A DNA stretch of 64,000 nucleotides from Vibrio penaeicida (GTDB lineage: Bacteria > Pseudomonadota > Gammaproteobacteria > Enterobacterales > Vibrionaceae), in NCBI RefSeq assembly GCF_019977755.1, contig NZ_AP025144.1:1240001-1304000 (forward strand). Direction: 5' to 3'. The translations under genes and the position numbers were made by a program. Positions 1 to 64,000 of this stretch are shown one piece after another (positions within the stretch are counted from its first letter, which is position 1; each line of letters begins with the position of its first letter). The notes under the pieces are model-generated. The model made no database searches, had not been told where the DNA came from, and was given only the letters and a program-made list of their open reading frames with translations.

Positions 1-614
1 TTTTGAAAAGGGCAGTCGCGGTGAGAAGGTAATGTTGCATTACAGCTGTGTTTGTCGCTGACAATACGTGACCATAAAATATCTGATATAGGGGTTGACC
101 ATGAGTCTCGCTCCCCATCCCATTTATTTGAACTTAATTGAGAGTACATTTGCTGCAACGTTTCTATATCGCTGCTCGATGGCTTGTTTTCAAAAATAGC
201 GATTTGTTGATCTGAGCTCCCACTTGCTATGGCTAGTTTTTCAGCACAGCAATATCTTTGCCGACCTTTTGCTAATGCAAATGAAAACGGAACATCGCTA
301 ATTCTACGAAATAGTGGGAGGTCTTTGTGAACCAGTTGTTCTTGTAGCGCAACTGTTGCGGTAGAGATCACTACCTTCTTCTTACTAAAAGACGCAAAAG
401 GGATGGCACTCATTAAATATGCTAAAGACTTACCGATTCCTGTTCCAGCTTCGGCAACAAGCATTCTATTTGACTTGTGATACTGTCCTGCCAATGTGCG
501 AGCAATCTCTGATACGAGATAGTTTTGTGCCCGTCTTGGTATAAAGTTTTCTAAATGATTTTGCAGATTGCTATAGCTGCTGCGAATGGACTTTTGAATC
601 GTTGTATTAAGCAT
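1..614 (-). CDS. dinG: ATP-dependent helicase DinG, N-terminal part (runs off the window)
   Basis: An open frame of 204 codons starts at the CAT at 612-614 and leaves the window at base 1. It encodes the N-terminal part of an XPD-like SF2 helicase that unwinds forked DNA, D-loops and R-loops. Visible are the Q-motif region FIPRRAQ, Walker A AEAGTGIGKS near residue 55, motif Ia STATVALQEQ, and cysteines of the Fe-S cluster domain (RYCC, HSCN, RDCPF). The WDGERD segment and the overall line-up match E. coli DinG as I remember it. In V. cholerae dinG lies beside the OmpT porin gene, as here. I saw no clear LexA box upstream. The C-terminal helicase motifs are outside the window. Confidence 0.9.
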   Translation of the reverse strand, partial: MLNTTIQKSIRSSYSNLQNHLENFIPRRAQNYLVSEIARTLAGQYHKSNRMLVAEAGTGIGKSLAYLMSAIPFASFSKKKVVISTATVALQEQLVHKDLPLFRRISDVPFSFALAKGRQRYCCAEKLAIASGSSDQQIAIFENKPSSSDIETLQQMYSQLSSNKWDGERDSWSTPISDILWSRIVSDKHSCNATLPSHRDCPFQ

Positions 615-1128
615 TTTCTGCCTCTGATTTAACCGCGCGAGATTGTAGCACAATCCTGCTGTTGCATGTGTTTTCGTCAGAATGGCGTGCTTTTTAGGTA
701 AATCTAGATCTCAATCACAAAAAAAAATTGAACGATCATGGGGTTAGGTAAAGTCGTTAAAAAGTATAGATAATAATATCAAGAAACCCTATTCAATAGA
801 ATTATCGGCTAAATTTGTTGTGATAAGTTTGATTTATTAATTTTTTGTGCTGAAAAAATAAAAACAACAGGAAAAGATTTTTTATGAAAATGTGATGTGA
901 TTTCACTCTAAAAGTTTATGTTGTCAATGTAAGTCATTGAATTTTATTTATTTACGATTTTTTATTTTTATTTTTTTAGTCATTTGACATGTAGCGGATT
1001 CTTCTGCAATCTTAACATCGAAATTTAGAGGAGTTGTGCCTTAAGCAAATGCTCGAGAACCGACTCTAATAAAACTAAATAAGGGAACCGAAAAGGAATT
1101 CCCAGCTAAGAAAAGGCAGTGGATTATT
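615..1128. promoter_or_regulatory. Divergent control region between dinG and the porin gene
   Basis: This 514-bp AT-rich gap contains no convincing gene. At 891-908 there is a CRP-like partial palindrome (TGTGA, 7-base spacer, TCACT), one base wider than the consensus. Close to the start codon, 1083-1103 can form a small hairpin (GGGAACC / GGAATTCCC with a two-base bulge) inside the presumed leader. V. cholerae ompT is known to be controlled by CRP, ToxR and the sRNA VrrA. Whether those act here is inference. Confidence 0.45.
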
Positions 1129-2091
1129 ATGAAAAAGACTCTAGTAGCTCTAGCAGTTATGGCGGTTGCAGGTTCTGCAAACGCTTCTATCGAACTTTAC
1201 AACAAAGATGGCGTTACAGCTAACCTTAAAGGCGACATCGAAGTTCGTTACAAGAAAGGCTTTGCTAAAGATGGCGCAAAGCACTCTGACGCAGAACTAA
1301 CTCAAGAAGTTGATGATGCGGATTTCGCATTTGACCTACGTTACGCAGTGAACGACGATCTTCAAGTAGGCGGTTTCTTCGAAGTACAAGACACTGGTTC
1401 TAAAACTGGTGACGCGTACATCGGTTTCTATTCTGCTTCTATGGGTGACATCGTATTCGGTCGTACAGCAACTATTCTTGATGACCTAGGTATTGGTAGT
1501 GACTACCTATTCGGTGTTACATCTAAAGTAGATAACTTCGACTTCTCTGGCGATGAAGTTGTTAAGTACACCCTTGATAAGGGTCAATTCTACGGCGGTA
1601 TTGCGTTTCTTCAAAACAAATCTGCTGATCACGAAAAGCTAAAAGACGCGGATAGCAGCCACGTTGATGCTAAGCTTGGTGCACGTTTTGGTGATCTAGA
1701 TGTTCAAGGTTTCTTTGGTAAAACTAAAGGCGTTAAGACTGGTGGTGATTTAACTATCCTAGCATTGGAAGGTGCTTACACTATCGACGCACTTAAGCTG
1801 GAAGCTAGCTTTAGCCAAGGCAAACTTGATGAGTCTGGTTCTACAGTTAAAACTAACATCGTAGGTGCAGCTGCTACTTACACTATGGATGCCTGGACTT
1901 TCGGCGCTGGTCTATCTAACTCAAAAGCTGATACAGATGGTGCAGATGCAGTTAATAATTCATTCATCAATGCTGGTTATGCTCTAACTTCTAATGTAAC
2001 AGCTTACGCAGAAGTTGGCTTTACTACAGCTAAAGATACTGAAGACAAAAATGGCACTGGCTACGGCTTCGGTGTTAAAGCGTCATTCTAA
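1129..2091 (+). CDS. ompT: Outer-membrane general porin, OmpT/OmpU type
   Basis: This 320-residue protein has a signal peptide (MKKTLVALAVMAVAGSANA) and a mature start SIELYNKDG, typical of Vibrio trimeric porins. The body alternates polar and hydrophobic residues as in beta strands and ends in a C-terminal phenylalanine (VKASF), the outer-membrane assembly signal. It is somewhat shorter than OmpU (about 340 residues). The position next to dinG is that of V. cholerae ompT, which is a porin and unrelated to the E. coli protease OmpT. The codon usage is strongly biased, as expected for an abundant protein. A strong terminator follows at 2112-2138. The porin class is certain; the symbol rests on synteny and could also be an OmpU paralogue. 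Confidence 0.8.
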   Translation: MKKTLVALAVMAVAGSANASIELYNKDGVTANLKGDIEVRYKKGFAKDGAKHSDAELTQEVDDADFAFDLRYAVNDDLQVGGFFEVQDTGSKTGDAYIGFYSASMGDIVFGRTATILDDLGIGSDYLFGVTSKVDNFDFSGDEVVKYTLDKGQFYGGIAFLQNKSADHEKLKDADSSHVDAKLGARFGDLDVQGFFGKTKGVKTGGDLTILALEGAYTIDALKLEASFSQGKLDESGSTVKTNIVGAAATYTMDAWTFGAGLSNSKADTDGADAVNNSFINAGYALTSNVTAYAEVGFTTAKDTEDKNGTGYGFGVKASF

Positions 2092-2111
2092 TTCGCTTTA
2101 AAGTATTGTAT

Positions 2112-2138
2112 AAAAGCCACCTTAGGGTGGCTTTTTTA
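2112..2138 (+). terminator. Porin terminator
   Basis: A 10-bp stem (AAAAGCCACC / GGTGGCTTTT) with loop TTAG is followed by a T-rich run, 20 bases after the porin stop codon. Confidence 0.9.
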
Positions 2139-2151
2139 TTATGGAGGATTC

Positions 2152-2802
2152 ATGAAGTTTAGGAATACGTTTATCGTTCCTTTGACAATGTGCTTTTCTA
2201 CTTTTTTAAGTGCAGCGCAGTTAGAGCTAAAATCAGGTGTCGACCTTTTGGTATTGAATGGTATGGAGAGTTCAGAGTTTGAAGAAGGCTTCAAGCTATC
2301 TGAAGGGACCAATCAGGCTGTAGTTAAAATGTCCAAATCTTTTGGGACGGGTGGAAGTAAGGATATTTTTACCTCCAACCCATATATTGTGTCTTTCCAA
2401 TCAAGTGGTAAAGACATTACGATTGCACATCCTAAAGTTTATAGTGTTCAGCATGCTCGTAATACTTTTAATAAAAGCCCCGAGTGGTTAGTGTATGAAG
2501 ACGGTAACTTGATTGAAAGTCAGTCTGTTTTTTTAGAAGGGAAAGGGGGCTTTGTTCCTTATTGGGATGTGAAAGCACTAGTTCGCGATTATAACGAGAA
2601 GCAGGGCATTTCATTTTCAGCGACAACTGCTGTAGTAGCTGCGACGACAAAAGCAGCCCCAGTCGCTAAGCCTCAAAAATCGGTTGCTAAAGCGGCTCAA
2701 GGGGAAAAACCTCAGACGTTAGAGCAATTGCAAGCTTGGTACTTGAAAGCGTCCAAAGAGGAGCGTAAGGCTTTTCGTAAATGGATGATCGACCAAGAAT
2801 AA
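2152..2802 (+). CDS. UPF0319 / DUF2057 (YccT-like) secreted protein
   Basis: The 216-residue product starts with a signal peptide ending near FLSAAQ and continues with LELKSGVDLLVLNG, the characteristic opening of DUF2057 (YccT) proteins. The C-terminal third is an alanine/lysine-rich linker followed by a charged helix (LEQLQAWYLKASKEERKAFRKW). E. coli YccT (CsgI) is a periplasmic modulator of curli assembly; the role in Vibrio is unknown. A good Shine-Dalgarno sequence (GGAGG) precedes the ATG. The gene lies behind the porin terminator, so it probably has its own promoter or depends on read-through. Confidence 0.75.
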   Translation: MKFRNTFIVPLTMCFSTFLSAAQLELKSGVDLLVLNGMESSEFEEGFKLSEGTNQAVVKMSKSFGTGGSKDIFTSNPYIVSFQSSGKDITIAHPKVYSVQHARNTFNKSPEWLVYEDGNLIESQSVFLEGKGGFVPYWDVKALVRDYNEKQGISFSATTAVVAATTKAAPVAKPQKSVAKAAQGEKPQTLEQLQAWYLKASKEERKAFRKWMIDQE

Positions 2803-2816
2803 AGAATTATATAATG

Positions 2817-2847
2817 AGAGCGGCTATTGCCGCTTTCTTGCTTTTTA
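2817..2847 (+). terminator. Terminator after the YccT-like gene
   Basis: The stem AGCGGC / GCCGCT (2819-2824 with 2829-2834, loop TATT) is followed by TTCTTGCTTTTT. Confidence 0.75.
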
Positions 2848-2952
2848 AGTCTTCTCGTTTCATTCGTACGAATTAACCTCTTACTGGAAAGGGCATGAAG
2901 TACAGTTTTCATTTAATCCAATGGGTTATGCTGTTCTTATCCAAAGCTGATG

Positions 2953-5900
2953 TTAATGAAAGTCTCTTGATTGTGTTTTTAATTTGGATAAGTGGTTGGT
3001 CATGTCAGTCAGTTTTCCAGCAATTACATGTATAACTTCCCCTTCTCGTTCTAGAATCCCTTTTACCTTTAGAATCTTTGCCGTAAGGTAAGCTTGTTTT
3101 TGGGCTCTTGCTGTTGCTCCCCATACAACGACATTCACGTTTCCAGTGTCGTCCTCTAACGTGAAAAATGTGACTCCGGCGGCTGTGCCGGGAGATTGTC
3201 TGCCTGTCACTAAGCCAATCACAGTGATCAGAGATTTATGCGGCTTATTAGAGAGCTCTTGCATCCGCGTGAATTTCGGCAGCATACCTGCATTGGTTAA
3301 CAATGTGACAGGGTGCTGGTTTAAAGAAAGCCCTGTAGCGGCGTAGTCTTCTGTTAAGGTACTGAAATCGTCAGGCTGATAAAAGTAGCGGCTATCTCGC
3401 TCTTTCTGTGAATGAAACAAGGGGAGGTCATTGGCACTATCCATTATCTTCCAACGTGCGGAGAAACGATTACCAGCAAATGATTTTAGTGCATCTGCAG
3501 AGGCGAGAGTTTCTAAATCTTTACGTTCGATTCCTATACTTTTCAAATCTGAAGTGTGTTGATAACCTGAATGAGGGCGGCGGTGAACGATTCTTTCTGC
3601 GGTCTCTTTTTTTAGTCCTTTGATTAGCCTCATCCCTAATCGAATATGAAAACTATCGTTATTTCTTACTACTAAATGATCGTAGCCTGAATAATTCACA
3701 CAAATTGGTTTTACATTAATCCCATGCCTTCGAGCATCTTGGACTAGCTGAGAGACACTGTAAAAACCCATAGGGTGGCTGTTCATTAGTGCCGTATAGA
3801 AAGCCTCAGGATAGTAATATTTAAGCCAAGATGAGACGTACGCAAGGACTGCGAAAGAAGCAGAGTGGCTTTCAGGAAAACCATACTCACCAAATCCACA
3901 TATTTGGTCAAAGAGCCTTTTCGCGAACTCTTCTTGGTAACCTCTCTCTAGCATGCCATTGATGAGTTTGGAACGGAACTGCATCAATTGACCACTTTTT
4001 TTCCACGAGGCCATTGCTCTTCGAAGTTTATCGGCTTCTCCTCCTGAAAAACCAGCTGCAACCATCGCAAGCTTGATCACTTGTTCCTGAAATATGGGTA
4101 CACCCATTGTTCTTGATAGAACATCTTTGACGGCTTCCGATGGGTAGGTGACTTCTTCAATGCCATTACGTCGCTTGAGGAATGGATGAACCATGTCGCC
4201 TTGTATTGGACCTGGGCGGACGATGGCGATTTGAATGACTAAGTCGTAGTAATTCTTGGGGCGTAATCTAGGCAACATGCTCATTTGAGCGCGAGATTCT
4301 ATTTGAAACACACCGATGGTATCGGCTTTTTGAATCATGTTATAAACGTTAGGATCATCTTGCTTTCGAGTAATATCTGCAATGCTCAATTCGATGTTAT
4401 GGAAAGATTGGATCGTTTTGAAGCACTTACGAATTGCCGTTAGCATCCCTAACGCTAAAACATCGACTTTGAGCAGTCCCAAGCTTTCGAGATCATCCTT
4501 GTCCCATTGGATGACCGTACGTTCGTTCATTGCTGCATTCTCAACAGGAACCAATTCATATAAAGGACCTGATGAGATAACAAAACCGCCGACATGCTGA
4601 GAAAGGTGACGCGGGAACCCAAGTATTTCATTGACCAATTGAATGAAAAGCTGCCCTTGATAAGCATCAGGGTCGAGACCTAGCTCGACTATTTGCGCTT
4701 GCCAGTTCAATTCTTTATCTCGCCTATTCACATTCTTTATAAAGAACTCGAGTTGCTCTACTGAGATCCCTAAAGCCTTACCCACTTCTCTCACCGCGCT
4801 TTTAAATCGGTAGGTGATGACGGTAGCTGAGAGAGCAGCGCGACTGCGACCATATTTCTGATAGATATATTGAATGACTTCTTCGCGTCGTTCATGTTCA
4901 AAATCGACATCGATATCGGGTGGCTCATTACGCTCTCTACTGATGAATCTTTCAAAAAGCACTGATATTTTCCGAGGATCGACCGCTGTGATTTCTAGGC
5001 AGTAACAAACAACAGAATTGGCGGCAGACCCCCTACCTTGATAGAGAATTTTCTTTCGTTTGGCAAACATGACAATGTCATAGATGGTTAGGAAGTAAAA
5101 TGGGTAATTTAACTCTTCAATTAAAGCCAATTCTTTATCGATAAGTTTTTGTATATTGGGTGGAATGCCTTGAGGAAAGCGGCGTTTGCTGCCTGCTTTT
5201 ACTTGCTCTTTTAGATAAGCTATTGCCGTGTATCCATTTGGAACCAGTTCGCTTGGGTATTCGTATTGAAGAGAACCTAAGTCGAAACGACAACGCGAGA
5301 GAATACGTTCGGTTTCAATATACCACTCTTTCTTGAAGATTCTTTGAAGCTTTTCTTTCGAGCGAAGTGAATGCTCACAATTGCTTTGGAGTAATCGACC
5401 AGCGTTGCTGACGTTCGTACCATGCTTAATCGCGGTCAAAGTATGCTGTAAAGGGAGCCTAGCTGCACTATGCATGAGGACACCACCACAAGCCGTTATC
5501 GGAATATGGTATAAGGCGCTAAGGTGTTCGCAGTGCTGTATGAACGCATGGTCATCGTGTTGGAGATGGCGTTGTAGACCTATCCATAGTTTTTGTGAGT
5601 GGTGTTTCGTTAACCATTTTGCCCAATGGAAGTCACAATCTTTATGGGTTGGTAGCCAGATAATCAAACAATGCTTTGCTGACATGATATCCCACTCGGA
5701 TAAACTGTATTCCCCTTTAGGACTACGTCTTCGTGCATTTGATATAATTCGGCATAACTCACCATATCCCTGTCTATTTGTGGATAGCAGGATTAATTCA
5801 AGCTCATCTCCCATTCGAAATAATGAGCCAACAACGAGTTTTAGTTGCAACTCTTGAACTTGTATCGCCTTATAAGCTCGTACTACACCAGCAACGGAAC

Positions 5901-6024
5901 ATTCATCGGTAATGGCAATCCCTGAATATTGTAAGAAATCAGCTTGTGCAACTAACTCCTCTGGGTGAGAAGCCCCCTCTAAGAAGGAGAAATTAGTTTG
6001 GCAAAACAATTCGGTATAACTCAT
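2953..6024 (-). CDS. dnaE2: Error-prone DNA polymerase III alpha-like subunit DnaE2 (ImuC)
   Basis: This C-family polymerase of 1023 residues is the translesion polymerase of the ImuA-ImuB-DnaE2 mutasome. I start it at CAT 6022-6024 (MSYTELFCQTNFSFLEG), the usual N-terminus; an upstream extension to 6114 overlaps imuB and is unlikely. Visible in order are a PHP domain (ITDECSVAGVVRAYKA), the catalytic aspartate motif PDIDVDF near residue 370, LKVDVLALGM, GVFQIESRAQMSMLPRLRP, VRPGPIQGDMVHPFLKRR, FSGGEADKLRRAMA, a helix-hairpin-helix region and a C-terminal OB fold (TVIGLVTGRQSPGTAAGVTF). It starts 7 bases after the imuB stop codon, so it is in the same operon and should be SOS-induced through the LexA box at 8121-8136. 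Confidence 0.93.
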   Translation of the reverse strand: MSYTELFCQTNFSFLEGASHPEELVAQADFLQYSGIAITDECSVAGVVRAYKAIQVQELQLKLVVGSLFRMGDELELILLSTNRQGYGELCRIISNARRRSPKGEYSLSEWDIMSAKHCLIIWLPTHKDCDFHWAKWLTKHHSQKLWIGLQRHLQHDDHAFIQHCEHLSALYHIPITACGGVLMHSAARLPLQHTLTAIKHGTNVSNAGRLLQSNCEHSLRSKEKLQRIFKKEWYIETERILSRCRFDLGSLQYEYPSELVPNGYTAIAYLKEQVKAGSKRRFPQGIPPNIQKLIDKELALIEELNYPFYFLTIYDIVMFAKRKKILYQGRGSAANSVVCYCLEITAVDPRKISVLFERFISRERNEPPDIDVDFEHERREEVIQYIYQKYGRSRAALSATVITYRFKSAVREVGKALGISVEQLEFFIKNVNRRDKELNWQAQIVELGLDPDAYQGQLFIQLVNEILGFPRHLSQHVGGFVISSGPLYELVPVENAAMNERTVIQWDKDDLESLGLLKVDVLALGMLTAIRKCFKTIQSFHNIELSIADITRKQDDPNVYNMIQKADTIGVFQIESRAQMSMLPRLRPKNYYDLVIQIAIVRPGPIQGDMVHPFLKRRNGIEEVTYPSEAVKDVLSRTMGVPIFQEQVIKLAMVAAGFSGGEADKLRRAMASWKKSGQLMQFRSKLINGMLERGYQEEFAKRLFDQICGFGEYGFPESHSASFAVLAYVSSWLKYYYPEAFYTALMNSHPMGFYSVSQLVQDARRHGINVKPICVNYSGYDHLVVRNNDSFHIRLGMRLIKGLKKETAERIVHRRPHSGYQHTSDLKSIGIERKDLETLASADALKSFAGNRFSARWKIMDSANDLPLFHSQKERDSRYFYQPDDFSTLTEDYAATGLSLNQHPVTLLTNAGMLPKFTRMQELSNKPHKSLITVIGLVTGRQSPGTAAGVTFFTLEDDTGNVNVVVWGATARAQKQAYLTAKILKVKGILEREGEVIHVIAGKLTDMTNHLSKLKTQSRDFH

Positions 6025-6031
6025 AAGAATC

Positions 6032-7432
6032 CTAACTGAATATTCCGTGTAGAAACCACTGTTTTTTTGGTGTTCTGAATACCCAAAGCCAGCGACCATC
6101 ATGACTTTGCACAATAAAATAATCTCGAATCACTGGGTTATTATCCCACCAGCCGGTGGCAACCCTTTCAGGACCATGTGCTATGGATACTTCATCTGTC
6201 AGCCGCTCTGGGTGTGGAAGGAGAATACTTGGTCTAAGTTTGGGTTTGAATAAAGGGTCTTTCAGTTGTTCAGAGAGAGGAGAAGAGTATGAATTAGCAA
6301 TTTCTGGTCGGGGATCTGGGGCAATACTGGGTCGGCTCACAGCCTTTTTACCTAGTTTCGCTTCTAATACTGACATTAACTCTAGTGCCGTTGTCTTGCC
6401 CTGTTGCCCTGTAAATAGGTCGGTGTTGAAGTTGGCTTGTTGCTCAACTCGTTTAGTGCTCAAGCTTATTGCTATTACGGGAGAACGGATTGAAATAGAC
6501 TCTAAGGTGAGCTTAGATAAGTTTATCCAATTAACAGCTAGATATTCTCCTTGTGCAGAGCTTATTATAAAGCTGGTGTTCTGTTTATTCCTGAGAAACA
6601 AAACAACTTCAATTTCATGAGCGATTTGATCACGTAATTTAAGGAAATGTTCCAACTTTTTCAGTAATTTACTTAGCGGTTTTTCGAGCCATTGGACATT
6701 TTCTATTTCATATAATAGATCGAGAGAATATTTAAAGGTTTGCTGTGGATGATAGAATTCAACTGGATGCTTAAACCTACCCGTTACTTTTCCTATATAG
6801 TTAATAAGATCTATATCAAAACGCTTAGCAATATCAGCCATTGGTATGGCTAATAGGTCATCGAAAGTTTCAATACCTACGCGGGAAAGTTTTTCTACTG
6901 TTTTATGGGGTAGTCCACTAACCGATAAAGACAATGCATAAAGTTTCTTTTTTAAGACTTCTTTATTATCTGTAATTAAATGTGTTTTCTGTTGAGAAAG
7001 TATTTGTGCTGAAAATGGGGAAAATCCAGTTGAATAGTCATAGCGTATATTAAAAGATTGTAAGTGAGACTGAATGATTGACCAGTAATGTTCAATATTA
7101 GAATACAACGAAAGCATATCGCTGATTTTCAAAAGAATTCCATTTGGCTCAAACAATGTGATGTCTGAGGTTATTAAGTAAAGCCACCGTGCGATTTCCT
7201 TCAATTTTGTTTGTTCAATATGGGGATCGTATGAATGAACTTGTAAATCGTGGCAGAGCGATGCAGCCGTTCCAAGCCCCATACCGAGTTTTAATCCTGA
7301 GGTATAAGCATGAGGTGTAAGTTGTACGATTTGGTGATCGTTATTAATGATGGCAAGGTTGCCATCATAGGCTGAGCCACAAAATGAAGAATCTAGCTGT
7401 AGATGAGTAAAGTTCAGGTAAAGCCACAGCAT
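6032..7432 (-). CDS. imuB: ImuB, inactive Y-family polymerase-like mutasome protein
   Basis: This 466-residue protein is related to DinB/UmuC. It begins MLWLYLNFTHLQLD, where active Y-family enzymes have a catalytic aspartate, and the usual acidic SxDE pair is not present in FEPNGILLKISDML. This fits the known non-catalytic adaptor role of ImuB, which joins the beta clamp, ImuA and DnaE2. A helix-hairpin-helix segment (LPHKTVEKLSRVGIETFDDLLAIPMADI) lies near residues 175-205. The C-terminal part (ERLTDEVSIAHGPERVATGWWDN and DYFIVQSHDGRWLWVFR) is typical of the family. The ATG is three bases downstream of the imuA stop codon, which suggests coupled translation. Confidence 0.9.
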   Translation of the reverse strand: MLWLYLNFTHLQLDSSFCGSAYDGNLAIINNDHQIVQLTPHAYTSGLKLGMGLGTAASLCHDLQVHSYDPHIEQTKLKEIARWLYLITSDITLFEPNGILLKISDMLSLYSNIEHYWSIIQSHLQSFNIRYDYSTGFSPFSAQILSQQKTHLITDNKEVLKKKLYALSLSVSGLPHKTVEKLSRVGIETFDDLLAIPMADIAKRFDIDLINYIGKVTGRFKHPVEFYHPQQTFKYSLDLLYEIENVQWLEKPLSKLLKKLEHFLKLRDQIAHEIEVVLFLRNKQNTSFIISSAQGEYLAVNWINLSKLTLESISIRSPVIAISLSTKRVEQQANFNTDLFTGQQGKTTALELMSVLEAKLGKKAVSRPSIAPDPRPEIANSYSSPLSEQLKDPLFKPKLRPSILLPHPERLTDEVSIAHGPERVATGWWDNNPVIRDYFIVQSHDGRWLWVFRTPKKQWFLHGIFS

Positions 7433-7435
7433 AAT

Positions 7436-8116
7436 TTATCCTCGTTTTAGAAGAGGAAAGGTAATGATGGTATTATCTGTGGGAGCCTTAGTTAAATTCA
7501 CCCAGTTATGGGACATGTCTATGTATAAGACTGTTCTACCTAGACCTCCCTTTCGTTTATTGATTGTAATGTTCAAACCTTTTGAGTGAGCCTCAAGACT
7601 TAAACTAAGTGATACAGGTAGAGGAAAGGCTTGTTTTTGTGGTTTGAAGATAATAAGTGAGCAATTACCATTTTCACTCGCCATTTGTAACCGTTTTACT
7701 TGATGTATTTCTAACGTGTCACGCCATAGTAATACATGAGAGCAAGCCCCACTTTTCAATGATTGTTCGGCAGCCCATAAAGCTTCCTTGTAGTTTCTTG
7801 GCGAAATAACAACAATCCTGTCAAGTTTATAGCCTTGTGCTACGAAAAACTCTCCACATATCTTTCCGGGAGGGTGAATAAAAACTCTGAGTCTGTTGTC
7901 TGCAGTATTGCTTAAAAATGCATCTAGCAATCGTAGCTCACCGATACCAGTAGCAGTATCTATTTCGATGACCCCTTTACTTGGAAAGCCGCCGCCTAAT
8001 TTGTTATCTAGTTCGGTATAGCCTGAAGAGATAACATCTGCATGATGTGATGTGTTTACCCCGTTCCATAGTAAGTTTTTATGCTTTAGTGTCTTTATTA
8101 TCTCATGCATTCCCAT
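7436..8116 (-). CDS. imuA: ImuA, RecA-like mutasome protein
   Basis: The protein is a RecA/SulA-like first gene of the SOS mutagenesis cassette. The segment ELDNKLGGGFPSKGVIEIDTATGIGELRLLDAFL matches the ImuA pattern in which the Walker A loop is degenerate (TATGIGELR). I place the start at CAT 8114-8116 or 8108-8110 (MGMHEIIK or MHEIIK). A longer frame reaches 8158, but it would put the LexA operator inside the coding region and has no ribosome-binding site. The Shine-Dalgarno match is weak for all starts, so the message may be nearly leaderless. The product is inferred to tie ImuB to RecA during translesion synthesis. Confidence 0.85.
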   Translation of the reverse strand: MGMHEIIKTLKHKNLLWNGVNTSHHADVISSGYTELDNKLGGGFPSKGVIEIDTATGIGELRLLDAFLSNTADNRLRVFIHPPGKICGEFFVAQGYKLDRIVVISPRNYKEALWAAEQSLKSGACSHVLLWRDTLEIHQVKRLQMASENGNCSLIIFKPQKQAFPLPVSLSLSLEAHSKGLNITINKRKGGLGRTVLYIDMSHNWVNLTKAPTDNTIITFPLLKRG

Positions 8117-8120
8117 AAGC

Positions 8121-8136
8121 CTGTATGTATGTACAG
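8121..8136 (-). promoter_or_regulatory. LexA (SOS) box of imuA-imuB-dnaE2
   Basis: The sequence CTGT-ATGTATGT-ACAG matches the LexA consensus CTGT-N8-ACAG at all eight fixed positions. It lies 4 bp upstream of the imuA start and would overlap the -10 region of a promoter with a TTGAAT -35 at 8153-8158. Confidence 0.92.
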
Positions 8137-8369
8137 TATTTATAGTATATGCATTCAAGAGGAAGCGGCAAGAACTTTCTGCACTACTGAGCTTGTAGAA
8201 GAAGAAAGTACAAATAAATCATAAATGTATGACTCAGGTGTTTTCTTCAAAAGGGATGATAATGAAATGAGCTTAGATGAATATATTTTAAATGAAATAG
8301 CTTGAATGGTTATCAATAATATAAATATATGCAGTTTGACGTTAATCGATGTAATGCAAATAGTGGCAT

Positions 8370-8402
8370 TAAAAAAGCCGAAATTTATATAAATTTCGGC
8401 TC
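8370..8402 (-). terminator. hns terminator
   Basis: A perfect 26-base palindrome (8376-8401, arms beginning AGCCGAAATTTA) is followed on the minus strand by TTTTTT. It lies about 75 bases downstream of the hns stop codon. The 8159-8369 stretch between it and imuA contains only the imuA promoter and AT-rich DNA. Confidence 0.9.
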
Positions 8403-8476
8403 AATATATGAAACACTGGTGTATAGAATCGAGGGACATGCCCAGTGCTGCAATAATTTTTGTAACAAAGTGAAAG

Positions 8477-8881
8477 CTAGATTAGGAAATCATCCAAAGC
8501 TTTACCTGAATCCAAGTGAGCTTGAATTGCAGAAGGAGTACGACCTTGACCTGTCCAAGTCTTTTCTACGCCATCAACAGTGTATTTGTATTTAGCTGGG
8601 CGAGGATCGCGCTTTTTCTTCGCTTTAGATTTTGTTTCTCCAGATAACGCTGCAATAAGGTCATCTACATCGATACCATCTTTAGCAATCATATTTGCGT
8701 ATTCAGCTAATTTAGCTTCGCGTTCAGCTTTTTCTGCTAATTCTGCAGCTTCTACTTCACGACGTTCATCAACAACGGTAGTTAATTTATCTAGCGCTTC
8801 TTCCAAGTGCTCAAGCGGTAGATCACGAGCAAATGCTCGTAGACTGCGAATATTAAGCAGGGTTTTTGCAATATCTGACAT
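8477..8881 (-). CDS. hns: Histone-like nucleoid-structuring protein H-NS (VicH)
   Basis: The 134-residue protein has the two-part H-NS layout. Residues 1-80 form a charged coiled-coil oligomerisation domain (LPLEHLEEALDKLTTVVDERREVEAAEL...). After a basic linker (KSKAKKKRDPRPAKY), the C-terminal DNA-binding domain carries TWTGQGRTP, the H-NS AT-hook-like minor-groove motif. The start is MSDIAKTLLNIRSL at 8879-8881; a longer reading frame upstream has no support. H-NS silences AT-rich foreign DNA and is usually autoregulated. Its neighbour, a lysine-riboswitch antiporter gene followed by his, is the arrangement I recall for V. cholerae vicH. Confidence 0.95.
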   Translation of the reverse strand: MSDIAKTLLNIRSLRAFARDLPLEHLEEALDKLTTVVDERREVEAAELAEKAEREAKLAEYANMIAKDGIDVDDLIAALSGETKSKAKKKRDPRPAKYKYTVDGVEKTWTGQGRTPSAIQAHLDSGKALDDFLI

Positions 8882-9133
8882 GTTCAGTCCCATTCTTATT
8901 TTAGTAAACGTACACAATAATAACAGTGTAAGACGAGAATACAATATAATTTTATTTCAAATATATCGAAATTCAAATACACATTTCTAAAAATATATTT
9001 AATTACTTATTTAGCAGAATAGAATACGTCAATATTTAATACGCTAAATGTCAGAAAAGTGTAAGTGTAAGGCATATAGACGTTCAATCTAGTCGAAAGT
9101 TTCATCAAGTTGATTAAAACTTGAAATTATATG
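8882..9133. other. AT-rich intergenic region upstream of hns
   Basis: The region is very AT-rich with short A and T tracts that suggest curved DNA, and it must contain the hns promoter, perhaps with an autoregulatory H-NS site. I see no gene and no clear single promoter. Confidence 0.4.
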
Positions 9134-9161
9134 TTGCAAAAAGCTTTTGCATCCGTAGAAT
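9134..9161 (+). promoter_or_regulatory. Probable promoter of the riboswitch-antiporter transcript
   Basis: A TTGCAA -35 (9134-9139), 16-base spacer and TAGAAT -10 (9156-9161) place a start about 40 bases before the aptamer. A palindrome GCAAAA-AGC-TTTTGC (9136-9150) lies between the two boxes and could be a repressor site; that is only a guess. Confidence 0.55.
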
Positions 9162-9200
9162 GACTCGCACCTGATTTAAGTGGTGGATTTTTAATCAATC

Positions 9201-9386
9201 CAGTACTTAAGGTAGAGGCGCAGTAATGATCAGTATGTTTCAAGAGGGTGATACCTAAGAGGGAAACAGAAAGGTGTTATTGCCGAAGTATTGAAAGCCA
9301 TCATTCTTCAATGCTGGGGTTATATCCGAATAGGTATAACACTGCCATAGTCTATATTGTTGTTAAACTATGGAGCGCTACTGTGG
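9201..9386 (+). ncRNA. Lysine riboswitch (L-box) aptamer
   Basis: The conserved L-box blocks appear in order: GGTAGAGGCGCAGTAATGAT (9211-9230), AAGGTGTTATTGCCGAAG, GCTGGGGTTATATCC, ATAGGTATAACACTGCCA and TATGGAGCGCTACTG ending at 9383. P1 can pair CAGTA (9201-9205) with TACTG (9379-9383). L-box elements upstream of NhaC-family transporters are known in gammaproteobacteria, where they repress expression when lysine is plentiful. Open frames seen across this region are chance. Confidence 0.93.
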
Positions 9387-9486
9387 GGTTGGGTGAAGTG
9401 TTCACTTCCCTTTCGCTTGTTCAACTTAAGGTATATATAATACCGACTACAGTAGATCTCTAACCAAATATTGGTTTCTGAAGATC
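9387..9486 (+). promoter_or_regulatory. Expression platform of the lysine riboswitch
   Basis: Two exclusive pairings can be drawn. The 3' side of P1, GAGCGCTACTGT (9373-9384), can pair with ACAGTAGATCTC (9449-9460) with two mismatches. Alternatively GATCT (9455-9459) pairs with AGATC (9482-9486) around an inner stem AACCAA / TTGGTT (9462-9467 with 9471-9476). The second structure buries the bases just before the ATG at 9487. This suggests translational control, with lysine binding favouring the closed hairpin. No strong terminator with a U tract is present. The pairing is from sequence; the mechanism is inferred. Confidence 0.65.
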
Positions 9487-11115
9487 ATGAATTTATTAGA
9501 TTTTGCATCGTCCCCCCTTTCATTGTTGCCACCGCTTGTCGCTTTAGGGCTAGCTATTATTACTCGTCGAGTTCTTGTCTCATTAGGTATGGGCATTCTT
9601 CTTGGTGGTTTACTGATCACTGACTATTCAATTACTGATTCCATTAAATATATATGGGACAAAGTATATGGCGTAGTTATTGAAACTAATGAAGTTACTG
9701 TTGATGGTGTAAAAGTAGAAGAGAGTAGCCTTAATAGCTGGAATATGAGTATTGTTGCGTTTCTTTTATTATTAGGAATGATGACAGCTTTACTTACCTT
9801 GTCTGGTGGCACTCGGGCATTCGCTGAATGGGCACAAAGCCGCGTGAAAAGTAAACGTGGTTCTAAATTACTCGCCGCATTTTTAGGTGTTTTTATTTTT
9901 GTTGATGATTACTTTAATAGCCTAGCCGTCGGAGCAATATCTCGCCCAGTCACGGATCGTTTTTATGTATCACGTTCTAAACTTGCTTATATTCTAGATT
10001 CCACTGCAGCTCCGATGTGCGTGTTAATGCCAGCATCTAGCTGGGGCGCTTATATAATGACTATCATTGGCGGGATTTTAGTCACTCACGGGTTGACGGA
10101 TTATTCTTCTGCGCTGAGTGCTTACGTCAATATGGTTCCAATGAATTTTTATGCGGTATTTGCACTGCTGATGGTCTTTGCTGTGGTGTGGTTCCAGCTA
10201 GACGTTGGACCGATGCGTAAAAAAGAAATTGAAGCCTCTCAAGGAATGGGATTTGATGATGCAAATAATCAATCCAGCAGTGAATTGAGTGAAGACCTTG
10301 ATATTAGCGAAAGTGAAAAAGGTAGAGTTGCCGATTTAATTATGCCAATTGTTGCTTTAATTCTAGCGACAATATTTTTTATGCTATATACCGGAGCAGA
10401 ATCACTCACTGAATCAGGTAAAGAATTTGATCTGTTAGGTGCGTTTGAAAATACCGATGTAGGTGCATCTTTATGCTATGGCGGTCTGATTGGTTTAGCG
10501 ACAGCACTTATTACCGTCTTCCGCCAGAAAATTGAATTATCTCAAATTGCTCGAACTTTATGGATCGGTGCTGGTTCAATGTTCGGTGCTATATTAATTT
10601 TGTTTTTTGCATGGACAATTGGTTCTGTAATAGGTGACTTAAAAACGGGCACTTACTTGTCTTCGTTAGTACAGGGCAACATCAGTGTTCATTGGTTACC
10701 TGTTATTTTATTCTTGCTATCTGGCTTGATGGCATTCTCGACAGGAACTTCTTGGGGAACATTTGGCATCATGTTGCCTATCGCTGGTGATATGGCTGGT
10801 GCGACAGACTTAGCGTTGATGCTTCCTATGCTGAGTGCCGTTTTAGCTGGTTCTGTATTCGGAGACCATTGTTCTCCAATTTCTGATACGACGATTCTAT
10901 CTTCGACGGGGGCTCGTTGTAATCACATTGATCACGTTGCAACGCAATTGCCTTACGCATTATCCGTTGCACTAGTATCTTGTGTTGGATTTGTTGTTCT
11001 AGGAATGACGTCATCCATTCTATTCTCATTCGCCGCTGCGAGTGTGACATTTGCTGTGGTATGTGGTGCTTTAAGTGTTATTTCCAAACGCAAACAAAGC
11101 CCAGCTAAGGCTTAA
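9487..11115 (+). CDS. NhaC-family transporter, probable lysine transporter (LysW-like)
   Basis: This 542-residue inner-membrane protein has many hydrophobic helices and NhaC-superfamily motifs: FVDDYFNSLAVGAI, DSTAAPMCVLMPASSWGAY, MAFSTGTSWGTFGIMLPIA and GSVFGDHCSPISDTTILSSTGA. Such proteins are annotated as Na+/H+ antiporters. Control by a lysine riboswitch makes lysine (or a related amine) the likelier substrate, as proposed for LysW in comparative genomics. A hydrophilic acidic loop of about 50 residues (around 250-285) separates the two halves. The ATG follows a weak Shine-Dalgarno sequence (GAAG) that lies inside the switch hairpin. Direction of transport is not shown by the sequence. 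Confidence 0.85.
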   Translation: MNLLDFASSPLSLLPPLVALGLAIITRRVLVSLGMGILLGGLLITDYSITDSIKYIWDKVYGVVIETNEVTVDGVKVEESSLNSWNMSIVAFLLLLGMMTALLTLSGGTRAFAEWAQSRVKSKRGSKLLAAFLGVFIFVDDYFNSLAVGAISRPVTDRFYVSRSKLAYILDSTAAPMCVLMPASSWGAYIMTIIGGILVTHGLTDYSSALSAYVNMVPMNFYAVFALLMVFAVVWFQLDVGPMRKKEIEASQGMGFDDANNQSSSELSEDLDISESEKGRVADLIMPIVALILATIFFMLYTGAESLTESGKEFDLLGAFENTDVGASLCYGGLIGLATALITVFRQKIELSQIARTLWIGAGSMFGAILILFFAWTIGSVIGDLKTGTYLSSLVQGNISVHWLPVILFLLSGLMAFSTGTSWGTFGIMLPIAGDMAGATDLALMLPMLSAVLAGSVFGDHCSPISDTTILSSTGARCNHIDHVATQLPYALSVALVSCVGFVVLGMTSSILFSFAAASVTFAVVCGALSVISKRKQSPAKA

Positions 11116-11141
11116 TTACTAAGTTCAATAGCTCTTAATCA

Positions 11142-11170
11142 AAAGAGCAGGTGAAAACCTGCTCTTTCTC
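11142..11170 (+). terminator. Bidirectional terminator between antiporter and lipoprotein genes
   Basis: An 11-bp stem AAAGAGCAGGT / ACCTGCTCTTT with loop GAAA is flanked by A and T runs, so it can serve both the antiporter (plus) and the convergent lipoprotein gene (minus). Confidence 0.88.
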
Positions 11171-11225
11171 TATCCACTCTTCTTCTATCTATTCGTTTTC
11201 TATCTACTCTTTTCTATACATCTTC
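11168..11225. repeat. Degenerate pyrimidine-rich repeat, four copies of TTCTATCTAYTCTT
   Basis: Four imperfect copies (11168-11181, 11183-11195, 11198-11211, 11212-11225) follow the terminator directly. The stop codon and last residues of the lipoprotein gene lie inside the repeat. Confidence 0.6.
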
Positions 11226-11668
11226 TGTAATGTCGCGAGGCAGCTTCTCGCTGAATCTCTCGTTGCTTTCTCTACTGCTTGTATTGAAATGTATGCCACA
11301 TTAGCCAAAGACGTTTCATTTAAACTTTCTGCTGAGATATCTTCACAACTTTCAGGGACAGATTGATAAGTTGCATCAGGGAAGGCATGGGTTACTACAT
11401 CTGCGTAATTTTGAAGTTGTTCGGATGTCATGTTTTTTACTGGTAGAGCTTCCAGTTCCTCATGGGTATAAGCCAATCCATCACTGTTAAAAGGACGACC
11501 TTCGAGGTTGTGTGGTGAAATTTCATATGCGGCTTCAGTAACATAAGGGAAATCCCAAGAAGGTGGTTCAGGGTAACCAGCATTATGAGAAGTAGTCGTA
11601 TCGGATGTACAGCCTGCTAATAAGATAGAAGCGCTTGCAGCCATTAATACCTTAAATTTGTTTATCAC
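11204..11668 (-). CDS. Small lipoprotein of unknown function
   Basis: The 154-residue product has a lipoprotein signal with lipobox LLAGC near residue 20, followed by a low-complexity TSDTTTSHN stretch. I choose the GTG at 11666-11668, which has AAGGA 7-8 bases upstream; a longer frame to 11764 would bury the signal peptide. The mature part contains a region YTHEELEALPVKNMTSEQLQ and two cysteines (ESCEDIS, ARSCLAT) that could form a disulfide in the periplasm. I do not recognise a domain. Its last codons fall in a degenerate repeat, so the C-terminus may vary between strains. Confidence 0.65.
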   Translation of the reverse strand: MINKFKVLMAASASILLAGCTSDTTTSHNAGYPEPPSWDFPYVTEAAYEISPHNLEGRPFNSDGLAYTHEELEALPVKNMTSEQLQNYADVVTHAFPDATYQSVPESCEDISAESLNETSLANVAYISIQAVEKATRDSARSCLATLQKMYRKE

Positions 11669-11846
11669 GTTTGTATCCTTAGGTAGAGGTAATAATATTG
11701 TTGTAAATATTTTGAATGGTGTTTTATTGTTGGGCAATACAAGAACATCGCATTTAATTACCAACTTGATGCATTTGTTTAACAGCTTCTAAGGACAAAC
11801 AGAAAAAGTGTCATTGCCGAGAAGACAATTTTTTTCGAATAGAGTC

Positions 11847-11875
11847 TTGCAAATCCAATTGAGCTTAGTTAGTGT
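11847..11875 (+). promoter_or_regulatory. Possible his operon promoter
   Basis: TTGCAA (11847-11852), a 17-base spacer and a poor -10 TAGTGT (11870-11875) would start transcription about 25 bases before hisL. The -10 match is weak. Confidence 0.35.
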
Positions 11876-11901
11876 GGAGTTAACTCAAGGAGAAACTAAA
11901 T

Positions 11902-11949
11902 ATGCGTAAAAGTGTAATGAACATTCATCACCATCATCATCCTGACTAG
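11902..11949 (+). CDS. hisL: Histidine operon leader peptide
   Basis: A 15-residue reading frame contains five consecutive histidine codons (CAT CAC CAT CAT CAT) and ends at TAG 11947-11949. AAGGAG at 11887-11892 is a good ribosome-binding site. Stalling on these codons senses charged tRNA-His and sets the fold of the downstream attenuator. This is the classic enterobacterial and Vibrio arrangement. Confidence 0.95.
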   Translation: MRKSVMNIHHHHHPD

Positions 11950-12055
11950 TCTTTCGGGAGGTTTACGCATACCCGAGAGGCTCAGAACTCTCGGTGGTTG
12001 AATCAGAAAATACAGATTTAAACCCTCGGGAGAGAAAACTCCCGAGGGTTTTTTC
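11950..12055 (+). terminator. his attenuator
   Basis: A strong terminator stem AACCCTCGGGAG / CTCCCGAGGGTT (12021-12032 with 12039-12050) is followed by a T run. Upstream, CCGAGAG / CTCTCGG (11973-11979 with 11988-11994) forms a hairpin. CTCTCGGTGGTT (11988-11999) can instead pair imperfectly with the 5' terminator arm. A further short pairing, TCGGG with CCCGA, lies just after the leader stop codon. I can see that alternative folds exist but cannot assign the exact order of switching by eye. Confidence 0.88.
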
Positions 12056-12113
12056 ATTTTTAACGACTTATAAAATATTAAATATTCACTAAATTTCGCA
12101 TAGGGACATCGTA

Positions 12114-13010
12114 ATGCAAACACAACGCCTAAGAATTGCTATTCAAAAAAAAGGACGCTTGAGTAAAGAGTGTCTAGACCTACTTAAAAAATGTGGCGCT
12201 AAGTTCAATATCATGGGGGAGAGACTTGTCGTTCACTCTGAAAACATGCCTATCGATCTTCTGCTTGTGCGAGACGACGATATTCCAGGGCTTATCATGG
12301 ACGGTGTTGTCGACTTAGGCTTCATTGGCGAAAATGAATTGGAAGAGGTGCGTTTAGACAGAAAAGCGCTAGGGGAGCCTTGCGAATTCGTTCCGCTTCG
12401 TCGTTTAGACTTTGGTGGCTGCCGTTTGTCCATCGCTATCGATAAAGATGAAGAATATAAAGGTCCTCAAGACCTTGCGGGTAAACGTATTGCAACGACG
12501 TATCCTCAACTACTAAAAAGCTACATGGATGAACAAGGCGTTGAGTTCAGCGCTTGTGTACTGACTGGTTCTGTTGAAGTTGCACCGAGAGCAGGGCTTG
12601 CTGACGCTATTGCTGATCTCGTCTCAACAGGTGCAACGCTTGAAGCCAATGGTCTTAAAGAAGCAGAAGTTATCTTTAAATCTAAGGCGACCCTGATTCA
12701 ACGTAAAGGTGAGTTCGAAGCAGACAAAAAAGCTTTGATTGAAAAGCTGCTGACTCGCATGCAAGGCGTTTTACAAGCTAAAGAATCTAAGTACATCATG
12801 CTACATGCCCCAACGGATAAGCTAGAACAAGTCAAAGCTTTACTTCCAGGAGCTGAAGATCCAACCGTGCTTCCACTGTCTGCTGAGCAAAACCGCGTTG
12901 CTGTACATCTTGTTAGCACTGAAAACCTGTTTTGGGAAACCATGGAACAATTGAAAGAGCTTGGCGCCAGCTCAATTTTGGTACTGCCAATTGAAAAAAT
13001 GATGGAGTAA
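12114..13010 (+). CDS. hisG: ATP phosphoribosyltransferase
   Basis: HisG (298 residues) joins ATP and PRPP in the first, feedback-inhibited step of histidine synthesis. It is the long form with a C-terminal regulatory ACT-like domain, so no HisZ is needed. Visible are [15 protein letters not shown] at the start, the [12 protein letters not shown] substrate region, and the PRPP-binding stretch [15 protein letters not shown]. The length equals that of E. coli HisG (299). AGGGA precedes the ATG. It is the first structural gene after the attenuator and is 4 bases from hisD. Confidence 0.97.
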
Positions 13011-13014
13011 TGGG

Positions 13015-15365
<2,351 letters not shown>

Positions 15366-15379
15366 GAAAGGAAATCGTA

Positions 15380-16453
15380 GTGAGCAAGCAACAAAAAATT
15401 CTATTTATTGATCGTGATGGCACTTTAATCGTAGAGCCACCAGAAGATTTTCAGGTTGACCGTCTCGATAAATTAAAGTTCGAACCGTTTGTGATTCCTA
15501 GCCTACTGGCTTTGCAGGATGCGGGCTACCGATTGGTTATGGTGACGAACCAAGATGGACTCGGCACAGACAGCTACCCTCAAGAAAATTTCGATGCGCC
15601 ACATAATATGATGATGGAGATCTTTGAGTCACAGGGGGTGAAGTTTGACGATGTTCTAATATGTCCACACTTTGACGAAGACAACTGTTCTTGCCGAAAA
15701 CCACAACTGGGGATGGTGAAAGAGTACCTTCAAGGTGGAAAAGTGGATTTTCGAAGCTCAGTAGTGATTGGTGATCGCGAAACGGATCTTCAATTGGCTG
15801 AAAACATGGCCATTCGCGGAATTCAGTATAACCCAGAAACCATGGGATGGCGGACTATTCTAAAAGATCTGACCGTGAATGCGCGTGTGTCTGAAGTGGT
15901 TCGTACAACCAAAGAAACCGACATCAAGGTAAACGTTAACCTTGATGAGCAAGGTGGGAACGACATCAAAACAGGCTTGGGCTTTTTTGACCACATGTTG
16001 GATCAAATCGCGACACACGGCGGATTCCAAATTAAATGCAGTGTGGACGGTGACCTGCACATTGATGACCACCACACCATTGAAGATACTGCGCTGGCGT
16101 TAGGGCAAGCATTAAAAGAAGCGTTAGGAGATAAGCGTGGTATTGGTCGTTTCGGCTTCAGTTTGCCAATGGATGAATGCTTAGCGCAATGTGCGCTGGA
16201 TTTGTCGGGCAGAGCTTACCTCGTCTTCGATGCAAAATTTAGCCGTGAAATGGTTGGCGACTTTTCAACGGAAATGGCGGAACACTTTTTCCGTTCTATA
16301 GCGGATTCTATGGCTTGTACCTTGCACCTATCTTCTACCGGTGAAAACGACCACCATATTGTAGAAAGCCTATTCAAATCGTTTGGTCGTACACTTCGCC
16401 AAGCCATTAAAGTAGAAGGTAACGAATTACCAAGCAGCAAGGGCATGCTTTAA
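15380..16453 (+). CDS. hisB: Bifunctional histidinol-phosphatase / imidazoleglycerol-phosphate dehydratase
   Basis: HisB (357 residues) is the fused gammaproteobacterial form. The N-terminal HAD phosphatase has the nucleophile motif [19 protein letters not shown] and a zinc-binding Cys/His loop ([15 protein letters not shown]). The C-terminal dehydratase begins near residue 167 ([18 protein letters not shown]) and carries metal-binding [30 protein letters not shown] and [16 protein letters not shown]. The GTG start follows AAGGAAA. Both active sites look intact. Confidence 0.97.
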
Positions 16454-16466
16454 AGGGGAAAGACAC

Positions 16467-17081
16467 GTGACAGAACAAAGAGTCGTCATAATTGATACTG
16501 GATGCGCCAATGTGTCCTCTGTGAAGTTCGCTATTGAACGTCTAGGTTATAAAGTCACCATTTCCAAAGATCCTGAGGTGGTACTCGCAGCGGACAAGCT
16601 GTTTTTGCCTGGTGTCGGAACCGCAAGTGAAGCCATGAAAAACCTTCGAGAGCGAGATCTGATTGATCTCGTTAAGAAGGTTGAGAAGCCGCTACTTGGT
16701 ATTTGTTTGGGTATGCAGCTGCTAGGAAAAGTCTCTCAAGAGAAAGGCCAGCAGGCGAATGAGTCGGTGGAATGCCTTGGGCTGTGTGACGGTGAAGTCA
16801 ATTTGATGGAAACGGGCGAGCTACCTTTACCACATATGGGGTGGAATACAGTTTCAGCGAAAGCAGGGCACCCGCTGTTCAAAGGTATTGAGGAAGGTGA
16901 ATATTTCTATTTTGTGCATAGCTTTGCCATGCCAGTAGGTGACTACACAATCGCCAACTGTGACTATGGAAACCCGTTCACCGCAGCGGTACAAAGTGGT
17001 AACTATTATGGTGTGCAATTTCACCCAGAACGTTCTTCTAAAGCCGGCTCTAAGCTCATTGAAAACTTTCTGAATTTATAA
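16467..17081 (+). CDS. hisH: Imidazole glycerol phosphate synthase, glutaminase subunit
   Basis: HisH (204 residues) is a class I glutamine amidotransferase that supplies ammonia to HisF. The catalytic cysteine is in [11 protein letters not shown] near residue 80, and the His/Glu of the triad in [13 protein letters not shown] near the C-terminus. LFLPGVGTA forms the oxyanion-strand region. The GTG start has AAGGGGAAAG upstream. It is separated from hisF by hisA, as in enteric bacteria. Confidence 0.97.
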
Positions 17082-17092
17082 GGGAATTATAA

Positions 17093-18581
<1,489 letters not shown>

Positions 18582-18585
<4 letters not shown>

Positions 18586-19217
18586 GTTTTGAATCAACTG
18601 AAGTCAGTGCACTGTCTGAGCGCATCAATTGGGACAAAGTGGATGGTTTGGTTCCAGCCATAGTGCAGGACTTCCAGTCTAGCCAAGTCTTAATGATGGG
18701 TTACATGAATCAAGATGCGCTAGCGAAAACAGGTGAAACGGGTCAGGTGACTTTTTTCTCTAGAACGAAAGAGCGTTTGTGGACCAAAGGTGAAACGTCG
18801 GGCAACGTCCTAGCATTAAAAAATATCTCATTAGACTGTGATAACGATACGTTACTTGTAAAGGTCGATCCTGTTGGACCTACTTGCCACAAAGGCACTA
18901 CGACGTGTTGGGATGGTGATCCTCAAGAAGAGTCACAAATGGTGTGGCTTCATCAGCTTGAGCAGCTATTGGCTGCCCGCAAGAATGCCGATCCAGATTC
19001 TTCCTATACTGCCAGCTTATACGCCCGTGGCACCAAGCGTATTTCGCAAAAAGTGGGCGAAGAAGGGGTTGAAGTTGCGCTTGCGGCGACGTCGGGCGAC
19101 AAGGCGGAGTTAGTCTGTGAGTCTGCCGATTTGATATACCACTTGTTGGTGCTATTGCAAGATCAAGGTTTATCGATGGACGATGTGGTTAATAAACTGA
19201 AAGAGCGTCACAAATAG
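18582..19217 (+). CDS. hisI: Bifunctional phosphoribosyl-AMP cyclohydrolase / phosphoribosyl-ATP pyrophosphatase
   Basis: HisIE (211 residues) carries two fused enzymes. The N-terminal cyclohydrolase has [20 protein letters not shown] and the zinc site [11 protein letters not shown]...[12 protein letters not shown]. The C-terminal pyrophosphatase begins near residue 115 ([13 protein letters not shown]) and has the helical motif [14 protein letters not shown] with [16 protein letters not shown]. It is the last gene of the operon, followed by a strong terminator. Confidence 0.97.
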
Positions 19218-19237
19218 CATTCTAATCGTTGTTTTTA

Positions 19238-19268
19238 GAAGCCTCTACGTCAGAGGCTTCTTTCTCTT
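19238..19268 (+). terminator. his operon terminator
   Basis: A 10-bp stem AGAAGCCTCT / AGAGGCTTCT (19238-19247 with 19253-19262) with loop ACGTC is followed by a pyrimidine-rich tract. It may also act on the convergent ychJ transcript. Confidence 0.82.
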
Positions 19269-19296
19269 CTTTCTCTTCTTTCTCTTCTTTCTCTTA
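19261..19296. repeat. Four perfect 9-bp tandem repeats, CTTTCTCTT
   Basis: CTTTCTCTT occurs four times head to tail with no mismatch, overlapping the distal arm of the his terminator. It is non-coding and is a likely length-variable site. Confidence 0.9.
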
Positions 19297-19323
19297 TTTG
19301 TTTCACCTATTTGCGAAGTACAG

Positions 19324-19836
19324 CTAGCCACAGCATTTCTTAAATTTCTTGCCACTTCCACAAACACATGGGTCGTTTCGTCCAACTTTAAGGTTTTTAA
19401 TGGGCTGACTCAGTCTAGGGTCAGGACCTTCAGAGGGCTGAGTTTCCTCTTCTGGAAAAGTCCCGTCGACGTAATACCACATGCCATTTTCACGAAGGAA
19501 TCGAGAGCGTTCACCTAAACAGTATTGTTGGTTATCTTCATTGAAGTAAGCTTTAAACTCGACGTAACCCTCGTCAGCATGGCTGCCGCTTTCGGTGTTG
19601 ATCACTTCCAGCTTACACCAGTCACTTTCTACCGAATTAGCAATCCCTTCTCTCTGTTCATCGGCATTTTGTGATGGATGATAAGTATCAACAACGAAAT
19701 CCACCATTCCTTTAACGTGTGCACTGTAGCGAGCACGCATCAACATTTCAGGTTGGGTGGCAGCTGCGTGATTTAAGTGGACGATTTCACAGCAATCTTG
19801 ATAAGAACGAGAGTTTCCACATGGGCAATTAGACAT
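19324..19836 (-). CDS. ychJ: YchJ family (UPF0225) SEC-C motif protein
   Basis: This 170-residue protein has two metal-binding SEC-C motifs, one at the N-terminus ([13 protein letters not shown]) and one at the extreme C-terminus ([17 protein letters not shown]), around a YchJ core ([43 protein letters not shown]). I start it at CAT 19834-19836 (MSNCPCGN), which places the first cysteines as in E. coli YchJ; a frame to 19887 is longer but unsupported. SEC-C modules bind zinc and occur in SecA. The cellular role of YchJ is unknown. Confidence 0.9.
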
Positions 19837-19957
19837 AGCACTTCTACCAGATAGAGCGTAGTAAGCTAAACCGAAGTGCACCTTCAATTTAGCCTACAGT
19901 TTATTTTAGCTAGGAGGCTATCACGCTTTAAAAATGAAAGGTAGAGAGTGGTATGTG

Positions 19958-21169
19958 TTAATCTACATCCATTAATTCTTGAGACCAACTAATTGCCTCT
20001 CGGTAACAATCAGCCACACAGTTTTCACTTAAATTCAGTTCAGTTCGCTTACTTACTGCCGTTGTCCAATCGGCACGTTCAAACGCTTTAACCAGTGTAT
20101 AAATGTCACCCAATATACCCTGTTGGTCCAATAAAGCGTCTTTAACCTTTTGGTCTACAGGAATAGATTGGAGGATTTCCTCCATGGATTGATCTAATAA
20201 AGAATCCAGTAAAGACAACATACCAGTTAAAAATGCGAGACTTTTATCCGCGTCACCTCGATAGCTAGACGCGACCAATTCGGAGAATCTCGCTCTTGTT
20301 ATCGATAAGGTATAAAGCGTATTGGGTTTCCCTTCATTAGTATTTGAAACAGCAACCAAAGATATGAATTTTCTCAGTTTATCTTCACCCAAATAAACCA
20401 ACGCTTGTTTGAATGACTTTATCTCATTTGAAACGCTAGATGATGAATTGACATAGCGCAGAAGCTTGTATGAGAGAGAAACATCCGTTGCGACTAAGCG
20501 TTCAATTTCGGTGTAGTTGATTTGGTCACTAGAGATTTCTTTACACAGTTGAACAACCGTTAATAATGCTGGTTCAATAGCGCGATGCTGTATCATTTCA
20601 GGCTTTGCAAAAAAGTAACCTTGGAATAACGTAAACCCAACGTCTTTAGCATGCTGAAACTCATCATAAGTCTCCACTTTTTCTGCCAAAAATTGAATCT
20701 TTGAGTTCTTAAGCTTTGAAATAAAATAAGCCGCCTTACTGATGGGGACGGTGCGAATATCAAATTTGATGATGCATACTAATGGCAAGAAGCGCTTCCA
20801 TTCTGGGCTTGGAACAAAGTCATCCAGAGCGATCTTATAGCCAAGTAAGTATAAGTCTTTAAGCGCTTTATAAAGCTCGTCCGTAGGTTCACAATCTTCC
20901 AATACTTCAATAATGATAGAGCTACGTGGAAAGAGAGCCGGAATCTGGCTGATCAAACTTTCATAGGGGAAATTCACAAACCCTTTTAGGGAGCCTAAAT
21001 TGTTTTGATTTGGGCTCAAGAACTGATCGCTAAATAATCGTTTTGTTGCGAGTTCCGGTTCGATATCTGGAAACGTGTTCTTAGGACCATCACGAAATAA
21101 CAACTCGTAACCCATAGTCTTGAGGTCGAGGTCAAATATGGGCTGTCGTGCAACATAAGAGTATTTCAA
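19958..21169 (-). CDS. EAL-HDOD signalling protein, probably catalytically inactive
   Basis: The 403-residue protein has an N-terminal EAL-like domain (1-200) and a C-terminal HDOD domain (200-400: LSYKLLRYVNSS, IKSFKQALVYLGEDKLRKFISL). In the EAL part the signature is YELLFRDG instead of EALLR, the metal-binding DDFG reads DDFV, and KID reads KFD. This points to loss of c-di-GMP phosphodiesterase activity. The LAEKVET and LFQGYFFAKP segments are kept. Such proteins (YuxH class) regulate motility and biofilm in some Vibrio. There is no signal peptide or membrane segment. It follows lpxH on the same strand. Confidence 0.85.
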   Translation of the reverse strand: MKYSYVARQPIFDLDLKTMGYELLFRDGPKNTFPDIEPELATKRLFSDQFLSPNQNNLGSLKGFVNFPYESLISQIPALFPRSSIIIEVLEDCEPTDELYKALKDLYLLGYKIALDDFVPSPEWKRFLPLVCIIKFDIRTVPISKAAYFISKLKNSKIQFLAEKVETYDEFQHAKDVGFTLFQGYFFAKPEMIQHRAIEPALLTVVQLCKEISSDQINYTEIERLVATDVSLSYKLLRYVNSSSSVSNEIKSFKQALVYLGEDKLRKFISLVAVSNTNEGKPNTLYTLSITRARFSELVASSYRGDADKSLAFLTGMLSLLDSLLDQSMEEILQSIPVDQKVKDALLDQQGILGDIYTLVKAFERADWTTAVSKRTELNLSENCVADCYREAISWSQELMDVD

Positions 21170-21263
21170 TGGTATTACTCACGTCTAATTATTGGAATGG
21201 CGCTGTATAATAATCAGACGAAAGAAATTATCTATATTTAGCTCAATAGACTGTTACACTGTG

Positions 21264-22013
21264 TTACGTAGAGAGCGGTTTTAGCTGTGGCTTTAGCGCA
21301 AAAGAAATCCGTTTTACCCCAGATTCATCGTAAGCTAACGCGTAGCCTTCCTTGTACCAATCTCCTAATACAACCCTTTTCCCATGGGCGTTTTTGAGCT
21401 CAATATTGTGTTCATCTGGTCTATGGGTATGGCCATGTATCATCAACAGAACGTTATACGAATTCATGACACGTTCCACTTCAGATTCTGTGACATCCAT
21501 GATATTCAGAGCTTTTGATTTCTTGTCACTTCGGGTTTTATTTTGAACGTTTTTGACAATTTTCTTTCTTAGAAAAAGAGGGACGCTTAAGAATAATTTT
21601 TGTAGCCATCGTTGATGTACTTTTTTCCTGAATTCTTGGTACTTAACATCATCAAGACATAATGTATCACCATGAAGAAGCAGAGTAGGTGTACCATAAA
21701 GGTTGATTTTTGTTTCTTCAGGCAAAAGCTCAACACCGGTCTCTTTGCTGAAACGGCTACTGATTAGAAAATCACGATTTCCGTGAATGAAGTAACAGCA
21801 AACGCCAGAGTCTGTGAGAGACTTGAACGCGCTGATAATTGATCGGCTGAACGGCGAGTTATCATCATCACCAATCCAGAAATCGAACAGATCACCTAAT
21901 ACGTATAGCTTTTCAGCCTTAATAGCGTGATGTTCAAGGAAATAAAAAAAACCTTCAGTGATTTCAGGGTGGGCAGGAGATAAATGCAGGTCAGAAATAA
22001 AAAGAGTGGTCAT
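21264..22013 (-). CDS. lpxH: UDP-2,3-diacylglucosamine diphosphatase
   Basis: LpxH (249 residues) makes lipid X in lipid A synthesis at the inner membrane. It is a calcineurin-like metallophosphoesterase with [50 protein letters not shown] and [13 protein letters not shown], so all metal ligands are present. Length and motif order match E. coli LpxH. It lies 38 bp downstream of ppiB, separated by a hairpin. Confidence 0.96.
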
Positions 22014-22023
22014 AAGCCTTAGA

Positions 22024-22044
22024 AAAGGGAGCTAAAAGCTCCCT
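22024..22044 (-). terminator. Hairpin between ppiB and lpxH
   Basis: GGGAGCT / AGCTCCC (22027-22033 with 22037-22043) is followed on the minus strand by TTTTCT. It could be a partial terminator, leaving some read-through into lpxH. Confidence 0.6.
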
Positions 22045-22051
22045 CAATTGA

Positions 22052-22546
22052 TTATTCTTCGATAGTTGTGCCAGTGATAAGCACTTCTTCAAGAGGAACG
22101 TCTTGGTGCATGCCCATTGAACCGGTAGCAACGTCTTTGATTTTGTTGACTACGTCCATGCCTTCCACAACTTCACCAAACACACAGTAACCCCAGCCAT
22201 CTAGGCTTTCAGATTTAAAATCAAGGAAAGTGTTGTCGTTCACATTGATGAAGAACTGAGAACTTGCAGAATGCGGTTCCATAGTACGAGCCATAGCAAG
22301 TGTACCCACTTTGTTGCTCAAACCATTGTTCGCTTCGTTTTTAATTGGAGCGCGAGAGTCTTTTTCACGCAAGCCTGAAGTCATACCACCACCTTGAACC
22401 ATGAATCCATCAATGACACGGTGGAAAAGAGTGTTGTCATAAAAACCGTCACGGCAGTACTGTAAAAAGTTAGCACTGGTTTCTGGTGCTTTTTCATCAT
22501 TAAGTTGGATCTTGATGTCACCAAAGTTTGTGTGAAGGGTGATCAT
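22052..22546 (-). CDS. ppiB: Peptidyl-prolyl cis-trans isomerase B (cytoplasmic cyclophilin)
   Basis: PpiB (164 residues) speeds proline isomerisation in folding proteins. Cyclophilin active-site segments are [27 protein letters not shown] and [17 protein letters not shown]. It has no signal peptide, so it is the cytoplasmic form. AGGAAG precedes the ATG. It is divergent from cysS; the two share the 219-bp promoter region 22547-22765. Confidence 0.96.
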
Positions 22547-22765
22547 GATTACTTCCTTTAAAATTAATGGGAATGGATACAGAATTTTAGCGTAACTTCA
22601 AATTTACACAAGCGATACCCGAACGAAGATACCATGGGCAAAAGTTGTTCGATTGGAACGAAATAACATTTTCAACGGCGATTTCTGAAACTGAGCTATT
22701 ACTTAACCTCAGCTGTCTTGTTATACTCATGCGTCCTAAAACTCACCAATTGATAAATAGAGATC

Positions 22766-24154
22766 ATGCTAAAGATATTCAACTCACTCACACGACAAAA
22801 AGAGGAATTCAAACCCATTCATGCTGGCAAAGTTGGCATGTACGTTTGTGGAGTAACTATCTATGATCTCTGTCATATTGGACATGGTCGTACGTTTGTT
22901 TCCTTTGATGTTGTTTCACGCTACCTTCGCTACCTTGGTTATGACTTGACGTTTGTTCGTAACATTACCGATATTGATGACAAAATCATCAAGCGAGCAG
23001 CAGAGAACGGCGAGACATGTGATGCGCTAACTGAGCGCTTAATCGGTGATATGCACGCCGATTTCGATGCATTGAATATGAAACGCCCAGATGTAGAGCC
23101 AAGAGCGACTCAGTTTATTCAAGAAATCATTGCTTTAGTTGAAACCTTAATTGAACGTGGTTTCGCTTACGTTGCCGACAACGGTGATGTGATGTTTGAA
23201 GTGAAGAAATACGATGAATACGGGAAGCTTTCTCGTCAGGATTTGGACCAACTTCAAGCTGGTGCTCGAGTTGACGTTGAGCTAGCAAAACGCAGCCCAC
23301 TCGATTTTGTACTGTGGAAAATGTCCAAGCCAGGTGAACCAACTTGGGAATCACCTTGGGGACCTGGTCGTCCGGGCTGGCACATCGAATGTTCGGCAAT
23401 GAACTCTTCTATTCTAGGCGACCATTTTGATATTCATGGTGGTGGCTCAGATTTGCAATTCCCACACCATGAAAATGAAATTGCTCAGTCATGCTGTGCT
23501 CATGATACTCAGTATGTGAATACTTGGATGCACAGTGGTATGGTGATGGTTGATCGTGAGAAAATGTCTAAGTCACTAGGCAACTTCTTCACGATTCGCG
23601 ATGTTTTGACGCATTACGATGCGGAAACGGTTCGTTATTTCTTAATGTCTGGTCATTATCGTAGCCAACTCAACTACAGCGAAGAAAACCTAAATCAAGC
23701 TCGCGCTTCACTTGAGCGTTTATATACTTCTCTTCGTGGCTTGGATTTGACCGCGTCACCAGCAGGTGGTGAAGAGTACGTAACTCGCTTTACAGAGTCT
23801 ATGAACGACGATTTCAATACACCTGAAGCTTATTCAGTGCTGTTTGATATGGCACGTGAAGTAAACCGCCTTAAAGGTGAAGATCTAGAAAAAGCGTCTG
23901 CATTGGGTGCATTACTGCGCGAATTAGCGGATGTGATTGGTATTCTTCACCAAGATCCAGAGGCATTCTTGCAAGGTGGCGCAGCGGCGGGTAATGATGA
24001 CGAAGTGGCTGAAATTGAAGCTCTGATCAAACTGCGTAACGACTCTCGTGCAGCGAAGGATTGGGCAAACGCGGATATGGCGCGCGACAAGCTAACCGAA
24101 ATGGGTATCGTACTTGAAGATGGTCCTGAAGGGACAATCTGGCGTCGTAAGTAA
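22766..24154 (+). CDS. cysS: Cysteinyl-tRNA synthetase
   Basis: CysS (462 residues) charges tRNA-Cys. It is a class Ia synthetase with [16 protein letters not shown] (HIGH motif and zinc cysteine), the zinc-site [19 protein letters not shown] segment, [11 protein letters not shown], and [10 protein letters not shown] (KMSKS). The start [15 protein letters not shown] is the family norm. The C-terminal anticodon-binding region is complete. Confidence 0.97.
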
Positions 24155-24166
24155 TAACGATTTTAT

Positions 24167-24196
24167 AAAGGGCTGAGATTTCAGCCCTTTTTTCTG
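24167..24196 (+). terminator. cysS terminator
   Basis: A 10-bp stem AAAGGGCTGA / TCAGCCCTTT with loop GATT is followed by a T run, between cysS and tdk. Confidence 0.9.
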
Positions 24197-24219
24197 ATTT
24201 AGATTCTTGGAAACATTCT

Positions 24220-24798
24220 GTGGCTCAAATGTATTTCTATTACTCGGCGATGAACGCGGGTAAATCGACAACTCTTCTTCAATCTTCATTTAATTATCAA
24301 GAGCGTGGTATGAATCCTTTGATTTACACTGCAGCGCTTGATGATCGTTACGGCATGGGTAAAGTCAGTTCCAGAATTGGTCTGCAATCGGAAGCTCAAT
24401 TGTTTAATGAGAAAACCGATCTCTACGCAGAAATATCAAATCACAATGCCGAAGAAAAACGCCACTGTATTTTGATTGATGAGTGCCAGTTTCTTTCCCG
24501 TGATCAAGTGTATCAGCTGACAGAAGTCGTCGATAAGTTAGGCATCCCGGTTTTATGTTATGGCTTGCGAACCGATTTTCTTGGTGAGCTTTTCGAAGGA
24601 AGCCGCTATTTACTTTCATGGGCAGATAAACTGGTAGAACTGAAAACTATTTGTCATTGTGGAAGAAAAGCCAACATGGTGATTCGAACCGACGAGCAGG
24701 GCAACGCCATCGCTGAAGGCGATCAAGTGGCTATTGGTGGAAACGATCGATATGTCTCGGTTTGCAGAAAGCACTATAAAGAAGCGTTAGGCAAATAA
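24220..24798 (+). CDS. tdk: Thymidine kinase
   Basis: Tdk (192 residues) phosphorylates thymidine in the salvage pathway. It has the Walker A motif SAMNAGKST near residue 10, [13 protein letters not shown] (Walker B with catalytic glutamate), [14 protein letters not shown], and zinc cysteines in TICHCGRKA and VCRKH. The GTG at 24220 gives the normal N-terminus [12 protein letters not shown] 24229 is an alternative. E. coli Tdk is about 205 residues, so the C-terminus here is slightly shorter. Confidence 0.96.
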
Positions 24799-24818
24799 GA
24801 GCGCAACAGACACAGGCA

Positions 24819-24845
24819 AAAAGAGCACTAGAAAGGTGCTCTTTT
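24819..24845 (+). terminator. Bidirectional terminator after tdk
   Basis: AAAAGAGCAC / GTGCTCTTTT (24819-24828 with 24836-24845) has T-type tails in both directions and lies between tdk and the convergent ATP-grasp gene. Confidence 0.85.
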
Positions 24846-24938
24846 ACGTTATGGGATAGCGCAAGTTAGCTGTTCCAATACAGGTTAACTATTTATAAGG
24901 TTAACCATCTACGGAGTTAATTATGTACAAGGCTAACT

Positions 24939-25901
24939 TTAGCTCTGCGAACCAAAAGTCTTAGCGGCATAGGCGACTCTTTCCGCTGGCTTAGGGTATT
25001 CCGCTGGTTCGCCAAGGCTTTCTATATGCCTAAGCCTTGGTAGCAACCCGCAACCATTGGCAATCTGTATTGCCAAGCCCGGTCTAGCGTTTAGCTCCAA
25101 AACCATAGGGCCTTCTTCTCTGTCCAGCACCATATCGGTGCCCATATAACCCAGCCCTGTCATTTCCCACGCACTGGATGCCAACACCAATAAGCGCTCC
25201 CAATGAGGGACTTGCAGCGTAGAGAGATCTTTCCCAGTATCTGGGTGAGCTTTAATGGGTTGATCAAACTGCACCGCTCGAATTGCTTTGCCTGTGGCAA
25301 TATCGATGCCCACGCCTACCGCGCCTTGGTGCAAGTTTGCTTTTCCGTCTGAATCGGATGTCGATAATCGCATCATTGCCATCACAGGATAGCCTTTGAA
25401 CACAATAATACGAACATCGGGGACGCCTTCGTAACTAAAACCTTCGAAGCAATCATCAAATTTAATTAGGTTTTCCACGACCGCGACATCATTCTTGCCA
25501 CCAAGAGAAAACAAACCCGCGAGTGCGTTACTTACGTGGCGTTCTACGTCTTCTTTATTGATGGCTGAACCCGATGGCTTAATGTACTCCCCATCTTTAT
25601 GCGAAGTAACAACCAATATGCCTTTGCCACCACTGCCTTGGGCTGGCTTAATCACAAACCCAGGCCAGTCTTTCACCATATTGTGAATCGTCTTTACTTC
25701 CGCTTGGTGGCTAATAACACCAATCAACTTGGGTACTGTTGCTCCAGCGCGTTCAGCGATGATTTTCGTTTTCAGTTTATCGTCAACTAATGGGTACTTT
25801 GAGCGATCGTTATATCGCCCAATGTAGCTATGATTTCGTTGATTCATGCCCATAATCCCTTTGCTTTTCAGCTTGAAGGGTGAGGTGAACTTACTCCACA
25901 T
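24939..25901 (-). CDS. Alpha-L-glutamate ligase-like ATP-grasp protein (RimK-related)
   Basis: This 320-residue ATP-grasp enzyme has the nucleotide-binding segment GFVIKPAQGSGGKGILVV and the metal-binding C-terminal motif GPMVLELNARPGLAIQIANG. It resembles RimK, which adds glutamates to ribosomal protein S6, but belongs to the separate group found beside a seven-TM inactive-transglutaminase protein and a retropepsin-like protease. The N-terminus (MGMNQRNHSYIGRYNDRSKYPLVDDKLKTK) is typical of that group. It is the last gene of a three-gene minus-strand operon, four bases from its neighbour. Substrate is unknown; an amide-ligated peptide tag or cap is a family-based guess. Confidence 0.85.
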   Translation of the reverse strand: MWSKFTSPFKLKSKGIMGMNQRNHSYIGRYNDRSKYPLVDDKLKTKIIAERAGATVPKLIGVISHQAEVKTIHNMVKDWPGFVIKPAQGSGGKGILVVTSHKDGEYIKPSGSAINKEDVERHVSNALAGLFSLGGKNDVAVVENLIKFDDCFEGFSYEGVPDVRIIVFKGYPVMAMMRLSTSDSDGKANLHQGAVGVGIDIATGKAIRAVQFDQPIKAHPDTGKDLSTLQVPHWERLLVLASSAWEMTGLGYMGTDMVLDREEGPMVLELNARPGLAIQIANGCGLLPRLRHIESLGEPAEYPKPAERVAYAAKTFGSQS

Positions 25902-25905
25902 GGCT

Positions 25906-27414
25906 TTAGTCCTCTGCTAGTGGCTTAAAGCGTCTAAGTTCGGTTAAGCGGTAACCTGTGTAGGTACCGAGTAACAAAATCAGAGCAAGAACAATGAGCT
26001 GAAGCCCAATAAAGTTGAACGTCAGGTGCTGAACAAATGGGTTGGTCATCGCTAGGTAAACCAATACCGCAGTGAGGAGGGAGCCTCCACCTTGGATAAA
26101 TACCTCTTTACCGCCTTCTTCTTCCCAAAGAATCGACATTCTTTCGATTGTCCAAGAAAGAATAATCATCGGGAAGAAGGTAATGGTCAGCCCTTCATTT
26201 AAGCCGATATTGAAAGAGACAATGGTAAAGATAGAAATGATTAAGATAACCGTGATAATGACGGCGGAGATTCGTGCGACCAACAGTAGGTTGAGTTTCG
26301 ATAGATACCCACGTATTACCAAACCTGTACCAACGATCAACAAGAAACCGACGATACCCGTTAGGAGCTGAGTCTGTACAAACGCGACTGCGATGAGCAC
26401 CGGCATAAATGTTCCAGACGTTTTCAAACCAACAATGACCCGCAGGAATACAACAATCAACGCCCCAATTGGAATGAGCATGATGGTTTTAAACATCGAT
26501 TGCTCAGCAATAGGCAAACTGTGAATGGAGAAATTCAGCAAGCTGTCAGCTTCTACTTTTTTACTGGTTGCTTGCTGTGGTGTGACCTCTTGAGCAATCA
26601 TCGAAAACAGTACTTGGCTGTTCTTACCGCCAATCAGATCAAGGAGCGAGATATTAGAATCGTCCCACACAAGCCAGTGGCTTTGCTTTCCTTGAACACC
26701 GGTATTGGTATCGAAAAGTTCCCAGCTTTCGCCATCCCAAACCTCAATCATCGGAATGATGTTTTGGCGGCGGCGTCCATCTTCAAGTTGGATGACACCG
26801 ACAACTTTATTGGGAATATCAGCGTAGCTAAGTAATTTTGATGTAGTGCTTACTGCGTCTTTTGCATTTAGCAACAAAGCTGCGTTTTGGTTATCACTGT
26901 CATTAAGCTGCTTGATCAGCTCACGAGTTAATGTTGCGTTATCGGCGCTGCGATTTGTTGCTTGCTGAAGTAGAGACTGGGCGGCTGCATCTTGTGGGCC
27001 ATCAAAAATGGGTTTTTCAATAGCTTTATCTGCTGGAGGAACCACCGCTACTTTTGCTTGCTCATCAACCAAAAATTGCGCTTTGTAGTATATAACTTGA
27101 GGCCCCGTCGCGTTTCGAATGCTCCATTCCGCTCTACGACCCGTGTCAGTATTCACATAAGCGACACCATAGCCGGGAGACGACGTGCTTTCGTTGATCA
27201 AGGTAAAACCGCTTTGCGTTCCAGGTGCGGCAAGAGATGCTTTTACAGATTCACCGTTTGCAGTGAATTCCACACGGGCTTCTACATCCCATACTTGCCT
27301 TGTTTCGCCCGGCGTCCAAGGTACGCCATAATCCGTATGACGAAGAATACTGAGTGCAATCCCTGCAACTATAAGAAAGGCGACCGCAAGGTAAAAGGGC
27401 ACTTTAGACGTCAT
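25906..27414 (-). CDS. Inactive transglutaminase-like protein with seven TM segments
   Basis: The 502-residue protein has an N-terminal membrane segment (FYLAVAFLIVAGIALSIL), a periplasmic part of about 320 residues, and a C-terminal block of about seven hydrophobic helices starting near residue 310. The periplasmic part includes a transglutaminase-like fold (residues 150-270) in which I do not see the Cys-His-Asp triad, hence the family name. It is the middle gene of the ATP-grasp / transglutaminase / retropepsin trio and probably anchors or presents the substrate in the inner membrane. Function is unproven. Confidence 0.82.
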   Translation of the reverse strand: MTSKVPFYLAVAFLIVAGIALSILRHTDYGVPWTPGETRQVWDVEARVEFTANGESVKASLAAPGTQSGFTLINESTSSPGYGVAYVNTDTGRRAEWSIRNATGPQVIYYKAQFLVDEQAKVAVVPPADKAIEKPIFDGPQDAAAQSLLQQATNRSADNATLTRELIKQLNDSDNQNAALLLNAKDAVSTTSKLLSYADIPNKVVGVIQLEDGRRRQNIIPMIEVWDGESWELFDTNTGVQGKQSHWLVWDDSNISLLDLIGGKNSQVLFSMIAQEVTPQQATSKKVEADSLLNFSIHSLPIAEQSMFKTIMLIPIGALIVVFLRVIVGLKTSGTFMPVLIAVAFVQTQLLTGIVGFLLIVGTGLVIRGYLSKLNLLLVARISAVIITVILIISIFTIVSFNIGLNEGLTITFFPMIILSWTIERMSILWEEEGGKEVFIQGGGSLLTAVLVYLAMTNPFVQHLTFNFIGLQLIVLALILLLGTYTGYRLTELRRFKPLAED

Positions 27415-27433
27415 GGTACTCGTTCCTTAACGA

Positions 27434-28180
27434 TTATTTGGTTTCAGATTGCAGATAAGATTTGCTGACATCAACAAGCGCGATGTCTTGAATAAATTCA
27501 CGACCTAACAGTATTGGATGGCTCATTTGAGAACGGTCAGCTAGTGTGAATTGTGCTTTTTCATGTATTTTCCCAACTTGCACCCAAAGTTCTACCACGG
27601 GTCTACGTTCTGTTTCTTCGCTGGTGGATTGTCGAATTTTGGCATAGCGGATGACGGGGGACTCAATCCAAAGTTGATCTTCTTTTGCCGTTTTATCATC
27701 GCTGATATGGAACTTAATCCATGTTTTACCATTACGTTCGAATTCTTGAATGTCGACGGCATTGATAGAAGATGTAGCGGCTCCAGTATCAACACGTGCA
27801 TCAAACTGCTGTTTAATCGTGTCGACTTTAACTTTCTCAATACCACCTAGAACAATGGTTTGAGAAGGTTCGATAGCGGGTTTTGCCTGCTTTGGCGGTT
27901 CGCTAGTCGCTTTTTTAGCTTTTAGCTTTTTGAACTGAGCAGCTTGATCTTGTCTGAGTTTAGCCACTTCGTTGTTTAAATTGGACAGCTCTATACTCAA
28001 GTAATTAATTTGATCATTTTGTTTGTCAATTTGAGCAGAATAAGAGTGAAGCTGATTGGTCAGGTTTGTTTCAGATTGTTGGATGGCAGCTTGTGTAGAC
28101 TGACTGTATTTATCGCCATCGATCAGCGAACATCCGGAAAGCGCTGTAATAACAGCTAAGGCGGCAACCTTCTTAAGCAT
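27434..28180 (-). CDS. Retropepsin-like (ATP-dependent zinc protease family) lipoprotein
   Basis: I start it at CAT 28178-28180, giving a lipoprotein signal with lipobox ALSGC at residues 13-17; the longer frame to 28255 lacks this logic. Residues 25-95 form a predicted coiled coil (TNLTNQLHSYSAQIDKQNDQ...). The C-terminal domain has the retropepsin pattern DARVDTGAATSSINA, with the catalytic Asp in DTGA, and HPILLGREFIQDIALVDVS. The family name 'ATP-dependent zinc protease' is historical; the fold is aspartic-protease-like. It is the first gene of the trio and probably processes a periplasmic peptide or crosslink. Confidence 0.83.
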   Translation of the reverse strand: MLKKVAALAVITALSGCSLIDGDKYSQSTQAAIQQSETNLTNQLHSYSAQIDKQNDQINYLSIELSNLNNEVAKLRQDQAAQFKKLKAKKATSEPPKQAKPAIEPSQTIVLGGIEKVKVDTIKQQFDARVDTGAATSSINAVDIQEFERNGKTWIKFHISDDKTAKEDQLWIESPVIRYAKIRQSTSEETERRPVVELWVQVGKIHEKAQFTLADRSQMSHPILLGREFIQDIALVDVSKSYLQSETK

Positions 28181-28232
28181 TATTGACCTATTTTTGCGGG
28201 TTAAAAGCGGGAAGTGAGACAAAGTGTATATT

Positions 28233-28258
28233 ATAAAAAAGGATGCGTGAAGCATCCT
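28233..28258 (-). terminator. cmoB terminator
   Basis: AGGATGC / GCATCCT (28240-28246 with 28252-28258) is followed on the minus strand by TTTTTT, 70 bases after the cmoB stop codon. Confidence 0.8.
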
Positions 28259-28329
28259 AATGTTAATCTGTTGTCAGAGCTTACTGAGCTTTTTTGAGAT
28301 CTTTACCCCAAACCACAAAATTTTGAAAG

Positions 28330-29301
28330 TTAAGGGTTCTTTGCAACCAGAACGGCGCGCCTTGGTGCAGGGTAGCCTTCTACGGTTTTGCTTGGATCGG
28401 CGGGGTCGAGATAATCAGGTAAGGAGTTGTGTGTCATCCAGCCTGTTGTGCGTTGTTCACCCGTTGATGTGACATTTTCATCAACGATACGAACATCTTC
28501 AAATCCACATTTTTCCAACCAAACTTTCAATGCTTTAGCTGATGGGAAAAAGTACACATTACGCATTTGAGCATACCGATCGACGGGTACTAATACCGCG
28601 TTTTCATCACCTTCAATAACCAAGGTTTCCAAAATAAGCTCGCCACCAGAGACCAATTGGTTTTTCAGTTGGATGATGTGATCTAGAGGAGAGCGACGGT
28701 GGTACAAAACTCCCATACTGAATACTGTGTCAAATGCTTGCAACTCAGGCAGTTGCTCAATACCAAGCGGTAACAAGTGGGCACGTTGGTCACCACCCAT
28801 CAGTTTTCTGATGGCTTCAAACTGCACTAAAAAAAGATGTGAGGGGTCAATGCCCACACACAGTCTTGCCCCTTCGCCCAACATACGCCACATGTGGTAG
28901 CCATTACCACAGCCCACATCTAAAACCGAGCGATCTTTTAAAGGGGAGATATGTGGAAGTACGCGATCCCATTTCCAATCACTTCTCCACTCTGTATCGA
29001 TGTGGATGTCATGGAGGTTGTAAGGGCCTTTACGCCATGGATGAAAAGTCTTTAGCAGATTTTCTAGTTTTTTTAACTCGCCGGAAGCTAAGGGAGCATT
29101 GTTGGATAATGTTACCGAATCTTTTAAGTCGACATTGTCTGGTTTGCCTTCCTGAATCTTATTCAGCGCTTTAAGCCAGCGTTCGAAATCACCGTGCTCT
29201 GCATTTTGCCAGTCTGTAAGCTGCTGAGGCAGGATATTCAACCAAGGTTGAAGGCGAGTGTCTTGAGCAATAAGTTGGTAAAAATTAGAAAAATTGAACA
29301 T
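28330..29301 (-). CDS. cmoB: tRNA U34 carboxymethyltransferase
   Basis: CmoB (323 residues, the E. coli length) uses carboxy-SAM made by CmoA to convert ho5U34 to cmo5U34 in tRNAs. The methyltransferase motif [37 protein letters not shown] and [15 protein letters not shown] are present, as is the family N-terminus with [25 protein letters not shown]. It follows cmoA by 45 bases on the same strand and is probably co-transcribed. Confidence 0.96.
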
Positions 29302-29346
29302 GGTATCGTCGTTAAAATTTCAATATAAAAGAGTAAAGAGCGTTCG

Positions 29347-30120
<774 letters not shown>

Positions 30121-30193
30121 TTAAAAAAGGGGCGTATTCTAAGAAATATTTGCCTTTCTGTCACCAAGGGTTTTCTCGCTTGATGGACGGACG

Positions 30194-31060
30194 TCAAAAC
30201 ATACTGATTTGTTTGTTATCAGCGAAAGCAGGGGAAGCCGCGAGTTCAGGTAAATCTGTTTGTTTTTGTAATATTCCGTATAGCGCGCGAGCAAAATCTG
30301 GTGCGTCAATATTGTCTGGCGTATGGATCATCAAATAAGGCTGTTTCCCTTCAGCAATCCAACTTGGAATCTTAGCCAGCCAAGGTTGAAAGAAAGGAAG
30401 ATTAGCCTCTAATTCAGGGTGACCTATAAAGCGAATCATTGGATTTGAGGCAGTAGAGACCGCATGAGCCGGCACCTTGGGTTTCTTTTTGTGAGCGTCA
30501 ATAACGGCATCAGAGACTGGCGCTGCGGAATGTACTGGGCGGCTATCCATAATGATACGGTCTATCCCTTCCTCATAAAGCCAGCGATTCAACGCCTGTT
30601 CTTCTTTCCCTTTATTGAAAAACTCTAAATGCCTGACTTCAACGCCAAGAGGGAAGTCCTTGGGAAATAGGCGGCAAAAGGATTTAAGGGCTGGTAAATC
30701 ACGAGGGCTGAAATGCGCAGGAAGTTGAATCGTCCACATACCGACACGGTGATGTATCGGTTCCATCACGCTCATGAATTCTTTTAGCAGTGCTTCGCAC
30801 CCGTGAAGCTTATGATCATGAGTGATGCTTTTAGGGAGCTTAAAGGTAAATCGAAAGTCATCATGGGTAGCGGCTTTCCAATTTTGAACTGTGGAATCAG
30901 AAGGCGTAGCGTAAAATGTTGTGTTGCCTTCTACTGTATGAAACACCCGAGCGTATTTCTCCAGCCTTTCTGAGTTCTGAGTCCCACTGCCATAAAACCC
31001 CGCCTGCCATGCATTGTGAGACCACATGGTCAGACCTAGCCGAAGAGGTAAGATCTGCAT
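30194..31060 (-). CDS. yecE: DUF72 family protein (YecE-like)
   Basis: The 288-residue protein has a TIM-barrel-like DUF72 domain: LRLGLTMWSHNAWQAGFYG, the core VEGNTTFYATPS, FTFKLPKSITHD and FPLGVEVRHLEFF. Its place between aspS and cmoA is the E. coli yecE neighbourhood. The function of DUF72 proteins is unknown. ATG 31058-31060 is the first start; it reads away from aspS, with a 280-bp shared region (31061-31340). Confidence 0.85.
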   Translation of the reverse strand: MQILPLRLGLTMWSHNAWQAGFYGSGTQNSERLEKYARVFHTVEGNTTFYATPSDSTVQNWKAATHDDFRFTFKLPKSITHDHKLHGCEALLKEFMSVMEPIHHRVGMWTIQLPAHFSPRDLPALKSFCRLFPKDFPLGVEVRHLEFFNKGKEEQALNRWLYEEGIDRIIMDSRPVHSAAPVSDAVIDAHKKKPKVPAHAVSTASNPMIRFIGHPELEANLPFFQPWLAKIPSWIAEGKQPYLMIHTPDNIDAPDFARALYGILQKQTDLPELAASPAFADNKQISMF

Positions 31061-31340
31061 ATTCCGTTATCTATATATTGGTGATAGCCATTACCTTACG
31101 AGATTTTTGAAGCGAAGGGCAAATTCAAGATATAATCCTGCTCCATATTCTTAGTTTTGGTGCTTATTTGGTCAATTGATTGGCAAAATGGCATCAAGAC
31201 TCGATAAATCGCAACAAATTGTATTCGATGAGGTCGATTTTAGCCGACTTTCAGCGTATAAATGGCACTTTGCACTGTCGATAATATCAAGCATCGGCAG
31301 CTTAGAAATTGATAACTAATTAGAGATTGGGAAATTCATT

Positions 31341-33119
31341 ATGCGTACCCATTATTGTGGTCACCTGAACAAGTCCCTTGCAGGACAAACTGTAGAACTG
31401 TGCGGCTGGGTAAACCGTCGCCGTGATTTAGGCGGTCTTATCTTCATTGATATGCGAGATCGTGAAGGTGTAGTTCAGGTAGTCGTAGACCCGGATATGG
31501 CAGATGCTTACGAAGTAGCTAACCAGTTGCGTAATGAATTTTGCATCAAATTGACGGGTGAAGTTCGCGCTCGTCCAGATAGCCAAGTTAACAAAGACAT
31601 GGCGACAGGCGAAGTTGAGATTCTGGCGAAAGGCTTGGAAATCATCAACCGCAGCGACGTACTTCCATTAGACTTCAACCAGAATAACTCTGAAGAGCAG
31701 CGTTTGAAGTTCCGTTACTTGGATCTACGTCGTCCTGAAATGAGCGATCGCATCAAATTGCGTGCAAAAGCCTCGAGCTTTGTTCGCCGCTTCCTAGATG
31801 ACAATGGTTTCCTAGACATTGAAACGCCAGTGCTGACAAAAGCAACACCTGAAGGCGCTCGTGACTACCTTGTTCCTAGCCGTGTACACAAAGGCAGCTT
31901 CTACGCTTTACCTCAGTCACCTCAGCTGTTTAAGCAGCTTCTGATGATGTCGGGTTTTGATCGCTACTACCAAATCGTTAAATGTTTCCGTGATGAAGAC
32001 TTGCGAGCGGATCGTCAGCCTGAATTTACCCAAATAGATATCGAAACTTCGTTCATGAGTGCGGAAGAAGTTCGTGCAACGACTGAAAAAATGGTTCGCG
32101 ATATGTGGCAAGAGCTACTGAACGTAGATTTGGGTGAATTCCCAATTATGCCGTTTAGTGAAGCGATTCGTCGTTTTGGTTCTGATAAGCCTGATTTGCG
32201 TAACCCGCTTGAATTGGTTGACGTAGCCGATCTAGTGAAAGACGTTGAATTCAAAGTTTTCTCTGGTCCTGCGAACGATGAAAAAGGTCGTGTTGCTGTA
32301 ATACGTGTTCCTGGTGGCGCTAAGCTAACTCGTAAGCAAATCGACGGGTACGGTGAGTTCGTTGGTATCTACGGCGCGAAAGGTTTGGCGTGGATGAAAG
32401 TGAACGATCGCGCAGCTGGTATGGAAGGCATTCAGTCTCCAGTGGCTAAGTTCCTAAGTGAAGAAGTCATCAGTGGTATTCTAGAGCGTACTGGCGCAGA
32501 AACGGGCGACATCATCCTGTTTGGTGCAGACAAAGCGAACACGGTTGCGGAAGCGATGGGCGCACTTCGTTTGAAGTTGGGTAAAGATTTAGAATTAACC
32601 AATGAATCTGCTTGGGCACCGCTGTGGGTTGTCGACTTCCCAATGTTTGAAGAAGATGACGAAGGTAACCTACATGCCATGCACCACCCGTTCACTTCTC
32701 CACTGGGTGTGACAGCACAAGAATTGAAAGCGAACCCTGCCGCGGCAAACTCAAATGCATACGATATGGTCATTAATGGTTACGAAGTGGGCGGTGGCTC
32801 TGTTCGTATTCATAATGCAGAAATGCAAGCGACCGTATTTGATATTTTGGGTATCGATGCAGACGAGCAACGCTTGAAGTTTGGATTCTTGCTGGATGCA
32901 CTTAAATTCGGTACGCCTCCGCATGCTGGCTTAGCATTTGGTTTGGACCGTTTGGTTATGTTGCTGTGTGGAACGGAAAATATCCGTGACGTGATTGCAT
33001 TCCCTAAAACGACGGCAGCAGCGTGTCTACTAACGGATGCACCAAGCCTAGCTAACCCAGCAGCTTTGGATGAGCTAGCGATTGCGGTAACGGTAGCAAA
33101 AGAAAAAGACGCCGAGTAA
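31341..33119 (+). CDS. aspS: Aspartyl-tRNA synthetase
   Basis: AspS (592 residues) is a class IIb synthetase. It has an N-terminal OB-fold anticodon-binding domain ([26 protein letters not shown]), motif 2 [20 protein letters not shown], the bacterial GAD insertion domain (about 290-420), and motif 3 [18 protein letters not shown] at 31341 has GAGATTGGG upstream. A palindromic terminator follows. Confidence 0.97.
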
Positions 33120-33136
33120 GCGCAAATAAATGAATG

Positions 33137-33165
33137 AAAACTCCCGCAATTGCGGGAGTTTTTGT
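33137..33165 (+). terminator. aspS terminator
   Basis: AAAACTCCCGCA / TGCGGGAGTTTT forms a near-perfect palindrome (33137-33162) followed by TTG and T runs. Confidence 0.9.
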
Positions 33166-33256
33166 TTTAATGAAGAAATATCCAAAACACTTAGATGAAT
33201 CTCATGTGGAACATAAATGCAGCGTCTGAGTATTCCACTAACATAAAAGGTGAATT

Positions 33257-34000
33257 ATGGCTGGTCACAGTAAATGGGCGAACATTCGTCACCGTAAAGC
33301 GGCGCAAGATGCCAAACGAGGAAAAATCTTTACTAAGTTGATCCGAGAAATCGTTGTATCAGCAAAAGAAGGCGGTGGTGAGCCTGAAAACAATCCAAGG
33401 CTTCGTGCGGCTATTGATAAAGCTCTATCGAACAACATGACTCGAGAGACAGTTAACCGTGCCGTTAGCCGAGGTGCTGGTGGTGAAGGTGACGATAATA
33501 TGGAAACCGTCATCTACGAAGGTTATGGTCCTGGTGGAACGGCCGTTATGGTCGAATGCATGACAGATAACCGAAATCGAACTGTTTCGGGCGTGCGACA
33601 TGCTTTTTCTAAAGCAGGTGGTAACTTGGGCACCGACGGAAGCGTGAACTATCTTTTTGATAAGAAAGGCGTTATCTCGTACGCGCCAGGTCTGGATGAA
33701 GACGAAGTAATGGAAGCCGCATTAGAAGGTGGTGCCGACGACATTGAAACAGGGGCTGATGGCGCAATTGACGTGTACACAGATCCTGCAGATTTTGGTG
33801 ATGTAAAAGATGCCTTGGATTCAGCAGGGTTCGAGGCTGCAAATGCTGAAGTGTCGCTAGTACCGTCAACCAAAGCGGATCTCGATGCTGATACCGCCCC
33901 GAAACTATTACGTTTGATTGACGCGCTTGAAGATTTGGATGATGTCCAAGAGGTCTATCATAACGGTGATATTTCGGATGAGGTTGCAGCCACGCTCTAA
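33257..34000 (+). CDS. yebC: YebC/PmpR family transcriptional regulator-like protein
   Basis: YebC (247 residues) begins [22 protein letters not shown], the invariant family N-terminus, followed by [16 protein letters not shown] and [23 protein letters not shown]. Homologues bind DNA as regulators (PmpR) or help ribosomes at proline stretches. It lies between aspS and ruvC, the common gammaproteobacterial order, with AAAGGTGA before the ATG. Confidence 0.95.
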
Positions 34001-34137
34001 TCTTCGCAAAGGCGCGATGTGCGTAAAGGAAAGGTATGCGGGCAGGCACAATACGGATATAAACGTATTAGCAAAAGAAAAGCCGCCCGTATTTGAAAAC
34101 GTACATCGTGGCAGTCCTTTTTATATGGGAAACTTTT

Positions 34138-34659
34138 ATGTCGATAATTCTTGGTATTGATCCAGGATCTCGCATTACTGGCTACGGAGTGATCCGTCAG
34201 CAGGGTAGGCACCTTCACTATTTGGGGAGCGGCTGTATTCGCACCTCGCATGACGATTTGCCGAGTCGATTGAAACAGATCTACGCAGGCGTGACCGAAA
34301 TTATTACTCAATTTCAACCTGATGTATTTGCTATTGAACAAGTATTTATGGCGAAAAATGCCGATTCAGCGCTGAAGCTTGGGCAAGCACGTGGAAGTGC
34401 AATTGTGGCAGCCGTGAATGCCGATTTACCTGTTTATGAATATGCGGCTCGTCTTATTAAGCAGGCCGTTGTGGGAACAGGTGGTGCGGACAAATCTCAA
34501 GTTCAGCACATGGTCACGAGTATGCTTAAACTACCCGCAAAACCTCAAGCGGACGCTGCGGATGCGTTAGGTGTGGCGATATGCCATGCCAATACGAATA
34601 AAACGCTTGTAGCGCTTGCGGGTAAAGCCACAAGTGCCAAAAAGGGGCGATATCGGTAA
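34138..34659 (+). CDS. ruvC: Holliday junction resolvase
   Basis: RuvC (173 residues, same as E. coli) cuts Holliday junctions. The start ATG 34138-34140 ([17 protein letters not shown]) gives the standard N-terminus with the first catalytic Asp in GIDPGS; a frame to 34093 is only an extension. Other acidic residues are in [23 protein letters not shown] and the C-terminal [15 protein letters not shown]. No LexA box is apparent directly upstream. Confidence 0.96.
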
Positions 34660-34679
34660 CCCTCCCAAAATTGATTGAA

Positions 34680-34695
34680 CTGGCTATCCATCCAG
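34680..34695 (+). promoter_or_regulatory. LexA-like box of ruvAB
   Basis: CTGG-CTATCCAT-CCAG has the same relaxed CTGG-N8-CCAG form as I recall for the E. coli ruvAB SOS box. It lies 50 bp upstream of ruvA and after the ruvC stop codon, so ruvAB can be induced separately from ruvC. Confidence 0.75.
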
Positions 34696-34744
34696 TAATC
34701 CATTATTATCATTTTCACTTAATTTTATTCCATAGGACAAGATT

Positions 34745-35362
34745 GTGATCGGACGCCTTCGCGGTAATTTGATAGAGAAGCAGCCACCAGAACTATTGAT
34801 TGAAGTTTCTGGCGTAGGGTATGAAATACAAATGCCAATGAGCTGTTTCTATGAGCTTCCTAATGTGGGTGAAGAAGCCATCATCTACACTCATTTTGTG
34901 GTGCGAGAAGACGCTCAACTGCTTTACGGGTTTAATACAGTAAAAGAGCGTGCTTTATTCCGTGAAGTAATCAAAGCCAACGGTGTTGGACCTAAACTGG
35001 GTTTAGGGATTTTGTCGGGCATGACAGCAAGCCAATTTGTTTCATGTGTGGAGCGTGAAGATATTTCCACTTTGGTAAAGCTACCAGGAGTCGGTAAAAA
35101 AACCGCAGAGCGCCTTGTTGTTGAAATGAAAGATAGGCTTAAAGGGTGGGGAGCCGGTGACCTGTTTACACCTGCTACCGATGCCGCACCTATAGATTCT
35201 GCGCCACAAAGTAGTGTACAAAATGCAGAAGAAGAAGCGATCAGTGCGTTGCTTGCCTTAGGATATAAACCACAAATGGCTTCTAAAGTCGTTTCGCAGA
35301 TTGCCAAGTCAGGAATGAGCAGTGAAGAGCTTATCCGCGAAGCTTTAAAATCGATGGTATAA
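34745..35362 (+). CDS. ruvA: Holliday junction branch-migration protein RuvA
   Basis: RuvA (205 residues) binds four-way junctions and loads RuvB. Domain I ([30 protein letters not shown]) is an OB fold, domain II has helix-hairpin-helix motifs ([35 protein letters not shown]), and domain III after a flexible acidic linker contacts RuvB. The GTG start follows AGGACAAGATT. Confidence 0.96.
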
Positions 35363-35383
35363 CTTTCAAAATAGTAGACTTTT

Positions 35384-36397
35384 ATGATCGAAGCAGACCG
35401 CCTAATTGCGCCGGAAAACCCTACCTTCAAAGAAGAAGATGTGATTGATAGGGCGATACGCCCTAAAAAACTTGAAGATTACCAAGGTCAGGACCATGTT
35501 CGTAACCAAATGGAAATCTTTATTAAAGCGGCGCAACTAAGAAGCGAAGCCCTTGATCATCTATTGATATTTGGTCCTCCAGGGTTAGGTAAAACCACAC
35601 TTGCGAATATTGTCGCCAATGAAATGGAGGTGAATATTCGCACCACATCTGGTCCAGTATTAGAAAAGGCGGGCGATCTCGCTGCACTTCTGACAAATCT
35701 CGAAGAAAATGACGTGCTTTTTATCGATGAAATTCATCGGTTGAGCCCAGTCGTTGAAGAGGTACTGTACCCAGCCATGGAAGACTACCAGCTCGATATC
35801 ATGATTGGAGAGGGACCGGCTGCTCGCTCCATAAAAATTGATTTACCTCCTTTCACCTTGATAGGTGCAACTACGCGGGCGGGCTCACTCACATCGCCTC
35901 TACGTGATCGCTTTGGTATTGTTCAAAGACTGGAGTACTACAACGTAAAAGATTTAAAAAACATTGTGCAGCGCAGTGCAAACTGCTTAAACCTTTCTAT
36001 GGAGCCAGAAGGGGCTTTAGAAGTGGCTAGACGCGCTCGTGGTACGCCTCGTATTGCAAACCGCTTACTAAGGCGTGTGCGCGACTATGCGGAAGTAAAA
36101 GGCGATGGACACATATGCAGTGACATTGCTGATAAAGCATTGAACATGCTCGATGTGGACAGCCAAGGCTTTGACTACATGGACCGTAAGCTACTGCTTG
36201 CCATTATGGAAAAATTTACGGGTGGACCAGTAGGTTTAGATAACTTAGCAGCGGCTATTGGTGAAGAAAAAGACACGATAGAAGACGTAATCGAGCCGTA
36301 TTTAATACAACAAGGCTATTTGCAAAGAACGCCCAGAGGCAGAATCGCAACAAGTCGAGCATATTTACACTTTGGCTTCGATAATCCAACAAAATAA
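35384..36397 (+). CDS. ruvB: Holliday junction branch-migration ATPase RuvB
   Basis: RuvB (337 residues) is the AAA+ motor of the RuvAB complex. It has Walker [12 protein letters not shown], Walker [16 protein letters not shown], sensor 1 LIGATTRAG, the arginine finger region PLRDRFGI, and a winged-helix C-terminus ([14 protein letters not shown] segment [16 protein letters not shown]). It is 21 bases from ruvA in one operon. Confidence 0.97.
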
Positions 36398-36901
36398 CAA
36401 CATTAAATTACGCACAGTGCCATCATTAGAAAGTTGGCACTTGCGACAACTTCCCCTTCCAAAGAACCAACTTTTTCGACGTGCCACAAATTTTTTGCAG
36501 TTTCTTTCAGAACATTTTGGAATAAGAATCTAGCACGTAATTTCCCTCAAAACACTGTTAATGTGATCTATGTCAACATAACTTGCTCAAGAAACCCTAC
36601 CTTGATTGATATAGATCAATTTGGTTGTTTTTTAATCGCTATTAGCCTTTTGTTTTTGACCTAAATCAAAGCAGATCTGTGCCATAAATCTTTTGAAACA
36701 TACTGATTTTATCGCTAATATTAGCCCAAGCTATATTAGCTGATACTTAACATTAAACTAACCATTTGGGTACAGGATTGCAACAATAAGCAGCTATTTC
36801 GCAACATTTTACGTTGTTTGTTATTTATTGTTTCAACCGAGTAACCCAATATACGCTGCAATGTGTATCGGTGTCACTCAGCCGACACGAAAGGAGTTAC
36901 C
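36398..36901 (+). promoter_or_regulatory. cydA upstream region with two FNR boxes
   Basis: This 504-bp gap has no convincing gene. TTGAT-ATAG-ATCAA at 36606-36619 is a perfect FNR box, and TTGAC-CTAA-ATCAA at 36656-36669 matches nine of ten fixed positions. A CRP-like TGTGA-N6-TCAAC lies at 36572-36587. A long leader of about 200 bases follows. AGTGCCA / TGGCACT near 36416-36441 forms a hairpin without a U tract and may mark the ruvB 3' end. Oxygen control of cydAB by FNR and ArcA is established in relatives. Confidence 0.75.
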
Positions 36902-38488
36902 ATGATTGATGTAGTTGATCTGTCGCGGTTGCAATTTGCACTCACCGCGATGTATCACTTCCTATTCGTTCCATTGACTTTAGGTATGGCTTTCCTGCTT
37001 GCCATAATGGAATCGCTCTATGTAATGACCGACAAGCAAATCTACAAGGACATGACAAAGTTCTGGGGTAAGCTTTTTGGTATTAACTTTGCTCTCGGTG
37101 TCGCAACCGGTCTAACAATGGAATTCCAGTTTGGTACTAACTGGTCCTATTACTCCCACTATGTTGGTGACATATTTGGTGCGCCACTAGCCATTGAAGC
37201 TCTCGTCGCTTTCTTTTTAGAGTCCACTTTTGTCGGTCTTTTCTTCTTTGGTTGGGACAGGCTATCTAAGCGACAGCACTTGGTCGTGACTTGGCTAGTA
37301 GCATTAGGTTCGAATTTCTCTGCTCTTTGGATTCTCGTCGCCAATGGCTGGATGCAAAACCCAGTTGGAGCTGAGTTCAATTTCGAAACCATGCGTATGG
37401 AAATGGTGAGCTTTTCTGAAGTGGTATTAAATCCAGTTGCTCAAGTTAAGTTCGTACACACTGTGGCTTCAGGCTATACCTGTGGCGCGATGTTTGTACT
37501 TGGTATCAGTGCTTACTATCTATTGAAGGGGCGTGATGTCGCTTTTGCTCGCCGCTCGTTTGCCATTGCCGCTTCGTTTGGTATGGCTGCAATCTTATCT
37601 ACGATTGTTCTTGGAGATGAGTCTGGCTACGAGTTGGGCGAAGTTCAGAAAGTAAAACTGGCTGCTGTTGAAGCCGAGTGGCACACAGAGCCTGCGCCTG
37701 CGGCCTTTACTGTGTTTGGTTTGCCAAATCAGGAAACCATGGAAACAGACTACGCCATTAAGATCCCTTACGTAATGGGTATTATCGCAACTCGTTCTTT
37801 TGATGAACAAGTGACAGGTTTACGTGAATTGCGTGATGACCACGTTGATCGTATCCGCAGCGGTATGTATGCGTATGAGCTTCTTGAAAAGCTTCGTGCA
37901 GGCGAGCGTTCAGAATCCAACTTAGCGGCGTTTGATGAAGTGAAGGGCGACTTAGGTTATGGCTTGCTTCTGAAGCGGTACACCGAAAACGTGACTGATG
38001 CGACTGAAAGCCAAATTCAAGCAGCCGCCGATGATTCTATTCCTACTGTATGGCCATTGTTCTGGTCGTTCCGAATCATGGTTGCGTGTGGCTTTATCAT
38101 GTTATTCGTATTTGGTGCAGCGTTTGTGCAAACTTGTCGCCAAAGAATTGAACAGAAACCTTGGATTCTTAAAGCAGCGCTGTTCAGTATTCCACTGCCG
38201 TGGATTGCTATTGAAGCAGGATGGTTTGTTGCTGAGTATGGTCGTCAGCCATGGGCAGTAGGTGAGATATTACCTGTACATGTCGCTGCATCGGCCCTGA
38301 CGGCAGCAGAAATCTGGACGTCATTGTTTGTGATTCTTGCTCTGTATACGGTTTTCTTGATTGCAGAAGTTTACTTAATGGTGAAGTTTGCTCGTAAAGG
38401 TCCTAGTAGCCTGAAAACGGGTCGTTACCACTTTGAACAGAATGCAGATTCGATCGAAGACAAAGTCGGTCGCCAAGTAGAAGCTTAA
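36902..38488 (+). CDS. cydA: Cytochrome bd ubiquinol oxidase subunit I
   Basis: CydA (528 residues) holds hemes b558, b595 and d. I start it at ATG 36902 ([24 protein letters not shown]) with AAGGAG upstream; a 13-residue extension to 36863 is unlikely. The heme-ligand His of [19 protein letters not shown], the [13 protein letters not shown] segment leading into the Q-loop, and the long periplasmic Q-loop (about 240-390) of the L-type enzyme are visible. Helices continue to a cytoplasmic tail. It reduces O2 at high affinity and is likely induced at low oxygen. Confidence 0.97.
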
Positions 38489-38503
38489 GCAAGGAGATTT
38501 AAG

Positions 38504-39640
38504 ATGTTTGATTACGAAATCTTGCGATTCATTTGGTGGGTACTGATTGGTGTCCTCTTTATTGGCTTCGCAATTACCGATGGATTCGACATGGGCGTGG
38601 GTGCGCTGGTTCCTGTCATCGGCAAAAACGACACAGAACGTCGTGTCATGATTAACTCAATTGCACCACATTGGGATGGCAACCAAGTTTGGCTGATCAC
38701 CGCTGGTGGTGCCTTGTTTGCCGCTTGGCCTTTGGTATACGCCACCTCGTTCTCTGGGTTCTACCTAGCAATGGTTGTGACACTGGCCGCCTTATGGTTG
38801 CGCCCAGTCGGCTTGGATTACCGTTCAAAGATTGAAGACCCAAAATGGCGAAAGTCTTGGGATATTGCCATTTCAATCAGTGGCTTCGTGCCTCCTCTAA
38901 TCTTTGGTGTTGCATTTGGTAACTTGCTTCAGGGCGTACCATTCAAGCTGAGTGAATTCTTAATGCCAACGTATCACGGTTCGTTCTTCGGTCTATTGAA
39001 CCCATTTGCTTTACTTTGCGGTGTGGTCAGCTTATCGATGATTGTGATGCAAGGTGCAACATGGCTTCAGATGAAAACCACTGACGCAGTGCATGACAGA
39101 GCTCGCTTTGTCGCTCAAATTTCTGGTGCGTTAGTCATTGTTACATTTGTTGGTGCTGGTTTCTGGGTACAAAACATGGATGGCTACGTTGTTGTTAGTG
39201 GGCTGGATATTGCGGCTCAATCTAATCCATTGAACAAAGTGGTGGAAGTTAAAGAAGGGGCATGGATGCTTAACTTTGAGAAGTACCCATTGATGTGGGC
39301 AGCACCTGTTATTGGTGTGGTCATGCCATTGCTAGCGATCATTGCATCTCGCTTTGAAAAAGGTGGTCTTGCATTCTTAACATCAAGCCTAACCAATGCG
39401 GGCGTCATTCTTACCGCAGGTTTTGCTATGTTCCCATTTGTAATGCCTTCTAATGAAGTACCAAACCACAGTCTGACGATGTGGGATTCCACTTCAAGTG
39501 AATTGACACTGAATCTGATGACTGGCGTCGCTTTTGTGATGGTGCCGATTATTCTGGGCTACACATCATGGACGTACTATAAAATGTTTGGTCGTCTTGA
39601 TTCGAAGTTCATTGAAGAAAACAAAAACTCACTTTACTAA
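38504..39640 (+). CDS. cydB: Cytochrome bd ubiquinol oxidase subunit II
   Basis: CydB (378 residues) is the partner membrane subunit, with about eight helices. Family segments are FIWWVLIGVLFIGFAITDGFDMGVGAL, HWDGNQVWLITAGGALFAAWPLVYA and LYRSKI-like RPVGLDYRSKIEDPKWRK. GGAG lies upstream of the ATG and the gene is 15 bases from cydA, so they form one operon. Confidence 0.97.
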   Translation: MFDYEILRFIWWVLIGVLFIGFAITDGFDMGVGALVPVIGKNDTERRVMINSIAPHWDGNQVWLITAGGALFAAWPLVYATSFSGFYLAMVVTLAALWLRPVGLDYRSKIEDPKWRKSWDIAISISGFVPPLIFGVAFGNLLQGVPFKLSEFLMPTYHGSFFGLLNPFALLCGVVSLSMIVMQGATWLQMKTTDAVHDRARFVAQISGALVIVTFVGAGFWVQNMDGYVVVSGLDIAAQSNPLNKVVEVKEGAWMLNFEKYPLMWAAPVIGVVMPLLAIIASRFEKGGLAFLTSSLTNAGVILTAGFAMFPFVMPSNEVPNHSLTMWDSTSSELTLNLMTGVAFVMVPIILGYTSWTYYKMFGRLDSKFIEENKNSLY

Positions 39641-39651
39641 GGAGCATTACT

Positions 39652-39762
39652 ATGTGGTATTTTGCATGGATCTTGGGTGTATTGCTGGCGTGCGCGTTTG
39701 GCATCATCAATGCTCTTTGGCTAGAGCACACAGAAATGATGGATAAGGACAGTGAAGAATAA
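39652..39762 (+). CDS. cydX: Cytochrome bd small subunit CydX
   Basis: A 36-residue frame begins MWYFAWILGVLLACAFGIIN, a single transmembrane helix, followed by LWLEHTEMMDKDSEE. This is the classic CydX pattern: WYFAWILG start, one helix and an acidic tail. GGAGC lies upstream of the ATG. CydX stabilises the heme d site of CydAB. It is 11 bases after cydB, and its last codons overlap ybgE. Confidence 0.95.
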   Translation: MWYFAWILGVLLACAFGIINALWLEHTEMMDKDSEE

Positions 39763-40060
39763 CTTAGCAGACAAAGTCGCTGAGCTCCACAAACCTATGG
39801 ACAGAGCCCTTTTACGGGCTCTTTCCTTATTGTTGGCGTTTGGCAATGTGGGGCTCTTTATGTGGGAGCCGAACCAATATGCAGAAGAGATTGGTGGCTT
39901 TAGTGCATTTTTAGGACCGCTGTTTATCTACAGTGTATGTTCTAGCATGGTCTACGGAATAGGGTTTAAACCAAGGCATTGGGTTTGGCAGATTTACTTT
40001 AGCCCCTATTTATCAATCGCAGCCCTCACTTACTTCACTCTAGTGCGCTTTGTTGTATAG
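39752..40060 (+). CDS. ybgE: cyd operon protein YbgE
   Basis: The 102-residue membrane protein has about three hydrophobic helices (LLRALSLLLAFGNVGLFMW, PLFIYSVCSSMVYGIGF, PYLSIAALTYFTLVRFVV). The GTG at 39752 overlaps the cydX 3' end by 11 bases, implying coupling. YbgE is conserved in cyd operons and copurifies with cytochrome bd in some species, but its role is not settled. A terminator follows, separating it from ybgC-tol. Confidence 0.88.
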   Translation: MKNNLADKVAELHKPMDRALLRALSLLLAFGNVGLFMWEPNQYAEEIGGFSAFLGPLFIYSVCSSMVYGIGFKPRHWVWQIYFSPYLSIAALTYFTLVRFVV

Positions 40061-40084
40061 CTCGTGCTTAAACATTCGCCTCTC

Positions 40085-40118
40085 AGAGCAGTTATCAGAC
40101 AACTGCTCTCGTTTTTTT
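40085..40118 (+). terminator. cyd operon terminator
   Basis: AGAGCAGTT / AACTGCTCT (40085-40093 with 40101-40109), loop ATCAGAC, is followed by CG and seven T residues. Confidence 0.87.
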
Positions 40119-40195
40119 GGTGTTAACCACAAAAAATCCCTTTATTTTTCCTGACGAAGTCACAACATGAGGTATAGTTACGTTTTATATATTTT

Positions 40196-40633
40196 GTGAT
40201 TGGTGTCTTGGTGAAAGGGGAATTTACGCGCATCTTTGAGTGGTCTATTCGAGTTTATTACGAAGACACTGATGCGGGTGGTTTGGTATACCATTCTAAT
40301 TATCTTAACTACTTTGAACGTGCTAGAACGGAACTTCTGAGATCGCTCGGAGTCTGTCAACAAAGACTTCTTACTGAAAACTTCGGTTTTGTTATACGTC
40401 ATGTTGAAATGGATTTTCTACAAGGCGCAAGATTGGACGACCAATTGACAGTAAGAACATCAATTTCTGAATTAAGGCGTGCTTCCTTGGTATTTTGTCA
40501 GGAGTTAGTTAATCCTGACGGCAAGACATTGTGTCGAGCAACAGTTAAGGTAGCATTCGTTAACACAAAAACAATGAAGCCTCAGGCAATCCCAAGCTCA
40601 ATGACTGCGGAGTTAATAGACAGTGACAGCTGA
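40196..40633 (+). CDS. ybgC: Tol-Pal system acyl-CoA thioesterase YbgC
   Basis: YbgC is a hot-dog-fold thioesterase encoded at the head of the tol-pal operon. The catalytic-site motif [30 protein letters not shown] is intact (Asp in DTDAGG). No ATG is available. GTG 40196 gives 145 residues, while GTG 40211 gives 140 and fits the usual length better; neither has a strong ribosome-binding site. The 3' end overlaps tolQ by 11 bases. A link to phospholipid metabolism is proposed for the family but unproven. Confidence 0.92.
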
Positions 40634-41309
40634 TATTTCAATTTTAGATCTTTTCTTACAAGCAAGTTTACTCGTAAAGCTCGTGATGCTGACTTTACTC
40701 GGTATGTCAGTGGTTTCTTGGGCGATGATTATTAAGCGCAGCAAAATTTTAAAAGAAGCATTAAAAGACGCAGACCGATTTGAAGATAAATTTTGGTCGG
40801 GTGTCGACCTTTCTCAGCTGTATCAAGAAGTGAAAGCTCGAAAAGATAACATCGGTGGAACCCAACAAATTTTCTATTTGGGCTTTACTGAGTTTGCGAA
40901 GTTACGCCGCTCCCCAGGTACCTCTCCTGAATTTGTGATGGAAGGAACGGGTAGAACGATGCGAGTTGCTGTTGCTCGTGAAGTGGACGAGCTAGAACAC
41001 AGCTTGCCGTTTTTAGCAACCGTGGGTTCAATTACTCCTTACATCGGGTTATTTGGTACGGTTTGGGGCATCATGCATGCCTTTATAGCACTTGGTGAAG
41101 TGAAACAAGCGACGCTTGCCATGGTGGCACCAGGTATAGCAGAAGCGCTGATCGCAACAGCAATGGGGCTTTTTGCTGCGATTCCTGCTGTTATGGCGTA
41201 CAACCGCTTCAGCAATCAGGTATCGAAACTAGAGCACACCTACGCAACATTCTCGGAAGAATTCCACAGTATTTTGCACCGTCAGGCTATCGCTGGTAAG
41301 GAACAGTAA
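40623..41309 (+). CDS. tolQ: Tol-Pal system protein TolQ
   Basis: TolQ (228 residues) is an inner-membrane stator subunit related to ExbB and MotA. Its three helices are near residues 15-36, 135-155 and 170-190 ([23 protein letters not shown] and [25 protein letters not shown]). It starts at GTG 40623 inside ybgC. With TolR it uses the proton gradient to energise TolA during outer-membrane constriction. Its stop codon overlaps the tolR start (TAATG). Confidence 0.97.
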
Positions 41310-41749
41310 TGGCAGGCTACCAGCGTAAGAAAAGAAAGCTGACGGCAGAGATTAACGTCGTACCTTATATCGACGTTATGCTGGTACTTCTAATTATCTT
41401 TATGGTGACGTCGCCGTTTGTTACGCAAGGCGTCGAAGTTGAGTTACCAAAAACAACAACAGCGCAGCCTGCTTCTGATTTAGCAGGCGACAGCGAAGCG
41501 AGCTTTATCATCGTAGAGATAGACAAAGATGGGCAATTAGGGCTCAGCGTGAACGATGAAGACGTAATTCGCGGTCTTAGTTTGGAAGACATAATTGTTC
41601 GAGTGAAAGCTGAAATATCTCTTGCGCCAGATTCTCCAGTTGCAGTGGGAGGCGACGCCGCCACCCCATATGCTGAAGTCGTATTGGTATTGGACGAGTT
41701 AAGCCGGGCAGGCATCCCTAAAGTGGGTTTGCTGACGGATTTAAAATAG
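41309..41749 (+). CDS. tolR: Tol-Pal system protein TolR
   Basis: TolR (146 residues) has a single N-terminal helix containing the proton-carrying aspartate (INVVPYIDVMLVLLIIFMVT) and a periplasmic ExbD-like domain (DEDVIRGLSLEDIIVRVKAEI, VAVGGDAATPYAEVVLVLDEL). It overlaps tolQ by one base and forms the TolQR motor. Confidence 0.97.
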   Translation: MAGYQRKKRKLTAEINVVPYIDVMLVLLIIFMVTSPFVTQGVEVELPKTTTAQPASDLAGDSEASFIIVEIDKDGQLGLSVNDEDVIRGLSLEDIIVRVKAEISLAPDSPVAVGGDAATPYAEVVLVLDELSRAGIPKVGLLTDLK

Positions 41750-41767
41750 GGACGCATCGGTTCATCG

Positions 41768-42823
41768 ATGAAAAATAAGAACAACTATACCTCAGCAATC
41801 ATTGTATCCGCCGTTTTGCACGTAGTGCTTATTGGGGGACTTCTATGGGGCGCGGACTTTTCCGAGCCAAAGAAGGACACAACAGGCAATATGGTTCAGG
41901 CGGTTGTGATTGATCCAAAAATGGTTCAACAGCAAGCTCGAGAAATTAGACAGCAACGAGAAGCCGCCCAACGCGCTGAAGAAGAGCGCTTAGATAAATT
42001 AAGAAAGCAAAGCGAGCAGCTAGAGAAAAATCGAAAAGCTGAAGAAGAGCGGATTCGAAAGCTCAAGCAAGAAAAAGCCAAGGCAGAAAAAGCCGCGAGA
42101 GAAGCTGAAAAAGCGCGTCAGAAGAAAGAACAAGAGCGTAAGGCTGCAGAGCAAAGAGCAAACAAAGAACGCGAGCGTGTCGCTAAGGCTGAAGCAGAAC
42201 GTAAAGCCAAGGAAGAAGCGGTGAAAAAGGCAGAGGCAGAGCGAGTTAAAAAAGAGGCTGCCATTGCCAAAGCTGAACAAGAAAGGGTTGCGAGAGAGAA
42301 AGCAGCCAAAGAAGCGGAAGAAAAAGCCAAACGCGAGCGTGAAGCAGCCAAGAAGGCAGAGGCGGACCGCATAGCGAAAGAAAAAGCTGCGAAAGAAGCC
42401 GCTGAGAAAGCTAAAAAAGAAAAAGAACGTTTAGAGCGCCTTGAAAGGGAACGAAAAGAGCAAGAAGCGGCTCTAAACGACATCTTTGCTGGTCTTGAAA
42501 GTGAAGTTTCTCAAAATTCTGCTGCAAAACAGCAGCATGTTGTCAGCGAAGTACAGAGATATGGCGCAATTTATAAGCAACTTATTCAGAGTCGACTATT
42601 GAGGGATGACTCATTTGTGGGAAAGTCGTGTAAAGTCAATATGCGCCTAATACATACCGGTAACAATGCTATTGTTAATGGCGTTAAAGTATTAGGCGGT
42701 GACTCTCGCGTGTGTACTGCGACCAAAAGTGCGATTGCGCAAGTTGGCTCTTTCCCTGTCCCAAGTGACAAAGATGTGGCAGAAGAGCTAAAAAATATCA
42801 ATCTAACTGTTGAATTGGATTAA
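41768..42823 (+). CDS. tolA: Tol-Pal system protein TolA
   Basis: TolA (351 residues) spans the periplasm. Domain I is an N-terminal helix (SAIIVSAVLHVVLIGGLLWGA) with the SxxxH motif that contacts TolQR. Domain II (about 55-230) is a long lysine/alanine/glutamate-rich alpha-helix. Domain III (about 240-351) is the globular TolB/Pal-binding domain with a Cys pair (GKSCKVNMRL, SRVCTATKSA). Open frames on the other strand here come from the repetitive composition. Confidence 0.96.
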   Translation: MKNKNNYTSAIIVSAVLHVVLIGGLLWGADFSEPKKDTTGNMVQAVVIDPKMVQQQAREIRQQREAAQRAEEERLDKLRKQSEQLEKNRKAEEERIRKLKQEKAKAEKAAREAEKARQKKEQERKAAEQRANKERERVAKAEAERKAKEEAVKKAEAERVKKEAAIAKAEQERVAREKAAKEAEEKAKREREAAKKAEADRIAKEKAAKEAAEKAKKEKERLERLERERKEQEAALNDIFAGLESEVSQNSAAKQQHVVSEVQRYGAIYKQLIQSRLLRDDSFVGKSCKVNMRLIHTGNNAIVNGVKVLGGDSRVCTATKSAIAQVGSFPVPSDKDVAEELKNINLTVELD

Positions 42824-42835
42824 AAGGACTAAGAA

Positions 42836-44188
42836 GTGACTAAACGCCTTTTACTAGGACTGCTGGTGCTGTTAACCAGCATGGCGAACGTAGCCAACGC
42901 CGCTTTAGAGTTGGTGATCACAGATGGTATTGATTCGGCCCGACCGATTGCCATCATTCCATTCAAATGGGAAGGTGAGGGTAAGTTACCTCACGATATC
43001 AGCGCGGTTATATCCTCTGATCTTCAGCGCAGTGGTAAATTTAGCCCAGTTGCTCCTAACAAAATGCCTCAAACGCCATATTCCGATGTCGATGTTGATT
43101 TCTCGTCTTGGACAGCTCTTGGTGTTGATGCCTTGCTTACTGGTTCCGTGACCAAAAAAGCTGACGGTAACTATCTCATCGAATATCAGCTTGTTGATGT
43201 TGTACGTGGTCAATTGACGAGCGGGCAAAGCAAAGCCCTAAGTGATACAGGCGAGCTTGTACTATCAAAGGACCATGTTTTATTTAATAAGCGCGCTACG
43301 GTTCCTGGTCCAAGGCTGCGTGAATATGCACACCGAATCTCTGATCTTGTATACGAGCAGCTAACTGGTGAAAAAGGCGCATTCTTAACGCGTATCGCGT
43401 ATGTTGTTATTAATGATAAAGAGAAATTTCCTTACCAGCTCAGAATCGCAGACTATGATGGTTATAATGAACGCTTAGTATTGCGCTCAAAACAGCCATT
43501 GATGTCTCCAGCTTGGTCTCCAGATGCACGTCAGCTTGCGTATGTTAGCTTTCAAAATGGACGTGCTGAAATTTTCTTAATGGATATCTATTCCGGTAAA
43601 CGTGAGAAGCTCACGTCATTCCCTCGTCATAATGGTGCGCCAAGATTCTCACCAGACGGTAAAAAACTGGCAATCGTATTGTCTAAAACCGGAAGCCTTC
43701 AGGTCTACGTTCTCGATTTGCAAACTAGAAAGTTGAAGCAAATAACGAGAGGTAGAGCAAATAATACAGAACCATTTTGGCATCCTGATGGGCAATCACT
43801 AATATTTACCTCGGATCGGGGTGGTAAACCTCAGATATATCGAGTAAATTTGTTAGACGGTGCGACCAACCGTCTAACTTGGCAAGGCAGCCAGAACTTG
43901 GGTGGGCAAATCACACCTGATGGAAAGTTCATGATTATGGTTAATCGGAACGATTCCGGGTTTAATTTGGCCAAGCAAGATTTGGAAACAGGAGCCGTAC
44001 AAGTGTTAACAAAAACACAATTGGACGAGTCTCCAAGTATTGCGCCAAACGGTGGTATGGTCATTTACAGCTCCATGTATAGGAAGAAGAATGTACTTTC
44101 TATGGTCTCTATAGATGGTCGCTTTAAAGCTAGATTACCGGCAACGAATGGGCGCGTAAGAGCTCCCGCCTGGTCACCATTTTTGTAG
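42836..44188 (+). CDS. tolB: Tol-Pal system beta-propeller protein TolB
   Basis: TolB (450 residues) is periplasmic, with a signal peptide ending near [11 protein letters not shown]. An N-terminal alpha/beta domain (to about 165) is followed by a six-bladed propeller with repeated [36 protein letters not shown] and [24 protein letters not shown] units. It binds Pal and TolA. The GTG start follows AAAGGACTAAGAA. Confidence 0.97.
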
Positions 44189-44257
44189 AAATACCCATTT
44201 GTATGTAGTTCGGCAAATCGGTTAAAACAAAGTTTCGGACAAATAAGGAAGAAAAAG

Positions 44258-44794
44258 ATGCAACTTAATAAAGTTCTTAAAGGGCTTCTGATTGCGCTAC
44301 CAGTACTAGCTGTTACGGCATGTAGCTCAAGCGACAAAGCGGCAGAGGCTTCTACTACTTCTCAAACAAACAATACTGAGCAAGTGGTAAAAGAAGCAAC
44401 TACTGAAGTAACGCCACTAGAGACAGGATCTCAGCTAACAGAGCAAGAGATCAAAGAAGCGCAACTTCGTGAAACTCAGACTGTTTACTTTGCGTTTGAT
44501 AACTCAACAATCTCGTCTGATTACGAAGATATGCTAGCGGCACACGCGGCATTCATCAGTAAAGACCCTGCACTTAAAGTACGCATCGAAGGTCACGCTG
44601 ATGAGCGTGGTACTCCAGAGTACAACATTGCACTAGGTGAGCGCCGTGCTGAAGCAGTCGCTAAATACCTTCAAGCTCTAGGTGTTCAGGCAGACCAAAT
44701 CGAAGTAATTAGCTTCGGTGAAGAACGCCCTCTACTTCTAGGTCAAAGCGAAGACGTTTACGCTAAAAACCGTCGCGCTGTACTAGTATACTAA
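44258..44794 (+). CDS. pal: Peptidoglycan-associated lipoprotein Pal
   Basis: Pal (178 residues) is an outer-membrane lipoprotein with lipobox VTAC near residue 22, a Ser/Thr-rich linker and a C-terminal OmpA-like peptidoglycan-binding domain ([46 protein letters not shown]). The strong codon bias fits high expression. AAGGAAG precedes the ATG. It ties the outer membrane to peptidoglycan during division. Confidence 0.97.
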
Positions 44795-44807
44795 TAGGAA
44801 TTTTCCT

Positions 44808-45587
44808 ATGTTCAGTAACTCTAAGCGACTCGTATCGCTTATGTTACTGGCAAGTGCGGCGAATGGAACGTTCGCCGCACCAGCTCCAGTAACTGATCTC
44901 AATAGCACCACTACCGCCACTTCCAACCCGTCCTCTACAAGGGTATCGTCTGTTAACGAGACGGATGTGCAGCGTCTTGAGCGCCTATTACAAAATCGCG
45001 CTAAAATCCAAATTCAAATGCAGCAGCAAATTGATGACTTAAGCTCAGAAGTAGGCGAGTTGCGTGGAATTGTTGAACGTAACTCTTACGAAATGAAGCA
45101 GATGTTAGAAAGGCAACGAGAGCTATTCGTTGAACTGGACAACATGAGGCAGCAATTACAACAGGCTCCCGTTGTTACGGCTGAGACTGGCTCTGAAACT
45201 TCTGGAACGTTCAGCACAAACAAAGACGAGCAAACGGCTTATCAGGATGCCGTTGATTTGATTTTGAAACAGCGTGATTACGCTGGTGCGATCACCGCTT
45301 TTAAGCAGTTTCAAAAAGATTTCCCAGATTCTAAATTTGCCTCAAATACTCATTACTGGTTAGGTCAGCTTTACTTTGCGAAAAAGCAAGATGTTGACGC
45401 TGCAAAAAGTTTTGCTTCAGTTGTGGCGTATAAAGAGTCAAATAAGCGTGCCGATGCTTTACTCAAGCTTGGAGATATTGCCAAGCGAAATAAAAAATCG
45501 GATGCCGCAATAAAATACTATCAACAAGTTATCAGCGAATACCCTCAAAGCGCATCAGCTGATATGGCAAAGAAACAGATGCAATAA
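44808..45587 (+). CDS. cpoB: Cell division coordinator CpoB (YbgF)
   Basis: CpoB (259 residues) is periplasmic with a signal peptide ending near GTFAAPAP. Residues 45-110 form the trimerising coiled coil (VQRLERLLQNRAKIQIQMQQ). The C-terminal TPR domain (140-259) has AYQDAVDLILKQRDYAGAI, FPDSKFASNTHYWLGQLYFA and ADALLKLGDIAKRNKKSDAA. It links the Tol machine to PBP1B during constriction in E. coli. It is 14 bases after pal. Confidence 0.95.
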   Translation: MFSNSKRLVSLMLLASAANGTFAAPAPVTDLNSTTTATSNPSSTRVSSVNETDVQRLERLLQNRAKIQIQMQQQIDDLSSEVGELRGIVERNSYEMKQMLERQRELFVELDNMRQQLQQAPVVTAETGSETSGTFSTNKDEQTAYQDAVDLILKQRDYAGAITAFKQFQKDFPDSKFASNTHYWLGQLYFAKKQDVDAAKSFASVVAYKESNKRADALLKLGDIAKRNKKSDAAIKYYQQVISEYPQSASADMAKKQMQ

Positions 45588-45596
45588 ACAGCTATC

Positions 45597-45625
45597 AGGG
45601 TCACTTAGTGGCCCTGGCTTATTTC
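45597..45625 (+). terminator. Possible terminator of the tol-pal operon
   Basis: AGGGTCAC / GTGGCCCT (45597-45604 with 45608-45615, one G-T pair, loop TTA) is followed only by a weak T-rich stretch. Confidence 0.45.
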
Positions 45626-45727
45626 TAATCTCCCGACCTTCTTTAGGCTCAACACTCTTCTTCCAATCAAAATGAAATAACTAATTCATCACTTGCCTAT
45701 CTAGGCTCTGGAAGCTTGCAGCCGTTT

Positions 45728-45742
45728 GGGTATACAATACCC
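45728..45742 (+). promoter_or_regulatory. Palindrome upstream of nadA
   Basis: GGGTAT-ACA-ATACCC is a perfect 6-3-6 inverted repeat 32 bases before the nadA start and contains a TATACAAT -10-like element. It could be a regulator site; no known motif is assigned. Confidence 0.4.
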
Positions 45743-45774
45743 GGATTACTTGGAAGTTGCGTAGAGCAAGAGCA

Positions 45775-46836
45775 ATGAGCCACATTTTAGACACAATTGA
45801 GACCGTATACCCTTTTCCTCCAAAACCCGTTCCTCTAACAGATGATCAAAAGCAGCAACACATAACAAATATCAAAAAGTTGCTGAAGGAAAAAGACGCG
45901 GTATTGATTGCACATTACTACACTGATCCTGAAATTCAGGCGTTAGCAGAAGCCACTGGCGGCTTCGTTGGCGATTCTTTGGAAATGGCGAAGTTTGGTA
46001 ATCGACACCCCGCAAGCACATTGATCATTGGTGGCGTGCGCTTTATGGGGGAGTCAGCGAAAATCCTGACACCAGAAAAACGCATTCTTATGCCAAATCT
46101 AGAAGCAGAATGCTCGCTTGATCTTGGCTGTCCTGCCGATAAATTCACAGAGTTCTGTGATGCCCACCCTGATCATACCGTTGTGGTTTATGCCAACACC
46201 TCTGCTGCCGTAAAAGCGCGAGCTGATTGGGTGGTGACCTCAAGCATCGCGCTAGAAATTGTCGAGCACTTAGATGCAGAAGATAAGCCCATTATATGGG
46301 GTCCCGATCGTCACTTAGGTTCTTATATTTCAAACAAAACAGGTGCAGACATGTTGCTTTGGCAAGGTGAGTGCATCGTACATGATGAATTCTCTGCTGA
46401 TGCATTGAAAAAGATGAAGAATCTCTACCCAAATGCCGCTATTTTGGTTCACCCAGAATCGCCGGCGAGCGTTGTAGAATTAGCCGATTCAGTGGGTTCA
46501 ACTAGCCAATTGATCAAGTCAGCTAAAGAGTTACCGCATCAACAAATGATTGTCGCTACAGACAAAGGTATCTTCTTTAAAATGCAGCAATTGGTGCCTG
46601 AAAAAGAACTTATCGAAGCGCCAACTGCTGGTGCTGGTGCGACTTGTCGTAGCTGTGCTCACTGCCCGTGGATGGCAATGAATGGTCTGTCTGCGATTGA
46701 GAGTGCGCTAACAGATGGTGGTAAAGAGCACGAAATCTTTGTTGATGAAGACGTTCGAGTAAAGTCTCTTATCCCATTAAACCGCATGTTGGATTTCGCA
46801 GAGCAGCTTAATATGCAGGTGAAAGGTAATGCTTAA
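45775..46836 (+). CDS. nadA: Quinolinate synthase
   Basis: NadA (353 residues) condenses iminoaspartate and DHAP to quinolinate in NAD synthesis. It needs a 4Fe-4S cluster; candidate cysteine ligands are in [28 protein letters not shown] and [17 protein letters not shown]. Active-site segments [16 protein letters not shown] and [10 protein letters not shown] are present. I choose ATG 45775 ([18 protein letters not shown]); a TTG six codons upstream is possible. A terminator follows. Confidence 0.96.
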
Positions 46837-47004
46837 GTCTAAATAGCTTGAGTCTAAAAGAGCTTAAGGCTACAGAGCCTAGGTCAAAAGCTCTTGATAA
46901 GCACTGATAAAAACGAAAAATGCCGCGATACACGCGGCATTTTTAGTTCTAGCAAGGTTTGTCTAAAAGCTGTTTTTTTAAGATCTGTTTGCTCAAAAAC
47001 TGTG
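46837..47004. repeat. Five degenerate GTCTAAAAGCT repeats around the nadA terminator
   Basis: Imperfect copies lie at 46837-46849, 46852-46865, 46883-46895, 46961-46974 and 46991-47004. AGTTCTAG (46945-46952) and CTAGAACT (47009-47016) form an extra inverted repeat. The whole 200-bp stretch between nadA and the UPF0149 gene is made of this and the terminator. Confidence 0.5.
46914..46945 (+). terminator. nadA terminator, probably bidirectional
   Basis: AAAAATGCCGCG / CGCGGCATTTTT with loop ATACA, between nadA and the convergent UPF0149 gene. Confidence 0.9.
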
Positions 47005-47043
47005 GATTCTAGAACTTGGATTTCAAAGGCAATAGCTAATCTG

Positions 47044-47613
47044 TTACTGCGCTTCAGCTAGTGCAACACCGCGCTGAGTTAAGCCACAAAGCATGACGGG
47101 TATGGCATTGAAAATCTCTTCAAACTGTTCTAACCCCTCGATCCCTTGCTGAGCGAGCGTCGATACTGCCGTTTCTGGGTCATAAAGCATGCTCATAGAT
47201 AAAATAACACCACCTAGAAGGGCATTATCTTCACTGTCTTCTGGCATTAGTGTTTCCCAATCATCTCGGGATACTCCCCAGCCTTGAAGCAGCCCTTCAG
47301 TGAAGTTTCTTGCTTCTTCATTGACGATTTCTTCGTCATCCAAGGCGCAGTTTTCAGGCCACTGCCAAGACCCTTCAAGCAGTTTTGGTCTTGCATCATT
47401 CCAAATCGCAATAACTTGATCTGCAAAGGATTCTAAGTGTTCTGGTGTTGAGAAGGGGGCGACTTCTTCACCACCCCAAAGAAACGCAAGCCATTCAGCT
47501 GGGTCAATAATATTTGGAGCAGCTGCCATGGAGGTAACAAACCCACGGATTTGGTATTCATTTAAAATTTTGCCTTCCATTTCTGGTAAAGCAAGCAATT
47601 CTGTTAAAGTCAA
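47044..47613 (-). CDS. UPF0149 (YecA/YgfB-like) family protein
   Basis: The 189-residue acidic protein has the UPF0149 pattern: YQIRGFVTSMAAAPNIIDPAEWLAFLWGG, VNEEARNFTEGLLQGWGVSRDDW and LGGVILSMSMLYDPETA. I start it at TTG (47611-47613), which has AAGGGA seven bases upstream and opens with LTLTELLALPEM; the in-frame ATG at 47688 is too far up and lacks a ribosome-binding site. The function is unknown. It is convergent with nadA and divergent from the hybrid kinase. Confidence 0.82.
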   Translation of the reverse strand: MTLTELLALPEMEGKILNEYQIRGFVTSMAAAPNIIDPAEWLAFLWGGEEVAPFSTPEHLESFADQVIAIWNDARPKLLEGSWQWPENCALDDEEIVNEEARNFTEGLLQGWGVSRDDWETLMPEDSEDNALLGGVILSMSMLYDPETAVSTLAQQGIEGLEQFEEIFNAIPVMLCGLTQRGVALAEAQ

Positions 47614-47732
47614 AATACGTTCCCTTCTTGAGTGATTGAGGTAGTGTATCAAGCTCACACGACTGGAAAAAGACTTGATGAATACCATACTAAGATATAG
47701 GTTTTTTAATATGTGTATTGTTGGCTAATAAT

Positions 47733-50168
47733 ATGGCGATCCAATCTTCACTTAAAAAGAAAAGTATCATCGCTTTGGGGTTATACCTTTGTTTCGTTAT
47801 CGCAACCGTTGGTAGCGTAACCTATTTGGTTGTAGAGCACCCAATCAAAAGTAAACTTCAAAAGAATTTAGATTTAAGAACAGAGCTTCTTGCCACCAGT
47901 TTAGATGAATCATTAAACGGCTCCCTTGGATTGTTGCACAGCATTGCAGCAGTAGGTGAAGCCTCGGAGCAATATGATAGTTTGAAGTCTCTATTGCCTT
48001 TCATGATTGCCCAGAGCACCAACATGATTGTGAGTGGCGGTACATGGCCCGAGCCTTATTCAATAGATAAAGACGTCCGCCTAAAAAGCCTTTTCTACAA
48101 TAAGAATTCAGAGGGTAGAGTTGACCTCATCCATTCATGGAATAATCCAGAATCAGGGGGATACAATATAGAACCTTGGTACACCTCTGCCATAAATATC
48201 AAGGCACAAGAGGTGTCTTGGTCGGATGTCTATATCGATCCCTACACCCATGTTCAAATGATTACTGCTTCAACACCCTACTTTAAGAATGGGGTGGTTA
48301 AAGGTGTCGCGACCATCGATATCTCTTTGTCGGAACTGATTAAGTACGTTCAAAACCACGCCAACCAATACGATCTTGGTGTTCTGATTAAAGACAAAGC
48401 GGGTAATGCCATTACAGAACACAACTTCTCACTCACTAAAGATATCTATATTTCTAGAATGGCGTTTGGTAAATACAACTGGGAAATAGAAGTTGTTAAT
48501 TCCAAAAGACTAGTAGGAGAAGAAACGTTCGAATTGGTGATGAGCTTAGAATTCGTCATCGCGCCGTTTCTACTGCTTTGCGTCATGATCGGTTACTACT
48601 TGATCAACCGTTACTTGATTCGACCGATAGTCGTGATTGCAGACAAGGTGTCGGATAAAAATACTCACGGCATCATTGATATGACTTACAACAGTCATGA
48701 TGAAATCAAACACCTCATCGATAGTTTTAATCACAAGACGGTTTTCCTTAGAGAGGAAACCGTGAAAGCAAAAGCATCGACGAAAGCGAAATCTGCCTTC
48801 CTTGCAACACTATCACATGAAATTCGAACACCCATGAATGGTGTGTTAGGCACGGCACAAATATTAGCCAAAACAGATCTAACAGAACATCAAAGTAAGC
48901 TGCTCCATAGCCTTTATGATTCTGGCGAGCACATGATGACGCTTCTCAACGAAATTTTGGACTTCTCTAAAATAGAGCAAGGGAAGTTAGAGCTCGATCC
49001 TTCTCCTTTTCCACTGGCTAGCATTATCGGCAGCATAAATAGCGTGTACTTTACGTTAGCGACCGAGAAAGGGCTTAACTTTAAAGTGTATAGTGAAGTC
49101 CCATCAGAACGCTGGTACAACGCCGATAAGGCACGAATTCGGCAAATACTTTTTAACTTGCTGAACAACGCCATTAAGTTCACTTCTCGTGGTTTTATCG
49201 AAGTCTATTTAAACGAATACGAGCGAGCAGGAAAAGTCTACTTATCCATACAGGTACGCGATACTGGAATTGGCATCTCCAAATCGGCACAAGAAAAAAT
49301 ATTCAAACCATTTGAGCAAGCGGAGTCTACCACCACACGACGATTTGGAGGGACAGGGTTGGGCTTAGCGATCACTCAAAAAATCGTACAAGGTATGGGG
49401 GGAGACATAAACGTAAAAAGCGAAGAAGGCATCGGTTCTAGCTTTTTCCTAACTTTGCAAACAGACGTATGCTTACCTGAAAGCACACAAGACGTCGTTC
49501 ATCAAAAGTTTGACTGCAATGGTTTATCCGCTCTAATAGTGGAAGACAATCGAACGAACACCATGATCATGGATGCGTTTTTGCGCAGTAAGGGGTTTGA
49601 AACCACCAGTGTTGTCGACGGTGCGAAAGCGGTTGAAATACTCACGCAGAAAACCTTTGATCTTGTCTTAATGGACAACCACATGCCCGTTATGGACGGT
49701 ATTGAAGCGACAGAACGGATCCGTAATTTAAATCACCAATCATCGAAAGGGCTGATTATTGGTTGCACCGCAGATGTATTCAAAGAGACTCGAGAAAAAA
49801 TGCTGAGTGCAGGGGCGGATCACATTCTCGCTAAACCGATTGATGAAAGGGAATTAGACGATGTTTTGATCAAGTTCTCTGAACGTTTAAATCAGCTAAA
49901 GAGAGACGCATTAGAATTCAATACTTCCAATCCGACAGAAGTATCGAGTAAAAACAATGAACAGAGGTTAATTGATTTGTACGTCTGTTTAGACAATCAA
50001 GACTATGAACAAGCAAATCAGATCCTAGAGTGCATCATAAGCCAAGACAGCATTAGGTTTAACCATGATGAACTCAGCGCGATAGACAAAATTGTGACCG
50101 CGCTTCGTGAAAACACGACCCCATCAGAAGAAGACATTAACGTACTTACGTTAAGCCTCGCGGACTGA
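47733..50168 (+). CDS. cqsR: Hybrid sensor histidine kinase, CqsR-like
   Basis: This 811-residue protein has an N-terminal TM helix (IIALGLYLCFVIATVGSVTYLV), a periplasmic dCache sensor (about 45-265, with WYTSAINIKAQEVSWSDVYIDPY and GVATIDISLSEL), a second TM near 275-295, a HAMP-like linker, HisKA with phospho-acceptor His in LSHEIRTPMNG (H362), HATPase (NLLNNAIKFT, DTGIGISKSAQEKIF, GGTGLGLAI) and a receiver with phospho-acceptor Asp in LMDNHMPVMDG (D648). The position after nadA and UPF0149 is that of V. cholerae VC1831 (CqsR), a quorum-sensing receptor that feeds LuxU/LuxO and binds ethanolamine. The domain calls are firm; orthology is inferred. ATG 47733 is used. Confidence 0.78.
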   Translation: MAIQSSLKKKSIIALGLYLCFVIATVGSVTYLVVEHPIKSKLQKNLDLRTELLATSLDESLNGSLGLLHSIAAVGEASEQYDSLKSLLPFMIAQSTNMIVSGGTWPEPYSIDKDVRLKSLFYNKNSEGRVDLIHSWNNPESGGYNIEPWYTSAINIKAQEVSWSDVYIDPYTHVQMITASTPYFKNGVVKGVATIDISLSELIKYVQNHANQYDLGVLIKDKAGNAITEHNFSLTKDIYISRMAFGKYNWEIEVVNSKRLVGEETFELVMSLEFVIAPFLLLCVMIGYYLINRYLIRPIVVIADKVSDKNTHGIIDMTYNSHDEIKHLIDSFNHKTVFLREETVKAKASTKAKSAFLATLSHEIRTPMNGVLGTAQILAKTDLTEHQSKLLHSLYDSGEHMMTLLNEILDFSKIEQGKLELDPSPFPLASIIGSINSVYFTLATEKGLNFKVYSEVPSERWYNADKARIRQILFNLLNNAIKFTSRGFIEVYLNEYERAGKVYLSIQVRDTGIGISKSAQEKIFKPFEQAESTTTRRFGGTGLGLAITQKIVQGMGGDINVKSEEGIGSSFFLTLQTDVCLPESTQDVVHQKFDCNGLSALIVEDNRTNTMIMDAFLRSKGFETTSVVDGAKAVEILTQKTFDLVLMDNHMPVMDGIEATERIRNLNHQSSKGLIIGCTADVFKETREKMLSAGADHILAKPIDERELDDVLIKFSERLNQLKRDALEFNTSNPTEVSSKNNEQRLIDLYVCLDNQDYEQANQILECIISQDSIRFNHDELSAIDKIVTALRENTTPSEEDINVLTLSLAD

Positions 50169-50196
50169 TTTCGTAAGTTAATTACATAAAATCCAA

Positions 50197-50231
50197 AAAA
50201 AGCACTGGAAGGTTATCTCTCAGTGCTTTTA
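50197..50231 (+). terminator. Terminator after the hybrid kinase
   Basis: AAAAGCACTG / CAGTGCTTTT (50198-50207 with 50221-50230) with a 13-base loop, 30 bases after the stop codon. The rest of the gap to alaE (50232-50458) is AT-rich and shows no other feature. Confidence 0.75.
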
Positions 50232-50458
50232 TATATTCATATACCTCTCATAAAAAGACCTTTCAGACGAATTAGTCAAACTCACTATTATTTCGTAGAA
50301 AACTAGTTGTAAATTTACAACAAAATATAAAATACAGAATATAAATCCATTTAAAAAGTGATTAAATAGCGAATAAATCTGGTGTTTAATGTTTTATCTA
50401 GATTTACCTGTTGCTTAACAATTCTTTAACTAGTTTTATATTCTTTGTGAGGAAGGAA

Positions 50459-50908
50459 ATGAGTTCTAAAGCCCCTTTTTGTATTCGCCACGCAGCAGCG
50501 GATACATTTGCTATGGTGGTATTCAGCTTTGTTGTAGGAATGCTGATAGAGATTTTTGTATCAGGTATGTCCTTTGAACAGTCATTGCAGTCGAGAACTC
50601 TATCTATACCCGTGAACATCGCCATTGCATGGCCTTATGGGGTATTCCGAGATTGGGTTCTTAACCAAGGTGGAAGAATCCACGGTGGCGAACTGACAAA
50701 GCGTATTTCCGACGTTATTGCTTATGTATTGTTTCAATCACCTGTTTATGCCGCCATTCTATGGTTTGTAGGCGCATCTTCTGATCAGATTGTGACAGCC
50801 GTTGCGAGTAACGCAGTTGTTTCATGTGGTTTAGGTGTACTTTACGGATATTTCCTAGATAACTGCCGAAAATTATTCCGCGTTCCTGCTTATATTCAAC
50901 AGGTCTAA
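50459..50908 (+). CDS. alaE: L-alanine exporter AlaE
   Basis: AlaE (149 residues, the E. coli length) exports L-alanine at the inner membrane. The start ATG 50459 ([21 protein letters not shown]) has GAGGAAGGAA upstream; a longer frame to 50411 is not needed. Diagnostic segments are [48 protein letters not shown] and [20 protein letters not shown], with about four TM helices. Confidence 0.93.
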
Positions 50909-50994
50909 AGCTAACCAATCTGTTGGTAAAGTGAGTGTTTTAGCTAAAATCTGAGCGAACAGACATGAAATGATGTTTTTTTTCAGATAATCAC

Positions 50995-51023
50995 TTGACC
51001 GACAAACACATAAACATTAAATT
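50995..51023 (+). promoter_or_regulatory. tRNA-Ser promoter
   Basis: TTGACC (50995-51000), a 17-base spacer, TAAATT (51018-51023) and a GC-rich discriminator GCGCCCC, the usual mark of stringently controlled stable-RNA promoters. Confidence 0.75.
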
Positions 51024-51059
51024 AGCGCCCCGTTGAGACGCAAAGTTCAACAACAATTC

Positions 51060-51147
51060 GGTGAGTTGTCCGAGTGGCTGAAGGAGCACGCCTGGAAAGT
51101 GTGTATACGGCAACGTATCGAGAGTTCGAATCTCTCACTCACCGCCA
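51060..51147 (+). tRNA. tRNA-Ser (anticodon GGA)
   Basis: The acceptor arms GGTGAGT (51060-51066) and ACTCACC (51137-51143) pair, followed by G and an encoded CCA. The anticodon GGA is at 51094-51096. The long variable arm (TATACGGCAACGTA) is typical of class II tRNA-Ser, and the T arm AGAGTTCGAATCTCT is complete. It marks the boundary of the accessory block. Confidence 0.97.
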
Positions 51148-51158
51148 CATTCTTGAAA

Positions 51159-51188
51159 AGAGACGCCCTAGGGCGTCTTTTTTTTTGC
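51159..51188 (+). terminator. tRNA-Ser terminator
   Basis: AGACGCCC-TA-GGGCGTCT (51161-51178) is followed by nine T residues. Confidence 0.93.
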
Positions 51189-51343
51189 TCATTATATTTC
51201 TAAATAAAAACCTTAATGCCCAAATATGTCATAGTCATCTCGTCATTTTGTCTTGATGTATTCAGTCATCATTGGAGAGCCCAAGTGATTGACAAATATC
51301 TCTATAAACTATACCGATAACTAAATAAAATCTAAGTGAAACA

Positions 51344-52471
51344 ATGACGATAGAGTTGTATCTAGAACGTTTTCAAAACTTAAAAATGAACAGCGCGGGA
51401 GGCAAGAAAAGTCCTCACAAGGTGTGTATGCTCCTAGCCATCATAGACCTAGTACAAGCTGGGCATATTTCCACCAACCAGATCTACTTAAACCAAGTTC
51501 TTAAAGATAGATTCGCTCACCATTTTGATAACTTGGCTCAGAATAAAGATAAGAATACGCCAGAGAACCCGTTTTTTCATTTAAGAACTGAATGCTTTTG
51601 GCATCTTTCATATTGCTCGGGTTGTGATAGAAAAAGCACCAAACGATATTCTGCAAAATCAGTTGAATATGCCTATATTGATGATGAGCTATTCGATTAT
51701 ATGAAGAGCTACATTGTCGCTAATGAGCTGAAAGAAGCCTTGGTGTCAAACTTGTCTGATCTGGCTGGTTTATATTACCAATGGCTGTTGGATATTGGTA
51801 AGTCGGAGAAAACCGCAAGCAACTATCTCGGTGCGATTAAAGGCTCTATCTCATATTGGTTAATGGATGTAGGGGAACTTGACCAGCCTCTAACGGACAT
51901 TAATTCTTATCGTAAGTTTATAAGCTACGAAGATAAGGCAAGAAAGCTAGAGCTATTCCAAATTCGAGACAAAAAAGGTAAAGGTATGTATAGCGCAGCT
52001 TTGTCTCATTATCATAAGTTCTTAGCTGACGTGTCTCAAATAGATGTAAATGCTGATATTAAACAGGTTATGACCGATAAAACGCTATCGGATACTGAGA
52101 AAAGTATACTCGTGAAGACGAGAATGGGGCAAGGAGGCTTTAGAACTAAGCTGATTAAAATGTGGGGATGCTGTGCTGTAACAGGATACCGTAATACTCA
52201 GTTGCTATTAGCTTCACACATTAAACCGTGGCGGGACTCTAGTAATGAAGAACGTTTGGACAAATTCAATGGTCTATTATTACTAGCTAATTTAGACAAA
52301 GCATTCGATCTCGGTTTTATCTCTTTTAGCGACCAAGGAAAAGTAATGATTTCTAGCCAATTAGAGTCACCAAAAGTGATCGGTTTAGATGAGAGTATGT
52401 CCTTCAATATTGCTCTAGAACATAAGCGATATCTCGCTTATCACCGAGCTGAGCTGTTTAAAGGTCTTTGA
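51344..52471 (+). CDS. HNH endonuclease, restriction-like
   Basis: The 375-residue protein has three parts. Residues 1-120 resemble the N-terminal head domain of ScoMcrA-like HNH nucleases (KSPHKVCMLLAIIDLVQAGHI). Residues about 140-240 look like the SAM-like core-binding fold of tyrosine recombinases (YYQWLLDIGKSEKTASNYLG, MYSAALSHYHKFLADV). Residues 260-375 form an HNH_2 nuclease (CCAVTGYRNTQLLLASHIKPW at about 276-296, NGLLLLANLDKAFDLGFISF). Such nucleases are known or suspected modification-dependent restriction enzymes. A TTGACA box lies at 51289-51294. It is the first gene after tRNA-Ser. The HNH call is firm; the N-terminal assignments are by eye. Confidence 0.75.
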   Translation: MTIELYLERFQNLKMNSAGGKKSPHKVCMLLAIIDLVQAGHISTNQIYLNQVLKDRFAHHFDNLAQNKDKNTPENPFFHLRTECFWHLSYCSGCDRKSTKRYSAKSVEYAYIDDELFDYMKSYIVANELKEALVSNLSDLAGLYYQWLLDIGKSEKTASNYLGAIKGSISYWLMDVGELDQPLTDINSYRKFISYEDKARKLELFQIRDKKGKGMYSAALSHYHKFLADVSQIDVNADIKQVMTDKTLSDTEKSILVKTRMGQGGFRTKLIKMWGCCAVTGYRNTQLLLASHIKPWRDSSNEERLDKFNGLLLLANLDKAFDLGFISFSDQGKVMISSQLESPKVIGLDESMSFNIALEHKRYLAYHRAELFKGL

Positions 52472-52656
52472 TTTCAATTTACTGATAGTAATGAAAATTA
52501 AGGTATCTCTTAAAGAGTAATTAAGTTTAATCGGAGATGTAATTAACAGTTTGGTAAGTGAGTAGTTGACGTGATGCCCATCTAAAAAATATGGTTAGAT
52601 TATTCGTATTGATGAGTATTCTCATTGTTGAGTAAAAATTCACGTTGGTAAGCTAG
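52472..52656 (+). promoter_or_regulatory. Probable promoter region of the helicase operon
   Basis: TTGACG (52566-52571), an 18-base spacer and TATGGT (52590-52595) could start transcription of the helicase pair. A small inverted repeat TGAG-TATT-CTCA lies downstream, near 52610-52625. The Shine-Dalgarno sequence before ATG 52657 is poor. Confidence 0.35.
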
Positions 52657-53995
52657 ATGGAACTCACCTCGGTATTAAAAGAACTACAAGCTTTTGTGTA
52701 TGCAGAACATGACGCTGGTATAGAAAATCTTCTAGAAATTTGGAAGAAACCTTTAAAAGAAAAACTATTAAAAGGTGAAACTCAACTAATAGAGTCAGTG
52801 AGGTATTCCGGAACTAATCACCTTGAAGTCGTATTAGGTGATAATGAATCACGCCTTAGGGAAGGCGACATGATTTGTTTGCATCTTGGTGATCCTAGTA
52901 ATCATAAGGTTTTTGACCAAGTAACTATTGAGGCCGAAAGCGATGGAGAGTGGCTACTGAAAGTCAAAGTCGATAAAAGTTTACTTCCACAACTAAGTGA
53001 AGGTTGTTATGCCGATCCTACAGGCATGGATCTAAGGCCATTTTATGAAAAGTCTTTAGTTGATATCGCTACATCTAAAGTCGGCAGAGACGTACTGCTT
53101 CCTATGCTTTCCGGACATTTAAATATGGAAGCGATTTATGACGAAGACTTTGATGAAGCTGCTGATTATGCAGAATCTCGTGGGCTGAATGAAAAACAGA
53201 GTGAAGCGGTTGGGCTTGGTGTCGCATCTAAATACTTAGCGTGTATTCAGGGACCTCCTGGAACTGGTAAAACAAAAGTTATTAGTATTATCGCTAAGCT
53301 TCTTGTAGAGGCCGGACAAAGAGTTCTCATGACTTCTCATACCCACATGGCGATCAATAATGCGCTCAACAAAATTGTGGAGGAAAGGGTCCCTGTTGCG
53401 AAAATTTGTGCGAGTGGTGGTAAGAAATCATTGAGTGATAAGGTGAAGCATTTTGAATACGCATCAAAATGGGAAGATATACCTGATACTGGATATATCA
53501 TAGGCGCCACACCTTTTGCCACCTGTAGTGAACGGCTTGAAAGCTTTACATTTGATACCATCATTTTTGACGAAGCCAGCCAAATCACAGTCCCTTTGGC
53601 GTTAATGGCAATGAGAAAAGGATGCAGATTTGTATTTGTTGGGGATCATAAGCAGCTTCCTCCTGTGATACTTTCTCAATCCGTTCTAGAAGATAGTTCC
53701 GCTTTCTCCAAAATGATTCTTGGCAATGAAAAGGTTTCTGTGTTGCTGAGCCAAACATATCGCATGTCCCCAGCCTTAACCCAATGGCCTAGCAATTGTT
53801 ACTACAAGGGTAATCTGGAATCGAAAAGGCCGCCAGCGCTATCATTGTTTTCTCTACCGAAAAAAACTCACAAGTATTCCGATATTCTCTCTAGTGATCT
53901 ACCTTCTGTGTTTATCAAGACCCCAGGGGTCAATGATCCGCCCCAACAGTTTTGGACACCAAGTTAAGTGAGTACAATCACTAACGAGGTGAACA

Positions 53996-54283
53996 ATGAC
54001 AACTAACAAAAAAACTAGAATTAAACATTCCCCTGAATTTAAGGCAGAAGCTTTGAAGCTATCAGAGAAAGTGGGAGTTGCTGCGGCAGCGAGGCAGCTC
54101 GGGTTGCATGAATCCCAGATCTACGGTTGGCGTAAGGCAATTAAAAAAGACACCAGTACCAGTCAGCGTGAAAGAGATCTCGCTGCCGAAGTCGCCAAGC
54201 TCAAAAGGCAATTGGCTGAGCAAGCTGAAGAGCTAGATATCGTAAAAAAGGCCGCCACCTACTTCGCGAAAAATCTAAAGTAG
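53996..54283 (+). CDS. IS3-family transposase OrfA
   Basis: OrfA (95 residues) has a helix-turn-helix HTH_Tnp_1 domain (HSPEFKAEALKLSEKVGVAAAARQLGLHESQIYGWRK) and a C-terminal leucine-zipper-like helix (LAAEVAKLKRQLAEQAEELDIVKKA). It binds the IS ends. The 3' end contains an A-rich stretch (CGAAAAATC) where a -1 ribosomal shift could produce an OrfAB fusion. Confidence 0.93.
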   Translation: MTTNKKTRIKHSPEFKAEALKLSEKVGVAAAARQLGLHESQIYGWRKAIKKDTSTSQRERDLAAEVAKLKRQLAEQAEELDIVKKAATYFAKNLK

Positions 54284-54297
54284 ATTGCTATGAATTT

Positions 54298-55149
54298 ATG
54301 CTAGAACACCTTCTGTGTTTCAATGTGGTCCGCATGGCTAAGGTGTTCGAAGTTTCACGAAGTGGGTTCTATTACTGGATTAAGCATCGCCACAAGTACA
54401 TCCAGCGTGAGGCAATACGCCAAAAGCTTGATGAAAAAGTCAAAAAAGCTTTTGACAATAGTAAGGGGCGTGATGGCTCAAGGCGCATCCAGAAAGAGCT
54501 AGCTGAGAATGGGGATAGCCGTAATGTTAAAACCATTGCCGCCAGTATGAAGCGTCAGGATTTAACGCCGAAAGCGGCACGCAAGTTTAAATGTACGACG
54601 GATAGCAAGCATAAGATGCCCGTAGCGCCGAACTTGCTAGCTCAAGACTTTAACGCAACGGCTCCGAATCAAAAATGGGCGGGAGATATCACGTATCTTG
54701 CCACGAGCGAAGGCTGGTTGTATCTGGCTGTCATCATCGACCTTTACTCACGACAAGTGATCGGTTGGTCAATGGATACGAGGATGACGGCAACTCTGGT
54801 CTGCGATGCATTATCAATGGCTCTGTTCCGTCGAGGGTTCCCTGAGCATGTTACTGTCCATAGTGATCGAGGTAGCCAGTATTGCTCAAAAGACTATAGG
54901 GACATAATAAGTGCTTATAACCTAAAACAAAGTATGAGTAGAAAAGGAAACTGTTGGGATAATGCGTGTGTTGAGAGCTTCTTCCATTCTATGAAAGTCG
55001 AGGCGATCCAATACGAACCGATCATGACAAGAAATGAGATGCGCCAAACGGTCTTCGAGTACATTGAGGTTGATTATAATCGGATGAGAAGGCACAGTGC
55101 TCTTGGGTATCTAAGCCCAGTTAACTTTGAACAGCAAAATGTCGCTTAA
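54298..55149 (+). CDS. IS3-family transposase OrfB (DDE integrase domain)
   Basis: OrfB (283 residues as an independent frame) is in the -1 phase relative to orfA; the phase is open back into the orfA 3' end, so it is probably made as an OrfAB frameshift product. The DDE triad appears as GDITYL, VHSDRGSQYCS and NACVESFFHSMKVE. The N-terminal HTH_21 segment (GRDGSRRIQKELAENG) is present. The stop codon lies within the right inverted repeat. Confidence 0.93.
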   Translation: MLEHLLCFNVVRMAKVFEVSRSGFYYWIKHRHKYIQREAIRQKLDEKVKKAFDNSKGRDGSRRIQKELAENGDSRNVKTIAASMKRQDLTPKAARKFKCTTDSKHKMPVAPNLLAQDFNATAPNQKWAGDITYLATSEGWLYLAVIIDLYSRQVIGWSMDTRMTATLVCDALSMALFRRGFPEHVTVHSDRGSQYCSKDYRDIISAYNLKQSMSRKGNCWDNACVESFFHSMKVEAIQYEPIMTRNEMRQTVFEYIEVDYNRMRRHSALGYLSPVNFEQQNVA

Positions 55150-55635
55150 TGAAGTGTCCAGTCTTGCTGGAGCAGATCACAATGCCCGAAGTCAAAATAG
55201 AATAGAAGCGGAGTTAGTAGCTGACTTGATAACTGCGGCTGTTGAAGCGGGGCTATCGGCTGAAGAAGTTGGCGTTGTTACACCGTTTCGTGGTCATGCC
55301 AGAATATTAAAATCCTGCTTGCAGGATAAGCTAGGAATATTTGGATCAAAATTAGTGGTAACGGATACCGTAGAAAGGATGCAGGGTCAGGAGCGAGAAA
55401 TGATTATAGTTTCATTCTGCTCCTCAGACCCGCAATACATTAGCGCTATTGCTGAATTCTTTTTTCAAGCGGAACGTCTCAATGTTGCCATTACTAGACC
55501 TCAGACTAAGTTGGTTATTGTGGGCCCCGAAATACCAGAAGGCATGCTGCAACAGGTGGATGATCTTAGGGTTCGGAAAAATATCGAAGACTATAAATCT
55601 CTGGTTCGTCACTGCTATAAGGCGGAAGTAGATTA

Positions 55636-57606
55636 ATGGCACATATAAATATGCTTACAGGCTTAGACCGCAAGTATCGACGACATTTCAAAAAGGTATT
55701 CAATAAACTCAATGACGAATTTTTTATACGCGAGTCATTATTAGATGCTTTGCAAGTCGCCCCTTGCATTATTGAGGGACCTTGCAATAGTTGGGTTTTT
55801 GTTGGTGTTCATTCAGAGAAGCTAGATAGTGTTAGTCTTTCTAAATTGTTGAAGTTTAATGACTCGATGTTGAAGTTGGGTTTAAAGCCTGTTCAGTATC
55901 TTGCTGTCGTCGATAATATGACTTCGGGGGAAGGTAGTACGTTACAAGTCGATGATTCTCTATCTGATTATGTACAAATAGTCGAGAACAAGACGTTTAT
56001 TGAGTATGGTGAACAGCGAATACATGCCGCATTAACCGAGTTCACAATCGAGGAGCATACTCGAATAAAACGCACGTTTTTTCCGGAGTCTGTTATTCCC
56101 GCACAATGCAGTACTCGTCGAGGAAAAATATCCGTAGACAATACCGCTAGGTTGCTTCCATTTTTTCTAGATTATGATCAAGAACTGGCTACAAGACTGG
56201 ACATGATTGAGTCTGTCGATTCTGAAGAAGAAGGTCAGGAAGACACTTCTGTAAGGTTGATAAATGGGGTGGCTGGGAGTGGGAAGACTCTGATTTTAAT
56301 TAATCGTGCAGCACTATATTGCAAAAAATACCCTGAAAAAAAGGTGCTTCTTGCGATACACAATAAACCAGTGACGGAAGATATTAAATACAGGTTTGAA
56401 ATGTGGCTTAAAGGTAAACCAGATAACCTTGAAATTGCGACCTTTCACTCATTTGCATTAAAACAGTACAGCAAAAGCTATCAGCGTGTTACTCCAGTAT
56501 TTGGCGATGCGAATCTAAAAGAAGAAAAGCAGACCGTTTTAAGTGATAAAAATGAAGCGTACACGAAACTGTCGTTAACGGATGAGCAGATTTGGTCCGA
56601 ACTAGAGTACATCAATGACTACTTAATTAAAGACAAAGAAGAGTATTTGGAATTTGATCGACAAGGACGTGGATTTTCGTTGCAAAAAAGTCAACGAGAA
56701 CATATTTGGCTGCTATATGCTGATTTTTGTGCTCAGTTGTCGTCGGTTAAGAAATACTTACCGAGTTTATACATTAAGGAAGTCGCGCTATCAGATAAAC
56801 CTCTTGAACAGTTTGATCACATACTGCTTGATGAGGCTCAATTCTTCGCGCCATCTTGGTTACAGCTGATTAAACGTTCACTGACTCCTGGAGGGCAATT
56901 ATTTATTTGTGCTGATCCTAACCAAGGCTTCTTAAAAAACCGTTTAAGTTGGAAGAGCGTAGGTCTAAATGTTCGAGGGCGCACCAAGCGTTTGAATCAT
57001 TCTTACCGAACGACTTATGAAATAATGGTCGCCGCAAACGCTCTGCTAGATGGACTCGAAGGGAGCCCAGAAGATTACGTAAAGCCTGATTATGAAAAAA
57101 TGGTAAGAGGCTACAAACCCCAAATCATATATTCCCGAAATGCTCAAGATGAGAAAAAAAGATTCCTCAATGAGTTGGTAGCACTGGTGAAATCTGAAAA
57201 GGTTTCTCTTCATCAGGTTATGGTATTGTGTAGCCCGGAATACTACCCAAAAAACCTTAAGCAAGAGATTGAGCAACGTCTTGGCTTGAATACGGTCGTT
57301 AACTACAATAATTCCAAAGAGTTGGCATCTAACGTAGGCAGTAAAATTAGACTTCTTAATATCAATAGTTGTACGGGGATGGAGTCAGGTACGGTGTTTG
57401 TTCTTGGTTCTGGTCATATAATTAACCAGCCTAAGAACCTAGAACTGAATGACTCGGAAAGAGAAGAAGTATTACAGGAATCAATGCGTAAACTCTATGT
57501 AGCAATGACTAGAGCAGGACAGAAGTTAGTTGTTTTCAGTACCGAAGAGTTTCCAGCTAGCGTTGAAAAGCAAGTTGATATCACGGGGGCAGTTACCCTC
57601 AGTTAG
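55636..57606 (+). CDS. UvrD/Rep-like SF1 helicase, second gene of the pair
   Basis: The 656-residue protein has Walker A GVAGSGKT (211-218), DEAQFF (399-404), a LNHSYRTTYEI segment, CTGMESGTVFVLG and motif VI YVAMTRAGQKLVVF near 621. The first 200 residues are not a usual UvrD N-terminus and I do not recognise them; they may be a nuclease-like or partner-binding domain. Its ATG overlaps the stop codon of the upstream helicase gene (TAATG, 55634-55638), so the two were translationally coupled before the IS arrived. Expression now would depend on the IS or an internal promoter. It is not UvrD, Rep or RecB, and no OLD-family nuclease partner (as in Gabija) is next to it. Confidence 0.85.
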   Translation: MAHINMLTGLDRKYRRHFKKVFNKLNDEFFIRESLLDALQVAPCIIEGPCNSWVFVGVHSEKLDSVSLSKLLKFNDSMLKLGLKPVQYLAVVDNMTSGEGSTLQVDDSLSDYVQIVENKTFIEYGEQRIHAALTEFTIEEHTRIKRTFFPESVIPAQCSTRRGKISVDNTARLLPFFLDYDQELATRLDMIESVDSEEEGQEDTSVRLINGVAGSGKTLILINRAALYCKKYPEKKVLLAIHNKPVTEDIKYRFEMWLKGKPDNLEIATFHSFALKQYSKSYQRVTPVFGDANLKEEKQTVLSDKNEAYTKLSLTDEQIWSELEYINDYLIKDKEEYLEFDRQGRGFSLQKSQREHIWLLYADFCAQLSSVKKYLPSLYIKEVALSDKPLEQFDHILLDEAQFFAPSWLQLIKRSLTPGGQLFICADPNQGFLKNRLSWKSVGLNVRGRTKRLNHSYRTTYEIMVAANALLDGLEGSPEDYVKPDYEKMVRGYKPQIIYSRNAQDEKKRFLNELVALVKSEKVSLHQVMVLCSPEYYPKNLKQEIEQRLGLNTVVNYNNSKELASNVGSKIRLLNINSCTGMESGTVFVLGSGHIINQPKNLELNDSEREEVLQESMRKLYVAMTRAGQKLVVFSTEEFPASVEKQVDITGAVTLS

Positions 57607-57791
57607 TTACTTTAATCTCGCGCAAACAGCCATTTGAACATACTACTGAGTGATCTAACATTGCGAAGCAAAATTTTGCGGTTGATGTGGGTGGGGAGTT
57701 GACAGCTTTTACAAGTAGTGATTAAAGGGGGACTCTAAGAGGAGATTACTTTCATGAAGGTGCTGCATATAACAGTAATTCAATTTAACGT
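57607..57791. other. Intergenic stretch after the helicase pair
   Basis: I see no terminator and no long gene. A short palindrome GCAAAATTTTGC lies near 57667-57678. A 13-codon frame (57754-57795) with a fair ribosome-binding site (GAGGAGA) ends at a TGA that overlaps the ATG at 57792 and may be a leader or a remnant. Confidence 0.3.
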
Positions 57792-57941
57792 ATGAAAGCC
57801 GACGGAGGTTTAATTAACAGGTATCAATATACACATGACCTCATCTTAAGGAAATTGTCTTATGATTACCAAAACTATAAACATGATTCGTCAATTTATA
57901 TCAGTCAAGGGTTTGATAGTATATTAGGTGGAGAGAAATAG
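57792..57941 (+). CDS. Possible small protein (49 residues)
   Basis: The frame begins MKADGGLINRYQYTHD and ends directly before the ATG of the next gene (TAG then ATG). Its start overlaps the stop codon of the preceding 13-codon frame (ATGA). The segment GGLINRYQYTHD vaguely recalls the tail of Rhs-type proteins, but the match is too short to trust. It has no ribosome-binding site of its own, and the tight junctions are the only support. It may be a leader, a remnant or chance. Confidence 0.25.
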   Translation: MKADGGLINRYQYTHDLILRKLSYDYQNYKHDSSIYISQGFDSILGGEK

Positions 57942-58673
57942 ATGGCAGATAAGATTAACAAGATTCTCTTTACTACATTGGTTATTTTTGTGTTAATCCC
58001 ATGGCTAATAAGCTTATATAATCACCTTTCTTTGTCTAATTATTACTTAATGAAGATTGGTAACCTTACGGAGCGGAGTGAATATAAGTTAATTAAAGGT
58101 AGGTTGCCTGATTATGTTGAGGAAAAAGGGGAAATTGGCGCTTTTTATGAGTGTCTAAAAACCTACAAGCCAATATCTAAATGGAAAATTTCTCAACCAA
58201 ACTCACGAACTATAGATATAGAGATCGGAGGTATTAACTTTTTGTTTTCAAGTTCGAGTATTACATCTGTTTTTAGCATAGAGACTGATGAGCTTATTAC
58301 ATCTGGCTATGCGTTAGAATGCGACTTAAATCTTTTGGGAAAAAATTCTATTAGAAGTGATTATGATATTCCAAAGTTTAACCCATATGACAAGTATGAA
58401 ATTTTATTAAGTTCTGGTCAGGTTTTTGAGAAAAAGAAAGAAATAAATTTATCATACCTCAATCATTGCTTAAGAACTCGAGTTAAATCAAGTGATGAAT
58501 ATATTGAGACTGGTGTTTTAAAAATTAAAATAAATTCTACAGGATACACTTATATAGTTCACCTTAGTTTTAATGATGATAAAATTAAAAGTTATATCAT
58601 AGAAGAATACATTAATAAACGAGACCTTCTATCTAGGAGTGGGGTAATATTTGTAGATTGTGAAATTAATTAA
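57942..58673 (+). CDS. AT-rich orphan protein with one N-terminal TM segment
   Basis: I do not recognise this 243-residue protein. A hydrophobic helix (ILFTTLVIFVLIPWLISLY, about residues 8-27) is followed by a soluble, probably periplasmic part rich in Ser, Ile, Lys and Tyr. Three cysteines occur in the soluble part (FYECLKT, ALECDLN, NHCLRTR) and one near the C-terminus (FVDCEIN), so disulfides are possible. GGTGGAG lies 10 bases before the ATG. Base composition is clearly more AT-rich than the core genes, which suggests transfer and makes it a likely H-NS target. It could be an immunity or envelope protein; nothing proves it. Confidence 0.7.
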   Translation: MADKINKILFTTLVIFVLIPWLISLYNHLSLSNYYLMKIGNLTERSEYKLIKGRLPDYVEEKGEIGAFYECLKTYKPISKWKISQPNSRTIDIEIGGINFLFSSSSITSVFSIETDELITSGYALECDLNLLGKNSIRSDYDIPKFNPYDKYEILLSSGQVFEKKKEINLSYLNHCLRTRVKSSDEYIETGVLKIKINSTGYTYIVHLSFNDDKIKSYIIEEYINKRDLLSRSGVIFVDCEIN

Positions 58674-58761
58674 GATAATTGGGGCAGTCGCTTTAAGAAA
58701 ACATGAATTCTATCTAGTCAAGCGTACGGAAAAAATAGTTAAAGGTTAGTGGAGTTGCTTA

Positions 58762-59682
58762 TTAGCTCGATTGTTCCCCAAACTTCCTAAAATACCTAGG
58801 CAGCATAGTTTCATTGCCTAGAAGCCCACCTTGGTGGATGTAGAGTAACGTCCCGTGCTGTTCCTTTTCGTAATCTTGTATTAAACAGCGCCACATTAAT
58901 GGGTCGTAAAGCAAATCAAATTCCACATTGGTTTGCTGCTTTAGCTTTTTCCACATATCAAAATCGGCTTGGTAGAGTTTGCCAAAGTGGTGCTTTTTTC
59001 CTGTATTCAAAATGTATGGAAACTGCTCTTCGTTTAGCGATTGCCATTGTTGCATTAGGTATTCGTCGCCACCGACACACGCGCAAGTGACTACTCGAAT
59101 ATTGTGTTTTTCTAGGTGCTTATTCAGGTAAAGAGAGGTAGTCCCCGTGCCTGAAGGGAGGGCTACGGTAAGGGCAGCAATGTTTGCTTCTTTTTTCCAA
59201 TCCAATATTTCATTTGCCAGCTGTCTTACGCCATATTCTGCCAATTCACTTCGGCCGCCTTCTGGAACAAAAAGGCAACGGTTGTCGGGCTTTCTGATCT
59301 CTTTTATGTAGCGCTCGCTATTTAGTGCATTGTCTCCGTCGCGTTCCAATTGGCTTACATCAATAATCTTTGCCCCTAAATCCAGCGCTGCGCGGTAGTT
59401 ACCTTTGGGGTTTTCTAATACATAAGACGGGATATGATCCACATAAAACTCGAAGCTCCACCCTTTTAAGTGGGCGAGTGCGGCTAACGAATACAAAGAG
59501 TTGGCTTGAACAGAACCGTGCCCAATAACCGTATTAACTTCTGGGTATTCGGTGTTCAGCAGCTGCATAAATTTTCTGGCTTTGTTGCCGCTAAATTGAG
59601 GATGAAGGAGTTCATCTCTCTTTAGGTAAAAAGTAATGTCATCAACGCAGTGTTGAGTAATCGGGCTGGCTTGAAGTTTCAT
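58762..59682 (-). CDS. PLP-dependent D-cysteine desulfhydrase / ACC deaminase family protein
   Basis: The 306-residue enzyme belongs to fold-type II PLP proteins. The PLP lysine is in QFSGNKARKFMQL near residue 35, with VIGHGSVQANSLYSLAALAHL as the substrate/PLP loop and LPSGTGTTSLYLNKHL as the phosphate-binding loop. I start it at CAT 59680-59682 (MKLQASPITQHCVDDITFYLKRDELLHP), the usual N-terminus; upstream in-frame ATGs reach 59820. Members are annotated ACC deaminase but many act on D-cysteine or related amino acids. Substrate is not decided here. Confidence 0.82.
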   Translation of the reverse strand: MKLQASPITQHCVDDITFYLKRDELLHPQFSGNKARKFMQLLNTEYPEVNTVIGHGSVQANSLYSLAALAHLKGWSFEFYVDHIPSYVLENPKGNYRAALDLGAKIIDVSQLERDGDNALNSERYIKEIRKPDNRCLFVPEGGRSELAEYGVRQLANEILDWKKEANIAALTVALPSGTGTTSLYLNKHLEKHNIRVVTCACVGGDEYLMQQWQSLNEEQFPYILNTGKKHHFGKLYQADFDMWKKLKQQTNVEFDLLYDPLMWRCLIQDYEKEQHGTLLYIHQGGLLGNETMLPRYFRKFGEQSS

Positions 59683-60062
59683 AGCGATATGGGTGTTGCG
59701 ATAAAGCTGTAGTCTAACAGAATCTTGTTTCTCATTGAGAGTGCCATTGCAAAGTGATCCTCGCAACTTCATACGACTTGGGTATAATGCAGCCTTCGTG
59801 CATTTTCTTTTGTGCGACACAGACTTTTACCCAAAGTTAGATGCTTGATTTCATTACCGCCCAAACGCCCAGTCTGCTATTGACAGGTTTTCATGTCGAT
59901 AGGTTTGCTTGCTATTCGTTTAGCTTGCAGCCAGCAAGATTAGGTGGGCGCATTTTCATAGAGCATCAGGGGTATTGGAATTGAAATGAATGACATAAAG
60001 AATGAACTTACTTGATTTTGATATATCTCACGTAAGGGATTTGAATTGATAGAGGTAGAGAA
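59683..60062. other. Intergenic region between the PLP enzyme and the GT39 gene
   Basis: This 380-bp divergent gap must contain both promoters. An in-frame extension of the PLP gene reaches 59820 but looks unconserved. I see no RNA gene, repeat or clear promoter; GAGGTAGAGAA just before 60063 is the likely ribosome-binding site. Confidence 0.4.
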
Positions 60063-61625
60063 GTGAAGCTAACTTCGAAACATTTGTGGTTCTTACTAGG
60101 TGCAGCCTTGCTAATAAGGCTTGTGTCTTTGGGTATTATGCCGCTGATGGATACAACGGAAGCTCGATACGGTGAGCAGGCTCGAATTATGGTGGAAACC
60201 GGTAACTGGTTAACGCCAATGTTTGATTACGATGAGCCATTCTTGGGCAAGCCGCCGATGTTTACTTGGCTGAGTGCTGTGGGCATTGAAGTGTTCGGTG
60301 TGTCAGAATTTGCCGTTCGATTCCCTCATTGGGTTGTCGGAGTTCTAACCATTGCTTTGGGATGTTTTTTTGCAAAACGTGTTGGCATTAATCCGCTAAA
60401 AACCGCGGTAGTCATGGCAACTATCCCAGTATTCTCTATCTCATCTGGCGCTGTCATGACGGATATGGCGCTAACGTTCTCTCTAACGCTCGCCATGATA
60501 GGGTTCTTCTTTTGCTGGCGAGGCGAAAAGATATGGGGCTACATCGGGTTTGCTGGGTTAGGTCTTGCACTACTGGCTAAAGGGCCGATGGCCATCGTAT
60601 TGATGGGGCTATCCGTTCTTCCATTCTTGATTATTCAACATGGCTTTGTCGGTGCGTTCGTACAACTTTGGAAGCGTTTTCCAATCGTTGGCGGCTTAAT
60701 CCTAATGTGTGTGATTGCGCTGCCGTGGTACATCTTAGCTGAGCAAGCAAACCCAGGGTTCTTAGAATACTTTATTGTAGGCGAACACTTTAACCGATTC
60801 CTTGTGAGTGGATGGGAAGGGGATCGCTACGGTAATGCGCACGACGAACCAAGAGGCATGATATGGCTATTCTTGATGTTGGCGGCTCTGCCTTGGTCTA
60901 TTGTATTGCCTCTGCTAGCGGTTTTTCGATTTACAAGGCTGAAAGAAAAGTTTGCTGAATTACCTGGGGTGTTTGTATTCCTCCTGTTCTGGGTTCTCTC
61001 ACCGCTTATTCTGTTTACGTTCTCGGGCAATATTCTTGCTACCTATGTTCTGCCGGGCATGCCCGCGTTTGCGTTGTTAGTGGCGTATTTAGCAGAAGAA
61101 AAAGTGAGTTACAAAGCGACATACTTCAAGTTCATTGCGATTACAGGGCTAATTATTACGTTGGTATCTGTCTATGTGGCGGGCGAACTTAAGAATGATG
61201 CGATCGTAGGGTATGTTGCTGCTGTAGCGCTTGTTGTTTCTGGCATTGCGTTTTTGTTCCGAGGGAAACAATTTACGTTCAACTGGTTTACGTTTACTTC
61301 GTATATCTCGCCAATCATCCTGATTATTGCTATCTGTGTAGTCATGTTCAAAACAGGTAATGAGCGTAGCGACAAAATGCTGTTCATCGATATCGATCAC
61401 AGTAAGCCTACGTTCTATGTAGAAGGCGGGCGACCATTCTCTGGCCAGTACTACAGTTTTGGTCAGGCGAAGCGAATGCATACGCTGGATCAACTGCAAG
61501 GTCACGAGAATGGTTACTACATTATTGGGCCTAATGAGCGTATCGGAAACTTTGTTGAGAAGTACAACTTGTCTTGTACGTTCGAAGTGGCATCACCTAA
61601 ACGCTCGCGTTACCTGTGCCAGTGA
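60063..61625 (+). CDS. Glycosyltransferase family 39 (ArnT/PMT-like) membrane protein
   Basis: The 520-residue protein has about a dozen hydrophobic helices and the GT39 N-terminal motif LMDTTEARYGEQARIMVETGNWLTP, with the catalytic acidic residues of the first periplasmic loop, then FDYDEPFLGKPPMFTWL. It resembles ArnT, which moves sugar from undecaprenyl phosphate to lipid A, but the Vibrio acceptor is unknown. The start is GTG 60063. Its stop codon overlaps the start of the gtrA-like gene, so the two probably act together in lipid-linked sugar transfer. Confidence 0.88.
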   Translation: MKLTSKHLWFLLGAALLIRLVSLGIMPLMDTTEARYGEQARIMVETGNWLTPMFDYDEPFLGKPPMFTWLSAVGIEVFGVSEFAVRFPHWVVGVLTIALGCFFAKRVGINPLKTAVVMATIPVFSISSGAVMTDMALTFSLTLAMIGFFFCWRGEKIWGYIGFAGLGLALLAKGPMAIVLMGLSVLPFLIIQHGFVGAFVQLWKRFPIVGGLILMCVIALPWYILAEQANPGFLEYFIVGEHFNRFLVSGWEGDRYGNAHDEPRGMIWLFLMLAALPWSIVLPLLAVFRFTRLKEKFAELPGVFVFLLFWVLSPLILFTFSGNILATYVLPGMPAFALLVAYLAEEKVSYKATYFKFIAITGLIITLVSVYVAGELKNDAIVGYVAAVALVVSGIAFLFRGKQFTFNWFTFTSYISPIILIIAICVVMFKTGNERSDKMLFIDIDHSKPTFYVEGGRPFSGQYYSFGQAKRMHTLDQLQGHENGYYIIGPNERIGNFVEKYNLSCTFEVASPKRSRYLCQ

Positions 61626-62056
61626 TTTCTCAGCTTAAGGCTTTGCAGCATAAACTATTTCAGCATCGGCTGTTTAAGTTTGCCTTTGTTGGCGGTATCG
61701 GCTTTTTAGTCGATACCGCAGTGTTTTCTCTTCTGTATTATGTTGCAGAAATGCCTATATTTTCTTCGCGTGTTATCGCGTTTGTTTTAGCTGCAACCGC
61801 GACATGGGTTGGAAACCGAGTACTGACATTCAGTGACAGAGAAAAGTCCAATAAAGCGAAGCAGTGGCAAAAACACATGGTTGCGGCGGTCTGTTCTGCG
61901 ATACCCAACTTAGGTGTGTTCAAACTGGTAATCGCTGTTTTTGGTGATCAAGGAGCCATGCCTTTTGTGGCGCTTGTAGCGGGAATCTTAGTTGGCATGT
62001 TCAGTAACTACTTCTTGAGTTCGAAGTGGGTATTTGCCGACAAAGAAACCAGTTAA
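61622..62056 (+). CDS. GtrA family membrane protein
   Basis: The protein (144 residues from GTG 61622, 146 from GTG 61616) has four TM helices and the GtrA pattern LFKFAFVGGIGFLVDTAVFSLL, ATWVGNRVLTFSDRE and FSNYFLSSKWVFADKE. GtrA proteins flip undecaprenyl-phosphate-linked sugars. GTG 61622 overlaps the GT39 stop codon (GTGA), a normal coupling arrangement. It supplies the likely flippase for the GT39 enzyme. Confidence 0.9.
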   Translation: MISQLKALQHKLFQHRLFKFAFVGGIGFLVDTAVFSLLYYVAEMPIFSSRVIAFVLAATATWVGNRVLTFSDREKSNKAKQWQKHMVAAVCSAIPNLGVFKLVIAVFGDQGAMPFVALVAGILVGMFSNYFLSSKWVFADKETS

Positions 62057-62096
62057 TGAAGACCTAGCAGCAAGCGATGACTCTGAAAAAACAAAT

Positions 62097-62126
62097 AAAA
62101 ATGCGACCAATTGGTCGCATTTTTTG
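62097..62126. terminator. Bidirectional terminator between gtrA-like and ygiQ genes
   Basis: A near-perfect palindrome AAAAATGCGACC-AATT-GGTCGCATTTTTT serves both converging genes. Confidence 0.92.
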
Positions 62127-62149
62127 TCTCTGGCTCCATCAATAACTTT

Positions 62150-64000
62150 CTATTGATGTGCTTTAGCGCGATGCCTCTGCTTATTCTTTGGCTTGCTAGA
62201 GCCAGCAGATTGATGCGCGGGTTTACCTTGCCCTTTGGATTTCGGCTTGGTGGAAGGCTTACCCTTTCCATTTTCTTTACGGCTATCAGGCTTACGGATA
62301 TCGGGCTGATTCTTGGTATGCTTGGTCGCAAAGCGGTTTGCACCATGCCTACCAGAACGGCGGCGCTGCGCAGGCGTTTTGGAGTCAATATCTTCCGCAG
62401 GAATCAAGCAGCCAGGTTTATCGCCAATAAGGTGCTTTTTGCCCATGCTGATCAGTGCTTCGCGAATGATTGGCCAGTTAGCCGGATCATGGTAACGAAG
62501 TAGCGCTTTGTGTAAGCGTCGCTGCCTTTCTCCTTTAGCAACGGGGATATCTTCACGTTGTTTGTATTTCACTCGCTTGAGTGGATTGGTTTCCGAGTAA
62601 TACATGGAGGTCGCATTACACATCGGAGACGGGTAGAAGTTCTGGACTTGGTCGCACTCAAAATTATTCGATTTTAACCACAGTGCCAAGTTCACCATGT
62701 CTTCTTCTTCAGTACCTGGGTGCGCAGCAATGAAGTAAGGGATCAAATACTGTTTTTTCCCGGCTTCTTTACTGAACTTTTCAAACATTTCTTTGAATCG
62801 GTCATAGGTACCCATGCCCGGCTTCATCATCTTATCTAGCGGGCCTTTTTCAGTGTGCTCGGGCGCTATTTTCAAATAGCCACCTACGTGATGCGTGACA
62901 AGCTCTTTCACGTATTCTGGAGATTCAATGGCTAAGTCGTAGCGAACACCAGACGCGATCATGACTTTCTTGATGCCTTTTACTTTGCGCGCTTCTCGAT
63001 ACAAATCGATGGTGTGCTTGTGGTCGGTGTCTAGCTTATGGCATATCCCCGGGAATACACAGGAAGGTCTTCGACAGTTCTGTTCTGCACGTGGGTCGGA
63101 GCAACCGAGGCGATACATGTTGGCCGTTGGTCCACCTAAATCAGAAATGGTACCGGTAAAGCCTGGGACTTTATCGCGAATTTCTTCCATCTCGTTAAGG
63201 ATCGACTCTTTCGAACGGTTTTGAATAATACGTCCTTCGTGCTCTGTTATCGAACAGAAAGAGCAGCCACCAAAACAACCACGCATGATATTGACTGAGG
63301 TTTTAATCATGTCATAAGCGGGGATCTTCGCATTACCATACATAGGGTGCGGAACGCGGGCGTAAGGCAGCCCAAACACAAAATCCATTTCTTCTGTTGT
63401 CAGCGGAATAGGCGCTTGGTTCACCCAAAGTTCGCGATCGCCGTGTTTTTGAATGAGCGCGCGCCCAGAATAAGGGTTAGTTTCCAGGTGCATGATTCGG
63501 CTGGCATGCGCGTAGAGAATACGGTCGTTTTTCAGCTTTTCGAAAGGGGGTATTCTCACTGCGGTGGTTTTTGCATCGTGCCTTGATGGTTGAATAGTGA
63601 CAGCCTTGGCTACCTTTTCTTCTTCCTTCGGCTTTGTTTCACATTGCGTTTCTACCTGATAAGGGTTCGTCGGAACGAACGCTTTTCCCGGCTTTTCAAT
63701 ACGAGAAGAATCAATAACTTTGAAATGCTCTGGAGCAGCGGCTAGGTTTACTGCTGTGCCACGAATACTCGTGAGAGTGGAAATATCTTCGCCATTTGCC
63801 AGCCTATGAGCCACTTCCACTAACGCTCTTTCCGCGTTACCAAACAATAGAATATCGGCTTTAGCATCGAACAAAACCGAACGTCTAACTTTGTCTGACC
63901 AATAATCGTAGTGCGCGATACGACGAAGGCTCGCCTCAATACCACCTAAAACGATGGGGGCGTCTTTGTATGCCTCACGGCAACGCTGAGAGTAAACCAA
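62150..64000 (-). CDS. ygiQ: YgiQ family radical SAM protein (5' end outside window)
   Basis: At least 616 residues are present; the start lies beyond base 64000. The radical SAM cluster motif is in [18 protein letters not shown]. Other family segments are [22 protein letters not shown], a second Cys-rich block ([24 protein letters not shown]) and [25 protein letters not shown]. The last 70 residues are a basic, low-complexity Lys/Gly/Ser tail. The function of YgiQ is unknown. Confidence 0.92.

What the first reader, a model, noticed from the sequence alone, without database searches (positions are those of the whole stretch)
52657..57606. Overlapping two-helicase operon that does not fit a defence system I can name
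A DNA2/NAM7-like SF1 helicase (576 residues when repaired) and a UvrD-like helicase with an unrecognised 200-residue N-terminus are coupled by a TAATG overlap. They sit in an AT-richer block next to an HNH nuclease and a tRNA gene, the usual setting of defence cargo. No OLD nuclease (Gabija) or other named partner is present. The pair may be an undescribed two-helicase nucleic-acid defence module, here broken by an IS.
Basis: partly seen in the sequence, partly recalled or inferred. Interest (0 to 1): 0.72.

Follow-up and report, generated by a model that had tools for sequence, protein, structure and literature searches.

The report
Mobile two-helicase operon, IS-broken here
Two helicase genes that travel together as a unit in scattered bacteria, often beside known anti-phage genes in Vibrio, look like an undescribed defence module, and in this genome a jumping element has interrupted the first gene.

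Summary
A DNA2/UPF1-like SF1B helicase gene (H1), split by a 1,246-bp IS3-family element (53934-55179, 3-bp duplication CAA), overlaps a UvrD-like helicase gene (H2, 55636-57606) by one base. The pair is a real unit: H1 lies upstream of H2 on the same strand in 77 of 79 genome loci, and in 227 genomes of the genus each gene occurs in the same 16. It is accessory: 16/227 in the genus, 1/369 (itself) in a class sample, 10/121 and 5/199 in two other groups. It sits near different tRNA genes and on plasmids. In eight Vibrio genomes 76 nearby proteins match 48 PADLOC families, 95 control proteins one. In 96 selected flank proteins, mostly of Betaproteobacteria and Pseudomonas, only two families matched. 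H2's N-terminus is predicted to have a PD-(D/E)XK nuclease fold whose E-x-K site is missing in 54 of 54 sequences. Best reading: a two-motor, nuclease-less module against mobile DNA, perhaps RecBCD-like. No PADLOC, NCBIfam or Pfam model names it; nine literature searches found no description. Activity is untested.

The parts
51060..51147 (+). tRNA-Ser (GGA); the pair starts 1.5 kb downstream here, and 0.4, 2.4 and 6.4 kb downstream of the same tRNA in three other Vibrio loci
   Evidence: ARAGORN (L114, L007, L010/L115); alaE upstream in each
52657..53933 (+). H1, 5' part: stalk and barrel domain, Walker A, Walker B and the start of the second RecA-like domain of a DNA2/UPF1-like SF1B helicase
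   Evidence: Pfam AAA_11; 86% identical to residues 1-427 of an intact 576-aa relative; fold model of that relative
53931..53933 (.). left copy of the 3-bp target duplication CAA
53934..55179 (+). IS3-family insertion (HTH_Tnp_1 orfA 53996-54283, rve orfB 54298-55149) interrupting H1; 17 full-length near-identical copies in the genome, this one included
55180..55182 (.). right copy of the 3-bp target duplication CAA
55180..55636 (+). H1, 3' part: rest of the AAA_12 domain, stop overlapping the H2 start
   Evidence: Pfam AAA_12 5.7e-22; 83% identical to residues 425-575 of the intact relative
55636..57606 (+). H2, UvrD-like SF1A helicase, 656 aa, motor motifs intact
55636..56166 (+). H2 N-terminal domain: predicted PD-(D/E)XK nuclease fold without the catalytic E-x-K
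   Evidence: AlphaFold2 pLDDT 87, pTM 0.80; Foldseek and VIA-align matches; residue counts

Best explanation
H1-H2 is a self-contained, horizontally transferred two-motor module whose job is most likely defence against phages or other mobile DNA. H1 is a DNA2/UPF1-like motor (by family expected to move 5'->3', recalled) and H2 a UvrD/PcrA-like motor (expected 3'->5', recalled) whose N-terminal PD-(D/E)XK-type domain has lost its catalytic residues and would serve to bind DNA or the partner. The two would form one complex that loads on DNA ends, forks or gaps of the invader and drives along both strands, unwinding or stripping them so that replication fails or host nucleases finish the work; this resembles RecBCD in motor layout but has no nuclease of its own. 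In this genome H1 is interrupted by an IS, so the module is probably inactive. Shown by computation: the near-obligate pairing, intact motor motifs, patchy distribution and varied sites, defence neighbourhood in Vibrio, predicted fold and missing site. Inferred: polarity, complex formation, DNA as substrate, defence.
For: Pairing: 77 of 79 genome loci (76, L057), gap at most 211 bases in 76 of the 77; 16 of 16 carriers among 227 genus genomes; Mantel r 0.96 between H1 and H2 distances in 51 loci with full-length ORFs. No third gene recurs: the next most frequent gene cluster is in 7 loci. Both proteins keep invariant motor residues such as Walker A. Patchy distribution, varied sites, four Vibrio plasmid records with both genes. 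Defence neighbours: Gabija and Septu (L003), Septu (L009), type I RM (L006, L007, L013), type IV REases (L008, L010-L012); 48 PADLOC families at E<=1e-60 among 76 proteins near the pair against 1 family among 95 control proteins of the same 8 genomes. Closest solved structures: DNA2 for H1 by sequence and by fold, PcrA/UvrD for H2 by sequence.
Confidence: 0.5

Rival explanations
1. The pair is an accessory DNA-repair or fork-clearing module carried by islands and plasmids, helping mobile elements or stressed hosts to process DNA ends, with no defence role.
For: Nearest structures are repair helicases: DNA2 and PcrA/UvrD. Flanks in Pseudomonas and Betaproteobacteria are not defence-rich.
Against: Rare and patchy even within a genus (16 of 227) and associated with defence genes in Vibrio.
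Confidence: 0.2
2. The module acts on RNA: H1 works like UPF1/CnuH on phage transcripts or R-loops and H2 assists.
For: H1 matches UPF1, IGHMBP2 and SEN1 nearly as well as DNA2. [quoted passage not shown]
Against: H2 is closest to DNA helicases and its N-domain resembles DNA endonucleases. The first structural matches of H1 are DNA2.
Confidence: 0.15
3. The N-terminal domain of H2 still cuts, with unusual catalytic residues, so the pair is a helicase-nuclease of the Gabija/Hachiman style.
For: The predicted fold is that of an endonuclease, and the first acidic residue is kept in 40 of 54 sequences. The 20 rows with lysine at column 57 are all Chloroflexi loci.
Against: No sequence has D/E at column 57 or K at column 59 (0 of 54 each). 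Twelve of the 15 gammaproteobacterial rows outside Pseudomonas, the window's included, lack D at column 43 too.
Confidence: 0.1

Closest known systems
Gabija (GajA OLD nuclease + GajB UvrD-like helicase)
   Same: Two-gene operon with a UvrD-like helicase in defence islands; H2 matches GajB models (best 4.7e-14, residues 202-430 in the best stretch).
   Different: Partner is an SF1B helicase and not an OLD/TOPRIM nuclease; H2 has a nuclease-fold N-domain without its catalytic site.
RecBCD/AddAB
   Same: Two SF1 motors, one UvrD-like and one SF1B, plus a nuclease-fold domain without catalysis (compare RecC, recalled). The H1 profile matches RecD at 2.3e-6.
   Different: No active nuclease, no RecC-like subunit, H1 is DNA2/UPF1-like rather than RecD, accessory and not core.
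Hhe / ProA (DUF4011 SF1 helicases)
   Same: Distant SF1B helicase core. In Qipengyuania plasmid L005 an H2-like gene (22% identity) directly precedes an Hhe/ProA-like gene.
   Different: Intact H1 is 574-583 aa in most relatives and lacks the rest of those 1,797-1,903-position models; scores far below the NCBIfam cut-offs.
Mokosh (MkoA, MkoC)
   Same: SF1B helicase domain of the H1 5' piece matches MkoA (1.8e-33).
   Different: No kinase, RNase H or PLD domain (Mokosh features recalled) in the pair; partner is a UvrD-like helicase.
NERD+UvrD proteins (PADLOC C3a187)
   Same: By its name a NERD nuclease domain fused to UvrD; H2 matches at 6.6e-28.
   Different: The best of two matched stretches is 380-636, in the helicase (the other is not printed); the E-x-K site is absent.
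CoCoNuT CnuH (UPF1-like)
   Same: UPF1-like SF1 helicase with stalk and barrel in a defence operon (PMC11090510, passages).
   Different: No McrB/McrC-type gene among the ORFs scanned here; partner is UvrD-like.

Membership tests
Gabija | GajA, an OLD-family ATPase/TOPRIM nuclease, in the same operon | tested here: not met
   Pfam scan of the nine ORFs of 50411-59820 finds none. In L003 a complete Gabija is a separate neighbour of the pair.
Gabija | GajB-type UvrD-like helicase | tested here: inconclusive
   H2 matches GajB models at best 4.7e-14, against 1.5e-266 for the GajB in L003.
RecBCD-like bipolar helicase | one SF1A and one SF1B motor encoded together | tested here: met
   By family assignment and adjacency
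RecBCD-like bipolar helicase | active nuclease domain | tested here: not met
   E-x-K absent in 54 of 54 aligned N-domains; no other nuclease domain in either protein
RecBCD-like bipolar helicase | stable complex with motors of opposite polarity | not testable with these tools
   needs purified proteins
PD-(D/E)XK nuclease fold (H2 N-domain) | alpha-beta-beta-beta-alpha-beta core | tested here: met
PD-(D/E)XK nuclease fold (H2 N-domain) | catalytic D ... (D/E)xK | tested here: not met
   D at column 43 in 40 of 54; D/E at column 57 in 0 and K at column 59 in 0 of 54
Mokosh | kinase, RNase H or PLD domain in the system (recalled) | tested here: not met
   Pfam scan of H1 pieces and H2
Hhe / ProA | score above the NCBIfam cut-off | tested here: not met
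   An intact H1 relative (L002) scores 44.5 and 72.6 bits against cut-offs 2000 and 1500
anti-phage defence system | reduces phage plating when expressed | not testable with these tools
   bench test needed
anti-phage defence system | repeated location in defence islands | tested here: met
   In Vibrio (control 88); not seen in 96 selected flank proteins, mostly of Pseudomonas and Betaproteobacteria; Anaerolineae not tested

The most novel reading that the evidence does not exclude
H1-H2 founds a defence class in which two SF1 motors of opposite polarity, anchored by a dead nuclease domain, stop invading DNA by force alone: a RecBCD-like machine stripped of its nuclease and turned from repair to immunity.
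Probability: 0.2. Interest if true: 0.85.

Novelty: new variant of a known kind. Interest (0 to 1): 0.62.

Why it matters
If it defends, it is an immune module with two motors and no recognisable active nuclease or toxin, which would make directly testable whether translocation or unwinding alone can stop a phage. It is compact (about 3.7 kb), recurs from Vibrio to Chloroflexi, and has intact copies in harmless bacteria, so the test is simple. It would also extend a possible theme of UvrD-like proteins encoded beside UPF1/DNA2-like helicases in defence loci.

Tried and rejected
Core or housekeeping genes: rejected (16 of 227 in the genus; 10 of 121 and 5 of 199 in two other groups). HNH gene as third component: rejected; a full-length 69% identical HNH lies at the same tRNA-Ser site without the pair in L108, and none was found in the pair loci L007-L010, L114 and L115. 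ORF 57942-58673 as component: not supported; the protein search returned only one 100% identical entry (P0121). A conserved third gene: no cluster in more than 7 of the loci. Phage carriage: two phage records match 37% of H2 at 26% identity and none covers 80%; one 80-residue match in viral contigs, by a search limited to two short patterns. Exact repeats of the tRNA 3' end marking the island's far edge: none found. Absence of a family from the VIA-align list is not used as evidence.

Rows dropped and limits: alignment A2 holds 63 of 120 flank proteins and A3 96 of 151, chosen by eye, so and one search are not unbiased counts. The formal comparison is (all called ORFs of 180-1300 aa in 8 loci; 76 near, 95 control). 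Its control stretches were arbitrary, mostly on the same contigs, and it counts PADLOC families, several of which can fit one protein. In one search only 25 of 48 families are printed, 25 of 442, 25 of 112. A4 holds 53 of the 72 locus N-domains listed plus the window; A5 holds 35 H1 proteins; one search used 51 loci. ORFs were called from the longest start, which inflates overlaps, and the caller missed genes in GC-rich loci, so adjacency was rechecked by tblastn. There L057 was a miss because of a second H2-like match and is counted; H1 matches are partial in L006, L018, L027, L039, L054 and L083; gaps are longer in L042 (211 bases) and L060 (1,404). tRNA genes: of ten pair-bearing Vibrio loci examined (window; L006-L008, L010-L013, L017, L114), seven have a tRNA or tmRNA gene in the stretch, three (L006, L011, L012) none; none in three Pseudomonas loci either (L036, L038, L080).

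Full report
What is there. The island lies between alaE/tRNA-Ser(GGA) (51060-51147) and a pyridoxal-enzyme-like gene on the other strand at 58762-59820 (named by eye; no Pfam family reached its cut-off). It holds an HNH gene, H1, H2 and an orphan ORF. H1 is interrupted by an IS3-family element, 53934-55179, with imperfect ends and a CAA duplication. The same element has 17 full-length near-identical copies in this genome, this one included, so the interruption is probably recent. H1 pieces carry AAA_11/AAA_12; H2 carries UvrD and UvrD_C. The reading frames overlap as TAATG.

Is the pair real? In 79 genome loci found with an H2 profile, H1 lies upstream on the same strand in 77 (76, L057), at most 211 bases away in 76 of them and 1,404 in L060. 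The two exceptions are L082, a partial distant match at a contig end, and L084, a 25% identical Vagococcus protein. In 51 loci with full-length ORFs the spacing as called is -47 to +36 bases, and H1 and H2 distances correlate at r 0.96 (0 of 2000 permutations as high). In the 227 held genomes of the genus, H2 occurs in 16 and H1 in the same 16, at E <= 1e-60. In the plasmid collection the four records with full-length H1 are the four Vibrio records with full-length H2.

Is it mobile? A class sample of 369 genomes had only the window's own. The family of Bellilinea (L062) had 10 of 121 and the genus of Pseudomonas fluorescens FW300-N2E3 (L080) 5 of 199, the query genome included in each. Four Vibrio loci (window, L007, L009/L114, L010/L115) have the pair 0.4 to 6.4 kb downstream of the same tRNA-Ser with alaE; two (L013, L017) have it within 0.6 kb of a tRNA-Val; L008 has it 3 kb from the tmRNA gene; L006, L011 and L012 show no tRNA in the stretch held. 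Eight genomes fetched at the tRNA-Ser site lack the pair in those 12-14 kb, one of them (L108) holding the HNH gene; one of the eight (G150) carries the pair elsewhere. Among 96 selected flank proteins of L025-L052 and L080 four are phage-type integrases.

Is it with defence genes? L003 has Gabija (GajA 4e-217, GajB 2e-266) and Septu; L009 Septu; L006 and L013 type I restriction, with L007 in the same gene cluster; L008 and L010-L012 type IV restriction enzymes; L014 and L016 type I subunits. Of twelve Vibrio loci (plasmids L002-L004; genome contigs L006-L013 and L017), nine (L003, L006-L013) have such a match by these calls; L002, L004 (only a partial type IV match, 2e-22) and L017 (only a weak mad2 match, 3.6e-16) do not. 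In the formal comparison, 76 proteins near the pair in eight Vibrio genomes matched 48 PADLOC families at E<=1e-60, and 95 proteins from arbitrary stretches of the same eight genomes matched one, a regulator-type model. Against this, 96 selected flank proteins, mostly from Betaproteobacteria and Pseudomonas, matched two. Anaerolineae flanks were not scanned.

How it most likely works. Two motors of families known for opposite directions (recalled), nearly always encoded together, with a nuclease-fold domain that lacks its catalytic site, resemble the motor part of RecBCD. I propose a complex that loads on ends, forks or gaps of incoming DNA and unwinds or strips it. Polarity and substrate come from the families, not from data here. 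In this genome the module is probably silent.

What is known. PADLOC-DB 2.0.0, NCBIfam 20.0, Pfam and PHROGs match helicase domains but name no such pair. Nine literature searches of an open-licence library, seen as listings and starts of abstracts, showed no such system; passages of PMC12458937 and PMC11090510 were read. [quoted passage not shown] the passages seen describe no pairing of these two kinds of helicase. Subscription papers and supplements were not searched, so a description elsewhere is possible.

Noticed in passing
51344-52471: HNH gene whose match to the phosphorothioated-DNA restriction endonuclease model NF045808 (61 bits, cut-off 180) is best over residues 8-104, with a long stretch before the HNH_2 domain at 277-328. 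A 69% identical relative sits at the same tRNA-Ser site in L108.
   Followed up: partly
57942-58673: AT-rich ORF of 243 aa; the protein search found only one 100% identical entry, and no Pfam, PADLOC or NCBIfam match was found (PHROGs gave only weak ones).
   Followed up: partly
53934-55179 and the whole genome G000: The IS3-family element has 17 full-length near-identical copies plus diverged and partial ones on contigs C1 and C2, suggesting a recent burst. A look-alike of its transposase (by eye) lies downstream of the pair in L002.
   Followed up: partly
L005: 7773-15529: Qipengyuania plasmid: an H2-like UvrD gene (22% identity) overlaps an Hhe/ProA-like DUF4011 gene, with a RecB-like nuclease gene upstream; possibly a sister two-helicase arrangement.
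   Followed up: partly
L057 near 5343; G595:C6:14589-15875: Second, more divergent H2-like genes in Chloroflexi that carry the pair.
   Followed up: no
tRNA-Ser(GGA)/alaE site, L106-L115: What follows this tRNA differs among the ten genomes fetched as far as ten window proteins were looked for (pair, HNH or neither), a likely integration hotspot in the genus.
   Followed up: partly
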